From Luteimonas sp. S4-F44 (GTDB lineage: Bacteria; Pseudomonadota; Gammaproteobacteria; Xanthomonadales; Xanthomonadaceae): a stretch of 64,000 bases of DNA. The translations under genes were made by a program, and so were the position numbers. Of the stretch, positions 1 to 64,000 are shown one piece after another. Where the stretch lies: assembly GCF_022637415.1 (NCBI RefSeq), contig NZ_CP093340.1:1674001-1738000 (forward strand). The letters run 5' to 3'. The stretch's first letter is position 1. Every line of letters starts with the position of its first letter. Under the pieces are notes generated by a model that was not told the DNA's origin, ran no database searches, and worked only from the letters and a program-made list of their open reading frames with translations.

Positions 1-360
1 CACCGCGAGGACGACCGCAAGTTCCAGGAGCTCGTCGCTGCGCGCAACCAGGCCGATGCGCTGGTGCACGCGACCCGCAGCGCGATCAAGGACAACGGCG
101 ACAAGGTGCCCGGCGATGTGATCGGCAACGCCGAGGCGGCGATCGCCGAGGTCGAGACCGCGATGAAGGGTGACGACAAGGCGCAGATCGAGGCCAAGTC
201 CAAGAAGCTCGAGGAAGTCTCTCAGCAGCTGTTCGCCGCCGCCGCCGCGGCCGGGCAGCAGGGCGGGGGCGACGTCGGCGGGCAGGGCGATGCGCCCAAG
301 TCCGACGACGTGGTCGATGCCGAGTTCACCGAGGTCAAGGACGACGACAAGAAGGCGTAA
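1..360 (+). CDS. dnaK: Chaperone protein DnaK, C-terminal end (5' truncated by window)
   Basis: The reading frame is open from base 1 and ends at TAA 358-360, giving the last 119 residues of Hsp70. What is visible is the helical lid subdomain followed by a Gly/Ala/Gln-rich linker and the acidic tail [14 protein letters not shown], which is characteristic of bacterial DnaK. DnaK is the ATP-dependent cytosolic chaperone that works with DnaJ and GrpE. The dnaJ gene follows on the same strand after a hairpin terminator, the usual order. The ATPase and most of the substrate-binding domain lie outside the window. Confidence 0.96.
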
Positions 361-387
361 CCAGTGGAACCGTGATGCGTGATCGAC

Positions 388-416
388 AAGAAGCGGAGCT
401 TGGCTCCGCTTCTTTC
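388..416 (+). terminator. Intrinsic terminator between dnaK and dnaJ
   Basis: A perfect 12-bp inverted repeat (AAGAAGCGGAGC at 388-399 with its complement at 403-414) encloses a three-base loop. The right arm ends in a short T-rich run. It lies 28 bases after the dnaK stop and would reduce read-through into dnaJ, so dnaJ may also have its own promoter in 417-475. Confidence 0.75.
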
Positions 417-475
417 TCACGCGGTCACGTACCGACGCTTCGAGTCACCCATCACGCACGACGAATCACGGTCTC

Positions 476-1603
476 ATGAGCAAACGCGATTATTACGACG
501 TCCTTGGCGTCTCCCGCACCGCAAGCGAAGACGAGCTGAAGAAGGCGTATCGCCGTTGCGCGATGAAGCATCATCCGGACCGCAATCCGGGGGATGCCGC
601 CGCCGAGGCCGCGTTCAAGGAGTGCAAGGAGGCCTACGAGGTGTTGTCGGACGGCGGCAAGCGCAGGATGTACGACCAGCACGGGCATGCGGCGTTCGAG
701 CACGGCATGGGCGGCGGCAATGCCGGACCGGGCTTCGGGCCGGACATGGGCGATATCTTCGGCGACATCTTCGGCAACATCTTCGGCGGCGGCGGACGCA
801 GCGGCCCGCGTCGCGGTGCCGACGTGGGCTATGTGATGGAGCTCGACCTCGAGGACGCGGTCGCCGGTGTCGAGAAGCGCATCGAACTGCCGACGCTGAC
901 CGGCTGCGACGACTGCAATGGCAGCGGTTCGGAGGACGGCAAGCGCGAGACCTGCTCGACCTGCGCCGGTCGCGGCCAGGTGCGGATGCAGCGCGGGCCC
1001 TTCACGATGCAGCAGGCCTGTCCGCATTGCGGCGGGCACGGCCAGGTGATCGCCAATCCCTGCAAGACGTGTCATGGCGCAGGGCGGGTCGAGGACGAGA
1101 AGGTGCTGTCGGTGAAGATTCCCGCCGGCGTCGATTCGGGCGATCGCATCCGCCTGTCGGGCGAAGGCGAGGCCGGTCCGGCTGGTGCGCCGCCCGGCGA
1201 TCTCTATGTGGAAGTGCGGGTGCGCCCGCACGACATCTTCGTGCGCGACGGCGACGACCTGCATTGCGAGGTGCCGATCCGCATCTCGCAGGCCGCGCTC
1301 GGCGACACGGTGCGCGTGCCCACGCTCGGCGGCGAGGCCGAGATCCGCATTCCGGCCGAGACCCAGACCGGCAAGGTGTTCCGCCTGCGCGACAAGGGCG
1401 TCAAGTCGGTGCGCAGCCGCTCGGTCGGCGACCTGTACTGCAAGATCTTCGTCGAGACGCCGGTCAATCTCACCGCCGATCAGCGCGATCTGCTGCAGCG
1501 CTTCGAGGCGACGTTCACCACCGAGAACGCGCGCCGGCATTCGCCCAAGTCCAGCACCTTCATGGACGGTGTCAAGGGCTTCTGGGAACGCATGACGTCC
1601 TGA
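476..1603 (+). CDS. dnaJ: Chaperone protein DnaJ (Hsp40)
   Basis: This is a 375-residue type I J-protein, the usual length. The J-domain occupies roughly residues 1-70 with the HPD motif at 33-35, which stimulates DnaK ATPase. A Gly/Phe-rich stretch follows at about 80-110. Four CxxCxGxG zinc motifs ([32 protein letters not shown]) lie at about 144-205. The C-terminal substrate-binding domains run to the end. It acts in the cytosol, delivering unfolded clients to DnaK, whose gene end lies just upstream. The ATG start gives the canonical [12 protein letters not shown] beginning. Confidence 0.98.
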
Positions 1604-1616
1604 TCCGTCCCAATGT

Positions 1617-1665
1617 GCGGGCGCTTCTGCGAAGCGCCTGAAGCGATGAGGGCGATGACGCCCTC
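1617..1665 (+). terminator. Two consecutive hairpins after dnaJ
   Basis: GGCGCTTC-TGC-GAAGCGCC and then GAGGGCG-ATGA-CGCCCTC follow the dnaJ stop. Neither has a good T-run, so termination is only plausible. They also separate dnaJ from the oppositely oriented broken gene. Confidence 0.4.
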
Positions 1666-1697
1666 CGCGAGCAGCCTGATTGCTCGGGCGTCACGCT

Positions 1698-2260
1698 TCA
1701 GACGGCTGTCCCGCGCAAAGCGGCCTTCAGGTGTGCGTGGCCGTCGCCCGCCAACCATGCGCGCAGCGAGACGAGCTCGGGATTGAGCGCGCGGATCCGT
1801 TCAAGGTGTACGCGCTCTGCGAGCCGGCCGGATTCCAGGCTGGCGGCATATGTGCCAGGTCGGGATGGGCGGCCAGGACCGCATCCGGAAGTCGGGCATA
1901 GGGGATGGGCCTGCCGGCGGCGTGCGAAAACGCGGCCTCCAGCGCGTCCCCGGTCACGCGATCGCCGGCGATCTTCAGCGTCATGCCTGCGAACCGCGCC
2001 CGGTCCGCGAACAGGGTGGCGACGATCTTGCCGATGTCCTCCACCGCGATGAGCTGGATCGAGTGCGCGCGGTGGATCAGCGACACCAGCGCAATTGCCG
2101 CGGGTCGAGGCGTTGCGTCGAAGTCACGACGGCAACCGCCGTTGATGGCGTATCGTCTGGCGAAGACCGGACGTAATCTTTGCCGGCAACAGGCCACCGG
2201 GTCGCCGCATCGATGCGGCTGTCTCGAGTGCGGACCGCTTGACGGATGGGAGCGCCCCAA
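1698..2260 (-). pseudogene. Remnant of an NmrA/SDR-type NAD(P)-binding protein (truncated and frameshifted)
   Basis: Read leftwards, the frame contains LIHRAHSIQLIAVEDIGKIV, then a TLKIAGDRVTGDALEAAFSHA stretch and GRPIPYARLP. This is the typical second half of NmrA-like atypical short-chain dehydrogenases, where the sequence before DDIG/EDIG is followed by IAGD and a GRPIPY motif. After about position 1840 the family similarity continues in another frame (LERIRALNPELVSLRAWLAG, ending at TGA 1698-1700), so there is at least one frameshift. The N-terminal half, with the GxxGxxG cofactor motif, is absent, and residues upstream of about 2110 do not resemble the family. I infer a dead gene. Confidence 0.65.
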
Positions 2261-2272
2261 CTAGCGCAATCG

Positions 2273-2411
2273 GTATCCACAGTCGATGTGGATGTCATGA
2301 CGACAAACGTGTGGATAAGCCGCGCCGACCCGCTTGCGATCGGGTGTGCTTTTGGCTGGTCATTTATTCGCCACCTGCCGATCCGCGACCCAACGCGGGG
2401 CTTGCGTCGCG
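2273..2411 (+). repeat. DnaA-box repeat, unit 1
   Basis: This unit carries gTATCCACA (2273-2281), TGTGGATGT (2287-2295) and the perfect DnaA box TGTGGATAA (2310-2318, reverse of TTATCCACA). An AT-rich stretch ending in TTCGCCA follows (2367-2373), then a CTTG-N3-CGCGCA element (2401-). Starts of the three boxes are 14 and 23 bases apart, exactly as in units 2 and 3. No convincing gene is present in 2261-3181. Confidence 0.75.
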
Positions 2412-2598
2412 CATTCGGATCTGCATGCGCACGCCGCATGCATGGACTGCGCGCCAAACGACGTGCGTGCAGCGGCGCGATGCGATGACCCGACCCACGG
2501 GGCGATGGCATTGCAGGCACGGTGATGCGGTCGAATCGCATGCGGGGAAAGCGCCTCACGACCGCTTGACGACGTCGCGTTTGCGGCCTCCACGCCGG

Positions 2599-2737
2599 TC
2601 ATCCACAAGCGATGTGGATGGTCTGGTCACAAAGGTGTGGATAAGCATCGCGCGGCCGCTTCGCAGGCGGGTGGATTTCGACTGGTGAAGTTTTCGCCAT
2701 CCGCGTCGGCTGACGAAGAATCCGGGCTTGACCCGCG
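2599..2737 (+). repeat. DnaA-box repeat, unit 2
   Basis: TCATCCACA (2599-2607) is one mismatch from consensus. It is followed by TGTGGATGG (2613-2621), GGTCACAAAG, the perfect box TGTGGATAA (2636-2644), TTTTCGCCA (TTCGCCA at 2693-2699) and CTTGACCCGCGCAG (2727-2740). Box spacing is again 14 and 23, and the distance from the perfect box to TTCGCCA is 57, as in unit 1. Confidence 0.75.
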
Positions 2738-2833
2738 CAGGCCCGGATGCATCGCCTGCAGCCGCCTCCGGATGGGCGAGGACGGCGGCGCGCTCGCGAC
2801 TTGACGGCCGCGCCACGTCGCGTCCGGCGGCGG

Positions 2834-2972
2834 TCGTCCACAGCCGGTGTGGATGGCCTGGTCACAAAGATGTGGATAAGCGGCCGCGGCCCTTCATTGG
2901 CGCGGCGCGCTCGTAGTGGCGAAAAATTCGCCATGTATCACTCGGGTGCGGCGAGACTGTGCTTGACCCGCG
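2834..2972 (+). repeat. DnaA-box repeat, unit 3
   Basis: TCGTCCACA (2834-2842), TGTGGATGG (2848-2856), GGTCACAAAG, the perfect box TGTGGATAA (2871-2879), an A/T tract plus TTCGCCA (2927-2933) and CTTGACCCGCGCAG (2962-2975). The 14- and 23-base box spacing is identical to the other units, and the TTCGCCA distance is 56. The bases between elements differ among units, so only the motifs and their spacing are conserved. Confidence 0.75.
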
Positions 2973-3181
2973 CAGCGGATTGCGCCGCGCCCGCGGCGGG
3001 CCGTGCGTCATGCGCCGACTTACGCTCGCTGGTGGAACGCTCAGTCCCGGAAACGTTGCGGCGCGATCCCCGCCCCAGGCGCCCGGCCGCGCTTCCGTCT
3101 CGAGGCTAGAATGCGCGGCATGAAGACCCGACCCGATTGTCTTGCCGTTTCGACCCCGCCGCCGCGATCGGCGGTGGCCCG

Positions 3182-3916
3182 ATGAGCCCGCCTGTCCGGG
3201 TGCTGGTGCACGGGGCATCCGGCCGGATGGGGCAGGCCGTCCTGCGTCTGGCAGCCTCGTGCGACGGTTTGGCGGTGGTGGCGGCAGTGTCGGGAAGCGC
3301 CCCGCGCCAACGGGTCATCGGCGGCGTGCCGTACTTCGGCGCCGCCGAACTCGGTGGCGCGCCGCCCTTCGATGTCGCCATCGACTTCAGCCTGCCGGCG
3401 GGCTTCGATGCGTTGCTGGCGCTGTGCGAGCGGCGTGGCGCGGCGCTGGTCTCGGGCACCACCGGGCTGTCGGAGGCGCAGAACGCCGCGCTCGACGCCG
3501 CAGCGGGGCGGATTCCGGTGCTGTGGGCCTCGAATTTCAGCCTCGGGGTTGCGGTCCTGCAGGATCTGGTCGCACGCGCGGCGGCGATGCTGCCGGGCTG
3601 GGACTGCGACATCGTCGAATCGCACCACACGCGCAAGCTCGATGCGCCGTCGGGGACCGCGTTGACGCTGGGCGCGGCCGCGCAAGGGCAGGGCGCCAGC
3701 CCGCGCTACGCCTCGATCCGGGCCGGCGACATCGTCGGCGAGCATCTGGTGCAGTTCACGACCCGCGGCGAGCGCATCGAGCTCGTTCACCGGGCCGGCG
3801 ATCGCGACATCTTCGCGGCCGGGGCGTTGCATGTCGCAGCGCGGCTGGCCGGGCGCGCGCCGCGCCGTTACGGGATCGCCGAGCTGCTCGGCGCCGGCGC
3901 GACGACCTCGGCATGA
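3182..3916 (+). CDS. dapB: 4-hydroxy-tetrahydrodipicolinate reductase
   Basis: This enzyme reduces 4-hydroxy-tetrahydrodipicolinate with NAD(P)H in the lysine/diaminopimelate pathway, in the cytosol. The N-terminal Rossmann motif GASGRMG is at residues 11-17. The catalytic/substrate signature ESHHTRKLDAPSGTA starts near residue 146. The protein has 244 residues, close to the usual 240-270. I chose ATG 3182 because it begins MSPPVRVLVHG directly before the nucleotide-binding strand; an in-frame GTG at 3137 would add 15 residues with no family character. It stands 132 bases upstream of carA on the same strand. Confidence 0.96.
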   Translation: MSPPVRVLVHGASGRMGQAVLRLAASCDGLAVVAAVSGSAPRQRVIGGVPYFGAAELGGAPPFDVAIDFSLPAGFDALLALCERRGAALVSGTTGLSEAQNAALDAAAGRIPVLWASNFSLGVAVLQDLVARAAAMLPGWDCDIVESHHTRKLDAPSGTALTLGAAAQGQGASPRYASIRAGDIVGEHLVQFTTRGERIELVHRAGDRDIFAAGALHVAARLAGRAPRRYGIAELLGAGATTSA

Positions 3917-4047
3917 CCGATCGCGTGCGCCGCGCTGGCGCAGCGGGGCCGGCGTCGGTACAATTCTCGCTCGCCTGAACCTCTCGCCTCCGGACCGGCT
4001 GCCGCCGCTCTGGCGGTTTCCTGCAACCTGACGTAGGCGAAGACCAC

Positions 4048-5169
4048 GTGACAGATTCCGCAATTCTCGTCCTTGAAGACGGCACCGTGTTCGAGGGCGT
4101 TTCCGTGGGCGCTCCTGGCTTGTCGGTCGGTGAAACGGTGTTCAACACCGCGATGACCGGCTACCAGGAAGTGCTCACCGATCCGTCGTATGCGCGCCAG
4201 CTGGTGACGCTGACCTATCCGCATATCGGCAACACCGGCTGTACCGACCAGGACGATGAGGCCGGACGGGTGTGGGCCTCGGGGTTGATCGTGCGCGACG
4301 TGCCGCGCCGTCCGAGCAGTTGGCGCAGCCAGATCGCGCTGCCCGAATGGCTGCGCGCGCGCGGGATCGTCGCGATCGCCGGCATCGACACCCGCAAGCT
4401 GACCCGCCTGCTGCGCGACCGTGGCGCGATGAACGGCGCGCTGATGGCCGGCGAGGTGAACGTCGACCAGGCGCTCGAGGCCGCACGCAAGTTCCCGGGC
4501 CTGAAGGGCATGGATCTGGCGAAGGTGGTCAGCACGACCGAGCGCTACACCTGGTCGGACGGCCAGCTGGATCTGGACGCGAATGCCTTCGTGTCGGCGC
4601 CGGCCAAGTTCAAGGTCGTGGCCTACGACTACGGCGTCAAACACAACATCCTGCGCATGCTCGCCGAGCGCGGCTGCGAACTGACCGTGGTGCCGGCGCA
4701 GACGCCGGCCGCGGAGGTGCTCGCGCTGAAGCCCGACGGTGTCTTCTTGTCCAACGGCCCTGGCGATCCGGCGCCGTGCGATTACGCGATCGAGGCCATC
4801 CGCACCTTCATCGAGAACAAGGTGCCGACCTTTGGCATCTGCCTGGGACACCAGTTGCTGGCGCTGGCGGCCGGCGCGCAGACGATGAAGATGCCGCACG
4901 GCCACCACGGCGCGAACCATCCGGTGCAGGCCGTCGATGGCGGCCGGGTGATGATCACCTCGCAGAACCACGGCTTCGCGGTCGACGAATCGACGTTGCC
5001 GGCCAATGTCCGCGTGACCCATCGCTCGCTGTTCGACGGCACCAACCAGGGCATCGCGCTGACCGACGCGCCGGCCTTTTCGTTTCAGGGCCATCCCGAG
5101 GCATCGCCGGGGCCGCACGATGTGGCGCCGCTCTTCGACCAGTTCGTAGCGCTGATGGAGGCGCGTTGA
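4048..5169 (+). CDS. carA: Carbamoyl-phosphate synthase small subunit
   Basis: This is the glutamine amidotransferase subunit, which hydrolyses glutamine and passes ammonia to CarB for carbamoyl phosphate, the precursor of arginine and pyrimidines. The 373-residue length is normal. The N-terminal CarA domain begins [17 protein letters not shown]. The class I amidotransferase domain has the nucleophile in GICLGHQ (Cys about 265) and the His/Glu pair in [11 protein letters not shown] near the C-terminus. The start is GTG 4048. Its stop is one base before the carB start, so the two subunits are translationally coupled. Confidence 0.97.
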
Positions 5170-5170
5170 T

Positions 5171-8451
<3,281 letters not shown>

Positions 8452-8455
<4 letters not shown>

Positions 8456-8928
8456 GGGCACCCATGACCACGCGCGGCGCACAGCGCCTGCGCGAGGAAC
8501 TCGAGGAACTGAAGTCGGTCAAGCGGCCGGCGGTCATCGATGCGATCGCCGAGGCGCGTGCGCACGGCGATCTGAAGGAGAACGCCGAGTACCACGCCGC
8601 GCGCGAGCAGCAGAGCTTCATCGAGGGCCGCATCAAGCAACTCGAGAGCGAGCTGTCGCATGCCGATGTCATCGATGTCGCCAAGCTCAACGCCGGCGAC
8701 AAGGTGGTGTTCGGCGCGACGGTGGTGATCGCCGATGCGCAGACCGACGAGGAGAAGCGCTACCAGATCGTCGGCGACCTGGAGGCCGACATCAAGCAGG
8801 GCCTGATCGCGATCTCCTCACCGGTCGCACGGGCGCTGATCGGCAAGCACGAAGGCGACAGCATCAGCATCGATGCGCCCGGCGGCACCCGCGACTACGA
8901 CATCGTCAGCGTCGAGTATCTCGGCTGA
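8452..8928 (+). CDS. greA: Transcription elongation factor GreA
   Basis: GreA rescues backtracked RNA polymerase by stimulating transcript cleavage. The 158-residue product has the N-terminal coiled coil with the acidic tip in the [20 protein letters not shown] region (about 36-55) and the C-terminal FKBP-like domain ending [11 protein letters not shown]. The ATG at 8452 overlaps the carB stop and is preceded by AGGAGGG, and [17 protein letters not shown] matches the family start in this group. A second ATG four codons later is possible. The order carB-greA-unknown-recJ is a compact coupled run. Confidence 0.95.
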
Positions 8929-8932
8929 GCCG

Positions 8933-9892
8933 ATGACCTCGGCGACGTTCCTGCTGCCCGCCGCCGCGCGCTTTGGCGCGCAGCGCTGGCAGCTGGACAT
9001 CGTGCGGGCCCTGGGGCGTGCCGACCGCACCACGGCTGCGCCGGGGCGGCGGCCGCAGCTTGCGCGGCACGTCGCGCTTCCCGAGGGCGGCTGGCCGCTG
9101 GCGGCGCTGTCGCGCCAGGTCGACGTCGGCGATGCCGACGCGCCGGGCAGTGCCTGGCTGCGCGCCGACCCGGCATGGCTGCGGCCGGACATCAACGGCG
9201 TGCGTCTGATGGGCCACGGCGACACGCTGGGCCTGGTGCAGGCCGATGTCGACGCGCTGCTGCCGGTCCTGCAGCCGGTGTTCGCCGAGGCCGGCTTCGT
9301 GCTAGACGCCCCGGCGCCGTCGCGCTGGTATCTGCGGCTGCCGCGGGAGACGGCACTGCCGGCGTTCGTCGATCCGGCCGATGCGCTCGGCACCGATCTG
9401 GCCGAGCACGACGATGGCGGCGCCCAGGCGCGGCGCTGGCGGGTGCTCGCCAACGAGGCGCAGATTCTCCTGCACACTCATCCCTGGAATGCGGCGCGCA
9501 ACGCGGCCGGGCGGCCGCCGGTCAATGCGCTGTGGTTCTGGGGCGGGGGGCCGCTGCCTGACGCGTCGACGGTGCCCCGCGGCGCACAGGCGCGCGTGCT
9601 CACCGATGATGCGACGCTGCGCGCACTCGCGGCGATCGCGACCGAGGTCGAGCCGTTGCCGTCGGCCTTGCCCGCGCTGCGCGACGCGCTGCTGATCGAC
9701 CTGGGCGGGTTGCGCGATCTGCGCCAGCTGCAGGCCGACTGGCTGCGGCCGGCACTCGCGGCGCTGGCCGGTGGCCGGCTCGACGCCCTGGTCCTGGACG
9801 ACGAGGATGGCCAGGTGCTGACCTTGCGTCGTTGGCACCGCCTGCGCGTCTGGCGCCGGCCCTACGTGCCGGCCACGGCGGCGCGGCCATGA
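8933..9892 (+). CDS. Conserved protein of unknown function between greA and recJ (COG4255-like)
   Basis: The 319-residue protein starts at ATG 8933, four bases after greA, and its TGA overlaps the recJ ATG (ATGA), so it is in the operon. There is no signal peptide or membrane segment. It has conserved-looking blocks such as INGVRLMGHGD and NALWFWGGGPLP at about residue 200. The latter resembles a family often labelled as a phosphoglycerate-mutase homologue (COG4255) that sits beside recJ in xanthomonads. I see no catalytic metal motif of true alkaline-phosphatase-type mutases and do not assign an activity. Confidence 0.8.
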   Translation: MTSATFLLPAAARFGAQRWQLDIVRALGRADRTTAAPGRRPQLARHVALPEGGWPLAALSRQVDVGDADAPGSAWLRADPAWLRPDINGVRLMGHGDTLGLVQADVDALLPVLQPVFAEAGFVLDAPAPSRWYLRLPRETALPAFVDPADALGTDLAEHDDGGAQARRWRVLANEAQILLHTHPWNAARNAAGRPPVNALWFWGGGPLPDASTVPRGAQARVLTDDATLRALAAIATEVEPLPSALPALRDALLIDLGGLRDLRQLQADWLRPALAALAGGRLDALVLDDEDGQVLTLRRWHRLRVWRRPYVPATAARP

Positions 9893-11616
9893 CCCGTCCG
9901 CCGCCGACGATCCGACGTCGTGACAGCGCGCCCGGCGGGGACTGGCCGTCGACGGTGCCGGCGCTGCTGCGGCGCATCTATGCGGCGCGCGGTGCGCACG
10001 ACCTGCAGGCCGCGCAGCCACGCCTGGCCGGGCTGCTGCCGCCCGACGCGCTGTCGAATATCGATGCGGCGACGGCCCTGCTCGCCGATGCCATCGCGCA
10101 GGGCAGGCGGATCCTGGTGGTCGGGGACTTCGATTGCGATGGCGCGACGGCCTGTGCGGTCGCGGTGCGCGGACTGCGCATGCTCGGCGCGGGCGATGTC
10201 GTGCATGCCGTGCCCAATCGCATCGTCCACGGTTACGGGCTGTCGCCCGGCCTGGTCGATGCGCTGGCGCCGCTGGCCCCGGCACTCTTGCTGACGGTCG
10301 ACCACGGCATCGCCTGCCATGCCGGCGTCGCCGCGGCAAAGGCGCGGGGCTGGCAGGTGCTGGTGACCGACCACCATCTGCCGGGCGACGCGTTGCCGCC
10401 GGCCGATGCGATCGTCAATCCGAATCTGCCCGGCGACCGCTTCCAGAGCAAGGTGCTGGCGGGCGTCGGGGTGATCTTCTACGTGCTGCTGGCGCTGCGC
10501 AGGCGGCTGCGCGAGGCCGTTGCCTTCGCAGGGCCGGCACCGGATCTGTCGACGCTGCTCGATCTGGTCGCGGTGGGTACGGTCGCCGATCTCGTGCCGC
10601 TGGACGTCAACAACCGGGCGCTGGTCGCGGCCGGGCTGCGCCGGCTGCGCGCCGGGCAGGGCTGCCCCGGCCTGCAGGCCTTGATCGATGTGTCGGGGCG
10701 ACAGGCGGCGCGCCTGACCACGGGCGACATCGGCTTCGGCATCGCACCGCGCATCAATGCCGCCGGCCGCCTGGAGGACATGGCGATCGGTATCGAATGC
10801 CTGCTCACCGACGACGCGGCCCAGGCGCAGACGCTCGCGGCGACGCTGCACACGATCAATGCCGAGCGCCGCGCAGTGCAGCAGTCGATGCTCGACGACG
10901 CCGAGGCCGCGGTCGCCGGCCGGCCGCCGGTCGATCCCGCGGCGATCGGGGTCTGCCTGCACGATGCGCAATGGCATCCGGGCGTCGTCGGTCTTGTGGC
11001 CTCGAAGATGAAGGACGCGCTGCACCGGCCGGTGATCGCGTTCGCACCGGCCGAGCCCGGCAGCGATCAGCTGCGTGGCTCGGCGCGTTCGATCCCGGGC
11101 CTGCATATCCGCGACGTGCTGGCCGCGGTCGATGTGGCGCATCCCGGCCTGATCGAGCGCTTCGGCGGCCATGCGATGGCGGCGGGCCTGAGCCTGCGAC
11201 TCGAGGCGTTACCCGCGTTCGAGCGCGCCTTCGGGCAGGCGGTCGCGACCCTGCTCGATCCGGCGCTGCTGCGGGCGGAGATCGTCACCGACGGTGCGCT
11301 CGGCCCCAGCGAATTCGACATCGTGCACGCCGCGCACCTGCGCGACGCCGGCCCCTGGGGCCAGGGCTTCCCCGAACCGCTGTTCGACGGCGAGTTCGCG
11401 GTTGTCGACTGGCGGGTGGTCGGCGGGCGGCATCTCAAGCTCAGCCTGCGGCTCGACGGCCGCCCGGCGACCGTCGATGCGATCCATTTCGGTGCCTGGC
11501 GCGAGGTCGCACCGGCGCCGCGCGAGCGCATCGTCTATCGCCTCGCGCCCGACGACTACCGCGGCGGCGATGCGGTGCAGTTGCTGGTCGAGCACCGCGA
11601 GCCGATGGCCCGCTGA
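9889..11616 (+). CDS. recJ: Single-stranded-DNA-specific exonuclease RecJ
   Basis: RecJ is the 5'-3' ssDNA exonuclease of RecF-pathway recombination and mismatch repair. The DHH phosphoesterase motifs are clear: DFDCDG at about residue 81, VDHGI near 142, the defining DHH at about 161 (TDHHLP), NPN soon after, and the DHHA1 motif with GGHAMAAG near 425. Length is 575 residues, typical. The start ATG overlaps the preceding stop. The in-frame open stretch upstream to 9832 lies inside the previous gene and is not needed. Confidence 0.96.
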   Translation: MTRPPPTIRRRDSAPGGDWPSTVPALLRRIYAARGAHDLQAAQPRLAGLLPPDALSNIDAATALLADAIAQGRRILVVGDFDCDGATACAVAVRGLRMLGAGDVVHAVPNRIVHGYGLSPGLVDALAPLAPALLLTVDHGIACHAGVAAAKARGWQVLVTDHHLPGDALPPADAIVNPNLPGDRFQSKVLAGVGVIFYVLLALRRRLREAVAFAGPAPDLSTLLDLVAVGTVADLVPLDVNNRALVAAGLRRLRAGQGCPGLQALIDVSGRQAARLTTGDIGFGIAPRINAAGRLEDMAIGIECLLTDDAAQAQTLAATLHTINAERRAVQQSMLDDAEAAVAGRPPVDPAAIGVCLHDAQWHPGVVGLVASKMKDALHRPVIAFAPAEPGSDQLRGSARSIPGLHIRDVLAAVDVAHPGLIERFGGHAMAAGLSLRLEALPAFERAFGQAVATLLDPALLRAEIVTDGALGPSEFDIVHAAHLRDAGPWGQGFPEPLFDGEFAVVDWRVVGGRHLKLSLRLDGRPATVDAIHFGAWREVAPAPRERIVYRLAPDDYRGGDAVQLLVEHREPMAR

Positions 11617-11763
11617 CCCCGGTTTTCGAGCGCCCATCGCCACTGGGGAAGCGACCTCCTTGGCCCCTGGCGGGTCCGTGATCCCTTTTTCCCTGAACGG
11701 GTGCGAGAATGCGCCGCCGCGCCCGCGATCGCGCAGGGCGCCTACTGTCGAAGGGAGATCCGC

Positions 11764-13098
11764 TTGAAGACCGTCCATACGCTTTCGCTGGCGATCGCGC
11801 TCGCTATCGCGCCTGCCTTGGTGCAGGCCCAGTCCACTGACCCGGCGCCGCTGACGATCGGCGGCGAGGTGCGCGGTGAGATCACCAGCCGTTCCAGCCT
11901 CAACCACCAGGACGGCTCGCGCAGCCAGCTCTACCGGGTGGACCTGCGCGAGGGCGAGGTCGCGACGTTCAAGGTCACCGGCGCGTTGCGTGCGCGGCTG
12001 GCGGCGTTCCTCGACAACGAACTGATCGGCTCGTCGACCGACCGGGGCGAGGCCGCGTCGCTGACGATCCGCGCCCGGCGCGCGGGCCGTTACACGATCG
12101 CCGTCAGCGGCACCGACGCCTCGTCGTATGGCCCCTACACGCTGATCTCCTCGCGCGTGGACACCTACAACGGCCAGGCGCTGCGTGTCGGTGCGACCAT
12201 CGGCGACTGGACCGACGGCGAGCGGGAACTGCCGTTGCAGATCGACCGCGACGGGATCTACACGATCGACATGATGTCCGACGACTTCGATTCGGTCCTG
12301 GCGCTGGATGGGCCGGGCGTCTCGGTCAGCAACGACGACGGCGGCGAGGGCAGCAATGCGCGTCTGACGCTGCGTCTGGCGCCGGGCCGCTATCGCCTGA
12401 CCGCCAAGCGCTACGGCAGCGACGGTGCCAGCGGCGCCTACCGCATCAGCGTCACCGCGTCGAGCTTCGACACCGGCGACCTGCGCGAAGGCGGCGACCT
12501 CGCGATCGGGTCGACGGTCACCGGGCTGTACGCCGGGCGCCCGCACAGCTACCGCTTCACGTTGCCCGAACGCCAGGTGGTCCGCCTGGACATGCGCAGC
12601 GACGAGATCGATCCGCTGATGCGGCTGTCGGGCCAGGGCGTGCAGAAGGAGGACGACGACGGCGGCGAGCGGCTCAATGCGCGCATTGGCATGCTGCTCG
12701 AAGCCGGCACCTACACGCTGCAGGCCGACAGCGCGACGCCGGGCGCAGGCCCCTACACGCTGTCGCTGACCGCAACCGCAGTGCCGGAAGGCGCAGGCGG
12801 CGGTGCCCTGACGATCGGCCGCCCGGTCGAGACCGCACTGCTGCCCGGCATGACCGACCGGTGGTCGTTTGAGGTCCGCAGCGCCGGCGATTACGCGATC
12901 GAAATGCGCTCCAGCCAGATCGACAGCTACCTGTCGCTGACCAAGGACGGCAACGAAGTCGCCAGTGACGACGACGGCGCCGGTGGGCTCGATGCGCGGA
13001 TCGTCCAGCGGCTCCAGCCTGGCCGTTACGTGGTCGAGGCCTCGGCGATCGATGGCGATGCCGGTGGCCCTTACCGCATCCTGCTCGAACGCCGTTGA
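11764..13098 (+). CDS. Secreted protein with about four pre-peptidase C-terminal (PPC)-like repeats
   Basis: The start is TTG 11764, preceded by AAGGGAGA, and opens a clear signal peptide (KTVHTLSLAIALAIAPALVQA, cleavage after QAQ). The mature part has four repeats of about 105 residues. Each ends in a pattern like DDGGxxxNARLxxxLxxGxYxLxA...GPYxLxL (for example near residues 195-235, 300-340 and 400-440). This is the beta-sandwich PPC fold usually appended to secreted peptidases, but no protease domain is present here. The total is 444 residues. It lies between recJ and prfB with about 145 and 93 bases of spacing. Its function is unknown. Confidence 0.8.
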   Translation: MKTVHTLSLAIALAIAPALVQAQSTDPAPLTIGGEVRGEITSRSSLNHQDGSRSQLYRVDLREGEVATFKVTGALRARLAAFLDNELIGSSTDRGEAASLTIRARRAGRYTIAVSGTDASSYGPYTLISSRVDTYNGQALRVGATIGDWTDGERELPLQIDRDGIYTIDMMSDDFDSVLALDGPGVSVSNDDGGEGSNARLTLRLAPGRYRLTAKRYGSDGASGAYRISVTASSFDTGDLREGGDLAIGSTVTGLYAGRPHSYRFTLPERQVVRLDMRSDEIDPLMRLSGQGVQKEDDDGGERLNARIGMLLEAGTYTLQADSATPGAGPYTLSLTATAVPEGAGGGALTIGRPVETALLPGMTDRWSFEVRSAGDYAIEMRSSQIDSYLSLTKDGNEVASDDDGAGGLDARIVQRLQPGRYVVEASAIDGDAGGPYRILLERR

Positions 13099-13191
13099 GG
13101 CGACCTCCCGGTCGGCGCTGTGCGCCGGCCGGGACTGCTGGGTGCGCGGCTTGCTAGAATCACCGGCTCTTTATGCGAGTCCCACCGCACC

Positions 13192-14320
13192 ATGATCGAA
13201 CTCAATCCTGTTCGCCAGCGCATCGCCGACCTTCGCGGTCGGCTGGATGCGCTGAGGGGGTATCTTTGACTACGACGCCCGTCGCGAGCGTCTAGAAGAA
13301 GTCGAGCGCGAGCTCGAGGACCCGAACATCTGGAACGACCCCGAACGCGCGCAAGCGCTGGGTCGCGAGCGCGCCACGCTCGACAAGACCGTCAATGGCA
13401 TCCGCACGCTGACCGAGGGCCTGGACGGGGCGGCCGAACTGCTGGAGCTGGCCGAATCGGAGAACGACGAGGACACCGCACAGGCGGTCGTCGCCGATGT
13501 CGAGGGCTACGCCACCCAGGTCGACAAGCTGGAGTTCCAGCGCATGTTCTCCGGCGAGATGGACTCGGCCGCCGCCTTCGTCGACATCCAGGCCGGCGCC
13601 GGCGGCACCGAAGCCCAGGACTGGGCCGAAATGCTGCTGCGCATGTATCTGCGCTGGGCCGAAAGCCGCGGCTGGAAGGCCGAGCTGATGGAGGTCTCGG
13701 GCGGTGAAGTGGCGGGCATCAAGTCGGCGACGTTCCGCGTCGAGGGCGACTTCGCCTACGGCTGGCTCAAGACCGAGATCGGTGTGCACCGGCTGGTGCG
13801 CAAATCGCCGTTCGATTCCGACAACCGCCGGCATACCTCGTTCACCTCGGTGTTCGTGTCTCCGGAGGTCGACGACAAGATCGACATCGAGATCAACCCG
13901 GCCGACTTGCGAACCGATGTCTACCGCTCGTCCGGTGCCGGCGGTCAGCACGTCAACAAGACCGAGTCGGCGGTGCGCATCACCCACGTGCCGACCAACA
14001 CCGTCGTCGCCTGCCAGACCGAACGCAGCCAGCATGCCAACCGCGACCGCGCGATGAAGATGCTCGCCGCCAAGCTCTATGAACTGGAACTGCAGAAGCG
14101 CAATGCCGAGAAGGACGCGCTGGAAGCGACCAAGTCCGACATCGGCTGGGGCAGTCAGATCCGCAACTACGTGCTCGACCAGAGCCGCATCAAAGATCTG
14201 CGCACGGGCGTGGAGCGCAGCGACACCCAGAAGGTGCTCGACGGCGACCTGGACGAGTTCGTCGAAGCCGCGCTCAAGTCCGGACTGGAGGCCGGCGCCA
14301 AGCGCCTGGATGCCAACTGA
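13192..14320 (+). CDS. prfB: Peptide chain release factor 2, with programmed +1 frameshift
   Basis: RF2 terminates translation at UGA and UAA. The gene begins at ATG 13192 and runs 25 codons to an in-frame TGA (13267-13269); reading continues in the +1 frame from base 13268, giving about 375 residues. The product has the stop-codon recognition SPF motif ([11 protein letters not shown]) and the catalytic GGQ ([14 protein letters not shown]). The internal TGA is a conserved autoregulatory site, not a mutation: low RF2 lets the ribosome slip. A start inside the +1 frame is not needed. It is followed by lysS, as in many bacteria. Confidence 0.96.
13255..13270 (+). promoter_or_regulatory. prfB programmed frameshift site
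   Basis: The sequence is AGG GGG TAT CTT TGA C. A Shine-Dalgarno-like AGGGGG (13255-13260) sits three bases upstream of the slippery CTT T, next to the in-frame TGA. This is the canonical RF2 autoregulation element. Confidence 0.95.
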
Positions 14321-14388
14321 GTGCGGCGCTGCGGATCGGTGCGATGACCGCCGATCCGTCAGCACGCCGCCGTGCGCCGCCGGGTGTG

Positions 14389-14410
14389 CGCCCAGCGCAG
14401 GCGCTGGGCG
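14389..14410 (+). terminator. Possible hairpin between prfB and lysS
   Basis: CGCCCAGCGC and its complement GCGCTGGGCG flank only two bases in the 229-bp prfB-lysS gap. No T-run follows, so it may be a weak or Rho-assisted stop or just a GC palindrome. Confidence 0.3.
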
Positions 14411-14549
14411 AGACGTGCGCGGCGGGCCCGGCCCATGCCCCGGCACCCAGCGCCTGCAGGCATGATCGAACCCAAGCGCACGTCGTCCCGTTCTGATCCG
14501 TTTTCTCCGCGTCGATCCGCGGCCAACACCTGATTTTTCCGAGACCCTC

Positions 14550-16070
14550 ATGAGCCAGCAGCCCGACAGTCCCCAGCCCGCCGACGACAACGCCTTGATC
14601 GCCGAGCGTCGCGGCAAACTGGCCGCGCTGCGCGAGCAAGGCGTGGCGTTCCCCAATGACTTCCGTCGCCGCGACGAGGCCGGGCCGCTGCAGAGCGCAT
14701 ACGCCGATGCCGAGCGCTGGACGGGCGAGGCGCTGGAGGCAGAAGGCCGGCGGGTCGCGGTGGCCGGCCGGCTGATGGCCAAGCGGGTCATGGGCAAGGC
14801 CGCGTTCGCGCAGATCCAGGACGTGAGCGGCCGGATCCAATTGTTCCTGCAATCGACGACGCTGGGCGAGCGCTACGACGCATTCAAGGGCTGGGACGTG
14901 GGCGACATCGTCGCGGCCGAAGGCACGCTGATGCGCACCAAGACCGGCGAGCTGTCGATCAAGGCTGAGCGCTTGCGCCTGCTGACCAAGTCGCTGCGGC
15001 CGTTGCCCGACAAGTGGCACGGGCTGTCGGACGTCGAGCAGCGCTACCGCCAGCGCTATGTCGATCTGATCGTCTCGCCCGACGCGCGCGCGGTGTTCGT
15101 CAAGCGCTCGCGCATCGTCGCGGCGATCCGCCAGTGGCTCGATGCGCGCGACTTCCTCGAAGTCGAGACGCCGATGATGCATTACCTGGCCGGTGGCGCG
15201 GCGGCCAAGCCGTTCACGACACATCACAATGCGCTGGACCTGGATCTCTATCTGCGGGTGGCGCCCGAGCTCTACCTCAAGCGCCTGGTCGTGGGCGGTT
15301 TCGAGCGCGTCTACGAGATCAACCGCAATTTCCGCAACGAGGGCGTGTCCACGCGACACAACCCCGAGTTCACGATGCTCGAGCTCTACGAGGCCTACGT
15401 TGCCTACGAAGAGGTCATGGACCTGACCGAAGCGTTGATCCGCGATGTGGCGGTGCAGGCCGTCGGCACCACCGCACTGGAATGGGACGGCCATGCGATC
15501 GACGTCGGCCCGGCTTTCCGGCGCTGGAAGCTCGAGGAGGCGGTGCGTGAACTCAATCCGCAGATCACCGTCGCCGACTGCCGCGACCGCGAGGCGCTGG
15601 CCGCGCATTGCGCGCGCCTGGGTGTGCACGTCAAGCCGGCCTACGGCTGGGGCAAGCTGCTGCTGGAGATCTTCGAAAAGACCGTCGAGACGGGGCTGAT
15701 CCAGCCGACCTTCATCACCCATTACCCGGTCGAGGTCTCGCCGCTGGCCCGCGAGTCGGACACCGAGGCCGGCATCACCGACCGCTTCGAGCTGTTCATC
15801 GGCGGCAAGGAGATCGCCAACGGCTTCTCCGAGCTGAACGATCCCGAAGACCAGGCCGCGCGTTTCCGCGCCCAAGTCGATGCCCGCGACGGCGGCGACG
15901 ACGAGGCGATGCACTACGATGCCGACTACATCCGTGCGCTCGAGGTCGGCCTGCCGCCGACCGGCGGCCTGGGCATCGGTATCGACCGTCTGGTCATGTT
16001 GCTGACCGGCTCGTCGTCCATCCGCGACGTGCTGCTGTTCCCGTACATGCGCCCGCAAAGCGAGGCCTGA
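14550..16070 (+). CDS. lysS: Lysyl-tRNA synthetase, class II
   Basis: It charges tRNA-Lys in the cytosol. The N-terminal OB-fold anticodon-binding domain covers about residues 60-150. The class II catalytic core shows motif 2 around [19 protein letters not shown] (about 258-276) and motif 3 in [15 protein letters not shown] (about 474-488). Length is 506 residues, standard. ATG 14550 gives the expected short polar leader before the OB domain. In Xanthomonas lysS also sits directly beside the rpf genes, matching the next gene here. Confidence 0.97.
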
Positions 16071-16165
16071 GGCGGGCGTCGATCCGGTCGCGCCGGCGTT
16101 TTGACGTATTGCTGGATACGATTTCCCCTGTTGCTGGCAGGTCGCGCTAAGATCGCCCAAGCGCG

Positions 16166-17257
16166 ATGCCACCGGTATCCGCGCATCGCCAGAAGGGGCC
16201 TGCGTTGAACATCGTGATCGTCGACGACCAGACGTCCGCGCGAACCATGTTGCGGCATATCCTCGAGGACATCAGCCCGGAGCTCGCTGTCTTCGACTTC
16301 GAGGATCCGGAGCAGGCGCTGGGCTGGTGCGACAGCCACAGCGCCGACCTGCTGTTGCTCGATTACCGGATGCCGGGCATGGACGGGCTGGAGTTCGCTC
16401 GCCGCTTCCGCAAGCTGCCGCCGCATCGGGATGTGCCGATGGTGCTGGTCACCGTGGTCGGCGACGAGCCGATCCGCCAGGCCGCGCTCGACGCCGGCGT
16501 CATCGATTTCCTGGTCAAGCCGGTGCGCCCACGCGAGCTGCGCGCCCGTTGTCGCAACCTGCTGCAGTTGCGCCAGCAGACCGAGTCGGTCAAGCAGCGC
16601 GCGTTGTCGCTCGAGCAGCGCCTGTTGCGCAGCATGCACGAGGTCGAGGAGCGCGAGCGCGAGACGCTGACCCGGCTGGCGCGCGCGATCGCCTATCGCG
16701 ATGCCAGCACCAGCGCCAACCTCGAGCGTGTGGCCGCGGTCGCCGGCATGGTCGCCGAGGCGATGGGGCTGTTCGAGGACGAGGTGCGGATGATCGAACT
16801 GGCCGCGCCGCTGCACGACATTGGCAAGATCGCGATCCCCGATGCGATTTTGATGAAGCCCGGCCCGCTGGACGAGGCCGAGTTGGAGGTGATGCGCCAG
16901 CATCCGCGCATCGGTTACGAGTTGCTGAGCGACAGTCACAACCGGTTCGTCCAGCTCAGCGCGACCATCGCGTTGCGCCATCAGGAGCGCTTCGACGGCA
17001 GCGGCTATCCGGACGGTTTGTCGGGCGAGCAGATCCCGCTCGAAGCGCGGATCGTCGCGGTGGCCGATGTGTTCGATGCGCTGGTCTCGCGTCGCCCGTA
17101 CAAGCGCGCCTGGTCGATGGACGAGGCGCTCGAGTACATCGGTCACAACAGTGGACGCGCGTTCGATCCGCGCTGCGTGGAGGCGCTGCTGTCGAATCGG
17201 GCGCGGCTGGAAGAGATCTGCGCACGCCTGGACCGGACCGCCACCCGGCTGCAATGA
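16166..17257 (+). CDS. rpfG: Two-component response regulator RpfG, HD-GYP c-di-GMP phosphodiesterase
   Basis: RpfG receives the DSF signal from RpfC and degrades cyclic di-GMP. The receiver domain starts at [17 protein letters not shown], with the phospho-acceptor Asp at about 66 ([12 protein letters not shown]). A coiled linker and the HD-GYP domain follow, with HDIGK at about 217-221, [13 protein letters not shown] (GYP about 280-282) and VADVFDAL. The sequence closely follows the Xanthomonas protein. The start is uncertain: ATG 16166 has no clear ribosome site, while TTG 16205 (LNIVIVDDQ) follows GAAGGGG by seven bases and may be the true start. It is followed 13 bases later by rpfC. Confidence 0.95.
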
Positions 17258-17270
17258 CGTGAGGCGCGTC

Positions 17271-19391
17271 GTGCGCTGGGTCGGCAGCCGCCTGGCAGGG
17301 CGCCCCGACAGCGAGCACGGCCAGGCGGCCGTGCGCCTGGTCATGCTCTGCGTGATCTATGCCTACCTGCAGATCGTGGTGGGCCGCCATCCCGACGTTG
17401 AGCGCGAACTGCGGCTATCGGAGGCCTACCTGGCGGTGGAGGTCGCGGTCGCACTGGGCATCGCCGGCTGGCTGCTGTGGCGTCCCGGCGTTTCGCATCC
17501 GCGCCGGGTATTGGGCATGCTGGCCGACTACAGCCTCATGGGCGTGGGCCTGTACCTGCTCGGCGACCTGCTGGCCTGGCTGTACGTGGTGATCATGTGG
17601 GTCACGGTCGGCAACGGCCTGCGATTCGGGCCACGCTACCTGTACGCGGCGATCGGGTTTGCAGTGATCACGTTCGGGCTGGCGATCGCGTCCACCCCGT
17701 ACTGGCACCAGCACAATCTACCGTTGGCGCTGGGCCTGCTCGCCGGGCTGGTCGCGGTGCCGCTCTACCTGAGCTCGCTGCTGCGCGCGCTTACCGACGC
17801 CACTGCTGCCGCGCGGGCTGCCAGCGAGGCCAAAAGCCGGTTCCTGGCCAATATGAGCCACGAGTTCCGCACCCCGCTCAACGGCATCGTGGGCATGTCC
17901 GAGCTGCTGGTGACCACACCGCTGAGCGCGGAACAGCGCGAGAGCGCGCTGGTCATCCAGACCTCGGCCAAGGCGTTGCAGGCCCTGGTCGACGATGTGC
18001 TGGATCTGTTCAAGATCGAGGCCGGCAAGTTCCAGCGCAACGACAGCGCGTTCGCGCTCCAGGACCTAGTGCACGGGATCGAGGTCATGCTGGGACCGAG
18101 CGCGCAGGCCAAGGGCCTGGCGCTGGCCTCGTCGATTGCCGACGACGTGCCCGCTACGCTGTATGGCGACAGCAACCGCCTGCGGCAGATCCTAGTCAAC
18201 CTGTTGTCGAATGCGATCAAGTTCACCGAGCGCGGTGAGGTCTCGCTCGCGATCTCCACCGTCGATGCGGGTCCTGAGCGGGTGCGGGTGCGGTTCTCGG
18301 TTCGCGACACCGGCATTGGCATCGCACCCGATGCCCTGGTCCGCATCTTCGACGCCTTCGAGCAGGTCGATTCCGGGCTCGGGCGGCGCTATGGCGGCAC
18401 GGGCCTGGGGACCACGATCGCCAAGGGCCTGGCCGAACAGATGGAAGGCAGCATCCAGGCCGAAAGCCAGCCGGGGCAGGGGTCGCACTTCTGGGTGGAG
18501 TTGCCGTTCGGCCGCGTGGCCAGCGATGCGCCAGCGCGTCGGGCGGGGGAGGGCAACGTGATCGCGTTCGCCGATCCTTTCGTGCGCCATCGGGCCCGGG
18601 TCGCGCCGCTGCGGGTGTTGGTCGCCGACGACCAGTCGGCCAATCTGATGGTGCTGCGTCGCCTGCTCGAGCGTGCCGGGCATCGCCCGCTGCTCGTGGA
18701 CGATGGCGAAGCCGTGCTCGATGCGCTTGAGCGCGAGCACTTCGATGCGGTGATCACCGATCTGCACATGCCCGGCGCAGACGGCCTGGACGTCCTCCGG
18801 CAGACCCGCGTCATTGAGGCGGGCAGTGGCCGGCGCACGCCGTTCATCGTGCTGACCGCCGACGCCACCGCCGAGGCGCAGGAAAACTGTCGACGCGCGG
18901 GCGCGTTCGCTTACCTGACCAAGCCGGTGGTCATCGAGCGCTTGCTCGAAACGCTGGCCGAGATCGCGCCGGGCGTGGAGGCGGGGCGGCGTGCGTCCGA
19001 TCTGCGACCACGGATCGATCGGCTGTCGACGCCGGTCATCGACGAGATGCGGGAGATGGGATTCGACGAGGCGTTCATCCGGCGCTTCCTGTCGGAATGC
19101 GCGCGCGACGCGCGCAAGTGCCTGGTCGACCTCGCGGGTGCATCGGGCGCGGGACGATGGGACGAGGTCCGCGACCTGTGCCATGCGCTCAAGGGCACGG
19201 CCGCCAACCTCGGCGCCTCCGAGCTCCAGGCGCAGGCAGCCCGCGGCATGCGGATGCCGTCCGACCGCCTGGCCATCGAGTGGCGGCTGCTGCTGCAGGG
19301 GCTGGACCGGGCGCTAGACGAGGCGCTGGAGGCGCTGCGGATTCGCGGCGATCTGCCGCGCACCGGCCTGCCCGGGTCAGACGCCGTCTGA
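17271..19391 (+). CDS. rpfC: Hybrid sensor histidine kinase RpfC (DSF sensor)
   Basis: RpfC senses the diffusible signal factor at the inner membrane, phosphorylates RpfG and restrains RpfF. The 706-residue protein has about five N-terminal membrane segments (residues about 15-180). The histidine kinase follows with the phosphorylated His at 197 ([15 protein letters not shown]), an ATPase domain with [12 protein letters not shown], a receiver domain with Asp at about 497 (VITDLHMPG) and an HPt domain with His at about 638 ([12 protein letters not shown]). GTG 17271 is chosen because GAGG lies six bases upstream; GTG 17259 is an alternative. There is no rpfH between rpfG and rpfC. Confidence 0.95.
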
Positions 19392-19397
19392 CCCGGG
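19371..19397. terminator. Palindromic hairpin between convergent rpfC and rpfF
   Basis: CCCGGGTCAGA and TCTGACCCGGG form a perfect 11-bp stem with a five-base loop. It overlaps the rpfC stop codon and lies 13 bases from the rpfF stop. Its symmetry and position suit a bidirectional transcription stop, although T-runs are missing. Confidence 0.6.
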
Positions 19398-19409
19398 GGC
19401 GGTGTGCGC

Positions 19410-20327
19410 TCAGCCGCCGACGGCGGTGCGTTCGACCCCGGCCGCAGTGGGCTGCAGGCGCTGCTGCGCACGGACCAGGCGCTCCATCGTCCGCAGGTGC
19501 CGCGCCTCGAGTTGCAGGGCGGTGTCGACCCAGATGTCGGTGATGCGCACCAGCTCGGCGAGCGGAATCGGATGGGCGCCGTCGCGGACGCGGTGCAAGG
19601 CCAGCCGCGCGGTGGCGATCCGTCGATGCTTGCGGATCTGCTCGTGGACCGCAGGCACGCCTTCCCCGGGTTCGACCAGCACATCGACCAGGCCGAGCCG
19701 GTGCAGGTCCTCGCTGCTGTACATCGTGCCGCCCAGCATCATCTCCTCGGCGACCTGCGGGCTCACCCGCTGGGCCAGCAGCGAGTAGGCGCCCATGCCC
19801 GGGAACAGGCCGAACAACACCTCCGGAAAGCCCATCTGGACGCCACGCTCGGCGACGATGGTGCGGCAGGCCAGGGCGAGTTCCAGCCCGCCGCCCAGCG
19901 CATCGCCCTGGACCAGCGCGATCGTGTGGGCGTTGGGGTGCAACCGGGTCTGCAGCAGGTGGATGTTGTCCACGCACTGGCGGGCATAGCGGGTCAGGGC
20001 TTCCCGGTCGCGCTGTCGGATCAGATCGAGGAACAACTGCAGGTCGCCGCCGAGGTTGTACACCGGGGCATCGGAGGCCAGGACGATGTGCGACAGGTGC
20101 GCGGGCGCGACCCGGGCACGCTCGGAGATCCGCTCGATGCTCGCCTGTGCGAACAGCCGCAGTTCGCGCAACAGACCGAGGGAGAAACAGGGCCGGTAGT
20201 CAGGCTGGGCACTGGCCGGCTGGGCATGCATGAAGCACCAGTGCGCGTCGTTGGAGGCGTCGTGGTGCAGGCGGAGGAAAGAAGGCGCGGCAGCGCCTTC
20301 GCGACGAAAAGATTCGATGGCTTGCAT
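19410..20327 (-). CDS. rpfF: DSF synthase RpfF (crotonase/enoyl-CoA hydratase family)
   Basis: RpfF makes the diffusible signal factor (cis-2-unsaturated fatty acid) from acyl-ACP by dehydration and thioester cleavage. The 305-residue protein has the crotonase fold with the oxyanion loop SDAPVYNLGGDL (about 85-96). The two catalytic glutamates fall at about 149 (GGGLELALACR) and 169 (GFPEVLFGLFPG). Their 20-residue spacing equals that of the Glu141/Glu161 pair described for Xanthomonas RpfF. It converges on rpfC and lies downstream of rpfB on the same strand, the arrangement known for rpf loci. The C-terminus is slightly longer than in Xanthomonas. Confidence 0.95.
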   Translation of the reverse strand: MQAIESFRREGAAAPSFLRLHHDASNDAHWCFMHAQPASAQPDYRPCFSLGLLRELRLFAQASIERISERARVAPAHLSHIVLASDAPVYNLGGDLQLFLDLIRQRDREALTRYARQCVDNIHLLQTRLHPNAHTIALVQGDALGGGLELALACRTIVAERGVQMGFPEVLFGLFPGMGAYSLLAQRVSPQVAEEMMLGGTMYSSEDLHRLGLVDVLVEPGEGVPAVHEQIRKHRRIATARLALHRVRDGAHPIPLAELVRITDIWVDTALQLEARHLRTMERLVRAQQRLQPTAAGVERTAVGG

Positions 20328-20394
20328 TGAAAATCCCCTGAAACGGAGTCCACACCGCTCGGGCGCCGGCGCGGACCCGCGTGGATGCTGAATC

Positions 20395-20425
20395 GCCCGA
20401 TGCGCGCTCTATGCGCGCATCGGGC
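20395..20425. repeat. Long perfect inverted repeat in the rpfB-rpfF gap
   Basis: GCCCGATGCGCGC and GCGCGCATCGGGC pair over 13 bp around a five-base loop. It lies between rpfB and rpfF (both leftward), about 70 bases from the rpfF start. With no T-run it could be an attenuating or protective mRNA hairpin that partly uncouples rpfF from rpfB transcription. Confidence 0.5.
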
Positions 20426-20484
20426 TCTCAGGGCAATGGCTTCAATGGCTTGCCGACACTTTGGGACGGATATCCTGTCCAAAG

Positions 20485-20500
20485 TGTGATCGATGTCACG
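20485..20500. promoter_or_regulatory. Candidate Clp/CRP-type operator upstream of rpfF
   Basis: TGTGATCGATGTCACG matches TGTGA-N6-TCACA at nine of ten arm positions. It overlaps the rpfB stop codon and lies about 160 bases upstream of the rpfF start. Directly beside it is an interrupted palindrome, CACTTTGG-N3-GGATATCC-N3-CCAAAGTG (20457-20486). Clp is the Xanthomonas CRP homologue in the DSF pathway; use of this site is inferred. Confidence 0.45.
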
Positions 20501-22175
20501 CTTCCGGGGCGGCCTCCCGCAGCTCGCGGCGCAGAATCTTGCCGACGTTGGTCTTCGGCAGCTCGTTGCGGAACTCCACGATACGCGGGTGCTTGTAGCC
20601 GGTCAGGTGCTCGCGGGCGTGGGCCTTGACCTGGTCGGCGGTCAGGTTGGGGTCCTTGCGCACGATGACGACCTTGACCACCTCGCCCGAACGCTCATCG
20701 GGCACGCCGATCGCCGCGACCTCGAGCACGCCCGGCATCATCGCGATCACGTCCTCGATCTCGTTGGGATAGACGTTGAACCCCGAGACCAGAATCATGT
20801 CCTTCTTGCGGTCGACGATGTAGAAGTAGCCGCCTGCGTCCATCCGCGCCATGTCGCCGGTGTGCAGCCAGCCCTCGCCATCGATGGCCTCGGCGGTGTC
20901 GCCCGGACGCTGCCAGTAGCCCTTCATGACCTGGGGCCCGCGGATACACAGCTCGCCGACCTCCTCGACCGGCAACTGCGCGCCGTTCTCGTCCTTGATG
21001 CAGGCCTCGGTGGAGGGCACCGGCAGGCCGATCGAGCCGTTGTAGTCGGCCAGCGTCATCGGGTTGATGCAGGCCGCAGGCGAGGTCTCGGTCAGGCCGT
21101 AGGCCTCCACCAGCGTGGTGCCGGTGACTGCCTTCCAGCGCTCGGCCACCGCGCGCTGGACCGCCATGCCGCCGCCCAGGCTCAGGTGCAGGCGCGAAAA
21201 ATCCACCTGGTCGAAGCCGGGCGTGTTGAGCAGGCCGTTGAACAGCGTATTGACGCCGGTGATCGCGGTCATGCGGATGCCCTTGAGCTCCTTGACGAAG
21301 CCGGGCATGTCGCGCGGGTTGGTGATCAGGTGGTTATGGCCGCCGAACTCCATGAACACCAGGCAGTTCGCGGTCAGCGCGAAGATGTGATACAGCGGCA
21401 GTGCGGTGACGATCAGTTCCTCGCCGCGCTTGGCATCGGTGCCCAGCCACGCCGCCGCCTGCTGCATGTTGGCGACCATGTTGCGATGGGTGAGCATCGC
21501 GCCCTTGGCCACGCCGGTCGTGCCGCCGGTGTACTGCAGGAAGGCGATGTCCTCGTGCGCGATCGTGACCTCGGGCAACGTGTGCTTGCGGCCGCGCGCG
21601 AGCGCGTCGCGGAAGCGGATCGCGCCGTGGATGGTGTAGTCGGGCACCATCTTCTTGACGTACTTGACTACCAGATTGACGATCGCGCCCTTCGGGAAGC
21701 CGAGCAGGTCACCAAGGCCTGTGGTCACGACCTGCTTGATCTGGGTGTCGGCGATGACGTCCTGCACCGTCTTGCCGAAGTTGTCCATCACCAGGATCGC
21801 CGCTGCGCCGGAGTCGACCAGCTGGTGGCGCAGTTCGCGGGCGGTGTACATCGGATTGGTGTTCACCACCGTCAGCCCAGCGCGCAGGACACCGAAGATG
21901 GCGATCGGGTACTGCAGGCAGTTGGGCATCATGATCGCGACGCGATCACCCTTCTTGAGCTTGAGTTCGCCCAGCAGGTAGGCCGCGAACTGCCGGCTGT
22001 AGGTGTCGAGTTCGCCGTAGGTGAGCGTCTTGCCCATGTTGGAGAACGCGGGCTTGTCGCGGTAGTTCGCGATCGCCTCGTCCAAGACCGCGGGAACCGA
22101 GGGGTACTCGCTGGGATCGATTTCGGCGGGGATGCCCGCAGGGTAGTTCGCCAGCCACGGGCGTTGGTCGGTCAT
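20496..22175 (-). CDS. rpfB: Long-chain fatty acyl-CoA ligase RpfB (FadD-like)
   Basis: RpfB activates free fatty acids to acyl-CoA. In Xanthomonas it takes part in fatty acid recycling and DSF turnover. The 559-residue protein is an AMP-forming ligase with the P-loop-like motif YTGGTTGVAKGAML (about 213-226), the YGLTETSP motif near 360, the DGEWLHTGDMA-like segment GEGWLHTGD near 435 and the C-terminal catalytic Lys region in PKTNVGKILRRELRE. The start ATG at 22175 gives MTDQRPWLANYPAGIP, with GGGAGAAG just upstream; the longer open frame to 22301 adds unrelated sequence. Confidence 0.95.
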   Translation of the reverse strand: MTDQRPWLANYPAGIPAEIDPSEYPSVPAVLDEAIANYRDKPAFSNMGKTLTYGELDTYSRQFAAYLLGELKLKKGDRVAIMMPNCLQYPIAIFGVLRAGLTVVNTNPMYTARELRHQLVDSGAAAILVMDNFGKTVQDVIADTQIKQVVTTGLGDLLGFPKGAIVNLVVKYVKKMVPDYTIHGAIRFRDALARGRKHTLPEVTIAHEDIAFLQYTGGTTGVAKGAMLTHRNMVANMQQAAAWLGTDAKRGEELIVTALPLYHIFALTANCLVFMEFGGHNHLITNPRDMPGFVKELKGIRMTAITGVNTLFNGLLNTPGFDQVDFSRLHLSLGGGMAVQRAVAERWKAVTGTTLVEAYGLTETSPAACINPMTLADYNGSIGLPVPSTEACIKDENGAQLPVEEVGELCIRGPQVMKGYWQRPGDTAEAIDGEGWLHTGDMARMDAGGYFYIVDRKKDMILVSGFNVYPNEIEDVIAMMPGVLEVAAIGVPDERSGEVVKVVIVRKDPNLTADQVKAHAREHLTGYKHPRIVEFRNELPKTNVGKILRRELREAAPEA

Positions 22176-22325
22176 TCGGTCTTCTCCCTGATGAAGGCCG
22201 TCACTCGAAGCGGTGAGCGTACCTGCGCAATCGCGTTCGATTGGAGCATAGGCTTTCCGGGCGAGGCAAGGCGCGGCGCGGCAGCCGCACCGCGTCCGCA
22301 CACGCGGCGCATGTCTCCCCGGCGG

Positions 22326-22353
22326 CTGCCCGCCGCACTGCGGCGGCGGGCAG
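22326..22353. terminator. Hairpin between acnA and rpfB
   Basis: CTGCCCGCCGC and GCGGCGGGCAG form an 11-bp stem with a six-base loop, 20 bases beyond the acnA stop on the leftward strand. It lacks a T-run; a Rho-assisted stop is plausible. Confidence 0.35.
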
Positions 22354-22373
22354 GGGGCGCGCCCGATCCGGGC

Positions 22374-25133
<2,760 letters not shown>

Positions 25134-25284
25134 GGGGGAGCTCCTGTCGCGGTTGCTGGCGGTGACGCAGCCGGGCTGGTCATGGCGTGCTGCATGCGGC
25201 CGGGCATGGGCCCGGTCTGTGACGGATGGGCGGGTGTCACCGTGTCGATCCAAGCAGCTTAGATCGCACGGCGTGGCGGGGGTG

Positions 25285-26202
25285 TCATCGCCGCGAAGCC
25301 TTGGCCGGATCCTGCCAGGTGCTCTTGAGCATCTGCAGAAACCGCTCGGCCGCCGGCGACAGCATCGCACCGCGCCGCCGCACGATGCCGATCGTACGTG
25401 ACACCACGGGGGGCGCGATCTCGCGGGTCACCAGAATGGAGTGTTCCTCTTGCGGCGTGGCCATGCGTGGCAGGACCGAGATGCCGACGCCGGCTTCGAC
25501 CAGGCCCAACGACGTTGACAGATGGGTCACCTCGTAGAACCAGCTCAGCTTGAGGTTCTCGCGCGCCAGGGCGCCGTCGAGCAGGGTGCGGTTGCCGCTG
25601 GTGCGATGCACGGTGATCAACGGGTACTGGGCGATGTCGTGCCAAGTCACGCGGCGCTTCTTGGCCAGCGGATGATCGCGGCGGCAGGCGAGCACGAACG
25701 GGTCCTCGACCAACACGTCGAACTCCAACTCGGGGTCGGACGCCCCCATGAAGTTCACCCCGAACTCGACCTCGCCGCGCTCGACCGCCTGCAGGCCCTC
25801 GGTGGCCGGGATGTCGAGGATCCGGAAGCGGACGTTGGGATGGTCCTCGTGGAAGCGGGCGATGACGCTGGGCAGAAAGTAGAACGCCGCGGTCGGCAGG
25901 CAGGCGATCGTGACCTGGCTGCCGCGACCGTCGTCGACGCCGCGCGAGGAGAACAGCGAGCCGTCGAACTCTTCGATCATCCGCCGCACCAGCGGCAGCA
26001 GGTTCTGCCCGACCGCGGTGGGCGCGACGCTACGTGTGGTGCGCTCGAGCAACGGCGCCCCGACGGCATGTTCGAGCTTCTGGATGCGCCGGCTCAGTGC
26101 CGGTTGCGAGACGTGCAGCGCCTCGGCGGCGCGATGGAAGCTGCGGGTGTCGGCGACGAGCAAGAAGGCGCGCAGGTCGAGAATTTCGCAATTGATGCTC
26201 AT
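25285..26202 (-). CDS. LysR-family transcriptional regulator (GalR-like position)
   Basis: The 305-residue protein has an N-terminal winged helix-turn-helix (residues about 1-65, with AFLLVADTRSFHRAAEALHV and SQPALSRRIQKLE). An effector-binding domain from about 90 follows, with the usual GVGISVLPR segment near 255. It is divergent from the tautomerase gene, and a LysR-type palindrome lies in the 108-bp shared gap, so it likely controls that gene and perhaps the transporter behind it. In Pseudomonas putida a LysR protein (GalR) controls galD and the gallate genes; the inducer here is unknown. Confidence 0.9.
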   Translation of the reverse strand: MSINCEILDLRAFLLVADTRSFHRAAEALHVSQPALSRRIQKLEHAVGAPLLERTTRSVAPTAVGQNLLPLVRRMIEEFDGSLFSSRGVDDGRGSQVTIACLPTAAFYFLPSVIARFHEDHPNVRFRILDIPATEGLQAVERGEVEFGVNFMGASDPELEFDVLVEDPFVLACRRDHPLAKKRRVTWHDIAQYPLITVHRTSGNRTLLDGALARENLKLSWFYEVTHLSTSLGLVEAGVGISVLPRMATPQEEHSILVTREIAPPVVSRTIGIVRRRGAMLSPAAERFLQMLKSTWQDPAKASRR

Positions 26203-26268
26203 ATCGGATCAATCATCCAGAAGAAAGCAATTCACAGATCAATTCGACCCATGACAAGATCGGAACGA

Positions 26269-26287
26269 ATCGAATTATTGATTCGAT
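26269..26287. promoter_or_regulatory. Candidate LysR-type operator in the divergent promoter region
   Basis: ATCGAAT-N5-ATTCGAT is a perfect 7-bp inverted repeat of the T-N11-A type in an unusually AT-rich stretch. It is 24 bases from the tautomerase ATG and 67 bases from the LysR start, a common place for auto- and target regulation. Confidence 0.5.
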
Positions 26288-26310
26288 ATAGATATCAATC
26301 TGGCTGCCCC

Positions 26311-27420
26311 ATGTCCAATGACCTCTACAGCCTGCCTTGTGTCCTGATGCGGGGCGGTACCTCCAAAGGCCCGTTCTTCCTCGCCTCGGACCTGCCCGGC
26401 GATCCCGCCCAGCGGGATCGGCTGCTGCTCGATCTAATGGGCGCCGGGCATCCGCTGCAGATCGATGGTATCGGCGGCGGCAACGCCCTGAGCAGCAAGG
26501 TCGCGATCATCGGTCCGGCCAGCCGCGCCGATGCGGACATCGACTATCTGTTCGCGCAGGTCCGGCCGGACCAGAAGGTGGTCGACACCACCCCCAACTG
26601 CGGCAACATGCTGGCCGCGGTCGGCCCGTTCGCGATCGAATCGGGCATGGTCGCCGCGTCCGATCCGCAGACGCTGGTGCGCATCCACAACGTCAATACC
26701 GGCAAGGTGGTGCTGGCGACGGTGCAGACGCCGCGCGGCCGGGTCAGCTACCGGGGCGACACCGCGATCGCGGGTGCGCCGGGCACCGCGGCGCCGATCT
26801 CGCTGGCGTTTCTCGATGCGGCGGGCGCGCGCACCGGCAAGCTGCTGCCGACCGGCGCGGCCAGCGAATGGATCGATGGCGTGGAAGTGAGCTGCGTCGA
26901 CTGCGCCATGCCGATGGTGATGCTGGCCGCGTCCGCGCTCGGCGTGACCGGCGAAGAGAGCGTTGCCGCGCTCAATGCCGACACTGCGATGCTGGCCCGT
27001 CTGGAACGGATCCGCGTCGAGGCCGGGCGGCGGATGGGCATCGCCGATGCCGCCGACCGGGTGATCCCCAAACCCGTGCTGCTGCTGCCCCCGCGTGCCG
27101 GCGGCACGCTCCAGGTGCGCTACTTCATGCCACACCAGTGCCACAGTGCGCTGGCGATCACCGGCGCGGTCGGGATCTCGACGGCGTGCGTGACCCCGGG
27201 CACCCTGGCGCAGCGCATGGCGGGCGACCTGGCATTGCCCGCCGACGTCGCCCTCGAACACCCCAGCGGCCGCCTGGAGGTGGCGCTGCACCGACCTGGC
27301 CCGGATGCCGCGATCGTCGCCAGCGTCGTCAGGACGGCACGGCGCCTGTTCGAAGGCCGTGTGTTCGCCAGCACGGATCCGCGCAAGGACGTGGCGGCGG
27401 CATGGAGCTCGGCGGCATGA
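26311..27420 (+). CDS. PrpF/GalD-family protein, probable 4-oxalomesaconate tautomerase-like isomerase
   Basis: The 369-residue protein belongs to the PrpF family of cofactor-free allylic isomerases with two diaminopimelate-epimerase-like domains. The family signature LMRGGTSKGPFF appears at about residues 10-21, DGIGGGNALSSKVAII near 53-68, and NCGNMLAAVGPFAIESG near 95. GalD-like features (VDYLFAQV, LLPTG, PHQCHSALAITGAV) favour GalD over methylaconitate isomerase PrpF, which usually sits beside prpC/acnD. No other gallate or protocatechuate 4,5-cleavage genes are here, so the substrate is uncertain. ATG 26311 faces the LysR gene. Confidence 0.8.
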   Translation: MSNDLYSLPCVLMRGGTSKGPFFLASDLPGDPAQRDRLLLDLMGAGHPLQIDGIGGGNALSSKVAIIGPASRADADIDYLFAQVRPDQKVVDTTPNCGNMLAAVGPFAIESGMVAASDPQTLVRIHNVNTGKVVLATVQTPRGRVSYRGDTAIAGAPGTAAPISLAFLDAAGARTGKLLPTGAASEWIDGVEVSCVDCAMPMVMLAASALGVTGEESVAALNADTAMLARLERIRVEAGRRMGIADAADRVIPKPVLLLPPRAGGTLQVRYFMPHQCHSALAITGAVGISTACVTPGTLAQRMAGDLALPADVALEHPSGRLEVALHRPGPDAAIVASVVRTARRLFEGRVFASTDPRKDVAAAWSSAA

Positions 27421-27475
27421 CCTGACTCACCCGGGCGTCGCCCGGACCGCACCATCACCATCCTGGGAGGGATCG

Positions 27476-28501
27476 ATGTACAAGCGTTTCATTCTCGCCG
27501 CCTGCGCGGCGGCACTCGTCTGCCTGGCCGGCTGTACCGGTCGAAGCGGCGAGGGCAGCGAGTCCGTCCGCATCAGCGTCGGCTCCTACAACCTCAACAA
27601 CCTGCCGTTCTTCATTGCCGATGCCAACGGCTACTTCGACGAGGTCGGGCTGGATGTGCGCACCGAGAACTTCGCCCAGGGCGGCTCCAAGGTGCTGCAG
27701 GCGCTGGTTGCAGGTTCCACCGATGTTGCGGTGGGCTTCTACGACCACACGATCCAGATGCAGGCCAAGCACAAGAACGTGGTCGGCTTCGTACTGCTGT
27801 CCCGCAACTCCGGCCTGGTGCTCGCCGGCCGGCCCGACAGCACGTTCGATCCGGCCAATCCGGCCTCGATCCGAGGCATGAATGTCGGCATCACCGCCCC
27901 CGGCTCGTCGTCGGACTTCTTCGTGCGGCATTTCCTCGCCCAGCATGGCATCGCGATCGATGACATCTCGATCATCGGCGTGGGCTCGGGCGCGGCCGCG
28001 GTCGCAGCGCTCGACCAGGGCAAGGTCGACCTGCTGGTCAATTACGACCCGGCGGCGACGCTGATCGCCGAGCGGGGCGTGGGCAAGATCATCATCGACG
28101 CGCGCAGCGACGCCGGTGCCCGGGAGGTGTACGGCGGTATCTACCCGACGTCGGTGATGTACGCCGATCAGTCCTTCCTCGACAAGCGCCCCGAAGTGGC
28201 CGAGAAGATCGTCCGCGCACAACAGAAGGCGCTGGCGTTCATCGCCGACCATTCGGCCGAGGAGATCGTCGCCGCGTTGCCCGACAAGTACGTGTCGGGC
28301 GATCGGGAGATCTACGCCAAGGCGGTCGAGGCCGCGCGCGCAATCTTCACCCGCGACGGTCGCTTCAACCCTGAGGACTTGCGCACACCGCTGATGGTGC
28401 TGCGCGAGTTCAACACCGATGTCGCCAACGCCGACATCGATCTGGAGAAGACCTACACCAACGCCTTCGTCGACCGCGCACTCGCGGATCCGGCCCAGTA
28501 A
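27476..28501 (+). CDS. ABC transporter substrate-binding lipoprotein (NitT/TauT, SsuA/NMT1-like)
   Basis: A lipoprotein signal is clear: MYKRFILAACAAALVCLAGC, with the lipobox LAGC at residues 17-20. The mature part reads as a type II periplasmic binding protein of the NMT1/SsuA group, with NLPFFIADANGYFDEVGLDV and GGSKVLQALVAGSTDVAVG near the N-terminus. The total is 341 residues. The ATG follows GGGAGGGATCG. ATPase and permease genes follow in order, forming one import system. The ligand is unknown; proximity to the tautomerase suggests an organic acid or aromatic-derived anion, which is inference only. Confidence 0.9.
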   Translation: MYKRFILAACAAALVCLAGCTGRSGEGSESVRISVGSYNLNNLPFFIADANGYFDEVGLDVRTENFAQGGSKVLQALVAGSTDVAVGFYDHTIQMQAKHKNVVGFVLLSRNSGLVLAGRPDSTFDPANPASIRGMNVGITAPGSSSDFFVRHFLAQHGIAIDDISIIGVGSGAAAVAALDQGKVDLLVNYDPAATLIAERGVGKIIIDARSDAGAREVYGGIYPTSVMYADQSFLDKRPEVAEKIVRAQQKALAFIADHSAEEIVAALPDKYVSGDREIYAKAVEAARAIFTRDGRFNPEDLRTPLMVLREFNTDVANADIDLEKTYTNAFVDRALADPAQ

Positions 28502-28515
28502 CGCCAGGAGGTTCC

Positions 28516-29349
28516 ATGGCTGTCGCCAGTGTTGCCCGACTGCGGGAAGTAGACCCGATGCCGATCCAGACCCGTCCCACGGTGGCGATCGACAATGTCA
28601 CCATGTCCTTCGGTGATTTCACCGCCGTGCGCGATGTCGACGTGCAGGTCGCCGACGGCGAGTTTCTCGCCATCGTCGGTCCGACCGGCTGCGGCAAGAG
28701 CACGATCCTCAACGCCGTCGCCGGCCTGCTGACGCCGTCGGCGGGCAGCATCCACATCGACGGCAAGCCGGTGCGCGGCGTACAGGAAAGCGTGGGCTAC
28801 CTGTTCCAGCAGGATGCCCTGCTGCCGTGGAAGACCGCGCTGCAGAACGTCGAACTGGGCCTGCGGTTTCGCGGCGTGGCCCAGGACGAGCGCGAACACA
28901 AGGCCCGCGCCTGGCTGACCAAGGTCGGCCTGTCGGGCTTCGAACACCGGTATCCGCACCAGCTCTCGGGCGGCCAGCGCAAGCGCGTGCAGATGGCGCA
29001 GGCGCTGATCGTCGAACCGAAGGTCATCCTGATGGACGAGCCGTTCTCCGCGCTCGACATCCACACCCGGCACCTGATGCAGAACGAACTGCTGCGGCTG
29101 TGGCAGGAGGACCGGCGCGCGGTGATGCTGATCACCCACGACCTGGAGGAGGCGATCGCGCTGGGCGACCGCGTGGTGGTGCTGTCCTCAGGTCCGTCGA
29201 GCCGCGTTGTCGAGAGTTTCCCGGTGCGCCTGGAGCGACCGCGCAACGTCGCCGAGATCAAGCTCGACCAGCGTTTCACCGACCTGTACCGCGATATCTG
29301 GGCCTGCCTGCGCGGCGAAGTGGAGAAGAGCTATGCACGCCAAGACTGA
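28516..29349 (+). CDS. ABC transporter ATP-binding protein (NitT/TauT type)
   Basis: The 277-residue ATPase shows Walker A GPTGCGKST (about 55-63), the Q-loop FQQDALLPW, the signature LSGGQRKRVQMAQAL (about 155), Walker B VILMDEP and the switch His in LITHDLEEA. It energises import with the neighbouring permease. It starts at ATG 28516 after AGGAGG. A second ATG at 28558 (MPIQTRPT) is possible and would remove 14 residues. Its last codons overlap the permease start, indicating coupling. Confidence 0.93.
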   Translation: MAVASVARLREVDPMPIQTRPTVAIDNVTMSFGDFTAVRDVDVQVADGEFLAIVGPTGCGKSTILNAVAGLLTPSAGSIHIDGKPVRGVQESVGYLFQQDALLPWKTALQNVELGLRFRGVAQDEREHKARAWLTKVGLSGFEHRYPHQLSGGQRKRVQMAQALIVEPKVILMDEPFSALDIHTRHLMQNELLRLWQEDRRAVMLITHDLEEAIALGDRVVVLSSGPSSRVVESFPVRLERPRNVAEIKLDQRFTDLYRDIWACLRGEVEKSYARQD

Positions 29350-30109
29350 CCGTTTGATCCAGGTGATGCTCGTCGTCGTCGTGTTCGGCGGCTGGCAGGC
29401 CGGCGTGTCGGCGAAAGTCATCGACCCGTTCTTCTTCCCGGCACCGTTCGACATTGCGCGGCAGATGTTCACCTGGCTGGCCGACACCAGCTTCTACACC
29501 CATGTGTACATCACCCTGACCGAGACCGCGCTGGGTTACATCATCGGCACCGCGCTCGGTGTGGCCGGCGGTGTGTGGCTGGGCCTGAGCCGGCGTGCGG
29601 CGCGGATCCTCGATCCGTTCATCAAGGGCTTCAATGCCATCCCGCGCGTGGTCCTGGCGCCGATCTTCGTGCTGTGGCTGGGCCTGGGGCTGTGGTCGAA
29701 GGTCGCGCTGGCGGTCACGCTGGTGTTCTTCATCACGTTCTTCAACGCCATGCAGGGCGTGCGCGAGGTGAACCCGGTGGTGCTGGCCAATGCCCGCATT
29801 CTCGGTGCCAATCGCAGCGCGTTGCTGCGACACGTTTACTTCCCGGCTGCGGCAAGCTGGATCCTGTCGTCGCTGCGCACCTCGGTGGGCTTCGCAGTGG
29901 TCGGCGCGATCATCGGCGAGTACCTCGGCGCCTCGGCAGGCCTGGGCTATCTGATCGCGCAGGCCGAAGGCAACTTCAACGCGGTCGGTGTGTTCGCAGG
30001 CATCATCCTGCTGGCCGCGTTCGTGCTGATCATCGATGCGGTGCTCGATATCGCCGAAAACCGTTTGATCACCTGGCGGCCGAACGCCTCGCGCGAAGCC
30101 ACCAGCTGA
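29333..30109 (+). CDS. ABC transporter permease (NitT/TauT, SsuC/BPD family)
   Basis: The 258-residue integral membrane protein has about six hydrophobic segments (for example VMLVVVVFGGW, LGYIIGTALGVAGG, VALAVTLVFFITFF and FAGIILLAAFVLIID). The cytoplasmic EAA-type loop that contacts the ATPase is seen at ARILGANRSALLRHVYFPA (about 160-178). ATG 29333 overlaps the ATPase gene by 17 bases. It completes the transporter; no second permease is present, so a homodimer is expected. Confidence 0.93.
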   Translation: MHAKTDRLIQVMLVVVVFGGWQAGVSAKVIDPFFFPAPFDIARQMFTWLADTSFYTHVYITLTETALGYIIGTALGVAGGVWLGLSRRAARILDPFIKGFNAIPRVVLAPIFVLWLGLGLWSKVALAVTLVFFITFFNAMQGVREVNPVVLANARILGANRSALLRHVYFPAAASWILSSLRTSVGFAVVGAIIGEYLGASAGLGYLIAQAEGNFNAVGVFAGIILLAAFVLIIDAVLDIAENRLITWRPNASREATS

Positions 30110-30114
30110 GCGTC

Positions 30115-30141
30115 GCCGCCCGGCGCACTGCGCCGGGCGGC
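30115..30141 (+). terminator. Hairpin after the ABC permease
   Basis: GCCGCCCGGCG and CGCCGGGCGGC form an 11-bp stem with a five-base loop, just after the permease stop. No T-run follows. The rest of the 202-bp gap to the porin shows no other feature I can support. Confidence 0.4.
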
Positions 30142-30311
30142 CCATCGACACCCGTTCCCCACGTCCGGGTGCCCGCCGGTCGCCGCGTCCGCGGCGCCGG
30201 CCCCTCTTGCTTTCGTCCTGTCTGCCGCCGCTGCGGCAGGCCCGTCTGCGGCTGCCCGTCGGCCCGGCCTTGGCCGCTGGCCGCACGGCACGCCATGCCC
30301 GGAGATCACTC

Positions 30312-31754
30312 ATGCATCCCACGTTCCGCCCTCGTCTCACCGCCCTGGCCGCCGCTGTCGGCTGTCTGCTCGCGGCCTCCGCCGCGTCCGCGCAATCGGA
30401 CCCGACCGCGCTGGAGGCACTCGTGCGCCAGCAGGCCGAACAGATTCGCCAACTCGAGGCTCGCCTATCCGTGCTGGAGGCCGGCCCGACGCCCGACGTT
30501 GCGGCCGCGCCGCCTGCAACGGTCGCCACGCATGGCGCTGCGCCCGCTGCCGATGCCACGTTGATCGAGCGCGTGGCCAAGATCGAAGCCGCGCAGGCCA
30601 AGGTGCCGGCGGTGAGCTGGTCGAAGGGCGCGCCGCAGTTCGCCAGCGCCGACGGTCAGGTCACCTTCCGGCCACGTGGCCGGGTCTTCGTCGACACCTC
30701 CAGCACCCACGGCTCCGATTTCGACGCCCGCAACATCACCGGCACCGAGATCCGTTCGGTGCGCCTGGGGGTCGAGGGCAGCTACTGCATCCTTGGCTAT
30801 GCGGTCGAGGGCGACTTCGCCGACAACGGCGTGGCCTGGAAATCGGCCTACGTGACCATCGGCCACACGCTGTTCGGCCGCGAGGCCGAACTGACGGTGG
30901 GCAACCGGCTCAACGACCGCGGCATCGACGGCGCCAGCGGCACCGGCAACACCCCGTTCCAGGACCGCAATGTCGTCGGCACGCAGATCGTGCCGCAGCG
31001 CGGGCTGTTCGGCGTCGGGCTGACCGAGCGCGTCTACGGCGAGAACTGGCATGCGAGCCTGTCGATCGCCGGCAACGACCTCAACAACGTCGGCGACAGC
31101 GACGATTCGATGACGCTGGCCGGTCGTGTGCACTGGACGGCGGTGAAGCGTGCGGACAGCCTGCTGCATCTGGGCGCGTGGGGGTTCTACGAGGACATCG
31201 CGCCGGGCAGCAGCGGCGTGTTCCGCAGCTCGGCGATCGCCGGGCATCTCAACGATCTGGTCAAGATCGCGCCCGGCGCGTTGCCAGGTGCCGATCATGG
31301 GCACGGCTACGGTGTGGAACTGCTGGGCGTGCGCGGGCCGTTCTGGGGCTACGGCGAATGGGGCCGGCGCGACGTTGCTGGCGTCGGCGGGGCGGGGCGC
31401 TTCGACGTGGCGCACGATGCCTGGGCGCTGTCGGCCGGCTGGTTCCTGTCGGGCGCCAGCCCGGCGTTCGCCGCGAAGACCGGCACCTGGAGCCGGGTCA
31501 AGGTCGCGCGCCCGGTGACCGCGGGCGGGTGGGGCGCCTGGGAGCTCAAGGCGAGGTATGAGAACGTCGACTACGGCGAGCTGCCCGCCGGTGGCACTGG
31601 CGACGCGCTGACGGTCGGCGTGAACTGGTACCTCAACGATTTCAGCCGGGTCATGCTCGACGCGATCCGCTGGGAGACCGACAACCGCAGCGGCGAGTAC
31701 CGCGGCGAGGATCGGGGCACGACGCTCAACGCCCGCTTCCAGCTGGCGTTCTGA
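30312..31754 (+). CDS. Outer-membrane porin, OprO/OprP-like (Porin_O_P family)
   Basis: The 480-residue precursor has a signal peptide ending ASAASAQ (residue about 29). A short coiled coil follows (ALEALVRQQAEQIRQLEARL), typical of trimeric phosphate-selective porins. The rest is beta-barrel with alternating hydrophobic strands, ending in aromatic Phe (NARFQLAF) as required for outer-membrane assembly. The ATG follows GGAGATCACTC. Being directly downstream of the ABC importer, it may give outer-membrane passage for the same anion; phosphate selectivity is not shown by the sequence. Confidence 0.85.
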   Translation: MHPTFRPRLTALAAAVGCLLAASAASAQSDPTALEALVRQQAEQIRQLEARLSVLEAGPTPDVAAAPPATVATHGAAPAADATLIERVAKIEAAQAKVPAVSWSKGAPQFASADGQVTFRPRGRVFVDTSSTHGSDFDARNITGTEIRSVRLGVEGSYCILGYAVEGDFADNGVAWKSAYVTIGHTLFGREAELTVGNRLNDRGIDGASGTGNTPFQDRNVVGTQIVPQRGLFGVGLTERVYGENWHASLSIAGNDLNNVGDSDDSMTLAGRVHWTAVKRADSLLHLGAWGFYEDIAPGSSGVFRSSAIAGHLNDLVKIAPGALPGADHGHGYGVELLGVRGPFWGYGEWGRRDVAGVGGAGRFDVAHDAWALSAGWFLSGASPAFAAKTGTWSRVKVARPVTAGGWGAWELKARYENVDYGELPAGGTGDALTVGVNWYLNDFSRVMLDAIRWETDNRSGEYRGEDRGTTLNARFQLAF

Positions 31755-31779
31755 GGCGTCACGCCACGCGATGTCCGGC

Positions 31780-31805
31780 GGGCCGGGGTCGTGTGAACCC
31801 GGCCC
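31780..31805 (+). terminator. Probable terminator after the porin gene
   Basis: GGGCCGGG and CCCGGCCC form an 8-bp stem with a ten-base loop and are followed by GTTTG. It lies about 25 bases after the porin stop and insulates the toxin-antitoxin promoter. Confidence 0.5.
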
Positions 31806-31853
31806 GTTTGCGTTGGAACGCGTGAATCCGGGGCGTTCGCACCGGGTCCCGCG

Positions 31854-31894
31854 TTGGAGTATGCGCAGTCAGGTATGTATAATGCGCGCATACT
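31854..31894 (+). promoter_or_regulatory. Promoter and operator of the vapBC-like pair
   Basis: A perfect -10 TATAAT (31878-31883) lies 18 bases after TTGGAG (31854-31859). A 9-bp inverted repeat, AGTATGCGC (31858-31866) and GCGCATACT (31886-31894), brackets the -10, placing a repressor across the polymerase site. This fits conditional autorepression by the antitoxin or toxin-antitoxin complex. Confidence 0.7.
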
Positions 31895-31909
31895 TCGCGG
31901 GAGCCGCCC

Positions 31910-32164
31910 ATGGAAGCCACCGTCGCCGAGCGCGGCCAGATCACCCTGCCAAAGCCGGTGCGCGATGCGCTGGGCCTGAGCAAGGGCACGATCCTGAAGG
32001 TCGAACTGGAAGGCAGCCGGATCGTGCTGCGCAAGAGCGTCGACGACGCCGTGTCGCGTGCGCGCGGACGCTTCAAGCTCGAGGGCTTCGGCGACACCGA
32101 CGCGGCGATGCGCGCAGTGCGCGGCCAGGCGGCCGACACCCCTGATGGCGACGCCACGCCGTGA
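31910..32164 (+). CDS. vapB: AbrB/MazE-type antitoxin (VapB-like)
   Basis: The 84-residue protein has an N-terminal swapped-hairpin AbrB DNA-binding domain (VAERGQITLPKPVRDALGL, residues 5-23, then GTILKVELEGSRIVLRK). A charged, probably flexible C-terminal tail would wrap the toxin. It likely binds the inverted repeat just upstream. Its stop overlaps the toxin GTG start, the usual coupling for such pairs. It sits between the porin and acnB with its own promoter. Confidence 0.85.
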   Translation: MEATVAERGQITLPKPVRDALGLSKGTILKVELEGSRIVLRKSVDDAVSRARGRFKLEGFGDTDAAMRAVRGQAADTPDGDATP

Positions 32165-32562
32165 TCGCAGTCGACGCGCCGGTGCTGGTGGACCTGCTGG
32201 CCGACGGCCCGCAGGCAGACGCCGCCGAGGCCTGCCTGCGCCAGTACCTGAGCGCAGGCCCGGTCGTGGTCTGCGACGTGGCGCTGGCCGAGATCTGCGG
32301 CGCACTGCGTGACGGCGCCGAGACCATGGCCGTGCTCGAGGACATGGGCGTGCGCTTTTCCGCGATCGAGGCCAAGTCGGCGCTGCGCGCCGGCGAGATG
32401 CAGCGCCGCTCCTGGCAGCGCGGTGACACTTCCGGCCGCGCGGCGCGCGACTTCCTGGTCGGGGCGCACGCACTGCTGCAGTGCAATGGCCTGATCACGC
32501 GCGACGACGCGTTTTTCCGCACCTATTTCAAGGGTCTCAAGCTGATCGTACCGTCGGCCTGA
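32161..32562 (+). CDS. vapC: PIN-domain toxin (VapC-like ribonuclease)
   Basis: The 133-residue PIN-domain protein starts at GTG 32161 inside the antitoxin stop region. Likely metal-binding acidic residues are Asp5 (IAVDAPVLVD), Glu44 (ALAEICGAL), the Asp in AARDFLVGAHAL (about 100) and the Asp pair in LITRDDAFF (about 116-117). PIN toxins cleave RNA, often initiator tRNA or rRNA; the target here is unknown. All acidic positions appear intact, so it may be active. Confidence 0.85.
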   Translation: MIAVDAPVLVDLLADGPQADAAEACLRQYLSAGPVVVCDVALAEICGALRDGAETMAVLEDMGVRFSAIEAKSALRAGEMQRRSWQRGDTSGRAARDFLVGAHALLQCNGLITRDDAFFRTYFKGLKLIVPSA

Positions 32563-32604
32563 GACCGGTTTTCCCGGTACCGCAAGACTTTTGGAGTTGC
32601 CCGC

Positions 32605-35196
32605 ATGTTGGAAGCCTACCGCCACCACGTTGCCGAGCGTCAAGCGCTGGGCATTCCGCCGCTGCCGCTCAACGCGCAGCAGACCGCCGAGGTCGTCGAA
32701 TTGCTCAAGGACCCGCCGGCCGGCGAGGCGGCGTTCCTGTTGGATCTGCTCACCCACCGCGTGCCGGCCGGCGTCGACGACGCCGCCAAGGTCAAGGCCT
32801 CGTATCTGGCCGCGATTGCGCTCGGCACCGAGCACAACCCGCTGATCGACCGCGCGCGTGCGACCGAGCTGCTGGGCACCATGCTCGGCGGCTACAACGT
32901 CCACCCACTGGTCGAACTGCTCGACGACGATGCCGTCGGCGCGATCGCTGCCAACGGCCTCAAGCACACGCTGCTGGTGTTCGACGCCTTCCACGATGTC
33001 GAGGACAAGGCCAAGGCCGGCAACGCCAATGCCCAGGCGGTGCTGCGCAGCTGGGCCGAGGCCGAGTGGTTCACCAGCAAGCCCGAAGTGCCCGCGTCGA
33101 TGACGCTGACGGTGTTCAAGGTGCCGGGCGAGACCAATACCGACGACCTGTCGCCGGCGCCCGATGCGACCACGCGTCCGGACATCCCGATGCACGCGCT
33201 GGCGATGCTCAAGAACAAGCGCGACGACGCGCCGTTCGTGCCGGAAGAAGACGGCAAGCGCGGGCCGATCCAGGTCATCGCCGACCTCAAGCAGAAGGGC
33301 CACCTGGTCGCCTACGTCGGCGACGTGGTCGGCACCGGTTCCTCGCGCAAGTCGGCGACCAACAGCGTGCTGTGGTGGACCGGCGACGACATTCCCTATA
33401 TCCCCAACAAGCGTGCCGGCGGCGTGTGCCTGGGCGCGAAGATCGCACCGATCTTCTACAACACGATGGAAGACGCCGGTGCGCTGCCGATCGAGCTCGA
33501 CGTCTCGAAGATGGAAATGGGCGATGTGATCGAGCTGCGTCCCTACGAGGGCCGCGCGCTGAAGAACGGCGAGACGATCGCGGAGTTCGAGGTCAAGTCC
33601 CAGGTGCTGTTCGACGAGGTGCGCGCCGGTGGCCGTATTCCGCTGATCGTCGGCCGCGGCCTGACCGCGAAGGCGCGCGAGTCGCTGGGCTTGGCCCCGA
33701 CCGACCTGTTCCGTCTGCCGCAGCAGCCGGCCGACAGCGGCAAGGGCTTTTCGCTGGCGCAGAAGATGGTCGGCCGTGCGATCGGTCTGCCCGAAGGGCA
33801 GGGCGTGCGTCCGGGCACGTACTGCGAACCGAAGATGACCTCGGTCGGCTCGCAGGACACCACCGGCCCGATGACCCGCGACGAGCTCAAGGATCTGGCG
33901 TGTCTGGGGTTCTCGGCCGACCTGGTGATGCAGTCGTTCTGCCACACCGCGGCCTACCCCAAGCCGGTCGACGTCAAGACCCATCACACGCTGCCGGAGT
34001 TCATCTCCACCCGCGGCGGCATCTCGCTGCGCCCCGGCGATGGCGTGATCCACAGCTGGCTCAACCGCATGCTGCTGCCCGACACCGTCGGCACCGGCGG
34101 CGATTCGCACACCCGCTTCCCGGTCGGCATCTCGTTCCCGGCCGGTAGCGGCCTGGTCGCGTTCGCCGCGGCCACCGGCGTGATGCCGCTGGACATGCCC
34201 GAATCGGTGCTGGTGCGCTTCAAGGGCGAGATGCAGCCGGGCGTGACCCTGCGCGATCTGGTCAACGCGATCCCGCTCTACGCGATCAAGGCCGGCCTCC
34301 TGACGGTCGCCAAGCAGGGCAAGAAGAACGTGTTCTCCGGGCGCATCCTCGAGATCGAGGGCCTGCCGGACCTGAAGGTCGAACAGGCGTTCGAACTGTC
34401 GGATGCCTCGGCCGAGCGCTCGGCCGCGGGCTGCACGGTGCACCTGAACAAGGAACCGATCATCGAGTACATCACCAGCAACATCACGTTGCTTAAGTGG
34501 ATGATCGCCCAGGGCTACCAGGACGCGCGTTCGATCCAGCGCCGGATCGAGAAGATGGAACAGTGGCTGGCCGACCCGCAGCTGCTGCAGGGCGATGCCG
34601 ACGCCGAGTACGCGGCGGTCATCGAGATCGATCTGGCCGAGATCCACGAGCCGATCCTGGCCTGCCCGAACGATCCGGACGACGTAAAGACGCTGTCGGA
34701 AGTCGCGGGCGTCGCGATCGACGAGGTGTTCATCGGCTCGTGCATGACCAACATCGGTCACTTCCGTGCGGCGTCCAAGCTGCTGGAAGGCAAGCGCGAC
34801 ATCCCGACCAAGCTGTGGGTCGCGCCGCCGACCAAGATGGACGCCGCCGAGCTGACCAAGGAAGGCCACTACGGCACCTTCGGCGCCGCAGGCGCGCGGA
34901 TGGAAATGCCGGGCTGCTCGCTGTGCATGGGCAACCAGGCGCAGGTGCGCGAGGGCGCGACGGTGTTCTCGACCTCGACCCGCAACTTCCCCAACCGTCT
35001 GGGCCGCAACTCCAACGTGTACCTGGGCTCGGCGGAACTGGCGGCGATCTGCTCGCGCCTGGGCCGGATCCCGACCCGCGAGGAGTACATGGAGGGCGTC
35101 GGCGTGATCAACACGCAGGGCGCGGAGATCTACCGCTACATGAACTTCGACCAGATCGAGGAGTATCGCGACACGGCGTCGTCGGTCGCTGCCTGA
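32605..35196 (+). CDS. acnB: Aconitate hydratase B
   Basis: This is the main TCA-cycle aconitase, also acting on 2-methylisocitrate in many bacteria. The 863-residue length is standard. The protein starts with the AcnB-specific HEAT-like domain ([20 protein letters not shown]) and has the swivel domain with [18 protein letters not shown] near 245. The cluster cysteines lie in [11 protein letters not shown] and [11 protein letters not shown], plus a Cys in [12 protein letters not shown] 32605 is 42 bases after the toxin stop. A clear terminator follows the gene. Confidence 0.97.
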
Positions 35197-35222
35197 CCTC
35201 CGACGTCCCGGTCGTTCCCTGA

Positions 35223-35259
35223 GCGCCGCGCCCGTGCATACGGGCGTGGCGTTCTTTTT
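35223..35259 (+). terminator. Intrinsic terminator after acnB
   Basis: A 13-bp stem with two G-U pairs (GCGCCGCGCCCGT with ACGGGCGTGGCGT) and a four-base loop is followed by TCTTTTT. It is the best Rho-independent terminator in the window. Confidence 0.85.
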
Positions 35260-35395
35260 GCGCATCGCTCGGCGGTGCGGTCGTTGGTCGCGGTCCATCG
35301 CTGGCGGGACTGAGGACATGCCGAATCGTTGTTTTCGTGCGGCGCAGCATCGTGAAAGAGTGCCGATCACGTCATCGCCGCAGGAACGCTCGTCC

Positions 35396-36577
35396 ATGTC
35401 CATCGCTCGCCCCGCGTCTCCGTCCTGGGCCGTCGCCGCGGCACTCTGCGCTGTGCTGCTGGTGGCGGCGCCACTTGCCCGGGCAGATGACGGCGCCGGC
35501 TCGCCGCTGCGCGCGTACCTGAGCGACAAGCGTGCGGCGATCCAGGCCCTGCAGGCGCAGGACGCCGCGCCCACCACGCTGCATGGCCAGGTTACCGCCG
35601 AGAGCCGCTCGGGCGTCCGTCGCCTGCGCCTGGGGCCGACTGGCGAGTACCAGTACCTCAGTGACAGTGGTCGCGACTACGCCGGCTACAACCTCGGGGC
35701 AGGGTCCTGGGATTCCCTGGTCGGCACGCTGGCCAGTGCGGTCGCCGACGAGTACATCGTGCAGGCCGCCGTGCAGAACGTGCCGATCGACGGTCTGGAC
35801 GTGGTGTTCACCAGCGTGCCCGAGCGCAAGAGCGACACCCTGGCCTATCCGAACAACCTGTCCTACGTGGCCTACATCGACTCGCCCGCCGACGCCGCGC
35901 AGCTCGAATCGCTCCGCCAGGCCGTCCATGCGCAGTCGGCGGCGATCGACCTGGTCACCCGACCGCAGCAGGTCGGCCATGCCGAGGTGCGCTACACGCG
36001 CTCGCCGGCGCAGCGCGAAGCCGATCTGCCGCCCGGCCTGCGCGATTTCATCACCGAGGAGAAGCGGCCCGCGGTGCTGGGCAAGCGCGCCCAGGCGGCG
36101 GAGCGGACCTCGACGCCGCGCGCCCTGGTTGCCCGCGCGCACGTCGAGCCGCATACCGGCCTACGCCGGGTGTTCCTGGGCGAGGACGGCTACCACCAGC
36201 AACTGCACGACAGCGCGCCCGAGCTCTTGGGGTACGGGCTTGCGCCGACCGTGGAGGAACACCTTCTGGGCGTGACCGCGACCTGCCTGACGCACATCTT
36301 CGAAGTGCAGGCCGCCACCCGCAATGTGCTGCTCGACACTCTGGAACTGACCGTGGACGGCGAGCTCGGACCGCGTTTCGGTGCGAACGTCAGCACGCCG
36401 GCGCGGTTCCGCAACATCCGCTACACCGCGACCATCGCATCGCCTGCGTCCGCGCAGGACATCGACGCCCTGCGCCAGGCGGTCGAGGCGACCTGTCCGC
36501 TCTACAACCTGGTCAAGGATGCGCAGACGCTGGACGGCCGCATCGTGCGCGGCGCGTTTGCGCAGACGCCGCGTTAG
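35396..36577 (+). CDS. Exported protein with two tandem OsmC-like domains
   Basis: The 393-residue protein has an N-terminal signal peptide (hydrophobic core AAALCAVLLVAAPLARA, cleavage near 31). Two homologous halves follow, about 45-215 and 235-390. Each has a beta-rich start (LRLGPTGEYQYL; VFLGEDGYHQQL), a central helix and a late segment with IDSPADAAQLESLRQAV or IASPASAQDIDALRQAV. The second half keeps the OsmC/Ohr cysteine pair (TATCLTHIF and EATCPLYNL). In the first half both positions are not Cys (ASAVADEYI; QSAAIDL). OsmC/Ohr proteins reduce organic peroxides in the cytosol, so an exported fused form is unusual. The true role is unknown. Confidence 0.75.
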   Translation: MSIARPASPSWAVAAALCAVLLVAAPLARADDGAGSPLRAYLSDKRAAIQALQAQDAAPTTLHGQVTAESRSGVRRLRLGPTGEYQYLSDSGRDYAGYNLGAGSWDSLVGTLASAVADEYIVQAAVQNVPIDGLDVVFTSVPERKSDTLAYPNNLSYVAYIDSPADAAQLESLRQAVHAQSAAIDLVTRPQQVGHAEVRYTRSPAQREADLPPGLRDFITEEKRPAVLGKRAQAAERTSTPRALVARAHVEPHTGLRRVFLGEDGYHQQLHDSAPELLGYGLAPTVEEHLLGVTATCLTHIFEVQAATRNVLLDTLELTVDGELGPRFGANVSTPARFRNIRYTATIASPASAQDIDALRQAVEATCPLYNLVKDAQTLDGRIVRGAFAQTPR

Positions 36578-36707
36578 CTAGCACTCCCGCGCGGCGTGCG
36601 CCGCGCGCCATCAGAACCAGAGCATTCGACGCGCCCGGATCCCGCACGCACGAGCGTGTGCGATCCGCCGAGCGGCGTCGTCCTTCCATCGAACCACGGG
36701 GGCCCCG

Positions 36708-39700
36708 ATGCACCGTTCCGCCCGCGCCCATCCTGTCCCGACGGCCGCCGCCCGCGGCGCACGCTTGCACGCGCCGACGCGTGGCCGCCTGGCGCTGGCG
36801 TTGTGCGCGCTGTTGTCGACGAGCGCGCAGGCCGACGACGCGCCGGACGCCGCGTCCGCACCCACTGCGCGCTTGCTCGACAAGGTCTCGGTACTCGGCT
36901 CGCGGATCGCCGGTGGCGGCGCCGTCGCGGCGCTGCCGGTGGCGACGGTGGACCGGGCCCAGATCCAGGCCACCGGCGCGACCAACGGCAACGAACTGTT
37001 CCGCAGCCTGCCGCAGTTCGGCGACGTCGCCGTGACCGAGAAGGGCACGACCAACTCGGGGCGCAATTCCAATGTCGCGCGTGGCGACGTGGGGGCCATC
37101 AATCTGCGCAACCTCGGCGCCAAGTACACCTTGCTGCTGATCAACGGCCGCCGCACCGTGCAGCATCCGATCAGCAACAGCGGGGACAACACCACCTACA
37201 ACGCGAATGCGATCCCGACTTTCGGCCTGGAGCGCATCGATCTGCTGCTCGACGGGGCGGCGTCCATCTACGGCTCCGATGCGATCGCCGGCGTCACCGA
37301 CCTGATCACGCCGACCAACCTGGCGGACGGCGGTGGTATCACGCTGCGCTACGGCACGGTCCAGGACGGCCACCGCGAGGACGTGTCGCTTGAAGGCTAT
37401 GTCGGTCGCGATTTCGCCGGCGGCCGCGGCAATGTCTCGGTGCTCTATGGGCTGTCCACCCGCACCGCGCAACGCAATTCGGACGCCTGGTTCACGGCGA
37501 CCGACGGCCGCCGCGTGCTGGCCGACGGCACCAGCGTCCCCGATCCCGACGGCACCACGGGCTTCACGACCCGCACGCCCTGGGGCCATTTCGACACCTA
37601 CGTCGATGGGCGGCGGACCGGCAGCTGGCACATCGATCCGGCCACCGGCGCGCTGGCGCCGGGTCAGGTGCCGACCCGCTACCACTACGACGCCGGCGCC
37701 GAGCCGGGCATCACGACCGCGCCTGCGATCGACAAGGGCAATGTCTTCGCCACGGCACGGTTCGACCTGGACGACAGCCGTCAGCTGTTCGGCGAACTCG
37801 GCTACTACCGCGCGCAATCCGAATCCTGGGTCAGCAGCGAGGCGGGGTTCGGCGGCGACGGCTTCCTGCTGCACATCCGGCCCGATGCTTACTGGGTGCC
37901 CGACGCCCTGCGGGGAGCGGACGCGATCCGGCTGCTCAACTACCAGTTCGCCGATTCGGGCATCCGCCGGGTCCGCGTCGACAACACGCAATCGCGGGCA
38001 CTGCTCGGCCTGCGCGGGTGGACCGATACCGGCTGGAACTGGGAGACCGCGCTGCTGTACTCACGGGCGCGCAGCACCGACCGGCAGCAGGGCGGGTTCA
38101 CCGACGCCTTCATCGCCGCGGTGAACCGCACCGATGCCAGCGCCTACAACCCGTTCAATGGCGGTGACCCGGCCAGCATCCGGGTCGGCGATGCCACGCC
38201 GTCCGACACGTCGGCGTTCATCGGCGAGGCCACCCGGCAGGGGACGACCGAACTGGCGTTGTGGGATCTCAAGGTCGACCGGCCCGACCTGCTGTCCTGG
38301 TATGCCGGCGACATCGGCCTGGCGGCGGGCGTGGAGTACCGGTACGAGAGTCGCTTCGACGATCGCGACCGGAGCATCGACGGCAGCACGCCCTACGTGG
38401 ACTGGTACACCGGGACCGTCGCGCAGAGCAACTTCTTCACCCACAGTCCCCGGCCCGACGTGCGCGGCAGCCGCAATGTGACCTCGGCGCTGATCGAACT
38501 GGCGGTGCCGCTGGTCGCGCCGGCCCACGGTGTCCCGCTGGTGCGTTCGCTGGATCTGCAGATCGCGGGGCGCTACGAGGACTACAGCGATGCCGGCGAT
38601 GTGGCCAAGCCGAAGATCGCCGCGGCCTGGGGCGTCAACGACAGCCTGCTGCTGCGCGGGTCGATCAGCGGCGGCTTCCGCGCGCCCGGCCTGGAACTGG
38701 TGAATTCCCCGCCGACCTACGGGTTCGGCTTCAATCACGACGCCGTGCGCTGCCATGCGCTGGTGGTCAAGGGCGCGTATCCCGACTACACCGCCTGCCT
38801 GAACGCCTACAGCAACGGATCGCAGGTCAAGCCCTCGGTCAGTGCCGTCACTGCCTATGGCGACGACGTCGCGCCGGAGACGACGCGGCAAACCTCGTGG
38901 GGCGCGGTGTTCGAGCCCGGGTTCCTGGCGCCGGGGCTCGGCCATCTGAGTCTGAGCGTGGATGCCTGGCGGATCGAAGTGGAGAATCCGATCGGCACCA
39001 TGGGCGAGGAGGTGCTCTACGACGCGTATCTGCGCGTCGTCGAAGGCCGCAGCAACCCGAACGTGGTCCGCGCGCCGGTGACCGCCGAAGACATCGCGCT
39101 GTTCGAGGGCTCGGGCATCGCGCCGACCGGTGTCGTGACCCATGTGCTCGACACCTATCGCAACCGGCAACCGTTGACCGCGTCAGGCGTGGACTACCGC
39201 CTGGCCTGGCGGTTCCGTGACACCGCGTGGGGCGACATCGCGTTGCTGCTCGACGTCAGCCGCCTGAAGGCCTACACCCAGCAAAAGCCGATCGAAGTCC
39301 AGCAGGTCGCCGAGGCCATCGACAGCGGCGCGCTGGACATCGTCGCTGCGAACCTGGGCGCGGCCAACGAAGTGGGCATCAATGGCGCGAAGCCGGAATG
39401 GCGCGGCAGCGCGACGCTGCTCTGGCAGCATGCCGGCTGGACGGTGCGGCTGCGCGACGACTACATCGGCAGCGTGACCGCCGGTGCGTATGCCGATCGC
39501 AGTCCGTTCGTCGTCCCGTCCACCCAGCGCTGGGCGTTATCGGTGGCGCATGCCTTCACCCGCGGGCCGCTCGCCGGCACGACGGTGGAAGCCGGCGCCC
39601 GCAATCTGTTCGACAAGGCGCCGCCGCTCAACGCCGCCGGCAATGTCCTGACGGCGCTGCACGAATCCTACGGCCGCTATCTGCATCTCGGCATCTCAAG

Positions 39701-39710
39701 GACCTGGTGA
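36708..39710 (+). CDS. TonB-dependent outer-membrane receptor
   Basis: The 1000-residue protein has a signal peptide (LALALCALLSTSAQA, ending about 43). The plug domain follows from about 65 to 190, with VSVLGSRI, GNELFRSLPQF, INLRNLGAKYTLLLINGRR and DLLLDGAASIYGSDAIAGV, all typical. The 22-strand barrel ends in a terminal aromatic residue (LHLGISRTW). It imports a large or scarce substrate using TonB energy; the substrate is not predictable. The lipoprotein gene follows only four bases later, and the double-OsmC gene precedes by 130 bases. No FecI/FecR genes are beside it. Confidence 0.93.
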   Translation: MHRSARAHPVPTAAARGARLHAPTRGRLALALCALLSTSAQADDAPDAASAPTARLLDKVSVLGSRIAGGGAVAALPVATVDRAQIQATGATNGNELFRSLPQFGDVAVTEKGTTNSGRNSNVARGDVGAINLRNLGAKYTLLLINGRRTVQHPISNSGDNTTYNANAIPTFGLERIDLLLDGAASIYGSDAIAGVTDLITPTNLADGGGITLRYGTVQDGHREDVSLEGYVGRDFAGGRGNVSVLYGLSTRTAQRNSDAWFTATDGRRVLADGTSVPDPDGTTGFTTRTPWGHFDTYVDGRRTGSWHIDPATGALAPGQVPTRYHYDAGAEPGITTAPAIDKGNVFATARFDLDDSRQLFGELGYYRAQSESWVSSEAGFGGDGFLLHIRPDAYWVPDALRGADAIRLLNYQFADSGIRRVRVDNTQSRALLGLRGWTDTGWNWETALLYSRARSTDRQQGGFTDAFIAAVNRTDASAYNPFNGGDPASIRVGDATPSDTSAFIGEATRQGTTELALWDLKVDRPDLLSWYAGDIGLAAGVEYRYESRFDDRDRSIDGSTPYVDWYTGTVAQSNFFTHSPRPDVRGSRNVTSALIELAVPLVAPAHGVPLVRSLDLQIAGRYEDYSDAGDVAKPKIAAAWGVNDSLLLRGSISGGFRAPGLELVNSPPTYGFGFNHDAVRCHALVVKGAYPDYTACLNAYSNGSQVKPSVSAVTAYGDDVAPETTRQTSWGAVFEPGFLAPGLGHLSLSVDAWRIEVENPIGTMGEEVLYDAYLRVVEGRSNPNVVRAPVTAEDIALFEGSGIAPTGVVTHVLDTYRNRQPLTASGVDYRLAWRFRDTAWGDIALLLDVSRLKAYTQQKPIEVQQVAEAIDSGALDIVAANLGAANEVGINGAKPEWRGSATLLWQHAGWTVRLRDDYIGSVTAGAYADRSPFVVPSTQRWALSVAHAFTRGPLAGTTVEAGARNLFDKAPPLNAAGNVLTALHESYGRYLHLGISRTW

Positions 39711-39714
39711 CCCC

Positions 39715-40683
39715 ATGAAGACGCGTACGCTCGCATTTGCGGTTCTGCTGCTCCCGGCGCTCGCCGCCTGCGACCGCCCGGACGCGCCCGGCGCGGCGCC
39801 GCCCGGCGCGGCGGACACCGCGCCCGAGTTCGGCGAGGCGCACGCGGCGTGGGCGCGCCAGCGCGCCGACGAACTGAACAGGCCCGATGGTTGGACGAGC
39901 CTCATCGGCCTGCATTGGCTCGACGCCGACCGGCAGCGGGTCGGCGGCGGCGCGCAGGACGACATCCGCCTGGCCATCGCGCCGCCGCATCTGGGCACAC
40001 TCGAGCGGCGGGCTGACGGCGTCTACTTCACCGCCGACGCAGCGGCCGCGGTCACCGTCGACGGTCGCCCCCTGCAGGGCGAGGTGGCGCTGCAGCCCGA
40101 AGGCCGGGACGGGGGGACCCAACTGGAGTACGACGACGGCAAGGGCCGGATCTCGTTGATCCGCCGCGGCGATCGGCTCGGCCTCAGGGTCCGGCACGCC
40201 GATGCGCCAGCGCGCCTGCAGTTCGCCGGTCTGGACTTCTTCGCGCCCGATCCGGCCTGGCGGGTGCAGGCCCGGTTCGTTGCGCACCCGCCGGGCACGA
40301 CCCTGCCGATCGCCAACATCATCGGCGACATCAACGACACACCCAATCCGGGCTATGTGGAGTTCGACAAAGACGGACACCGCTGGCGGCTGGAGGCGCT
40401 CGGCGATCCGCAGCAGGGCCTGAGCCTCAATTTTCAGGATCGGACCAGCGGGCGGGAGACCTATGCGGTCGGCCGCTATCTGCAGACCGGTCCCGTTGCC
40501 GACGGTGCGACGGTCGTCGTCGACTTCAACCGCGCCTACAACCCGCCGTGCGCGTACACCGCCTACGCCACCTGTCCCTTGCCGCCGCCGGGCAATCGCC
40601 TCGCGCAGCGCGACACCGACGGCCGGACGGTCCGGCTGGCGGTCCTGGCCGGCGAGAAGGCCTATGCCGGCGCGCGGCACTGA
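39715..40683 (+). CDS. DUF1684 family lipoprotein
   Basis: The 322-residue precursor has a lipoprotein signal (MKTRTLAFAVLLLPALAAC, lipobox LAAC). The remainder matches DUF1684 by its WTSLIGLHWL motif near 60, a central beta-rich part, and the C-terminal VVDFNRAYNPPCAYTAYATC plus PPPGNRL near 275-305. It is probably periplasm-facing and membrane-anchored. Only four bases separate it from the receptor stop, so both are likely co-transcribed. No biochemical role is established that I can name. Confidence 0.85.
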   Translation: MKTRTLAFAVLLLPALAACDRPDAPGAAPPGAADTAPEFGEAHAAWARQRADELNRPDGWTSLIGLHWLDADRQRVGGGAQDDIRLAIAPPHLGTLERRADGVYFTADAAAAVTVDGRPLQGEVALQPEGRDGGTQLEYDDGKGRISLIRRGDRLGLRVRHADAPARLQFAGLDFFAPDPAWRVQARFVAHPPGTTLPIANIIGDINDTPNPGYVEFDKDGHRWRLEALGDPQQGLSLNFQDRTSGRETYAVGRYLQTGPVADGATVVVDFNRAYNPPCAYTAYATCPLPPPGNRLAQRDTDGRTVRLAVLAGEKAYAGARH

Positions 40684-40785
40684 GCCGGCGTTGATCCCGC
40701 GTCGGGGCGGGCAGTGATGTCCACGCGTTGCGGCGTCGGACTGGTCGCCTGAGCCCCGGGGGAGAGCACTGCCGTCCGGGCGGGG

Positions 40786-41865
40786 TCAGTCGATCGACTC
40801 GCGTCGGGCCAATGCGAGCAGGCGCTGGGCGATACGCTCCAGCGGCAGGCATTCGTGCGCGGCGCCCAGCTTCCAGGCGGCGCCGGGCATGCCCCAGACG
40901 ACGCTGCTGGCCTCGTCCTGCACCAGTGTCGCAGCCCCGGCCTCGCGCAGTTCGAGCAGTCCGCGCGCGCCGTCGTCGCCCATGCCGGTGAGGATCGCCG
41001 CGACCGCGTTGGCACCGGCCGCCTGCGCGACCGAGCGGAACAGCACGTCGACCGCGGGCCGGTGCCGGTTGACCGGCGGGCCGGGGTCGAGCCGGCACCG
41101 CCAGCGGGCGCCGTCGCGCAGTACGCGCAGGTGGTGGTCGCCCGGTGGCAGGTAGACATGCCCGGGCAGGATCGTCTCGCCGTCGCGCGCCTCGCGCACC
41201 AGCATCGCGCAGTGGCGGTCCAGGCGCTCGGCGAACGGCGCGCTGAAGCTGGCGGGAATGTGCTGGGTCAGCACGATCGCCGGGGCGTCGGGCGGCATCG
41301 CCTCGAGCACGACACGGATCGCTTCGGTGCCGCCGGCCGACGCGCCGATCGCGATCAGCCGGTCGGTCGTGCGGTAGCGCAACGCGACCGGCGTGGCGGC
41401 CGCTTCCGTCGGTGCCGCGGGTCCGGCCGTCGACCGGGCCGCCGGGCGCGGCGCGGCGCGCACCTGCGCGCGCGCGGCCGCCTTGACCTTCGCGGTGATC
41501 TCCTGCGCGTAGGCCTCCAGCCCGTGGGCGACATTGAGACGCGGCTTGGCGACGAAGTCCACCGCGCCCAGCGCCAGCGCCTGCAGGGTGATGTCGGCGC
41601 CGCGTTCGGTCAGCGAGGACACCATCACCACCGGCATCGGTCGCAAGCGCATCAGGTTGTCGAGGAACACCAGGCCGTCCATGCGCGGCATCTCGACATC
41701 GAGGGTCAGCACATCGGGATGCAGGCGTTTGATCTTCTCGCGCGCGAGCAGCGGGTCGGCGGCGCTGCCCACGACGTCGATCTCCGGGTCGGCGGACAGC
41801 ACCTCGGTCAGCAGCTGACGCACGACCGCCGAGTCGTCGACGATGAGCACGCGGACCGGCGTCAT
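40786..41865 (-). CDS. cheB: Chemotaxis response regulator protein-glutamate methylesterase CheB
   Basis: CheB removes methyl groups from, and deamidates, chemoreceptors after phosphorylation by CheA. The 359-residue protein has a receiver domain with Asp at about 57 ([12 protein letters not shown]), an Ala/Pro-rich linker, and a methylesterase domain. The catalytic triad lies in [11 protein letters not shown] (Ser), [16 protein letters not shown] (His) and [12 protein letters not shown] (Asp). The start ATG 41865 overlaps the cheD stop by four bases. It is the last gene of the leftward chemotaxis run. Confidence 0.96.
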
Positions 41866-42449
41866 TCGAACAGCTCCACATCGCCGGCGATCGGCGCACG
41901 CGCCAGGCGGGCGCGGACGGCCGATTCGGCGGCCGCCACCTCGGCGCCGTGCGCGTGCGGCAGGCGGTAGACCATCACCTTGCCGCTCTGCGGGAAGAAC
42001 CACACCTTGCGCGGATGGATGCCCTGCAGGTCTTCGGCCACAACCGGGATGTGCTCCGCGTCTAGATAGCCGCGCACGAATTCGGCATTGCGGGTGCCCA
42101 CCGGGTTGCTGGTGAAGCCCTTGAGCACGTTGGCGCCACCGAACACCTTGGCCTCGAGACGACGGCGGCTGGCGCCGCGCTTGAGCAGTTCGTTGATCAG
42201 TACCTCCATCGCATAGCTGCCGTAGCGCGCCGGCGCGCCGTCGCCGTTGCCGCCGTCGGGCAACAGGAAGTGGTTCATGCCGCCCAGGTGCAGCAGCGGG
42301 TCGCGAATGCACGCGGCCACGCACGAGCCGAGCACGGTGACCAGCGCCGTGCCGTCGTCCACCACCAGGTACTGGGTGGGCAGCAGCTTGGCCGCCGGCA
42401 CCTGGAACTGCGGGTCGCGGTAGCGCATCACCGCATCGCTGGGTGACAT
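41862..42449 (-). CDS. cheD: Chemoreceptor glutamine deamidase CheD
   Basis: CheD deamidates receptor glutamines. The 195-residue protein has the catalytic Cys in [14 protein letters not shown] (about 43), the His in GGMNHFLLP (about 60) and a Thr/Ser further on ([13 protein letters not shown]). The ATG at 42449 is just after the cheR stop, and the stop overlaps cheB. The cheR-cheD-cheB order is common in this group. Confidence 0.94.
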
Positions 42450-42451
42450 GC

Positions 42452-43321
42452 TCACGCGGCGGGGGCCGTGTAGTGGCGCCGGTACAGCGTGCGGCCACAC
42501 GGCTGGATCAGGTCGGCGGCATGCAGGTAGTTTTCCGAATGCCCGGTGTAGAGCAGGCTGGCCACGTCCATGTGCGTGACCAGCCGCGACAGGATCCCGC
42601 GCTGGGTCGGCTTGTCGAAGTAGATCATCACGTTGCGGCAGAAGATCGCATCGAAAGGCCCACCGACGTCGTAGCGGCCGGCCAGCAGGTTCAAGGGGCG
42701 GAACTCGATCAGCGCCTGCAGCGCCGGATGCACCCGACACTTGCCGGCATTGGGGCCGGTGCCGCGCTGGAAGAAGCGGCGTCGTAGATCGGCGTCGAGC
42801 GCGGCGACGCGCTCGATCGGGTAGACGCCCTGGCGCGCAGTCGCCAGGACCTGGGTGTCGATATCGGTCGCGACGATGCGCACCGGCGGCTGCAGCGTAT
42901 CGAACGCCTCGCAGGCGGTGATGGCCATCGAGTACGGCTCCTCGCCGGTCGAGGCCGCGCACGACCACAATGTCAGCGGCTTGCGGCCCGTCCCGGCGCG
43001 CTGCAACTGGGTGCGCAGGGTCTCGAAGTGGTGCGGCTCGCGGAAGAACGAGGTCAGATTGGTGGTCAGCGCGTTGGTGAACGCTTGCCATTCCTCGCCA
43101 TCGGGATCGCCTTCCAGCAGCGCCAGATAGTCGCCGAAGTCGTCGAGGCCGAGCGCACGCAGCCGCCGCGACAGCCGGCCGTAGACCATGTCGCGCTTGC
43201 TGGCGACCAGGGCGATGCCCGCCCGGTCGTGGATCAACTGGCACACACGGCGGAAATCGCGGTCGGCGAACACGAACTGGCGTGCGTCGCCGGGGGGATG
43301 GGGCAGGGAAGCGGCACTCAT
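42452..43321 (-). CDS. cheR: Chemotaxis protein methyltransferase CheR
   Basis: CheR methylates receptor glutamates using S-adenosylmethionine. The 289-residue protein has an N-terminal helical domain (about 15-85) and a SAM-binding domain with [16 protein letters not shown] and the motif I region [16 protein letters not shown] (about 118-133), then [16 protein letters not shown] 43321 gives [12 protein letters not shown]; longer readings to 43402 add no family sequence. Two of the three receptors here end in an xWxxF peptide, the known CheR/CheB tether type. Confidence 0.95.
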
Positions 43322-43399
43322 GGCGACCGGCGCGTCAGTAAGACTCGATGGGGTATCGGCGCGGCGCCGGCGAAGTTGACCGCAATCGGCTCCGCCACG

Positions 43400-43430
43400 C
43401 ACAAGGCCCGGCGCAGGGCCGGGCCTTGTG
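43400..43430. terminator. Perfect 13-bp hairpin between the first chemoreceptor gene and cheR
   Basis: CACAAGGCCCGGC pairs with GCCGGGCCTTGTG around a five-base loop, 25 bases beyond the receptor stop on the leftward strand. No T-run follows. It suggests that cheR-cheD-cheB may be partly separated from the upstream genes. Confidence 0.5.
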
Positions 43431-43454
43431 GGCGCCCCGTATCGGCGGCGACGA

Positions 43455-45818
43455 TCAGAACTCCGCCCAGTCGGCCTCGGCCAGGGCGGGCGCGGCGGGC
43501 GCGCGTGTCGCCGGACGCGGCGCGGCCGGTGCCGGCTTGCGCGACGGCGGCGGCGCTGCCCGGGTCGGCTGCGCAGCGGGTGTCGCCACGGCCTGCCCTT
43601 CGATCCGCAGCATCGAGATCGCCTCGGCCAGACCCGTGGCCTGTTCCTCCATCGCGCGTGCGGCGGCCGAGGCTTCTTCGACCAGCGCGGCGTTCTGCTG
43701 GGTGGTCTCGTCCATCTGCACGATGGTCTGGTTGACCTGCTCGATGCCGGCGGCCTGCTCCTGCGAAGCCGCGGAGATCTCGGCCATGATGTCGGTCACA
43801 CGCTGCACCGAGGCGACCATCTCGGCCATCGTGGCGCCGGCCTGGCCGGCGAGCGCGGCGCCGCTGGCGACCTTGCCGGTGGAGTCGTCAATCAGCCCCT
43901 TGATCTCCTTGGCGGCGTTGGCGCTGCGCTGGGCGAGGGTGCGGACCTCGGAGGCGACGACGGCGAAGCCGCGGCCCTGTTCGCCGGCACGCGCGGCTTC
44001 GACCGCGGCATTGAGCGCGAGGATGTTGGTCTGGAACGCGATGCCGTCGATGACCGAGATGATGTCGGCGATCTTGCGCGAGGAGGCTTCGATGTCGGCC
44101 ATCGTGGCGACGACCTGGCCGACGACCTCGCCGCCCTGCGAGGCGACGGTGGCCGCGCCCTGGGCGAGCTGGTTGGCCTGGCGGGCGTGGTCAGCGTTCT
44201 GGCGCACGGTGGAGGTGAGTTCCTCCATCGAGGCGGCGGTTTCTTCCAGGTTGGCCGCCTGCTGCTCGGTGCGGCGCGAGAGATCGTCGTTGCCCGAGGC
44301 GATCTCGGTGGATGCGGTGCCGATCGCGGCCGAGGCGTCCTGGATGCGGGCGACGATGCCGGTGAGCTGGGCGACGGTGGTGTTGGCGTCGTCGCGCATG
44401 CGGGCGAACACACCGTGGAAATCACCTTCCATACGCGCGGTCAGATCGCCCGAGGCGAGCGCATTGAGCACGTGCGAGACCTGCGCCAGGCTGACCGCAT
44501 TGGCGTCGAGCAGGCTGTTGAGCTGCTGCGCCAATTGCCGGATGAAGCCCTGCTTGCCTTCCAGCGAGACGCGATGGTCGAGGTCGCCGGCCGCGGCCGC
44601 GGACACGATGCGCGCGACTTCGGCTTCGACCCGGACTTCACCGGTGCGGTCGCGCCACTCGGCGATCAGACCGATGTCGCGGCCCTGCGCGTCGCGGATC
44701 GGCGAGATGATCTGGGCGATGCAGGCGTCCTGGTACTGCATCTCGCGGTGCGCGATGCCGCGCTCCTTGAGGCTGGCAAGCACGCGCTGGTCCGGCTTGC
44801 CATCCAGTTCGAAGGTCGTCAACGAGGTGCCGATCAGCGGCTGGGCCGGATCGTAGTGCGGCAGCTCGGCGGCGATAGCCTCGGCGTTGTCGCGCATCAC
44901 GGTCTGCAGCGCGGGATTGACGTAGAGGATGTTGAACGACTCATCGGTGACGATCATCCCGGTCGAGGCGCTGTCGAGGGCAGTGCGGATGCGCAGGTTC
45001 TCGCTGGCGATCTTCTGGTCGCGCTCGATCCGCTCGCGAAGATCGTGCTGCATGCGCTGCATGGCCTTGAGCAGGTCGCCGATCTCGTCGCGGCGGCTGG
45101 CGTCGATGCGGGTGTCGAGCTTGCCGCTGGCCACGTCGTTGGCGATTGTGACCGCCGAGCGGGTGGCGCCGGTGAGGCTGCGCGCCATCAGCCAGGCGAT
45201 GACCATGCCGCCGGTGATGCCGGCCAGCAGCATGGTCGCCATGAGAATGCTCGAACCGGTCTGCACGGAGCGGGCTTCCTCGCGGGCCGCGGTGGCCTGG
45301 CGATCGGCCTCGGCCTGCAGCGCCTGCAGCGCGTTGCCGGCGGCCAGGTGCAGGTCACGGGTGCGGCCGATGAAGGTATCGGTGGCGTCGTCGGGCAGAT
45401 CGAGTTCGAGCAGTTCGTTGACCTCGTGGTATGAGGCCTTGGCATCGGCCCAGGCGGTCACGAAGCCGTCGTAGAGCTTGCGCTCCTCGGGCGAGACGAT
45501 CAGCGGCTCGTACGCCGCCGTGTTCGCTTCGATCTGCTGTTCCATCGCCGCGGTGCGTTCGCGGGCATCGCGCTTGACCTGCTCGCTGGCGCGCACCAGG
45601 CCCAGGTACGACGCCGCGCGGTACTCCCCGAGCAGGGCACGCGTTTCTCCGACCGTGGTCAGCGTCGGCAGCGTGTTGTCGGCCAGGTGGTCGGTGACGC
45701 TGTCAAGCGAGCGCAGACCGACGAACCCGCCCACGCCCTGGGCGATCATCAGGATCAGGACGACGCCGAATGCCAGCATCAGTTTCGGTGCGAGCTTGAG
45801 ATTCGAGAACCAGTGCAT
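43455..45818 (-). CDS. Methyl-accepting chemotaxis protein with PAS and HAMP domains
   Basis: The 787-residue receptor has an N-terminal membrane segment ([20 protein letters not shown]), a four-helix-bundle ligand region to about 185, a second membrane segment ([22 protein letters not shown]) and a HAMP. A PAS domain follows at about 270-380 ([24 protein letters not shown]), then further HAMP-like helices and the signalling domain with the hairpin tip near [23 protein letters not shown]. It ends DWAEF, an xWxxF tether. The ATG 45818 start precedes the first membrane helix. Its last third is nearly identical in DNA to the two other receptors. Confidence 0.93.
43640..44430. repeat. Near-identical receptor signalling block, copy 1
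   Basis: This stretch, encoding the methylation helices and signalling tip, matches 47871-48662 and 50261-51052 almost base for base, including silent positions. Sequence outside the block differs strongly between receptors. Confidence 0.9.
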
Positions 45819-45885
45819 GCGGCAATCCCCCGTAGGCGGCCGGATGGAAAAGCGGCCCGGACGCGGTCTGCGATCCGGGCGCGGC

Positions 45886-46272
45886 TTACTTGATGGTGGC
45901 GAGCTTGATGTCGCTGGGCGAGTTGACGGCGATCTCGGCGCGGCTGGCGTCGCGCTGGATGGTGCCCACGACGCACACGTCGCGGCCTTCCAGTTCCTCG
46001 GGCGAGGGACGGAAGCGGTCGCGCTGTTCGTTGGGGATGCGCGCCGAGAAGGTGTGGCGCGGGAACGCGCCGCCCATGTACAGGAAGGTCGGCTGGCCTT
46101 CGGTGTTCTCCGCGTAGCGGGTTTTCTCGACCTTGCCGCAGACCATGCCGCTCTTGCCGACGAAGCGCACGGCCTGTTCGGGGCGGATGGCCTCTTGGGC
46201 AAAGGCGGTCGAGGCGCCGCCGGCGAGCAACAGCGCGGCCAGCAGGGAAGACGTCTTGCAGTGGATGGTCAT
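45886..46272 (-). CDS. Small exported OB-fold-like protein
   Basis: The 128-residue precursor has a signal peptide ([18 protein letters not shown]). The mature part reads as an OB-fold of the type seen in small periplasmic proteins: [41 protein letters not shown], then [13 protein letters not shown] and an ending [11 protein letters not shown]. These motifs recur in proteins predicted to bind nucleic acid or small ligands, but no function is proven. It lies between a receptor gene and cheW, in the same direction, with about 67 and 114 bases of spacing. Whether it has a sensory role is open. Confidence 0.85.
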
Positions 46273-46386
46273 GGTCTGTTCCTTGATCGATGGACGGCAG
46301 GCGCAAAAGCGCCTGTGTCCGCCTCTATCGGCCGCGTGCGGCCGGGCCTTGAGTGCAAACTGTGTGACGGCGATTCCAGATCCGGA

Positions 46387-46854
46387 TCACGCCGCCTGCG
46401 GGACCGCCAGTTCGGCGCTGTCGAGCAGGGTTTCGATGTCGAGCAGGATCAGCATCCGGTCGTCGAAGGTGCCGATGCCGGAGATGCAACGGGTGTCGAT
46501 CGCCGCGCCGAACTCGGGTGTCGGGCGGATCTGCTCGGCCGACAGCGGCACCACGTCCGACACGCCGTCGACGACGATGCCTACGACGCGGTCGTCGACG
46601 TTGAGCACGATCATCACCGTGAAGCTGTCGTAGCGCGCCTGCGCCAGGCGCAGCTTCAGACGCAGGTCGATCACCGGCACGATCGTGCCGCGCAGGTTGA
46701 TCACGCCCTTGATGTAGTCCGGGGCGTCGGGCAAGCGGGTGACCGCGTCGTAGCCTCGGATCTCCTGCACCTTGAGGATGTCGACACCGTAGTGCTCGTC
46801 GCCCAGGGTGAAAGTAAGGTACTCGCCGGCGTTCTGGGGATCTGGACTGCTCAT
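46387..46854 (-). CDS. cheW: Chemotaxis coupling protein CheW
   Basis: CheW links receptors to CheA. The 155-residue single-domain protein has the SH3-like beta repeats typical of the family: [19 protein letters not shown], the conserved [24 protein letters not shown] (about 41-64), and the C-terminal [10 protein letters not shown]. It stands between the PilZ gene and the small exported protein. A second CheW-domain protein (55845-56591) is encoded in the other half of the cluster. Confidence 0.95.
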
Positions 46855-46946
46855 CGGTGCGCTCCTGCAGGCATGCCGCGCTCGCGCGCGTGTCGGGTGT
46901 CCCGTGCGACATCGGCCGCGCGGCGGGCAACTTTAGAAAAGCGGCG

Positions 46947-47714
46947 TTACACGGCGCGGCGCAGTCGGGCGTTGCGCTGGCGCTCGATCTGGAAGATGGA
47001 CTGCAGGATCCGCCGCTGCGCGACCGGTGCCAGCGCGACGAAGCGACAGCCTGCACGCCAGCGCACCCGCAAGCCGATCTGTTCGCAGAAACGATGCGCG
47101 ACGGTGACGGTCACCGGCATCGCCACGGTGTCGGGCAATTGCAACAGGCAACCGTTGAGCGTACGCCCGGGTGCGAATCGTGGATCTTCGCCGTCGTCCA
47201 GCGCCACCGCCAGCCCGCCGCCGCTCAGATCCAGCACCCTCAGGCCGTTGTCCGGTAACGCCGCCGGGGCGTTGCCATGCCCCGGATGCAGCGTCACGCC
47301 GGCATCGAACGGCGGCACGACGCGATAGAGGTCGCGTCGCTGCAGGCGCAGCAGCGCCTCGGGCCAGGAGGCGATGAACGCCTGGCGTCCCTCGTGCAGG
47401 GCCGGCAGCGGCGTCGACAGCCGGAAGCGGATCTGCACCGCGTCGAGCCGGGTATCGCAGATGAGCTGGGTGCAGATCGCGAGCTTGCGGTTGAGGGCGT
47501 CCTGCCGGCTGGCGTCAAGGACCAGGGTGCCGTCGTCGCCGACCGCGAGTAGTGCGGTCGGGCAGGCCAGGTCGCCGGGTATCAGGCTGCCGCTGATCAA
47601 TGCCTTCGCCTCGACCAGACTGCGCAGCACGCGTCCCATGTCGGCGCTGTCGCGCAGCATGTAGCGCGACAGCGCCTCGTCGTCCAGCGGATAGAGCGGG
47701 TCTGCAGGCGCCAT
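46947..47714 (-). CDS. ycgR: Flagellar brake protein YcgR-like, PilZ domain (c-di-GMP effector)
   Basis: The 255-residue protein has a YcgR N-terminal domain (about 10-120) and a C-terminal PilZ domain. The c-di-GMP-binding signatures are visible: RRDLYRV with spaced arginines (about 140) and DLSGGGLAV (D/NxSxxG, about 180). On binding c-di-GMP such proteins slow the flagellar motor. Its presence in the chemotaxis run, in a genome with RpfG, points to c-di-GMP control of swimming. ATG 47714 gives MAPADPLYPLDDEAL; the longer open frame lies in non-homologous sequence. Confidence 0.9.
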   Translation of the reverse strand: MAPADPLYPLDDEALSRYMLRDSADMGRVLRSLVEAKALISGSLIPGDLACPTALLAVGDDGTLVLDASRQDALNRKLAICTQLICDTRLDAVQIRFRLSTPLPALHEGRQAFIASWPEALLRLQRRDLYRVVPPFDAGVTLHPGHGNAPAALPDNGLRVLDLSGGGLAVALDDGEDPRFAPGRTLNGCLLQLPDTVAMPVTVTVAHRFCEQIGLRVRWRAGCRFVALAPVAQRRILQSIFQIERQRNARLRRAV

Positions 47715-47757
47715 CGTGCTTGTCGTCCTCCGGGCATGGGGCGGCCGATCGGCGGGG

Positions 47758-49935
47758 TCAGGACAGCGCGTGGCCGATGGTCGGCGGGCGGGCCGCATCC
47801 ACCACCGCCTGTAGCAACGCCGTGGCGGTGTCGACGCGGAACACCGCGATCGCATCGGCGAGCCCGGCGGCCTGTTCCTCCATCGCGCGTGCGGCGGCCG
47901 AGGCTTCTTCGACCAGCGCGGCGTTCTGCTGGGTGGTCTCGTCCATCTGCACGATGGTCTGGTTGACCTGCTCGATGCCGGCGGCCTGCTCCTGCGAAGC
48001 GGCGGAGATCTCGGCCATGATGTCGGTCACACGCTGCACCGAGGCGACCATCTCGGCCATCGTGGCGCCGGCCTGGCCGGCGAGCGCGGCGCCGCTGGCG
48101 ACCTTGCCGGTGGAGTCGTCAATCAGCCCCTTGATCTCCTTGGCGGCGTTGGCGCTGCGCTGGGCGAGGGTGCGGACCTCGGAGGCGACGACGGCGAAAC
48201 CGCGACCCTGTTCGCCAGCGCGTGCGGCTTCGACCGCGGCATTGAGCGCGAGGATGTTGGTCTGGAACGCGATGCCGTCGATGACCGAGATGATGTCGGC
48301 GATCTTGCGCGAGGAGGCTTCGATGTCGGCCATCGTGGCGACGACCTGGCCGACGACCTCGCCGCCCTGGGAGGCGACGGTGGCCGCGCCCTGGGCGAGC
48401 TGGTTGGCCTGGCGGGCGTGGTCGGCGTTCTGGCGCACGGTGGAGGTGAGTTCCTCCATCGAGGCGGCGGTTTCTTCCAGGTTGGCCGCCTGCTGCTCAG
48501 TGCGGCGCGAAAGGTCGTCGTTGCCCGAGGCGATCTCGGTGGATGCGGTGCCGATCGCGGCCGAGGCGTCCTGGATGCGGGCGACGATGCCGGTGAGCTG
48601 GGCGACGGTGGTGTTGGCGTCGTCGCGCATGCGGGCGAACACACCGTGGAAGTCGCCCTCCATGCGGGCGGTCAGGTCGCCGGCCGCGATCGACTGCAGC
48701 AGGCGTGAGAGCTCGCTCAGGCTGCGATCGCTGGCCGCCATCATTGCGTTGAGGCTCTGGATCATGCGCCCGAAATCGTCGCGGAACCGGCGCTCGTCGC
48801 CGCGGACCGAGAAGTCGCCGGCGGCGGCCGCAGTGGCCAGTCGGTTGATCTCGCCATTGATCGCCATGAGGCTGGCCTTGGCAGCGTCCATGGCTTCGTG
48901 CAGGACCGCACGGCTGGCAGGCAGGCGGCGCGCGTCGCGCGACAGATCGCCATTGGCGTATTCGTTGAGGATGTCGATCGCCTCGACGAACGCGTCCAGG
49001 TGCTCGAACATCATGGTGTTGATACCAGACGCCAGTTCGCCGTACACACCCGGGAAGTCCACCGGCATCCGGTGACGCATGTCGTCGCCGGCATGCTGGC
49101 CGATCATCTCGCGCGTTTGTTCAGAGAACCGCTCGAGCATGTGCACCATCTCGTCGGTCGAGCGCAGCATCTGGCCGATCTCGTCGCGGCCCTGGTGGCC
49201 GGTGCGGATACTCAGGTCGCCGCGGGCCACGCCGCGGATCGCATGCACCGCCCGTCCCAGTGGCTCGAGGACAGAGTGGCCGATCAGCCAGCCGATGCCA
49301 GCGTTGAGCAGCACCAGCAGGCCGCCGACGGCGGTCATGATCACAGTGAACGTCAGCGCCTGGGCCTGGGTGTCGTCGAGGTAGACGCCGGTGGTCACCA
49401 CCCAGCCCCACGGTGCGTACATCGCCGAGTACGAGGTCTTGTGCACCGGTTCGTCCTCGCCCGGCTTGGCCCAGAGGTAGTCGACGTTGCCGCCGCCGGC
49501 GCGCGCGACCTCGACGAAGCGGCTGTAAATGGCCGTGCCGTCGGTGTCGATGATCCCAGACACGTCCTTGCCGATCAGGTCCGCGCGCAGCGGGTGCATC
49601 AGCATGGTGGGGTGTTCGTCGGTGACGAAGAAGTAGTCGACGCCATTGTCCGAGCGCATGGCCGCGAGCGTGCGCAGTGCGCGTTCCTTGGCCTGCTCGA
49701 CGGTCAGCTCGCCATGTTCGACGCGGCTGGCGTATTCCTCGATGACGCCCAACGCCAGTCGCACCTGTGATGCGACGCCATCCTTGCGGGACTGATTGAG
49801 GTCGACGAACTGGACCCGGGCCGCGACGACGGCCAGCAGGATGATGCCGGTCGCGACGAGCGCGGTCTGGACCAGGAATTTGCGCTGCATCGAAAGATCG
49901 GACAGCGCTCGGAGCACGGCGGCGACGGGGTTCAT
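47758..49935 (-). CDS. Methyl-accepting chemotaxis protein with single Cache domain
   Basis: The 725-residue receptor has a membrane helix ([20 protein letters not shown]), a periplasmic single-Cache_2 domain at about 50-190 ([35 protein letters not shown]), a second membrane helix ([20 protein letters not shown]), HAMP regions and the signalling domain. The C-terminus is [11 protein letters not shown], so unlike the two other receptors it lacks an xWxxF CheR/CheB tether. Single-Cache_2 receptors often sense small organic acids. ATG 49935 is chosen at the start of the first helix region. Confidence 0.93.
47846..48704. repeat. Near-identical receptor signalling block, copy 2
   Basis: Matches copy 3 (50235-51094) over its whole length and copy 1 over most of it. 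Extension past copy 1 at both ends shows copies 2 and 3 share the longest tract. Confidence 0.9.
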
Positions 49936-50010
49936 GGGGGTGGCAGGAGTGGGCCTGCCATCGGTATCGGCCGCGCTGCGTCGAGATTGAGGCGTGCGCC
50001 GACAGCTGGC

Positions 50011-50052
50011 AGGCCGGCCGCTCCGACGTGGGTGCGACGGAGCGGCCGGCCT
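50011..50052. terminator. 15-bp hairpin after the third chemoreceptor gene
   Basis: AGGCCGGCCGCTCCG pairs perfectly with CGGAGCGGCCGGCCT, four bases beyond the receptor stop on the leftward strand, with a 12-base loop. There is no T-run, but position and stem strength suggest transcript-end formation or processing between the two receptor genes. Confidence 0.55.
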
Positions 50053-50056
50053 ACGA

Positions 50057-52309
50057 TCAGAACTCCGCCCAGTCGGTCTCCAGCACCGCCGCCGGCGCCT
50101 TGCGCACCGGGGCAGCGCGTTCGGCCGCTGCGGCAGGCGTCCCCAGGCGGATGCTGGCCGGCGCGATCGGCGGCGCTGTGGCGGCGGTCCGGCGAGCGGT
50201 GGCGCTGCTGCGGCCGGCGTCGATGTCGAACACTGCGATCGCATCGGCGAGCCCGGCGGCCTGTTCCTCCATCGCGCGTGCGGCGGCGGAGGCTTCTTCG
50301 ACCAGCGCGGCGTTCTGCTGGGTGGTCTCGTCCATCTGCACAATGGTCTGGTTGACCTGCTCGATACCGGCCGCTTGTTCCTGCGAGGCGGCGGAGATCT
50401 CGCCCATGATGTCGGTCACGCGCTGCACCGAGGCGACCATCTCGGCCATCGTGCGGCCGGCCTGGCCGGCGAGCGCGGCGCCGCTGGCGACCTTGCCGGT
50501 GGAGTCGTCGATCAGGCCCTTGATCTCCTTGGCGGCATTGGCGCTGCGCTGGGCGAGGGTGCGGACCTCGGAGGCGACGACGGCGAAACCACGGCCCTGT
50601 TCGCCGGCACGCGCGGCTTCGACCGCGGCATTGAGCGCGAGGATGTTGGTCTGGAACGCGATGCCGTCGATGACCGAGATGATGTCGGCGATCTTGCGCG
50701 AGGAGGCTTCGATGTCGGCCATCGTGGACACGACCTGGCCGACGACCTCGCCGCCCTGGGAGGCGACGGTGGCCGCGCCCTGGGCGAGCTGGTTGGCCTG
50801 GCGGGCGTGGTCGGCGTTCTGGCGCACGGTGGAGGTGAGTTCCTCCATCGAGGCGGCGGTTTCTTCCAGGTTGGCCGCCTGCTGCTCAGTGCGGCGCGAA
50901 AGGTCGTCGTTGCCCGAGGCGATCTCGGTGGATGCGGTGCCGATCGCGGCCGAGGCGTCCTGGATGCGGGCGACGATGCCGGTGAGCTGGGCGACGGTGG
51001 TGTTGGCGTCGTCGCGCATGCGGGCGAACACACCGTGGAAGTCGCCCTCCATGCGGGCGGTCAGATCGCCGGCCGCGATCGACTGCAGCAGGCGCGAGAG
51101 CTGGTCGAGGTTGCCGTCGGCGGCATCCATCAGCCGGTTGAGGTCCTCGATCATGCCGCGGAAGTCGTACTGGAACCGCGCCGCATCGCCGCGGACGCTG
51201 AAGTCGCCACGGGCGGCGGCGCCGGCCACTGCCTTGACCTCGGCGTTGATCGCACCGAGGTTGGCCTTCACTGCGGCCATCGTCTCGGTCAGCACCGCTT
51301 TCTCGCCTGGGTACTGCGCCAGGTCCGGCGTCAGGTCGCCGATTGCGTACTGGCGCATGACCTCGATCATGTGCATCTTCACGTCGACGTGCGAGCCGAC
51401 CAGCGCGTTGGTCTCGCGCACCATCTGGCCGTAGTCGCCGGGGAATGTACCCTCGTCCATGCGATGGCTGATCGTGCCGTCGTCATGCGCGCGGGCCATG
51501 TCGCGCTGGGCATCGATGACGGCGCGCAGCTGACCCTGCATGCGTTGCATGGCCGCAAGCAGCTGTCCGACCTCGTCATGCCGGTCGACGACGATCTGCG
51601 TATCCAGGCGACCTTGCGACACATCGTTGGCGACCTTGACCGCGCTGCCGACCGATTGCGACAGCGTTCGCGAGATCGCGATCGCCATTGTCGTGGCCAG
51701 CAGCACGATGATCGCGATGCCGGCGATCATTGCCAGCAGGCTGCTGCGGTAGACCTCGTTGGCCTGGGCGATGTCGTCGCTCAAGCGTTGATCGTTGAAC
51801 TGCGCCAGGGCGGCTATCGACTCGAACAGAAGACGGCGCAGCGGACGTGACTTCGCATCGGAAATCGTCTGCGCGGTCTCGCTGTCGCCAGCGGCCAGCG
51901 CCTGCTCGATCTCGCGCCGAGCGCCGAAGTATGCTGCCAGCCGCGCGGTCATCGCGTCGTACAGGCCGCGCTCCTCGTCGATCAGCGGCAGACCTTCGTA
52001 CAGCGAGCGCTGCTCGGCGATGATCTTTTCGATCTGGGCCAGACGCTGGTCGTAGTCGCGCACTGCATCGGGCTCGGCCAGGCGGCTGAGCTGCGAGAGT
52101 TCGTACATCCGGTACTCGCCCAACTGCGACCGGATCTCGGCCAGGTACTGCACCGCAGGCATGTCATCGAGGCTGACCTTCTGCAATTCGGCATTGATGC
52201 CGCCCAGTCGGTTCAGGGCGAATGCGCCCAGGCCCGCGGCCAGCAGCACGATCATGGTGAAGGCGATCGCCAGCTTTCGGGCGATCGACAGGTTGTTCAA
52301 CCATCTCAT
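50057..52309 (-). CDS. Methyl-accepting chemotaxis protein, four-helix-bundle sensor
   Basis: The 750-residue receptor starts [26 protein letters not shown]. It has a 4HB_MCP-type periplasmic region (about 30-185), a second membrane helix ([22 protein letters not shown]) and HAMP repeats, then the signalling domain with the conserved tip. It ends TDWAEF, an xWxxF tether like the first receptor. It stands 238 bases downstream of the cheA-like gene at 52548, so a promoter may lie in between. The signalling part is almost identical in DNA to the other two receptors. Confidence 0.93.
50235..51094. repeat. Near-identical receptor signalling block, copy 3
   Basis: Differs from copy 2 by only scattered bases over about 860 bp, while the flanking sensory regions are unrelated. 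This is best explained by recent duplication or gene conversion. Confidence 0.9.
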
Positions 52310-52547
52310 TGGAGATCTCCGGATACGACAAAAGGACGCGGGCAGGTGTTGGTCAACACTTGGAGCGCGTCCTGTGCCTCACGACTAGCGGCCGGAAACG
52401 GGGCGACTTGAAGGTCGAAACCCATTTTTTTCAAAGTGCCGCGCGCGTGACTCTCATTGAGGAATGAATGCGCACATGACGTGAATTTCGGTGAACGCAC
52501 GCGACGTGTCGCAGCCGTGCGTCCACGGCGATCGAACACCGCCAGCG

Positions 52548-54560
52548 TCAAGCTGCCTGCGGCAGACGCAGCGAACGGGCCAGCCCCCCGACATCGACGA
52601 TCAGTGCCACGCGGCCATCGCCGAGGATCGTCGCACCGGAGATGCCATCGACGCGGCGGTAGTTGTTTTCCAGATTCTTGACCACGACCTGCTGCTGGCC
52701 GATGAGTTCGTCGACTTCGAGCGCCAGCTTCTGGCCGTCGCCCTCGACAACGACGACCAGCGGATCGTCGCCTTGTGGCTGGCCGTAGCGGTAATGATCG
52801 TTGAGTGAGACCAGTGGCAGGTACTCGCCACGCACGCGCAACACGCGGCCCTCGCCGGTGAGGCTGCGGATGTCCTCGGCCTGGGGTTGCAGCGCCTCGA
52901 TCACATAGGTCAGTGGCAGGATCAGGGTCTCCTCGCCGACGGCCACGCTCATGCCATCGAGGATGGCGAGGGTCAGTGGCAGGCGGATCACCACACGCGT
53001 GCCGTGGCCGGTGCGACTCTCGAGCTGGACCTCGCCACCGAGCGCCTGGATGTTGCGCCGGACCACGTCCATGCCGACGCCGCGCCCCGACAGGTCGGTC
53101 ACCGCATCGGCGGTCGAAAAGCCGGCCTGGAAAATCAGATCCCAGATCTGCGCATCGGTCGGGGACTCCGGCACGGCCAGGCCGCGCTCGGCGGCCTTGG
53201 CCAGGATCCGTTCGCGGTCCAGGCCGCGGCCATCGTCGGCGACCTCGATGACGATATGGCCGCCTTGGTGCGAGGCGGCAAGTGTGATCGTGCCGGCTTC
53301 ATCCTTGCCCGCGGCGCGGCGCGCGTCGGGCAACTCCAGACCGTGGTCGATCGCATTGCGGACCAGATGCACCAGAGGATCGGCGATCTTCTCGATCAGG
53401 CCCTTGTCGAGTTCGGTACCTTCGCCGAGCGTGCGCAGGCGCACCTGCTTGCCCAGCCGCGTGGACAGGTCGCGCACGAGACGGGGGAAACGACGGAACA
53501 CGGCATCGACCGGCAGCATGCGCACGCCGATGACCGCTTCCTGCAGATCGCGGGTATTGCGTTCGAGCAGGTCCAGCCCAGCGAACAGGCGTTCGCTCAA
53601 CGCCGGGTCGAGGGCGGCGGACACCTGCTTGAGCATGGCCTGGGTGATCACCAGTTCGCCGACCAGGTTGATCAGGCCGTCGATCTTGTCGGTGCTGACC
53701 CGGATCGAGCTTTCGGCCTCGTGACCGCCCGCCGTCGGGGCCGCCGTGCCGGCAGCGGCGGCGCTCGTGGCGGGGGCGCGCGTCGGGTCCGCGCTCGGCG
53801 TCGATGCCGGCGCAGGCCTCGCCGCGGGCGCGGCGGCCGCCATCGGGCGGATGTCGAGCGTGCAGTCGTCCTCGACCCAGGCGAACACGTCGTCGACGGC
53901 GCTGCGCGGCACCGCGCCGATCAGGCCCAGGTCCCAGGCCAGATACGCTTCGAGCGGATCGAGCTGGCCAAAACCGGGCAGGCGTTCCATCCGGCAGGCA
54001 ACGTCGAGCGAGGCCAGCTGGTCGAGCTCGCGGATGATGCGCAGCGGGTCGTTGCCGCTCATGAACATCGACGGCGCCGGGGTGAACCCGATCTGCCAGC
54101 CGGTCGGCTCGGCGACGGGATCGACCGCAGGCGTGGCCGGTGCGGTGGCCGCGACCGGCGCTGGCGCGGTGCTGCCCGACAGTACCGCCTCGAGCCGGGC
54201 CTGGACCGCGACCGCAGCGGCCGGGTCGGCGGGATGGCCGGTTTCGGCTTCGGCCAACAGCGCGCGCAGGACATCGACCGACGCCAGCATCGCATCGGTC
54301 GCGGTGGCATCGACGCTGCGCTTGCCGGCGCGCAGTTCGTCGAGCAGCGTTTCGAGCACATGGGTCAGCGCGGCGACCGCGTCGAATCCGAATGTCGCGG
54401 CGCCGCCCTTGATTGAGTGCGCGGCGCGGAAGATCGAGTTCACCAGCTCCGGGTCCTGGTCGCCCTGCTCGAGTTGCAGCAGGCCAGCTTCCATCGCCTC
54501 CAGGCCTTCCCGGCTTTCCTCGAAGAAAGTGGCGTGGAAACGCTGCATGTCCATGTTCAT
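52548..54560 (-). CDS. cheA: Chemotaxis histidine kinase CheA, second homologue
   Basis: The 670-residue kinase has an N-terminal HPt domain with the phosphorylated His at about 48 (FRAAHSIKGGAATFG). A middle region contains a possible P2-like domain (about 160-260), then an Ala/Pro-rich linker. The dimerisation helices, ATPase (HLVRNAIDHGLE; DDGRGLD; GRGVGMDVV) and a C-terminal CheW-like regulatory domain (VNLENNYRRVDG, ILGDGRVALIVD) follow. It is followed by receptors and preceded by its own cheY and a STAS gene. ATG 54560 or the in-frame ATG 54554 may be used. It is distinct from the CheA at 59130. Confidence 0.94.
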   Translation of the reverse strand: MNMDMQRFHATFFEESREGLEAMEAGLLQLEQGDQDPELVNSIFRAAHSIKGGAATFGFDAVAALTHVLETLLDELRAGKRSVDATATDAMLASVDVLRALLAEAETGHPADPAAAVAVQARLEAVLSGSTAPAPVAATAPATPAVDPVAEPTGWQIGFTPAPSMFMSGNDPLRIIRELDQLASLDVACRMERLPGFGQLDPLEAYLAWDLGLIGAVPRSAVDDVFAWVEDDCTLDIRPMAAAAPAARPAPASTPSADPTRAPATSAAAAGTAAPTAGGHEAESSIRVSTDKIDGLINLVGELVITQAMLKQVSAALDPALSERLFAGLDLLERNTRDLQEAVIGVRMLPVDAVFRRFPRLVRDLSTRLGKQVRLRTLGEGTELDKGLIEKIADPLVHLVRNAIDHGLELPDARRAAGKDEAGTITLAASHQGGHIVIEVADDGRGLDRERILAKAAERGLAVPESPTDAQIWDLIFQAGFSTADAVTDLSGRGVGMDVVRRNIQALGGEVQLESRTGHGTRVVIRLPLTLAILDGMSVAVGEETLILPLTYVIEALQPQAEDIRSLTGEGRVLRVRGEYLPLVSLNDHYRYGQPQGDDPLVVVVEGDGQKLALEVDELIGQQQVVVKNLENNYRRVDGISGATILGDGRVALIVDVGGLARSLRLPQAA

Positions 54561-54597
54561 GGGGTGAAGACCTGGCGTCGGAGGCGGAAGGCGGGCG

Positions 54598-54963
54598 TCA
54601 GCCCAGGACTTTCTGAACGGTGGCGACGAGTTGGTCCGGGTTGAACGGCTTGACCAGCCAGCCGGTCGCACCCGCGGCCTTGCCTTCGGCTTTCTTGTCT
54701 GCGGCCGACTCGGTCGTGAGCATCAGCATCGGGACGAACTTGTAGTCGGGCAGGCCGCGCAGGGCGCGGATCAGGGCGATCCCGTCCATATTGGGCATGT
54801 TGACGTCGGTCACCACGGCGTTGAACCGCTGGCCTTGTGCGTGCCCCAGGGCGACTTGGCCATCTTCGGCTTCTTCGACCGAGAAGCCGGCCGAGGTCAG
54901 GGCGAAGGAGACCATCTGGCGCATCGAGGCCGAGTCGTCCACTACCAGAATGCGTGCGCTCAT
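54598..54963 (-). CDS. cheY: CheY-like response regulator (paired with the second cheA)
   Basis: The 121-residue stand-alone receiver starts MSARILVVDDSASMRQMV. The phospho-acceptor Asp lies in VVTDVNMPNMDG (about 53), with Thr in LMLTTES and Lys in WLVKPFNPDQL. It lies 37 bases upstream of the cheA-like gene and overlaps the STAS gene stop by four bases, so it probably serves that kinase. A second cheY-type gene is at 61715. Confidence 0.94.
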   Translation of the reverse strand: MSARILVVDDSASMRQMVSFALTSAGFSVEEAEDGQVALGHAQGQRFNAVVTDVNMPNMDGIALIRALRGLPDYKFVPMLMLTTESAADKKAEGKAAGATGWLVKPFNPDQLVATVQKVLG

Positions 54964-55277
54964 GCGGCGTTCTCCACTGTGCTTGCGTTCGAATGATTGC
55001 GAGGGGGGCTGGGCAGTCCCAGCGAGGGGCCGATCCCCAGCAGGCGGATGGCGTCGAGCAGGGCGGCGCTGCTGTCGTGCAGTGCGGTGCTTCGGCCCGA
55101 GGCGTTGCGGCTGGCGAAGAACGCGCACAGCACCTGCAGGCCGGCGGTGTGCACGCGTCGCACTTGGGCGCCGTCCAGCAGCACGTCCTGGTCTTGGGCC
55201 AGGTGGGGCTCGAGCCGTGCCTTGAGTGCGGCGCTGGTCTCGATGCCGAGATCCTCGCCCAGGTCCACGGTGGTCAT
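54960..55277 (-). CDS. STAS-domain protein (anti-sigma-factor-antagonist-like)
   Basis: The 105-residue protein reads as a STAS fold: LGEDLGIETSAALKARLEPHL, then DVLLDGAQVRRVHTAGLQVL and a helix CAFFASRNASG. The usual phosphorylated Ser/Thr site falls at HTAGLQVL. ATG 55277 gives MTTVDLGEDLG. It overlaps cheY and begins the STAS-cheY-cheA set. Such STAS genes are common upstream of chemotaxis sets of this kind; partner and role are unknown. Confidence 0.85.
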   Translation of the reverse strand: MTTVDLGEDLGIETSAALKARLEPHLAQDQDVLLDGAQVRRVHTAGLQVLCAFFASRNASGRSTALHDSSAALLDAIRLLGIGPSLGLPSPPRNHSNASTVENAA

Positions 55278-55844
55278 CGCGTCTCCGCAAAGTCGGGGGT
55301 ACGACGGGTTAGCGGCAGCGATGCGGCGAGCTTTAGGGTGGGCCGATCGGGACTCTTTGCTCCTGCCCACTCGATCAGTGCGTTTGTCTTCGGCGCGCGC
55401 GTCGCGCCGGCCGGGGACTGCTCCTCGGCTCGGTCAGCCATCCTGGCTGACTCGCCGTCGCGGTCCATCCATGGCCCGCTGCCGTGATCCCCGACCAGCA
55501 CGACGCACTGAGGCCGACAGCGCGTGACTTCCTCAAGCAGGCGACTCCGCATCCAACCGAAGTCGGGCTGCCAATGTCCGCAGCAGCGGACTGACGGTCG
55601 GTGGCCGCGTCGAGCGCGCCAGGGGTGAGCTCGCTCTGCTTGCGCGGCATGCCGCGCGAGTGGGCGAACGCCCGGCGTGCTGCACCGGGCCGGGCCTATC
55701 CGCGAGGCGGAGCGGCGCGCGCCCAAGTCAAGGCTGGGTGAGAGCACGCGGGGTCAGAGCCCGGTTTTTCGGCTTGTCGGCCGGCAGGCCGGTCTCCATC
55801 CGAAGCGGAGCGTTTCAGGCGCGTACCGGTGGCCGCCGTGAGGC
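55278..55844. other. 567-bp gap without a gene I can support
   Basis: This stretch lies between the STAS gene and the ParP-like gene. A leftward open frame (55274-55747) includes MRSRLLEEVTRCRPQCVVLV, which looks protein-like, but I recognise no family and see no good start site. It may hold the promoter of the STAS-cheY-cheA set or a decayed gene. Confidence 0.4.
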
Positions 55845-56591
55845 TCAGCGGGCGGTGTAGAGCGGCATCGACAGCAGTCGGGAGGCGTCGAGCAGCAGCA
55901 TGACCGCGCCGCCGAGACGTGCGATGCCGCGGATGCGGTGGTCGCCGACCGGGGCGAGGCGGGAGGTGTGGGCGCCTTCGATCTGGGCATCGGAGACCAC
56001 GGCCACGTCCTCGACCGTGGACACGCGCAGGCCGAGCGTGTCGCCGTGTTCCTCGAGCACGACGATCCGCGTCGATGGCGTGTCCTCGACGGCGGTGTCG
56101 CCCAGTTGCAGGCCCAGGTCGACGACCGGCACGACCTGGCCGCGCAGATTCATCAGGCCGGCCAAGCACGGCGATGCGCCGCGCACCGGCAGCAGCGGGG
56201 CGGGCAGCACGACCTCGCGGATCTTCAGCAGTTCCAGGCCATAGATCTGCCCGCCGCAGCGCAGCCGCAGCCAGCGGGCCTGACGCTCGCCGCTGCGGCG
56301 CGGCGGCGGAATGTCGTCGTGGGCCGGTGCGCTCGCGACGCGCGGCGACGCGCGGGCAGGCGCCGCGGCGGCCGCGGTCTGCGCGCGCGCCGCAGGCGCG
56401 GGGGGCCGTGGCTGCGGTGCGGCCGGTGCCGGCGGTGGTGGCGCAGAAGTCGGTGCCGGCGTCGGGCTGTGCGGTGCCGGCACAGGGGGCGCCGCGACCG
56501 CGGGGGGCGGCGTCGGCGCGGGGGCCGTCGGCACCGGGGCCGCCGACAGCAGCACGCCGAGGTAGTCGTCGACGACCTCGGCGGCGTTCAT
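55845..56591 (-). CDS. CheW-domain protein, ParP-like
   Basis: The 248-residue protein has a short N-terminal segment (MNAAEVVDDYLGVLLSA), a very Pro/Ala-rich linker (about 20-95) and a C-terminal CheW domain (about 105-245: LRLRCGGQIYGLELLKIREV, LAGLMNLRGQVVPVVDLGLQL, VMLLLDASRLL). It lies directly downstream of, and overlapping, the ParA-type ATPase. In Vibrio, ParC and ParP are such a pair, with ParP using its N-terminus for ParC and its CheW-like part for CheA and receptor arrays. I infer the same polar-array role here. Confidence 0.8.
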   Translation of the reverse strand: MNAAEVVDDYLGVLLSAAPVPTAPAPTPPPAVAAPPVPAPHSPTPAPTSAPPPPAPAAPQPRPPAPAARAQTAAAAAPARASPRVASAPAHDDIPPPRRSGERQARWLRLRCGGQIYGLELLKIREVVLPAPLLPVRGASPCLAGLMNLRGQVVPVVDLGLQLGDTAVEDTPSTRIVVLEEHGDTLGLRVSTVEDVAVVSDAQIEGAHTSRLAPVGDHRIRGIARLGGAVMLLLDASRLLSMPLYTAR

Positions 56592-57367
56592 GCCGCGTGC
56601 TCCAGCGCCTGGTCTTCGGCCAACAGCCAGTCGAGCGCGCGGCCGTAGGCCGAGAATGCGCGGCCCGGCGGATGGCCGTTGACCACCTGCTGGGCGAGTG
56701 CGTCGGCGTTGCTGAGCTGGGTGTCGACCGGGACCGCCTCGTCCCAGATCTTGCCGGCGTACTCGTCCTGCAGCTGCGCCAGCGTCTCGCGCCCGATCCG
56801 GGTGCGGCGGTCGTACATGGTCGGCACCACCGAGACCGGCAGCGGCCGTTGCCGGGAGCGTTCGACCATTTCGGCCGTGCGCACCATGCCGGCCAGGCCA
56901 TAGAGCGCCAGCGGCTCGCACTGCGTGGGCACGATCACCCGGTCCGCCGCTGCCAGGGCGTTGACCATCAACAGGCCGAGCGTGGGCGGGCAGTCGAGCA
57001 GGATCGCATCGTGGCCGCCGGTGTGCCGGGTGATCGCCTGCGACAGCGCCAGGCCCAGACCCGGCTGGGTCGCGCTGCGGCGTTCGAGCGTTGCCAGCGC
57101 GGTCTGCGCGCAGACGTAGTCCAGGCCTTCGGTCGGCGAGGCGCGCATCAGCGCGGCCAGGCTCGAGGGTGGGGTGGCGAACAGGTCGGCCACGCCCGCA
57201 GGCGGTGGGTCGGTCGGGATGCCGAACGCTCGGGTGAGCGAGGCATGCGGGTCGAGATCGACCAGCAGCACGCGCAACCCGCGCGCGACCATCGCGCGGC
57301 CGAGGGCCAGCGTGGTCGTGGTCTTGCCGACGCCGCCTTTCTGGTTGGCGATCGCCCAGACGCGCAT
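56588..57367 (-). CDS. ParA-family ATPase, ParC-like (chemotaxis cluster positioning)
   Basis: The 259-residue MinD/ParA-type ATPase shows the deviant Walker A KGGVGKTTTTLALG (residues about 10-23), Walker A' LVDLDPHASLTRAFG and ILLDCPPTLG. Genes of this type inside flagellar-chemotaxis operons encode polar positioning ATPases (ParC in Vibrio, PpfA in Rhodobacter), not chromosome partition proteins, and no parB or parS is seen here. It overlaps the motD stop by one base and the CheW-domain gene by four bases. Confidence 0.88.
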   Translation of the reverse strand: MRVWAIANQKGGVGKTTTTLALGRAMVARGLRVLLVDLDPHASLTRAFGIPTDPPPAGVADLFATPPSSLAALMRASPTEGLDYVCAQTALATLERRSATQPGLGLALSQAITRHTGGHDAILLDCPPTLGLLMVNALAAADRVIVPTQCEPLALYGLAGMVRTAEMVERSRQRPLPVSVVPTMYDRRTRIGRETLAQLQDEYAGKIWDEAVPVDTQLSNADALAQQVVNGHPPGRAFSAYGRALDWLLAEDQALEHAA

Positions 57368-58329
57368 CAGGTCTCTCCTCGGGGATGGGGGGGCAGGGTA
57401 TCGGGGGCGCGGTCGGCGGCGACCGCAGGGATGGCATCGAGCGCGACCGGCTGCGTGGGCGACGGCCCGCCGATCGGCTGCCCCTGGGGCGACTCGGGCT
57501 CGGCCAGCACCATCAGCACCACGCGCCGGTTGGCGTTGCGGCCAGCCTCGCTGGCGTTGTCGGCCTTGGGTCGCTGTTCGCCGTAGCCGACCATCACCAG
57601 CCGCTCGGGCGCCAGGCCCTCGCGCACGAACAGGTGCACCACGCTGGCCGCGCGCGCGGCCGACAGTTCCCAGTTCGACGGGAACTGCGCGGTGCGGATC
57701 GGGCGATCGTCGGTGTAGCCCTCGATCCGGATCGGATTGGGCAGCCCGCGCAGCACCGCGGCCAGTCGACCGAGCAGCGACTGCGCGCCGAAGTCGAGTG
57801 TCGCCGAGCCGCTGGGGAACAGGATGTCGCTGTTGATCTCGACCTCCAACCAGAGGTCGGCGCGGCGCACGGTGATCAGCCGCGCATGCACCATCTCCGA
57901 CAGCGCGTCCTCGAGCTGCAGCGCGATGCGCGCCAGCTGCTGGCGCGAAGCGGCCCGCGCCGCACCGTCGGCGCCATCGTCGATGCGGTCGCTGCGCATC
58001 TTCGATTCGAGCATCGGCTGCAGCGGCGAGTCGAGCACCGGCGAGGCACTGCCCGGGCCGCGCCGCGCGCCGCCGGGAATCGGCACCGCGGCCTTGAGGC
58101 TGGCATCGCGGTAGACGTTGTCGCCGACCTGGATCGGGTCGATCGTCCGCGGCGTGCCGCTGAACGCATTCGCCAGCGAACTGGCCATCACCCGGTACTT
58201 GCCCTCGTTGAGCGAGGACACGGCGTACATGACCACGAAGAACGCCAGCAGCAGCGTCATCAGGTCGGCGTAGGGAATGGCCCAGGCCTCGTGGTTGGCG
58301 TGTTCCTCGTGGTGGACGCGTCGTGCCAT
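57367..58329 (-). CDS. motD: Flagellar motor protein MotD (MotB homologue)
   Basis: The 320-residue stator protein has a cytoplasmic start, one membrane helix with the proton-carrying Asp in IPYADLMTLLLAFFVVMYAVSS (Asp about 22), a plug/linker, and a periplasmic OmpA-like peptidoglycan-binding domain (about 165-290: DILFPSGSATLD; RIEGYTDDRPI; NRRVVLMVL). With MotC it forms an ion-driven stator. The ATG is 11 bases downstream of the motC stop. It sits among cheA, motC and the parC-like gene, the order seen in Pseudomonas and Xanthomonas. Confidence 0.94.
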   Translation of the reverse strand: MARRVHHEEHANHEAWAIPYADLMTLLLAFFVVMYAVSSLNEGKYRVMASSLANAFSGTPRTIDPIQVGDNVYRDASLKAAVPIPGGARRGPGSASPVLDSPLQPMLESKMRSDRIDDGADGAARAASRQQLARIALQLEDALSEMVHARLITVRRADLWLEVEINSDILFPSGSATLDFGAQSLLGRLAAVLRGLPNPIRIEGYTDDRPIRTAQFPSNWELSAARAASVVHLFVREGLAPERLVMVGYGEQRPKADNASEAGRNANRRVVLMVLAEPESPQGQPIGGPSPTQPVALDAIPAVAADRAPDTLPPHPRGET

Positions 58330-58339
58330 CGTCGCCGGC

Positions 58340-59080
58340 TCAGTGCAGGAAGCCGGCCAGACGGGCCTCGATGTTGCGCGGATTTTCGCCCTGGGCGATC
58401 GCGATCAGGCCCTCGATCGCCAGCTCGCGCTCGCCGCTGCGGCGGCCGATCACGCTCTTGAGCTTGGAGGCGACCGGCAGGAAGAACAGGTTGGCCGAGG
58501 CGATGCCGTAGATCGTGGCGGTAAAGGCGGCAGCGATGCCGTGGCCGAGCTTGGACGGATCGGCCAGGTTCTTCATCACCGCGATCAGCCCGAGCACCGC
58601 GCCGACGATGCCGAGCGTGGGCGCGTAGATGCCCATGCCCTCGAACACTTTCGCTGCCGCCAGGTCCTGTTGTTCCTCGCCGTGCAGTTCGATCTCCAGC
58701 ATGTGCCGGATCGCCTCCGGCTCGACGCCGTCCACCAGCATCTGCAGGCCCTTGCGCAGGAACGGGTCGCTCTGCGACTCGACGTAGGCTTCCAGGCCCA
58801 GTAGCCCCTGTTTGCGCGAGACGTTGCTCCACTCCAGCAGTTGCGCGATCAGTGCGCCGCGGTCGGCCGTGGGTGGGCGGATCGTCCAGCGCAGGATCCG
58901 CAGCGCGCGCTTGAACACGCTCGGCGGCGTGTGCAGCAGGATCGAGGCGAGCGTGCCGACGATCACGATCACGAAGGCGGCCGGCGACCACAGCGCGCCG
59001 AGCCCGGCACCCTTGAGGATGCTGCCGCCCACCAGGGCGGCGAGGGCGAGCGCGAGTCCGACGACGCTGAAAAGGTCCAT
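58340..59080 (-). CDS. motC: Flagellar motor protein MotC (MotA homologue)
   Basis: The 246-residue protein has four membrane segments (VVGLALALAALVGGSI; AFVIVIVGTLASIL; YAPTLGIVGAVLGLIAVM; AAAFTATIYGIASANLFFLPVA). It also has a large cytoplasmic loop for contact with the rotor and the conserved proline-containing PTLGIVGAVLGLI segment of the proton channel. It partners MotD. The start ATG 59080 is 49 bases from the cheA stop. Confidence 0.95.
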   Translation of the reverse strand: MDLFSVVGLALALAALVGGSILKGAGLGALWSPAAFVIVIVGTLASILLHTPPSVFKRALRILRWTIRPPTADRGALIAQLLEWSNVSRKQGLLGLEAYVESQSDPFLRKGLQMLVDGVEPEAIRHMLEIELHGEEQQDLAAAKVFEGMGIYAPTLGIVGAVLGLIAVMKNLADPSKLGHGIAAAFTATIYGIASANLFFLPVASKLKSVIGRRSGERELAIEGLIAIAQGENPRNIEARLAGFLH

Positions 59081-59129
59081 GATCGCGATATCGGCGCGGG
59101 GCGCGGCGACTTGAGCCGCGCGCGGACGC

Positions 59130-61097
59130 TCAGGGTCCGCGCAGCGCGTCCACGTCGAGGATCAGCGCGAGCCGGCCATCGCCGATCAAGGTCGCGCCGG
59201 CATAGCCGGGCAGGCCGCGCAACGCGCGCGGCAGCGGCTTGATGACCACCTCTTCGCGCCCGCGCACTTCGTCGACGACCAGACCGAAGCGACTGTCGCC
59301 CCGCTGCAGCACCACGATGGTCAGCAACGCCGTTTCCAGTGCGGGCCGGTCGAGCCAGTGCCGCAGGTCGAGCAGCGAGAGCGTATGCGAGCGCCGATCG
59401 AGCGCGGCGCGGCCGTCGAACCAGTTGACCGTGCGCGCCGGTGCATGCAGCACTTCCTGCACGCGGGCCAGCGGCAAGGCATAGGCATCGCCGGCGGCGT
59501 GGACCAGCAGGGTCGGCAGGATCGCCAGCGTCAGCGGCACGCGCAGCGTGAAGCGGCTGCCGCGACCGAGTTCGGATTGCACCTGGATCTGCCCGCCGAG
59601 CTCGCGGATCCGCGACTGCACCACGTCCATGCCGACGCCGCGCCCCGAGATGTCGCTGACCTCGGTGCGTGTCGACAGCCCGGCCAGGAAGATCAGATGC
59701 AGACATTCCTCGGCATTCAGGCGCGCGGCCGACTCGGCGTCGATCAGGCCCTTCTCGCGGGCCTTGGCGCGCAGGCGCTCGGGATCGATGCCGGCGCCGT
59801 CGTCCTGGACCTCGATGCCGACGTAATCGCCCTGCTGCTGGGCGATCAGCCGGACCTTGCCGGCGCGCGACTTGCCGGTCGCCTCGCGCAGGTCCGGCGT
59901 CTCCACGCCGTGGTCGATCGCGTTGCGGACCAGGTGGATCAGCGGGTCGGCCAGCGCTTCGACCAGGTTGCGGTCGAGCTCGGTGTCGGCGCCGACCAGT
60001 TCCAGATCCACTTCCTTGTCGAGCGCGCGGGCGACATCGCGGGCAACCTTGGGAAAGCGCGAGAACACCTTGCCGACCGGTTGCATGCGCGTGCGCATGA
60101 CCGCGCCCTGCAGGCGTGCGGTGGCGTTGTCCAGGGTGGCGACGGCGCGGTCGAGGTCCTCGTCACGCAATCGTGCGCGCAGTGTCTTGAGGCGGTTGCG
60201 GGCCAGCACCAGTTCGCCGACCAGGTCGACGATCGCGTCGAGCCGACGGGTATCGACGCGGACGGTCTGTTCGCGCTCGGCCGTTGCCTGCGCGGCGGCC
60301 GCTCTGGCCGGTGCCGGCGGCGCGCCGCGCGGTGCGGGGCCAGGTGGGGGCGCCACGACTGCGGCGGCGGGCGCTGGCGCCGCGCCGGGTGCATGCGCAC
60401 CGTGCAGTTGGTCGAGCAGTGCCTCGAATTCGTCATCGTCGATCGTGTCGCCGCCCGCGGCCGGCGCGGCGGCGACCGGTGTGGCGCCCGGCGCAGCCTT
60501 GCCGTGCAGCTGATCGAGCAGGGCTTCGAACTCGTCGTCGTCGATCGGATCGTTCGGACCTGGTGCGGGCGCGGGAACCGATGCGCCGGGCGCCGCGTTG
60601 CCGTGCAACTGGTCGAGCAGCGCCTCGAACTCGTCGTCGTCGATCATCTCACCGCCCGCCGCAGACGCTGCGGCGACGGCCGGAGCCACGCGGGTGGCCG
60701 GGGCGGGCGCCGCGGGCGCCACGGTGTCGAGCGCGAAGCCGGCGATCAGAGCGGGCGGGGCATGCGGCACGTCGTCGCCGGTCTCGACCGCGTCGACCAT
60801 TGCCTGCAGCCAGTCGAGCGACTGCTGCGCGGCGTCGAAGTGCCGCGGCAGCAGGGTCGCGGTGCCCGAGCGTGCGGCGCCCAGCGTTTCTTCCGCGGCA
60901 TGGCACAGCTCCACCAGCGCGGTCGCGCCAAGGAAGCCGGCGCCGCCCTTGAGCGTGTGGAAGGCCCGGAAGACCGCGTTGAGCTGCTCGCGGTCGTCGG
61001 GCGTCTGCTCCAGCTCGACCAGTTGCCCGCCCAGGTCGACGAGCAGCTCGCGTGCCTCGAGCACGAAATCGGCAGCGATGTCGGGCGAGAACTGCAT
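59130..61097 (-). CDS. cheA: Chemotaxis histidine kinase CheA (main flagellar copy) with three repeated docking-like motifs
   Basis: The 655-residue kinase has an HPt domain with His at about 47 (FRAFHTLKGGAGFLG), then an unusual middle region with three copies of IDDDEFEALLDQLHG, 34 residues apart and separated by Ala/Pro-rich linkers. Dimerisation helices, an ATPase core (HLVRNAIDHGVE; DDGAGID; GRGVGMDVV) and a CheW-like domain with LIGDGRLALILD follow. No classic P2 domain is apparent. It phosphorylates CheY and CheB. It is followed by motC and preceded by cheZ with three bases between, as in Pseudomonas. Confidence 0.95.
   Translation of the reverse strand: MQFSPDIAADFVLEARELLVDLGGQLVELEQTPDDREQLNAVFRAFHTLKGGAGFLGATALVELCHAAEETLGAARSGTATLLPRHFDAAQQSLDWLQAMVDAVETGDDVPHAPPALIAGFALDTVAPAAPAPATRVAPAVAAASAAGGEMIDDDEFEALLDQLHGNAAPGASVPAPAPGPNDPIDDDEFEALLDQLHGKAAPGATPVAAAPAAGGDTIDDDEFEALLDQLHGAHAPGAAPAPAAAVVAPPPGPAPRGAPPAPARAAAAQATAEREQTVRVDTRRLDAIVDLVGELVLARNRLKTLRARLRDEDLDRAVATLDNATARLQGAVMRTRMQPVGKVFSRFPKVARDVARALDKEVDLELVGADTELDRNLVEALADPLIHLVRNAIDHGVETPDLREATGKSRAGKVRLIAQQQGDYVGIEVQDDGAGIDPERLRAKAREKGLIDAESAARLNAEECLHLIFLAGLSTRTEVSDISGRGVGMDVVQSRIRELGGQIQVQSELGRGSRFTLRVPLTLAILPTLLVHAAGDAYALPLARVQEVLHAPARTVNWFDGRAALDRRSHTLSLLDLRHWLDRPALETALLTIVVLQRGDSRFGLVVDEVRGREEVVIKPLPRALRGLPGYAGATLIGDGRLALILDVDALRGP
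60408..60655 (-). repeat. Three in-gene repeats encoding DDEFEALLDQLHG in cheA
   Basis: Repeat copies are centred near 60425, 60527 and 60629, exactly 102 bases apart, so each unit is 34 codons. The short acidic-hydrophobic motif is strictly kept and the linkers vary. Confidence 0.85.
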
Positions 61098-61100
61098 CGC

Positions 61101-61718
61101 TCAGAGTCCCAGGCGCGAGAGCAGGTCGTCGGCGTCGTCCTGGCCGACGGTGCCGGTGTCGAGCCCGGCGACTGCCGGTCCGGCGGCACGCAGGCGGTCG
61201 TTCTCGCCGTCGGCGGACGGCAGCCCGAGCGCGCCAAAGCCTTCGTGCACGCCGCGCACGATGCCGGCGACGCGGCGAATGATCTGCCCGCCCAGGTCCT
61301 GGTGGCTCTGCGCCAGCGCCATTTCGCGCAGGTTCTCGCGCAGCGCGTCGAGGGTCGCGGTCTGCGCGGCGTCCAGCGTGCCGGCGCGCAACTGCGCAAC
61401 ATGCGCGCGGCTGTCCTCGATCAAATCGAGCGTGCGGTGGGTGGCCTGCTCGGTCATCGTCACCACGTGGTCGAGGCGGGCACAGGCATCGTCGAGCCCG
61501 CCCTGCGCGGGGGCGGCCGGCAGGGTGTCGAGCGCCTGCGCCAGTTCGCGCGCCAGCCGGCCCAGGCCGTCGACGAGCGTGCGTGCGCGGGCGGCGGCGA
61601 GCGCGTCGACCTGCCGGCGCCAGCCGGCCTCGTCGCCGCGTTCGAGTGCTTCGAGCGCGTCATGCAGCAGCCCGGCGAGCTGGCTGCGATCGGTGGTCGC
61701 CGTGGCGGTGGCGGTCAC
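61101..61718 (-). CDS. cheZ: Protein phosphatase CheZ
   Basis: CheZ dephosphorylates CheY-P. The 205-residue protein is largely a long helical hairpin. The catalytic Gln region is visible in [16 protein letters not shown] (about 138-153). A flexible tail leads to the CheY-binding C-terminal helix [12 protein letters not shown], the classic pattern. It lies between cheY and cheA in one leftward operon. Confidence 0.94.
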
Positions 61719-62107
61719 GCTGCGCCCCCCAGGCGCTCGAAGATCTTGTCCAGCTTCTCCGACAGCGTCTGCGCGGTGAACGGCTTGATGATGTAGCCGT
61801 TCACGCCGCTCTGCGCGGCCTCGATGATCTGCTCGCGCTTGGCCTCGGCGGTGACCATCATCACCGGCAGCGCGCGGAACTTGGGATCGGCGCGGATCGC
61901 GCGCAGCAACTCGATGCCGGTCATGCCGGGCATGTTCCAGTCGGTGATGACCAGGTCGACCGCATCCTGGCGCAGCACCGCCATCGCGCTGTTGCCGTCC
62001 TCGGCTTCGACGGTGTTGTTGAAGCCCAGGTCAGACAACAGGTTCTTGACGATGCGGCGCATCGTCGAGAAGTCGTCGACCACGAGGATACGGATGTTCT
62101 TGTTCAA
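61715..62107 (-). CDS. cheY: Chemotaxis response regulator CheY
   Basis: The 130-residue receiver has [16 protein letters not shown] at the start, the phospho-acceptor Asp in [13 protein letters not shown] (about 57), VTAEAKRE and the Lys in GYIIKPFTA. This sequence type is the motor-binding CheY of Pseudomonas and Xanthomonas flagella. I chose TTG 62107 (LNKNIRIL) because GGAG lies six bases upstream and it avoids overlap with fliA; ATG 62161 would overlap fliA by 32 bases. The stop overlaps cheZ. Confidence 0.94.
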
Positions 62108-62129
62108 AGCGGGCTCCACGGGTGGGGCA

Positions 62130-62885
62130 TCAGTCGGCGTTGCCGATGCCGGTATCTGCAAGTTCGAAGGTCGACAGGCGGCCGCGCAGGCGCACCACGG
62201 CCTGGCCGTGGATCTGGCACACGCGCGATTCGCTCACGCCCAGCACCGCGCCGATCTCTTTGAGGTTGAGTTCCTGTTCGTAGTACAGCGACAGCACCAG
62301 CTGTTCGCGCTCAGGCAATAGCTTGATCGCCACGGCCAGTTCCCGGCCGAACTCGCTGCGCACCAGGTGTTCCTGCGGCGTCGGCCCGCCGTCGCGATTG
62401 GCCGGCTCGACTTCGCCGTGGTCCTCGACGTGCGAGTCCAGGCTCAGCACCTGGCCGCGGGCGGCGTCTTCGAGCAGGCGTTGATAGTCGGCGAGCGGCA
62501 TCTGCAGCTTGGCCGCGACCTCCTGCGCGCTGGCGGCGCGACCGCTGGCCTGCTCGATCTCGCGGATCGCGGCGGCGGCCTCGCGGGCGCGGCGATGGAC
62601 CGAGCGCGGCACCCAGTCGCCGCGCCGGATCTCGTCGATCATCGCGCCGCGGATCCGGATCGAGGCATAGGTCTCGAACGACGCGCCCTGTTCGGCGTCG
62701 TAGCTGCGCGAGGCTTCGAGCAGGCCGATCATGCCGGCCTGGATCAGATCGTCGATCTCCACGCTGGCCGGCAGCCGGGCGGCGATGTGATGGGCGATGC
62801 GGCGCACCAGCTCGGCATGCACCACGACCGGGTCCGGCGCGCTGGCGCGCTGGACCGCCTGGTACTGGCGGGCGGCGGCGTTCAT
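62130..62885 (-). CDS. fliA: RNA polymerase sigma factor for flagellar operon FliA (sigma-28)
   Basis: The 251-residue protein has sigma region 2 ([46 protein letters not shown], about 47-92), region 3 (about 105-165) and region 4 ([37 protein letters not shown], about 188-225). It directs late flagellar and chemotaxis genes. ATG 62885 overlaps the fleN stop by four bases. Downstream are cheY-cheZ-cheA. Confidence 0.96.
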
Positions 62886-63733
62886 GCCGCCGCTCCCTGC
62901 CGCAGCAGGCGGTCGACGAAGAACTCGACGTGGCCGCGCGGCGCCGTCGGCGCCTGCCAGCGCGCGATGCGGCGTGCGATCTCCACCAGCGCCTGCGACG
63001 ACGGGCTGCCCGGGTAGGCGCGCACCACCGCCTGCTGGCGCTGGACTGCGGCACGCAGCCATTCGCACTGCGGCACCGCGCCCAGGTAGTTCAGCGAGAC
63101 GTCGCCGATGAAGCGCTCGCACACGCGCACGAGCTTGTCATACAGCGCGCGGCCCTCCTGCGGGCTGCGCACCATGTTGGCGACGACCTGGATCCGGTCG
63201 AGGCCGCGCTCGCGGGCGAGCACCTTGATCAGCGCATACGCATCGGTGAGCGAGGCCGGTTCATCGCAGACCACGACCACCGCGTCCTGCGCGGCCTGGC
63301 AGAAGGTCAGCACCGAGTCGGTGATGCCCGCGGCGGTATCGACCACCAGCACATCGAGATCGCGCTCGAGCTCGTTGAAGATGTTGACCAGGCCGGCATG
63401 TTCGATCGGACGTAGCTCGGCCATGTGCCGACGGCCGGACGCTGCCGGCACGATCAGCACGCCGGCCGGGCCCTCGATGATCGCCTCGTCGAGCGTGCAG
63501 CGCCCGGCGACGAGGTCGGCCAGCGTGAAGCGCGGCGACAGGCCCAGCAGCACATCGAGATTGGCCAGGCCCAGGTCCGCGTCGAGCAGCATCGTGCGCT
63601 GACCCATGCCGGCCAGCGCGATGGCGAGATTGGCCGACACGTTGGTCTTGCCGACGCCGCCCTTGCCGCCGGTGACGGCGAGGGTGCGGACGGGCGCGAA
63701 CGGGGCGGGGGCGGGCAGGTCAGGCGACGGCAT
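62882..63733 (-). CDS. fleN: Flagellar number regulator FleN/FlhG (MinD-like ATPase)
   Basis: The 283-residue ATPase controls flagellar number together with FlhF. It shows the deviant Walker A GGKGGVGKTNVSANLA (about 22-37), then LLDADLGLANLDVLLG, VVDTAAGI and a C-terminal amphipathic helix region for membrane contact. ATG 63733 overlaps the flhF coding end by 14 bases; the longer open frame is inside flhF. The order flhF-fleN-fliA-cheY is the usual polar-flagellate arrangement. Confidence 0.95.
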   Translation of the reverse strand: MPSPDLPAPAPFAPVRTLAVTGGKGGVGKTNVSANLAIALAGMGQRTMLLDADLGLANLDVLLGLSPRFTLADLVAGRCTLDEAIIEGPAGVLIVPAASGRRHMAELRPIEHAGLVNIFNELERDLDVLVVDTAAGITDSVLTFCQAAQDAVVVVCDEPASLTDAYALIKVLARERGLDRIQVVANMVRSPQEGRALYDKLVRVCERFIGDVSLNYLGAVPQCEWLRAAVQRQQAVVRAYPGSPSSQALVEIARRIARWQAPTAPRGHVEFFVDRLLRQGAAA

Positions 63734-64000
63734 GCTGGGGCTTCTGGGCGTCGGGGTCGTGGAGATCGTGCGAGGGGACGATCGGCTTATCGGCATCGCG
63801 GCGAAGATCTTCAAGCCGCAATGCGAGATGGGCGGCATTGGCGCGATGCAGATCGTCGGGAATGCGCTGGCCGTCGGCGATCCAGGTCAGCGGCAGGGCG
63901 TGATCGACGGCGACCGACAGCACGCTGCCCAACCGCCCGGTCTCGTCGAGCTTGGTCAGCACCGCGCCCTGCGGGCGGGCGCCCTCGAAGCGGCGGACGA
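63720..64000 (-). CDS. flhF: Flagellar biosynthesis protein FlhF, C-terminal part (5' end beyond window)
   Basis: The open frame enters from base 64000 and ends at TGA 63722-63720. The visible part has GAVLTKLDETGRLGSVLSV, the SRP-type GTPase G4 TKLDE motif, and then PLTWIADGQRIPDDLHRA, typical of FlhF C-termini. FlhF sets the polar site of flagellum assembly. N-terminal and P-loop regions are outside the window. It overlaps fleN by 14 bases. Confidence 0.93.
   Translation of the reverse strand, partial: VRRFEGARPQGAVLTKLDETGRLGSVLSVAVDHALPLTWIADGQRIPDDLHRANAAHLALRLEDLRRDADKPIVPSHDLHDPDAQKPQHAVA

Follow-up and report, generated by a model that had tools for sequence, protein, structure and literature searches.

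Tandem four-box DnaA units with a conserved palindrome on the terminus side of a Luteimonas chromosome: a candidate DARS-like element

Introduction

Between dnaJ and dapB on the chromosome of Luteimonas sp. S4-F44 lies an array of three tandem copies of a non-coding unit built around DnaA boxes, which raises the question of whether such a locus reactivates DnaA, holds it, or serves another role altogether. A sequence-only reading of the window (the whole 64,000-bp stretch analyzed here, G000:C1:1674001-1738000, from a one-contig genome of 3,685,273 bp) had placed three units exactly where we find them, likened them to the datA and DARS loci of Escherichia coli, and named a dispersed repeat family as another candidate. 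Here we describe the sequence, geometry, conservation, and chromosomal place of the array, and weigh what these suggest about its role.

According to a review, the head-to-head arrangement of boxes I and II is characteristic of DARS and essential to it, and DARS-like sequences are conserved in many proteobacteria (PMC10380432). Two further papers (PMC4245941, PMC8682772) report a DARS2 core with Fis and IHF sites for relatives of E. coli among the gammaproteobacteria. A search of the open-licence literature at the level of listings returned no apparent report of such an element in Xanthomonas or its relatives.

Results and Discussion

DnaA Boxes of the Units

The array is preceded by dnaJ (476-1603) and an NmrA-family remnant (1727-2260), and followed by dapB (3137-3916) and by two genes which, from their reading frames, we take to be carA (4048) and carB (5171). 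The remnant matches only profile positions 186-253 of 298 and has the appearance of a decayed gene. The window has no Rfam match at gathering thresholds, and four terminator-like matches occur in 1600-3200, where 0.9 would be expected.

The units are marked by 54-bp repeats that begin at 2267, 2593, and 2828, and each unit contains four DnaA boxes (Table 1): box I on the forward strand and boxes II, III, and IV on the reverse, with successive start distances of 14, 11, and 12 bp. The perfect reverse box of each unit and the start distances of 14 and 23 bp were correctly described in the sequence-only reading, as were the three boxes that it counted per unit; the degenerate box III, 11 bp from box II, was overlooked, and the GGTCACAAAG-like stretch noticed ahead of the perfect box is this box (TGGTCACAA) in unit 2. 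The perfect word, TTATCCACA, has three copies in the window (2310, 2636, and 2871, minus strand), compared with 0.03 expected and with none of 100 shuffled sequences reaching three; there are eight occurrences in the whole genome, and four of the same word read backwards. The combined pattern TCCACA-N5-TGTGGAT-N16-TGTGGATAA, at up to two mismatches, has three matches in the genome, all within the array.

Table 1. Coordinates of the boxes, palindromes, and CTTG elements of the array (window positions).
Feature	Positions	Strand	Sequence or remark
Unit 1 DnaA box I	2273..2281	+	GTATCCACA
Unit 1 DnaA box II	2287..2295	-	head to head with box I, 5-bp spacer
Unit 1 degenerate DnaA box III	2298..2306	-	TGACGACAA on + strand
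Unit 1 perfect DnaA box IV	2310..2318	-	
Unit 1 palindrome	2357..2373		TGGTCATTTATTCGCCA
Unit 1 CTTG element	2401..2413	+	diverged from genus-type CTTGAYCYGCGCA
Unit 2 DnaA box I	2599..2607	+	TCATCCACA
Unit 2 DnaA box II	2613..2621	-	
Unit 2 degenerate DnaA box III	2624..2632	-	TGGTCACAA on + strand
Unit 2 perfect DnaA box IV	2636..2644	-	
Unit 2 palindrome	2683..2699		TGGTGAAGTTTTCGCCA, 1 mismatch to strict pattern
Unit 2 CTTG element	2727..2740	+	CTTGACCCGCGCAG
Unit 3 DnaA box I	2834..2842	+	TCGTCCACA
Unit 3 DnaA box II	2848..2856	-	
Unit 3 degenerate DnaA box III	2859..2867	-	TGGTCACAA on + strand
Unit 3 perfect DnaA box IV	2871..2879	-	
Unit 3 palindrome	2917..2933		TGGCGAAAAATTCGCCA
Unit 3 CTTG element	2962..2975	+	CTTGACCCGCGCAG

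Box III matches 7/9 positions in each window unit, by manual count with G allowed at position 3. The wider family was represented by 184 distinct exact units, with 158 distinct cores, in which every offset was scored for a reverse DnaA box, again accepting G at position 3, as in the TTGTCCACA box of the genome's own dnaA-dnaN gap; apart from boxes II and IV, this gave a peak at +11 from box II. The mean score for box III over the 158 cores is 6.56 of 9, compared with 3.54 (sd 0.10, maximum 3.79) when the gap letters are shuffled, and 64% of the cores score at least 7, compared with 1% after shuffling. A weaker forward-strand peak in the same scan, at +10 from box II, overlaps box III.

Elsewhere in the genome, TGTGGACAC and TGTGGATAA lie 23 bp apart at G000:C1:2004692-2004723 (L008), a pair that resembles boxes II and IV but is accompanied by neither box I nor a palindrome, and is perhaps a remnant or a chance occurrence.

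The Palindrome and Its Surroundings

Past the boxes, each unit contains a 17-bp palindrome, TGGYSA-N5-TSRCCA (at 2357, 2683, and 2917, and nowhere else in the window when one mismatch is allowed), which begins 38, 38, and 37 bp after box IV and 61, 61, and 60 bp after box II. The AT-rich tract noted previously is its right half, although the palindrome around that tract had been missed; the distances which that reading gave, 56-57 bp from the start of the perfect box to TTCGCCA and a further 34-35 bp to CTTG, are correct.

Across the family, 176 of the 184 units score at least 10 of 12 for the TGGYSA/TSRCCA half-sites, a threshold that is weak by itself (559/867 random 220-bp stretches also reach it), while the perfect score of 12 is reached by 92/184 units as against 28/867 random stretches. 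The position is nearly fixed: the palindrome starts 35-39 bp after box IV in 174 of the 176 well-scoring units, with a 5-bp center in 170, and the distance from box II in array-type units is 62 bp in 115/170 and otherwise mostly 60-61 bp. The strict pattern, TGGYSAWWWWWTSRCCA, is rare, occurring at 13 places in seven genomes, 9 of them beside a unit (manual reading of the list); the two exact matches in the own genome are both in the array, and two of the seven genomes (G048 and G211) have units with no exact match. The four places without an exact unit comprise two variant units (G182), one site upstream of priA (G208), and one site with a single weak box (G182). In the two variant units found via the palindrome (L237 and L238; C1:2708200-2708950 and 3543650-3544400), the last box is TGTGGACAA and the spacing is unchanged; the exact pattern therefore undercounts units in Xanthomonas-type genomes.

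The CTTG element is found 27-28 bp past the palindrome in 38/168 units, and a TGTCAAG-like stretch precedes the palindrome in 69 others. Fis is a possible candidate for the protein at the palindrome, in that G and C at ±7 agree with its site, but a consensus search found the full site at the palindrome in only 51/168 units and in 0/3 of the window units, with neither half present in 43/168. The IHF consensus was found beside only 4/184 units and at none of the window units. The matS site of MatP does not fit the letters of the palindrome.

Conservation and Distribution

Conservation was compared over the orthologous arrays of four species (G000, G010, G024, and G053). Invariant columns make up 27/27, 24/27, 26/27, and 27/27 of boxes I, II, III, and IV, respectively, and 46/51 of the palindromes, compared with 348/810 elsewhere; box and palindrome columns are thus 89-100% invariant against 43% for the rest. 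In the spacer, 68 of 724 9-mers have eight or more invariant columns.

The spacing is also nearly constant when it is left free. In 298 genomes of the order, a search with exact bases and gaps of 0-20 and 4-34 returned 150 matches in 73 genomes (1-7 per genome), and by manual reading the gaps were exactly 5 and 16 in 147 of them, with exceptions in G069, G074, and G156; the reversed pattern gave no match. Matches with 5/16 gaps are restricted to the family of the window and one other (f12), with none in nine other families sampled. At up to one mismatch, 5/377 genomes match class-wide, all in these two families, and 0/371 sampled gammaproteobacterial genomes outside the order do so. Named genomes contain at least 120 stretches with matches; among the 120 listed, 114 belong to Xanthomonas, Stenotrophomonas, Pseudoxanthomonas, Luteimonas, Lysobacter, Luteibacter, Dyella, and kin, one is from a Proteobacteria MAG, and five are from outside the order. 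These five are exact matches in an Acinetobacter genome, three Desulfomonile-type MAGs, and one Eubacteriaceae MAG (L076, L101, L129, L143, and L165).

Within the genus, the unit is found in 21/52 genomes at up to two mismatches, and its absence from the other 31 implies that these bacteria can do without it or replace it. In 24 congeners (19 without any match, and five with weak or elsewhere-placed matches), the 1.5 kb upstream of dapB contain no unit at up to five mismatches (the best match in shuffled sequence has seven), and the element is thus absent or unrecognizable in much of the genus.

A mobile or dispersed repeat family would likewise show copies in tandem, several places in one genome, and patchiness within the genus. 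Such a repeat would be expected at many unrelated places with likeness over the whole unit; instead, matching genomes have 1-7 copies, likeness between copies is confined to the boxes and the palindrome, with conserved modules in diverged spacer, and many copies have gene neighborhoods common to several genera. Given the few copies and the common neighborhoods, we regard this explanation, also raised in the sequence-only reading, as highly improbable; the dozens of unrelated insertions that it implied were not seen.

Chromosomal Place

In the own genome, dnaA is at 3.659 Mb and a dif candidate (three mismatches to the word used) is at 1.806 Mb, placing the array near the terminus, at 0.93 of the way from dnaA to the dif candidate. 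Coincidence with the replication origin, which the earlier reading had proposed to check, does not hold: dnaA is 1.7 Mb away, and the dnaA-dnaN gap, the own oriC, has three 8-of-9 DnaA boxes (including the TTGTCCACA that box III resembles) and, unlike the array, neither TTATCCACA nor the unit geometry.

Arm positions in other genomes were marked by dnaA and a dif-like site, the latter present in 27 of 30 genomes searched. This site is a useful mark of the terminus, occurring once in 26 of the 30 chromosomes, twice in G213, and not at all in three (L243 and L057). From 31 genomes (these 30 and the own), the fragmented G053, G184, G274, and G302 were dropped, leaving 27; the point opposite dnaA was used instead of dif for G174, G178, and G235, and only contig 1 for four others with 2-8 contigs. 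In one congener (G010:C1:1494775-1496114; L236), dnaA was matched as two overlapping pieces, reflecting a frameshift or an assembly error.

The 27 genomes contain 58 places, which are non-independent, being common by descent: the origin-proximal 30% of the arm contains none of them, whereas 35 are beyond 0.7, and 48 point to the terminus. Because of this common descent, we do not claim the orientation as selected. A terminus-side chromosome-organizing site, with the palindrome protein as the main actor and DnaA incidental, could account for the 35/58 places beyond 0.7 and the 48/58 facing the terminus, and would agree with a palindrome that in some genomes is almost restricted to the units. 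This role appears very unlikely to us, in that the DnaA boxes are the best conserved part, the positional bias does not represent 58 independent events, and the places in the second family are at 0.32-0.71 of the arm.

The chromosomal place also bears on the main rival to a DARS-like role, namely titration, as in the original description of datA or in the DnaA-box clusters of Bacillus subtilis: the array would only hold DnaA, and its geometry would serve tight cooperative binding. The array comprises 12 boxes within 0.6 kb, the sole cluster among the eight perfect boxes of the genome, and a copy number that differs among species is compatible with a dose-dependent sink. It resembles datA in being a non-coding cluster of DnaA boxes away from dnaA, and its genome resembles that of B. 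subtilis in having several DnaA-box clusters on one chromosome. We know of no unit geometry or palindrome of this kind in the B. subtilis clusters. A sink needs no fixed 5/16 gaps, degenerate box III, or palindrome, and datA is without such geometry: it has one weak head-to-head pair with no box after it, and not the 14-bp pair with a following box. The two also differ in that the array is at 0.93 of its arm and has no IHF consensus. E. coli datA is near the origin and the B. subtilis clusters are origin-near titrators, and both stop functioning once moved to the terminus, according to one study (PMC5010248), which argues against titration at a terminus-side place. Taken together, titration is an unlikely, though serious, alternative.

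Gene Neighbors and the priA-Linked Element

Among 194 fetched loci with units (several of which may cover one place), dnaJ is within 3.5 kb upstream in 56; in these, dapB comes next in Luteimonas, and in Stenotrophomonas and Xanthomonas dnaJ is separated from the unit by a prephenate dehydrogenase gene. Other loci have prephenate dehydrogenase alone (24), a short-chain dehydrogenase or CDP-alcohol phosphatidyltransferase (41), or none of the neighbors tested (65). Among the 120 named stretches listed, the counts for such neighborhoods are 45 and 33.

The own genome has a single head-to-head pair of perfect boxes 14 bp apart, at 2889713-2889735 (L247), upstream of priA, in the gap between divergent genes at 0.415 of its arm. 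Read on the other strand, the order is I-14-II-12-III, which is exactly the DARS spacing. At 62 bp past box II comes a palindrome-like TGGACAAAAAAGTGCCA, whose score of 9/12 is below the cut used for units; AATCAATGGCTTG, which matches the IHF consensus, is at 98 bp and GTGAAACA at 114 bp after box II. The same three-box 14/12 core is present in all five genomes read (L247, L246, L294, L301, and L311), namely the own genome, a second Luteimonas-type, two Stenotrophomonas-type, and one Xanthomonas-type, with types assigned from core and neighbor likeness. In all five, a palindrome-like site is at 62 bp (with a loosened pattern), an IHF-like site, judged from its letters, at 97-98 bp after box II (four perfect, one with a mismatch), and GTGAAACA at 113-114 bp; in G048, priA is absent from the 120 kb fetched. 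Over 864 kb (the window and the stretches), TCCACA faces TGTGGA across a 5-bp gap six times, corresponding to the three units and three priA sites, and across any other gap of up to 40 bp three times, always 28 bp. By its sequence the priA element would count as a DARS, and it is perhaps the true DARS counterpart of this group.

The location of the units between dnaJ and dapB, and of the priA element between divergent genes, could also be accommodated by a DnaA-dependent transcription switch for the neighbors, here dapB or dnaJ. Against this, the genes flanking the units vary with no common function (prephenate dehydrogenase, ABC transporter, CDP-alcohol phosphatidyltransferase, MatE, catalase, glycosyltransferase, and MFS transporter), and a promoter search limited to the sigma-70-like type found no match in 1600-3200; we consider a switch improbable.

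Comparison With DARS and Proposed Mechanism

In E. coli MG1655, DARS1 reads TTATCCACT-N5-TGTGGATAA-N3-TGTGTATTA and DARS2 reads TTATTCACC-N5-TGTGGATAG-N3-TGTGAAGAA, with box starts 14 and 12 bp apart in each, and the two loci are at 0.66 and 0.41 of the arm, respectively (with dif as the mark). The array shares with both the head-to-head boxes I and II at 14 bp start to start (5-bp spacer) in all three units, a same-direction box after box II, an intergenic site, and a place away from the origin; E. coli oriC has no head-to-head 14-bp pair. Where DARS1 and DARS2 have three boxes with the third at +12, the array has no same-direction box at that distance, but rather a degenerate box III at +11 and a strong box IV at +23. 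It also has a palindrome 37-38 bp past box IV, which is missing at the array-type distance from DARS1 and DARS2, and its units are tandem, in contrast to one copy per DARS locus in E. coli. Consensus searches beside its core found neither the IHF site nor the full Fis site that accompany DARS2.

Of the two E. coli loci suggested in the sequence-only reading, DARS is thus favored by the pair geometry and the distance from the origin, and datA, where this geometry is absent, is not. We did not file the array as a DARS, because of the third box at +11, the fourth box, and the lack of an IHF or full Fis consensus. Our preferred interpretation, held with modest confidence at somewhat better than an even chance, is that a DARS-like element is repeated here three times in tandem, and that it reactivates DnaA together with a partner protein on the palindrome. 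The evidence leans this way through the I-II pair as in DARS1 and DARS2, the 5/16 gaps, box III, the invariant modules, the fixed palindrome, the priA element, and the lack of origin-proximal places; the degenerate box III at +11, box IV, the missing IHF and Fis consensus, the 31/52 congeners without the unit, and the tandem copies count against it.

From this geometry we infer DnaA binding, ADP release, a palindrome protein, and an effect on initiation. DnaA molecules bound to boxes I and II would come into head-to-head contact and release ADP, and more DnaA would be seated by box III and the strong box IV in the direction of box II. The palindrome, ∼60 bp from box II, may be bound by a dimeric protein with a role in shaping the complex like that of IHF and Fis at DARS2 of E. 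coli.

Implications for DnaA Control in Xanthomonadales

A broader and more tentative possibility, which we consider rather less probable than not, is that Xanthomonadales recharge DnaA via two tiers. The first would be the DARS next to priA, which has the E. coli spacing and an IHF site; the second would consist of the terminus-side four-box units with a dedicated palindrome-binding protein instead of Fis, such that the late-copied units would couple the near-completion of one replication round to recharging for the next.

The units may belong to this group's timing of DNA replication, and the palindrome may mark the target of a further replication-control protein. If the DARS-like interpretation is true, a large order with members from plants and hospitals would recharge DnaA by related, differently built, multi-copy elements, and through the natural variation in unit number, place, and spacing, the question of why DnaA control sites sit where they do would become testable.
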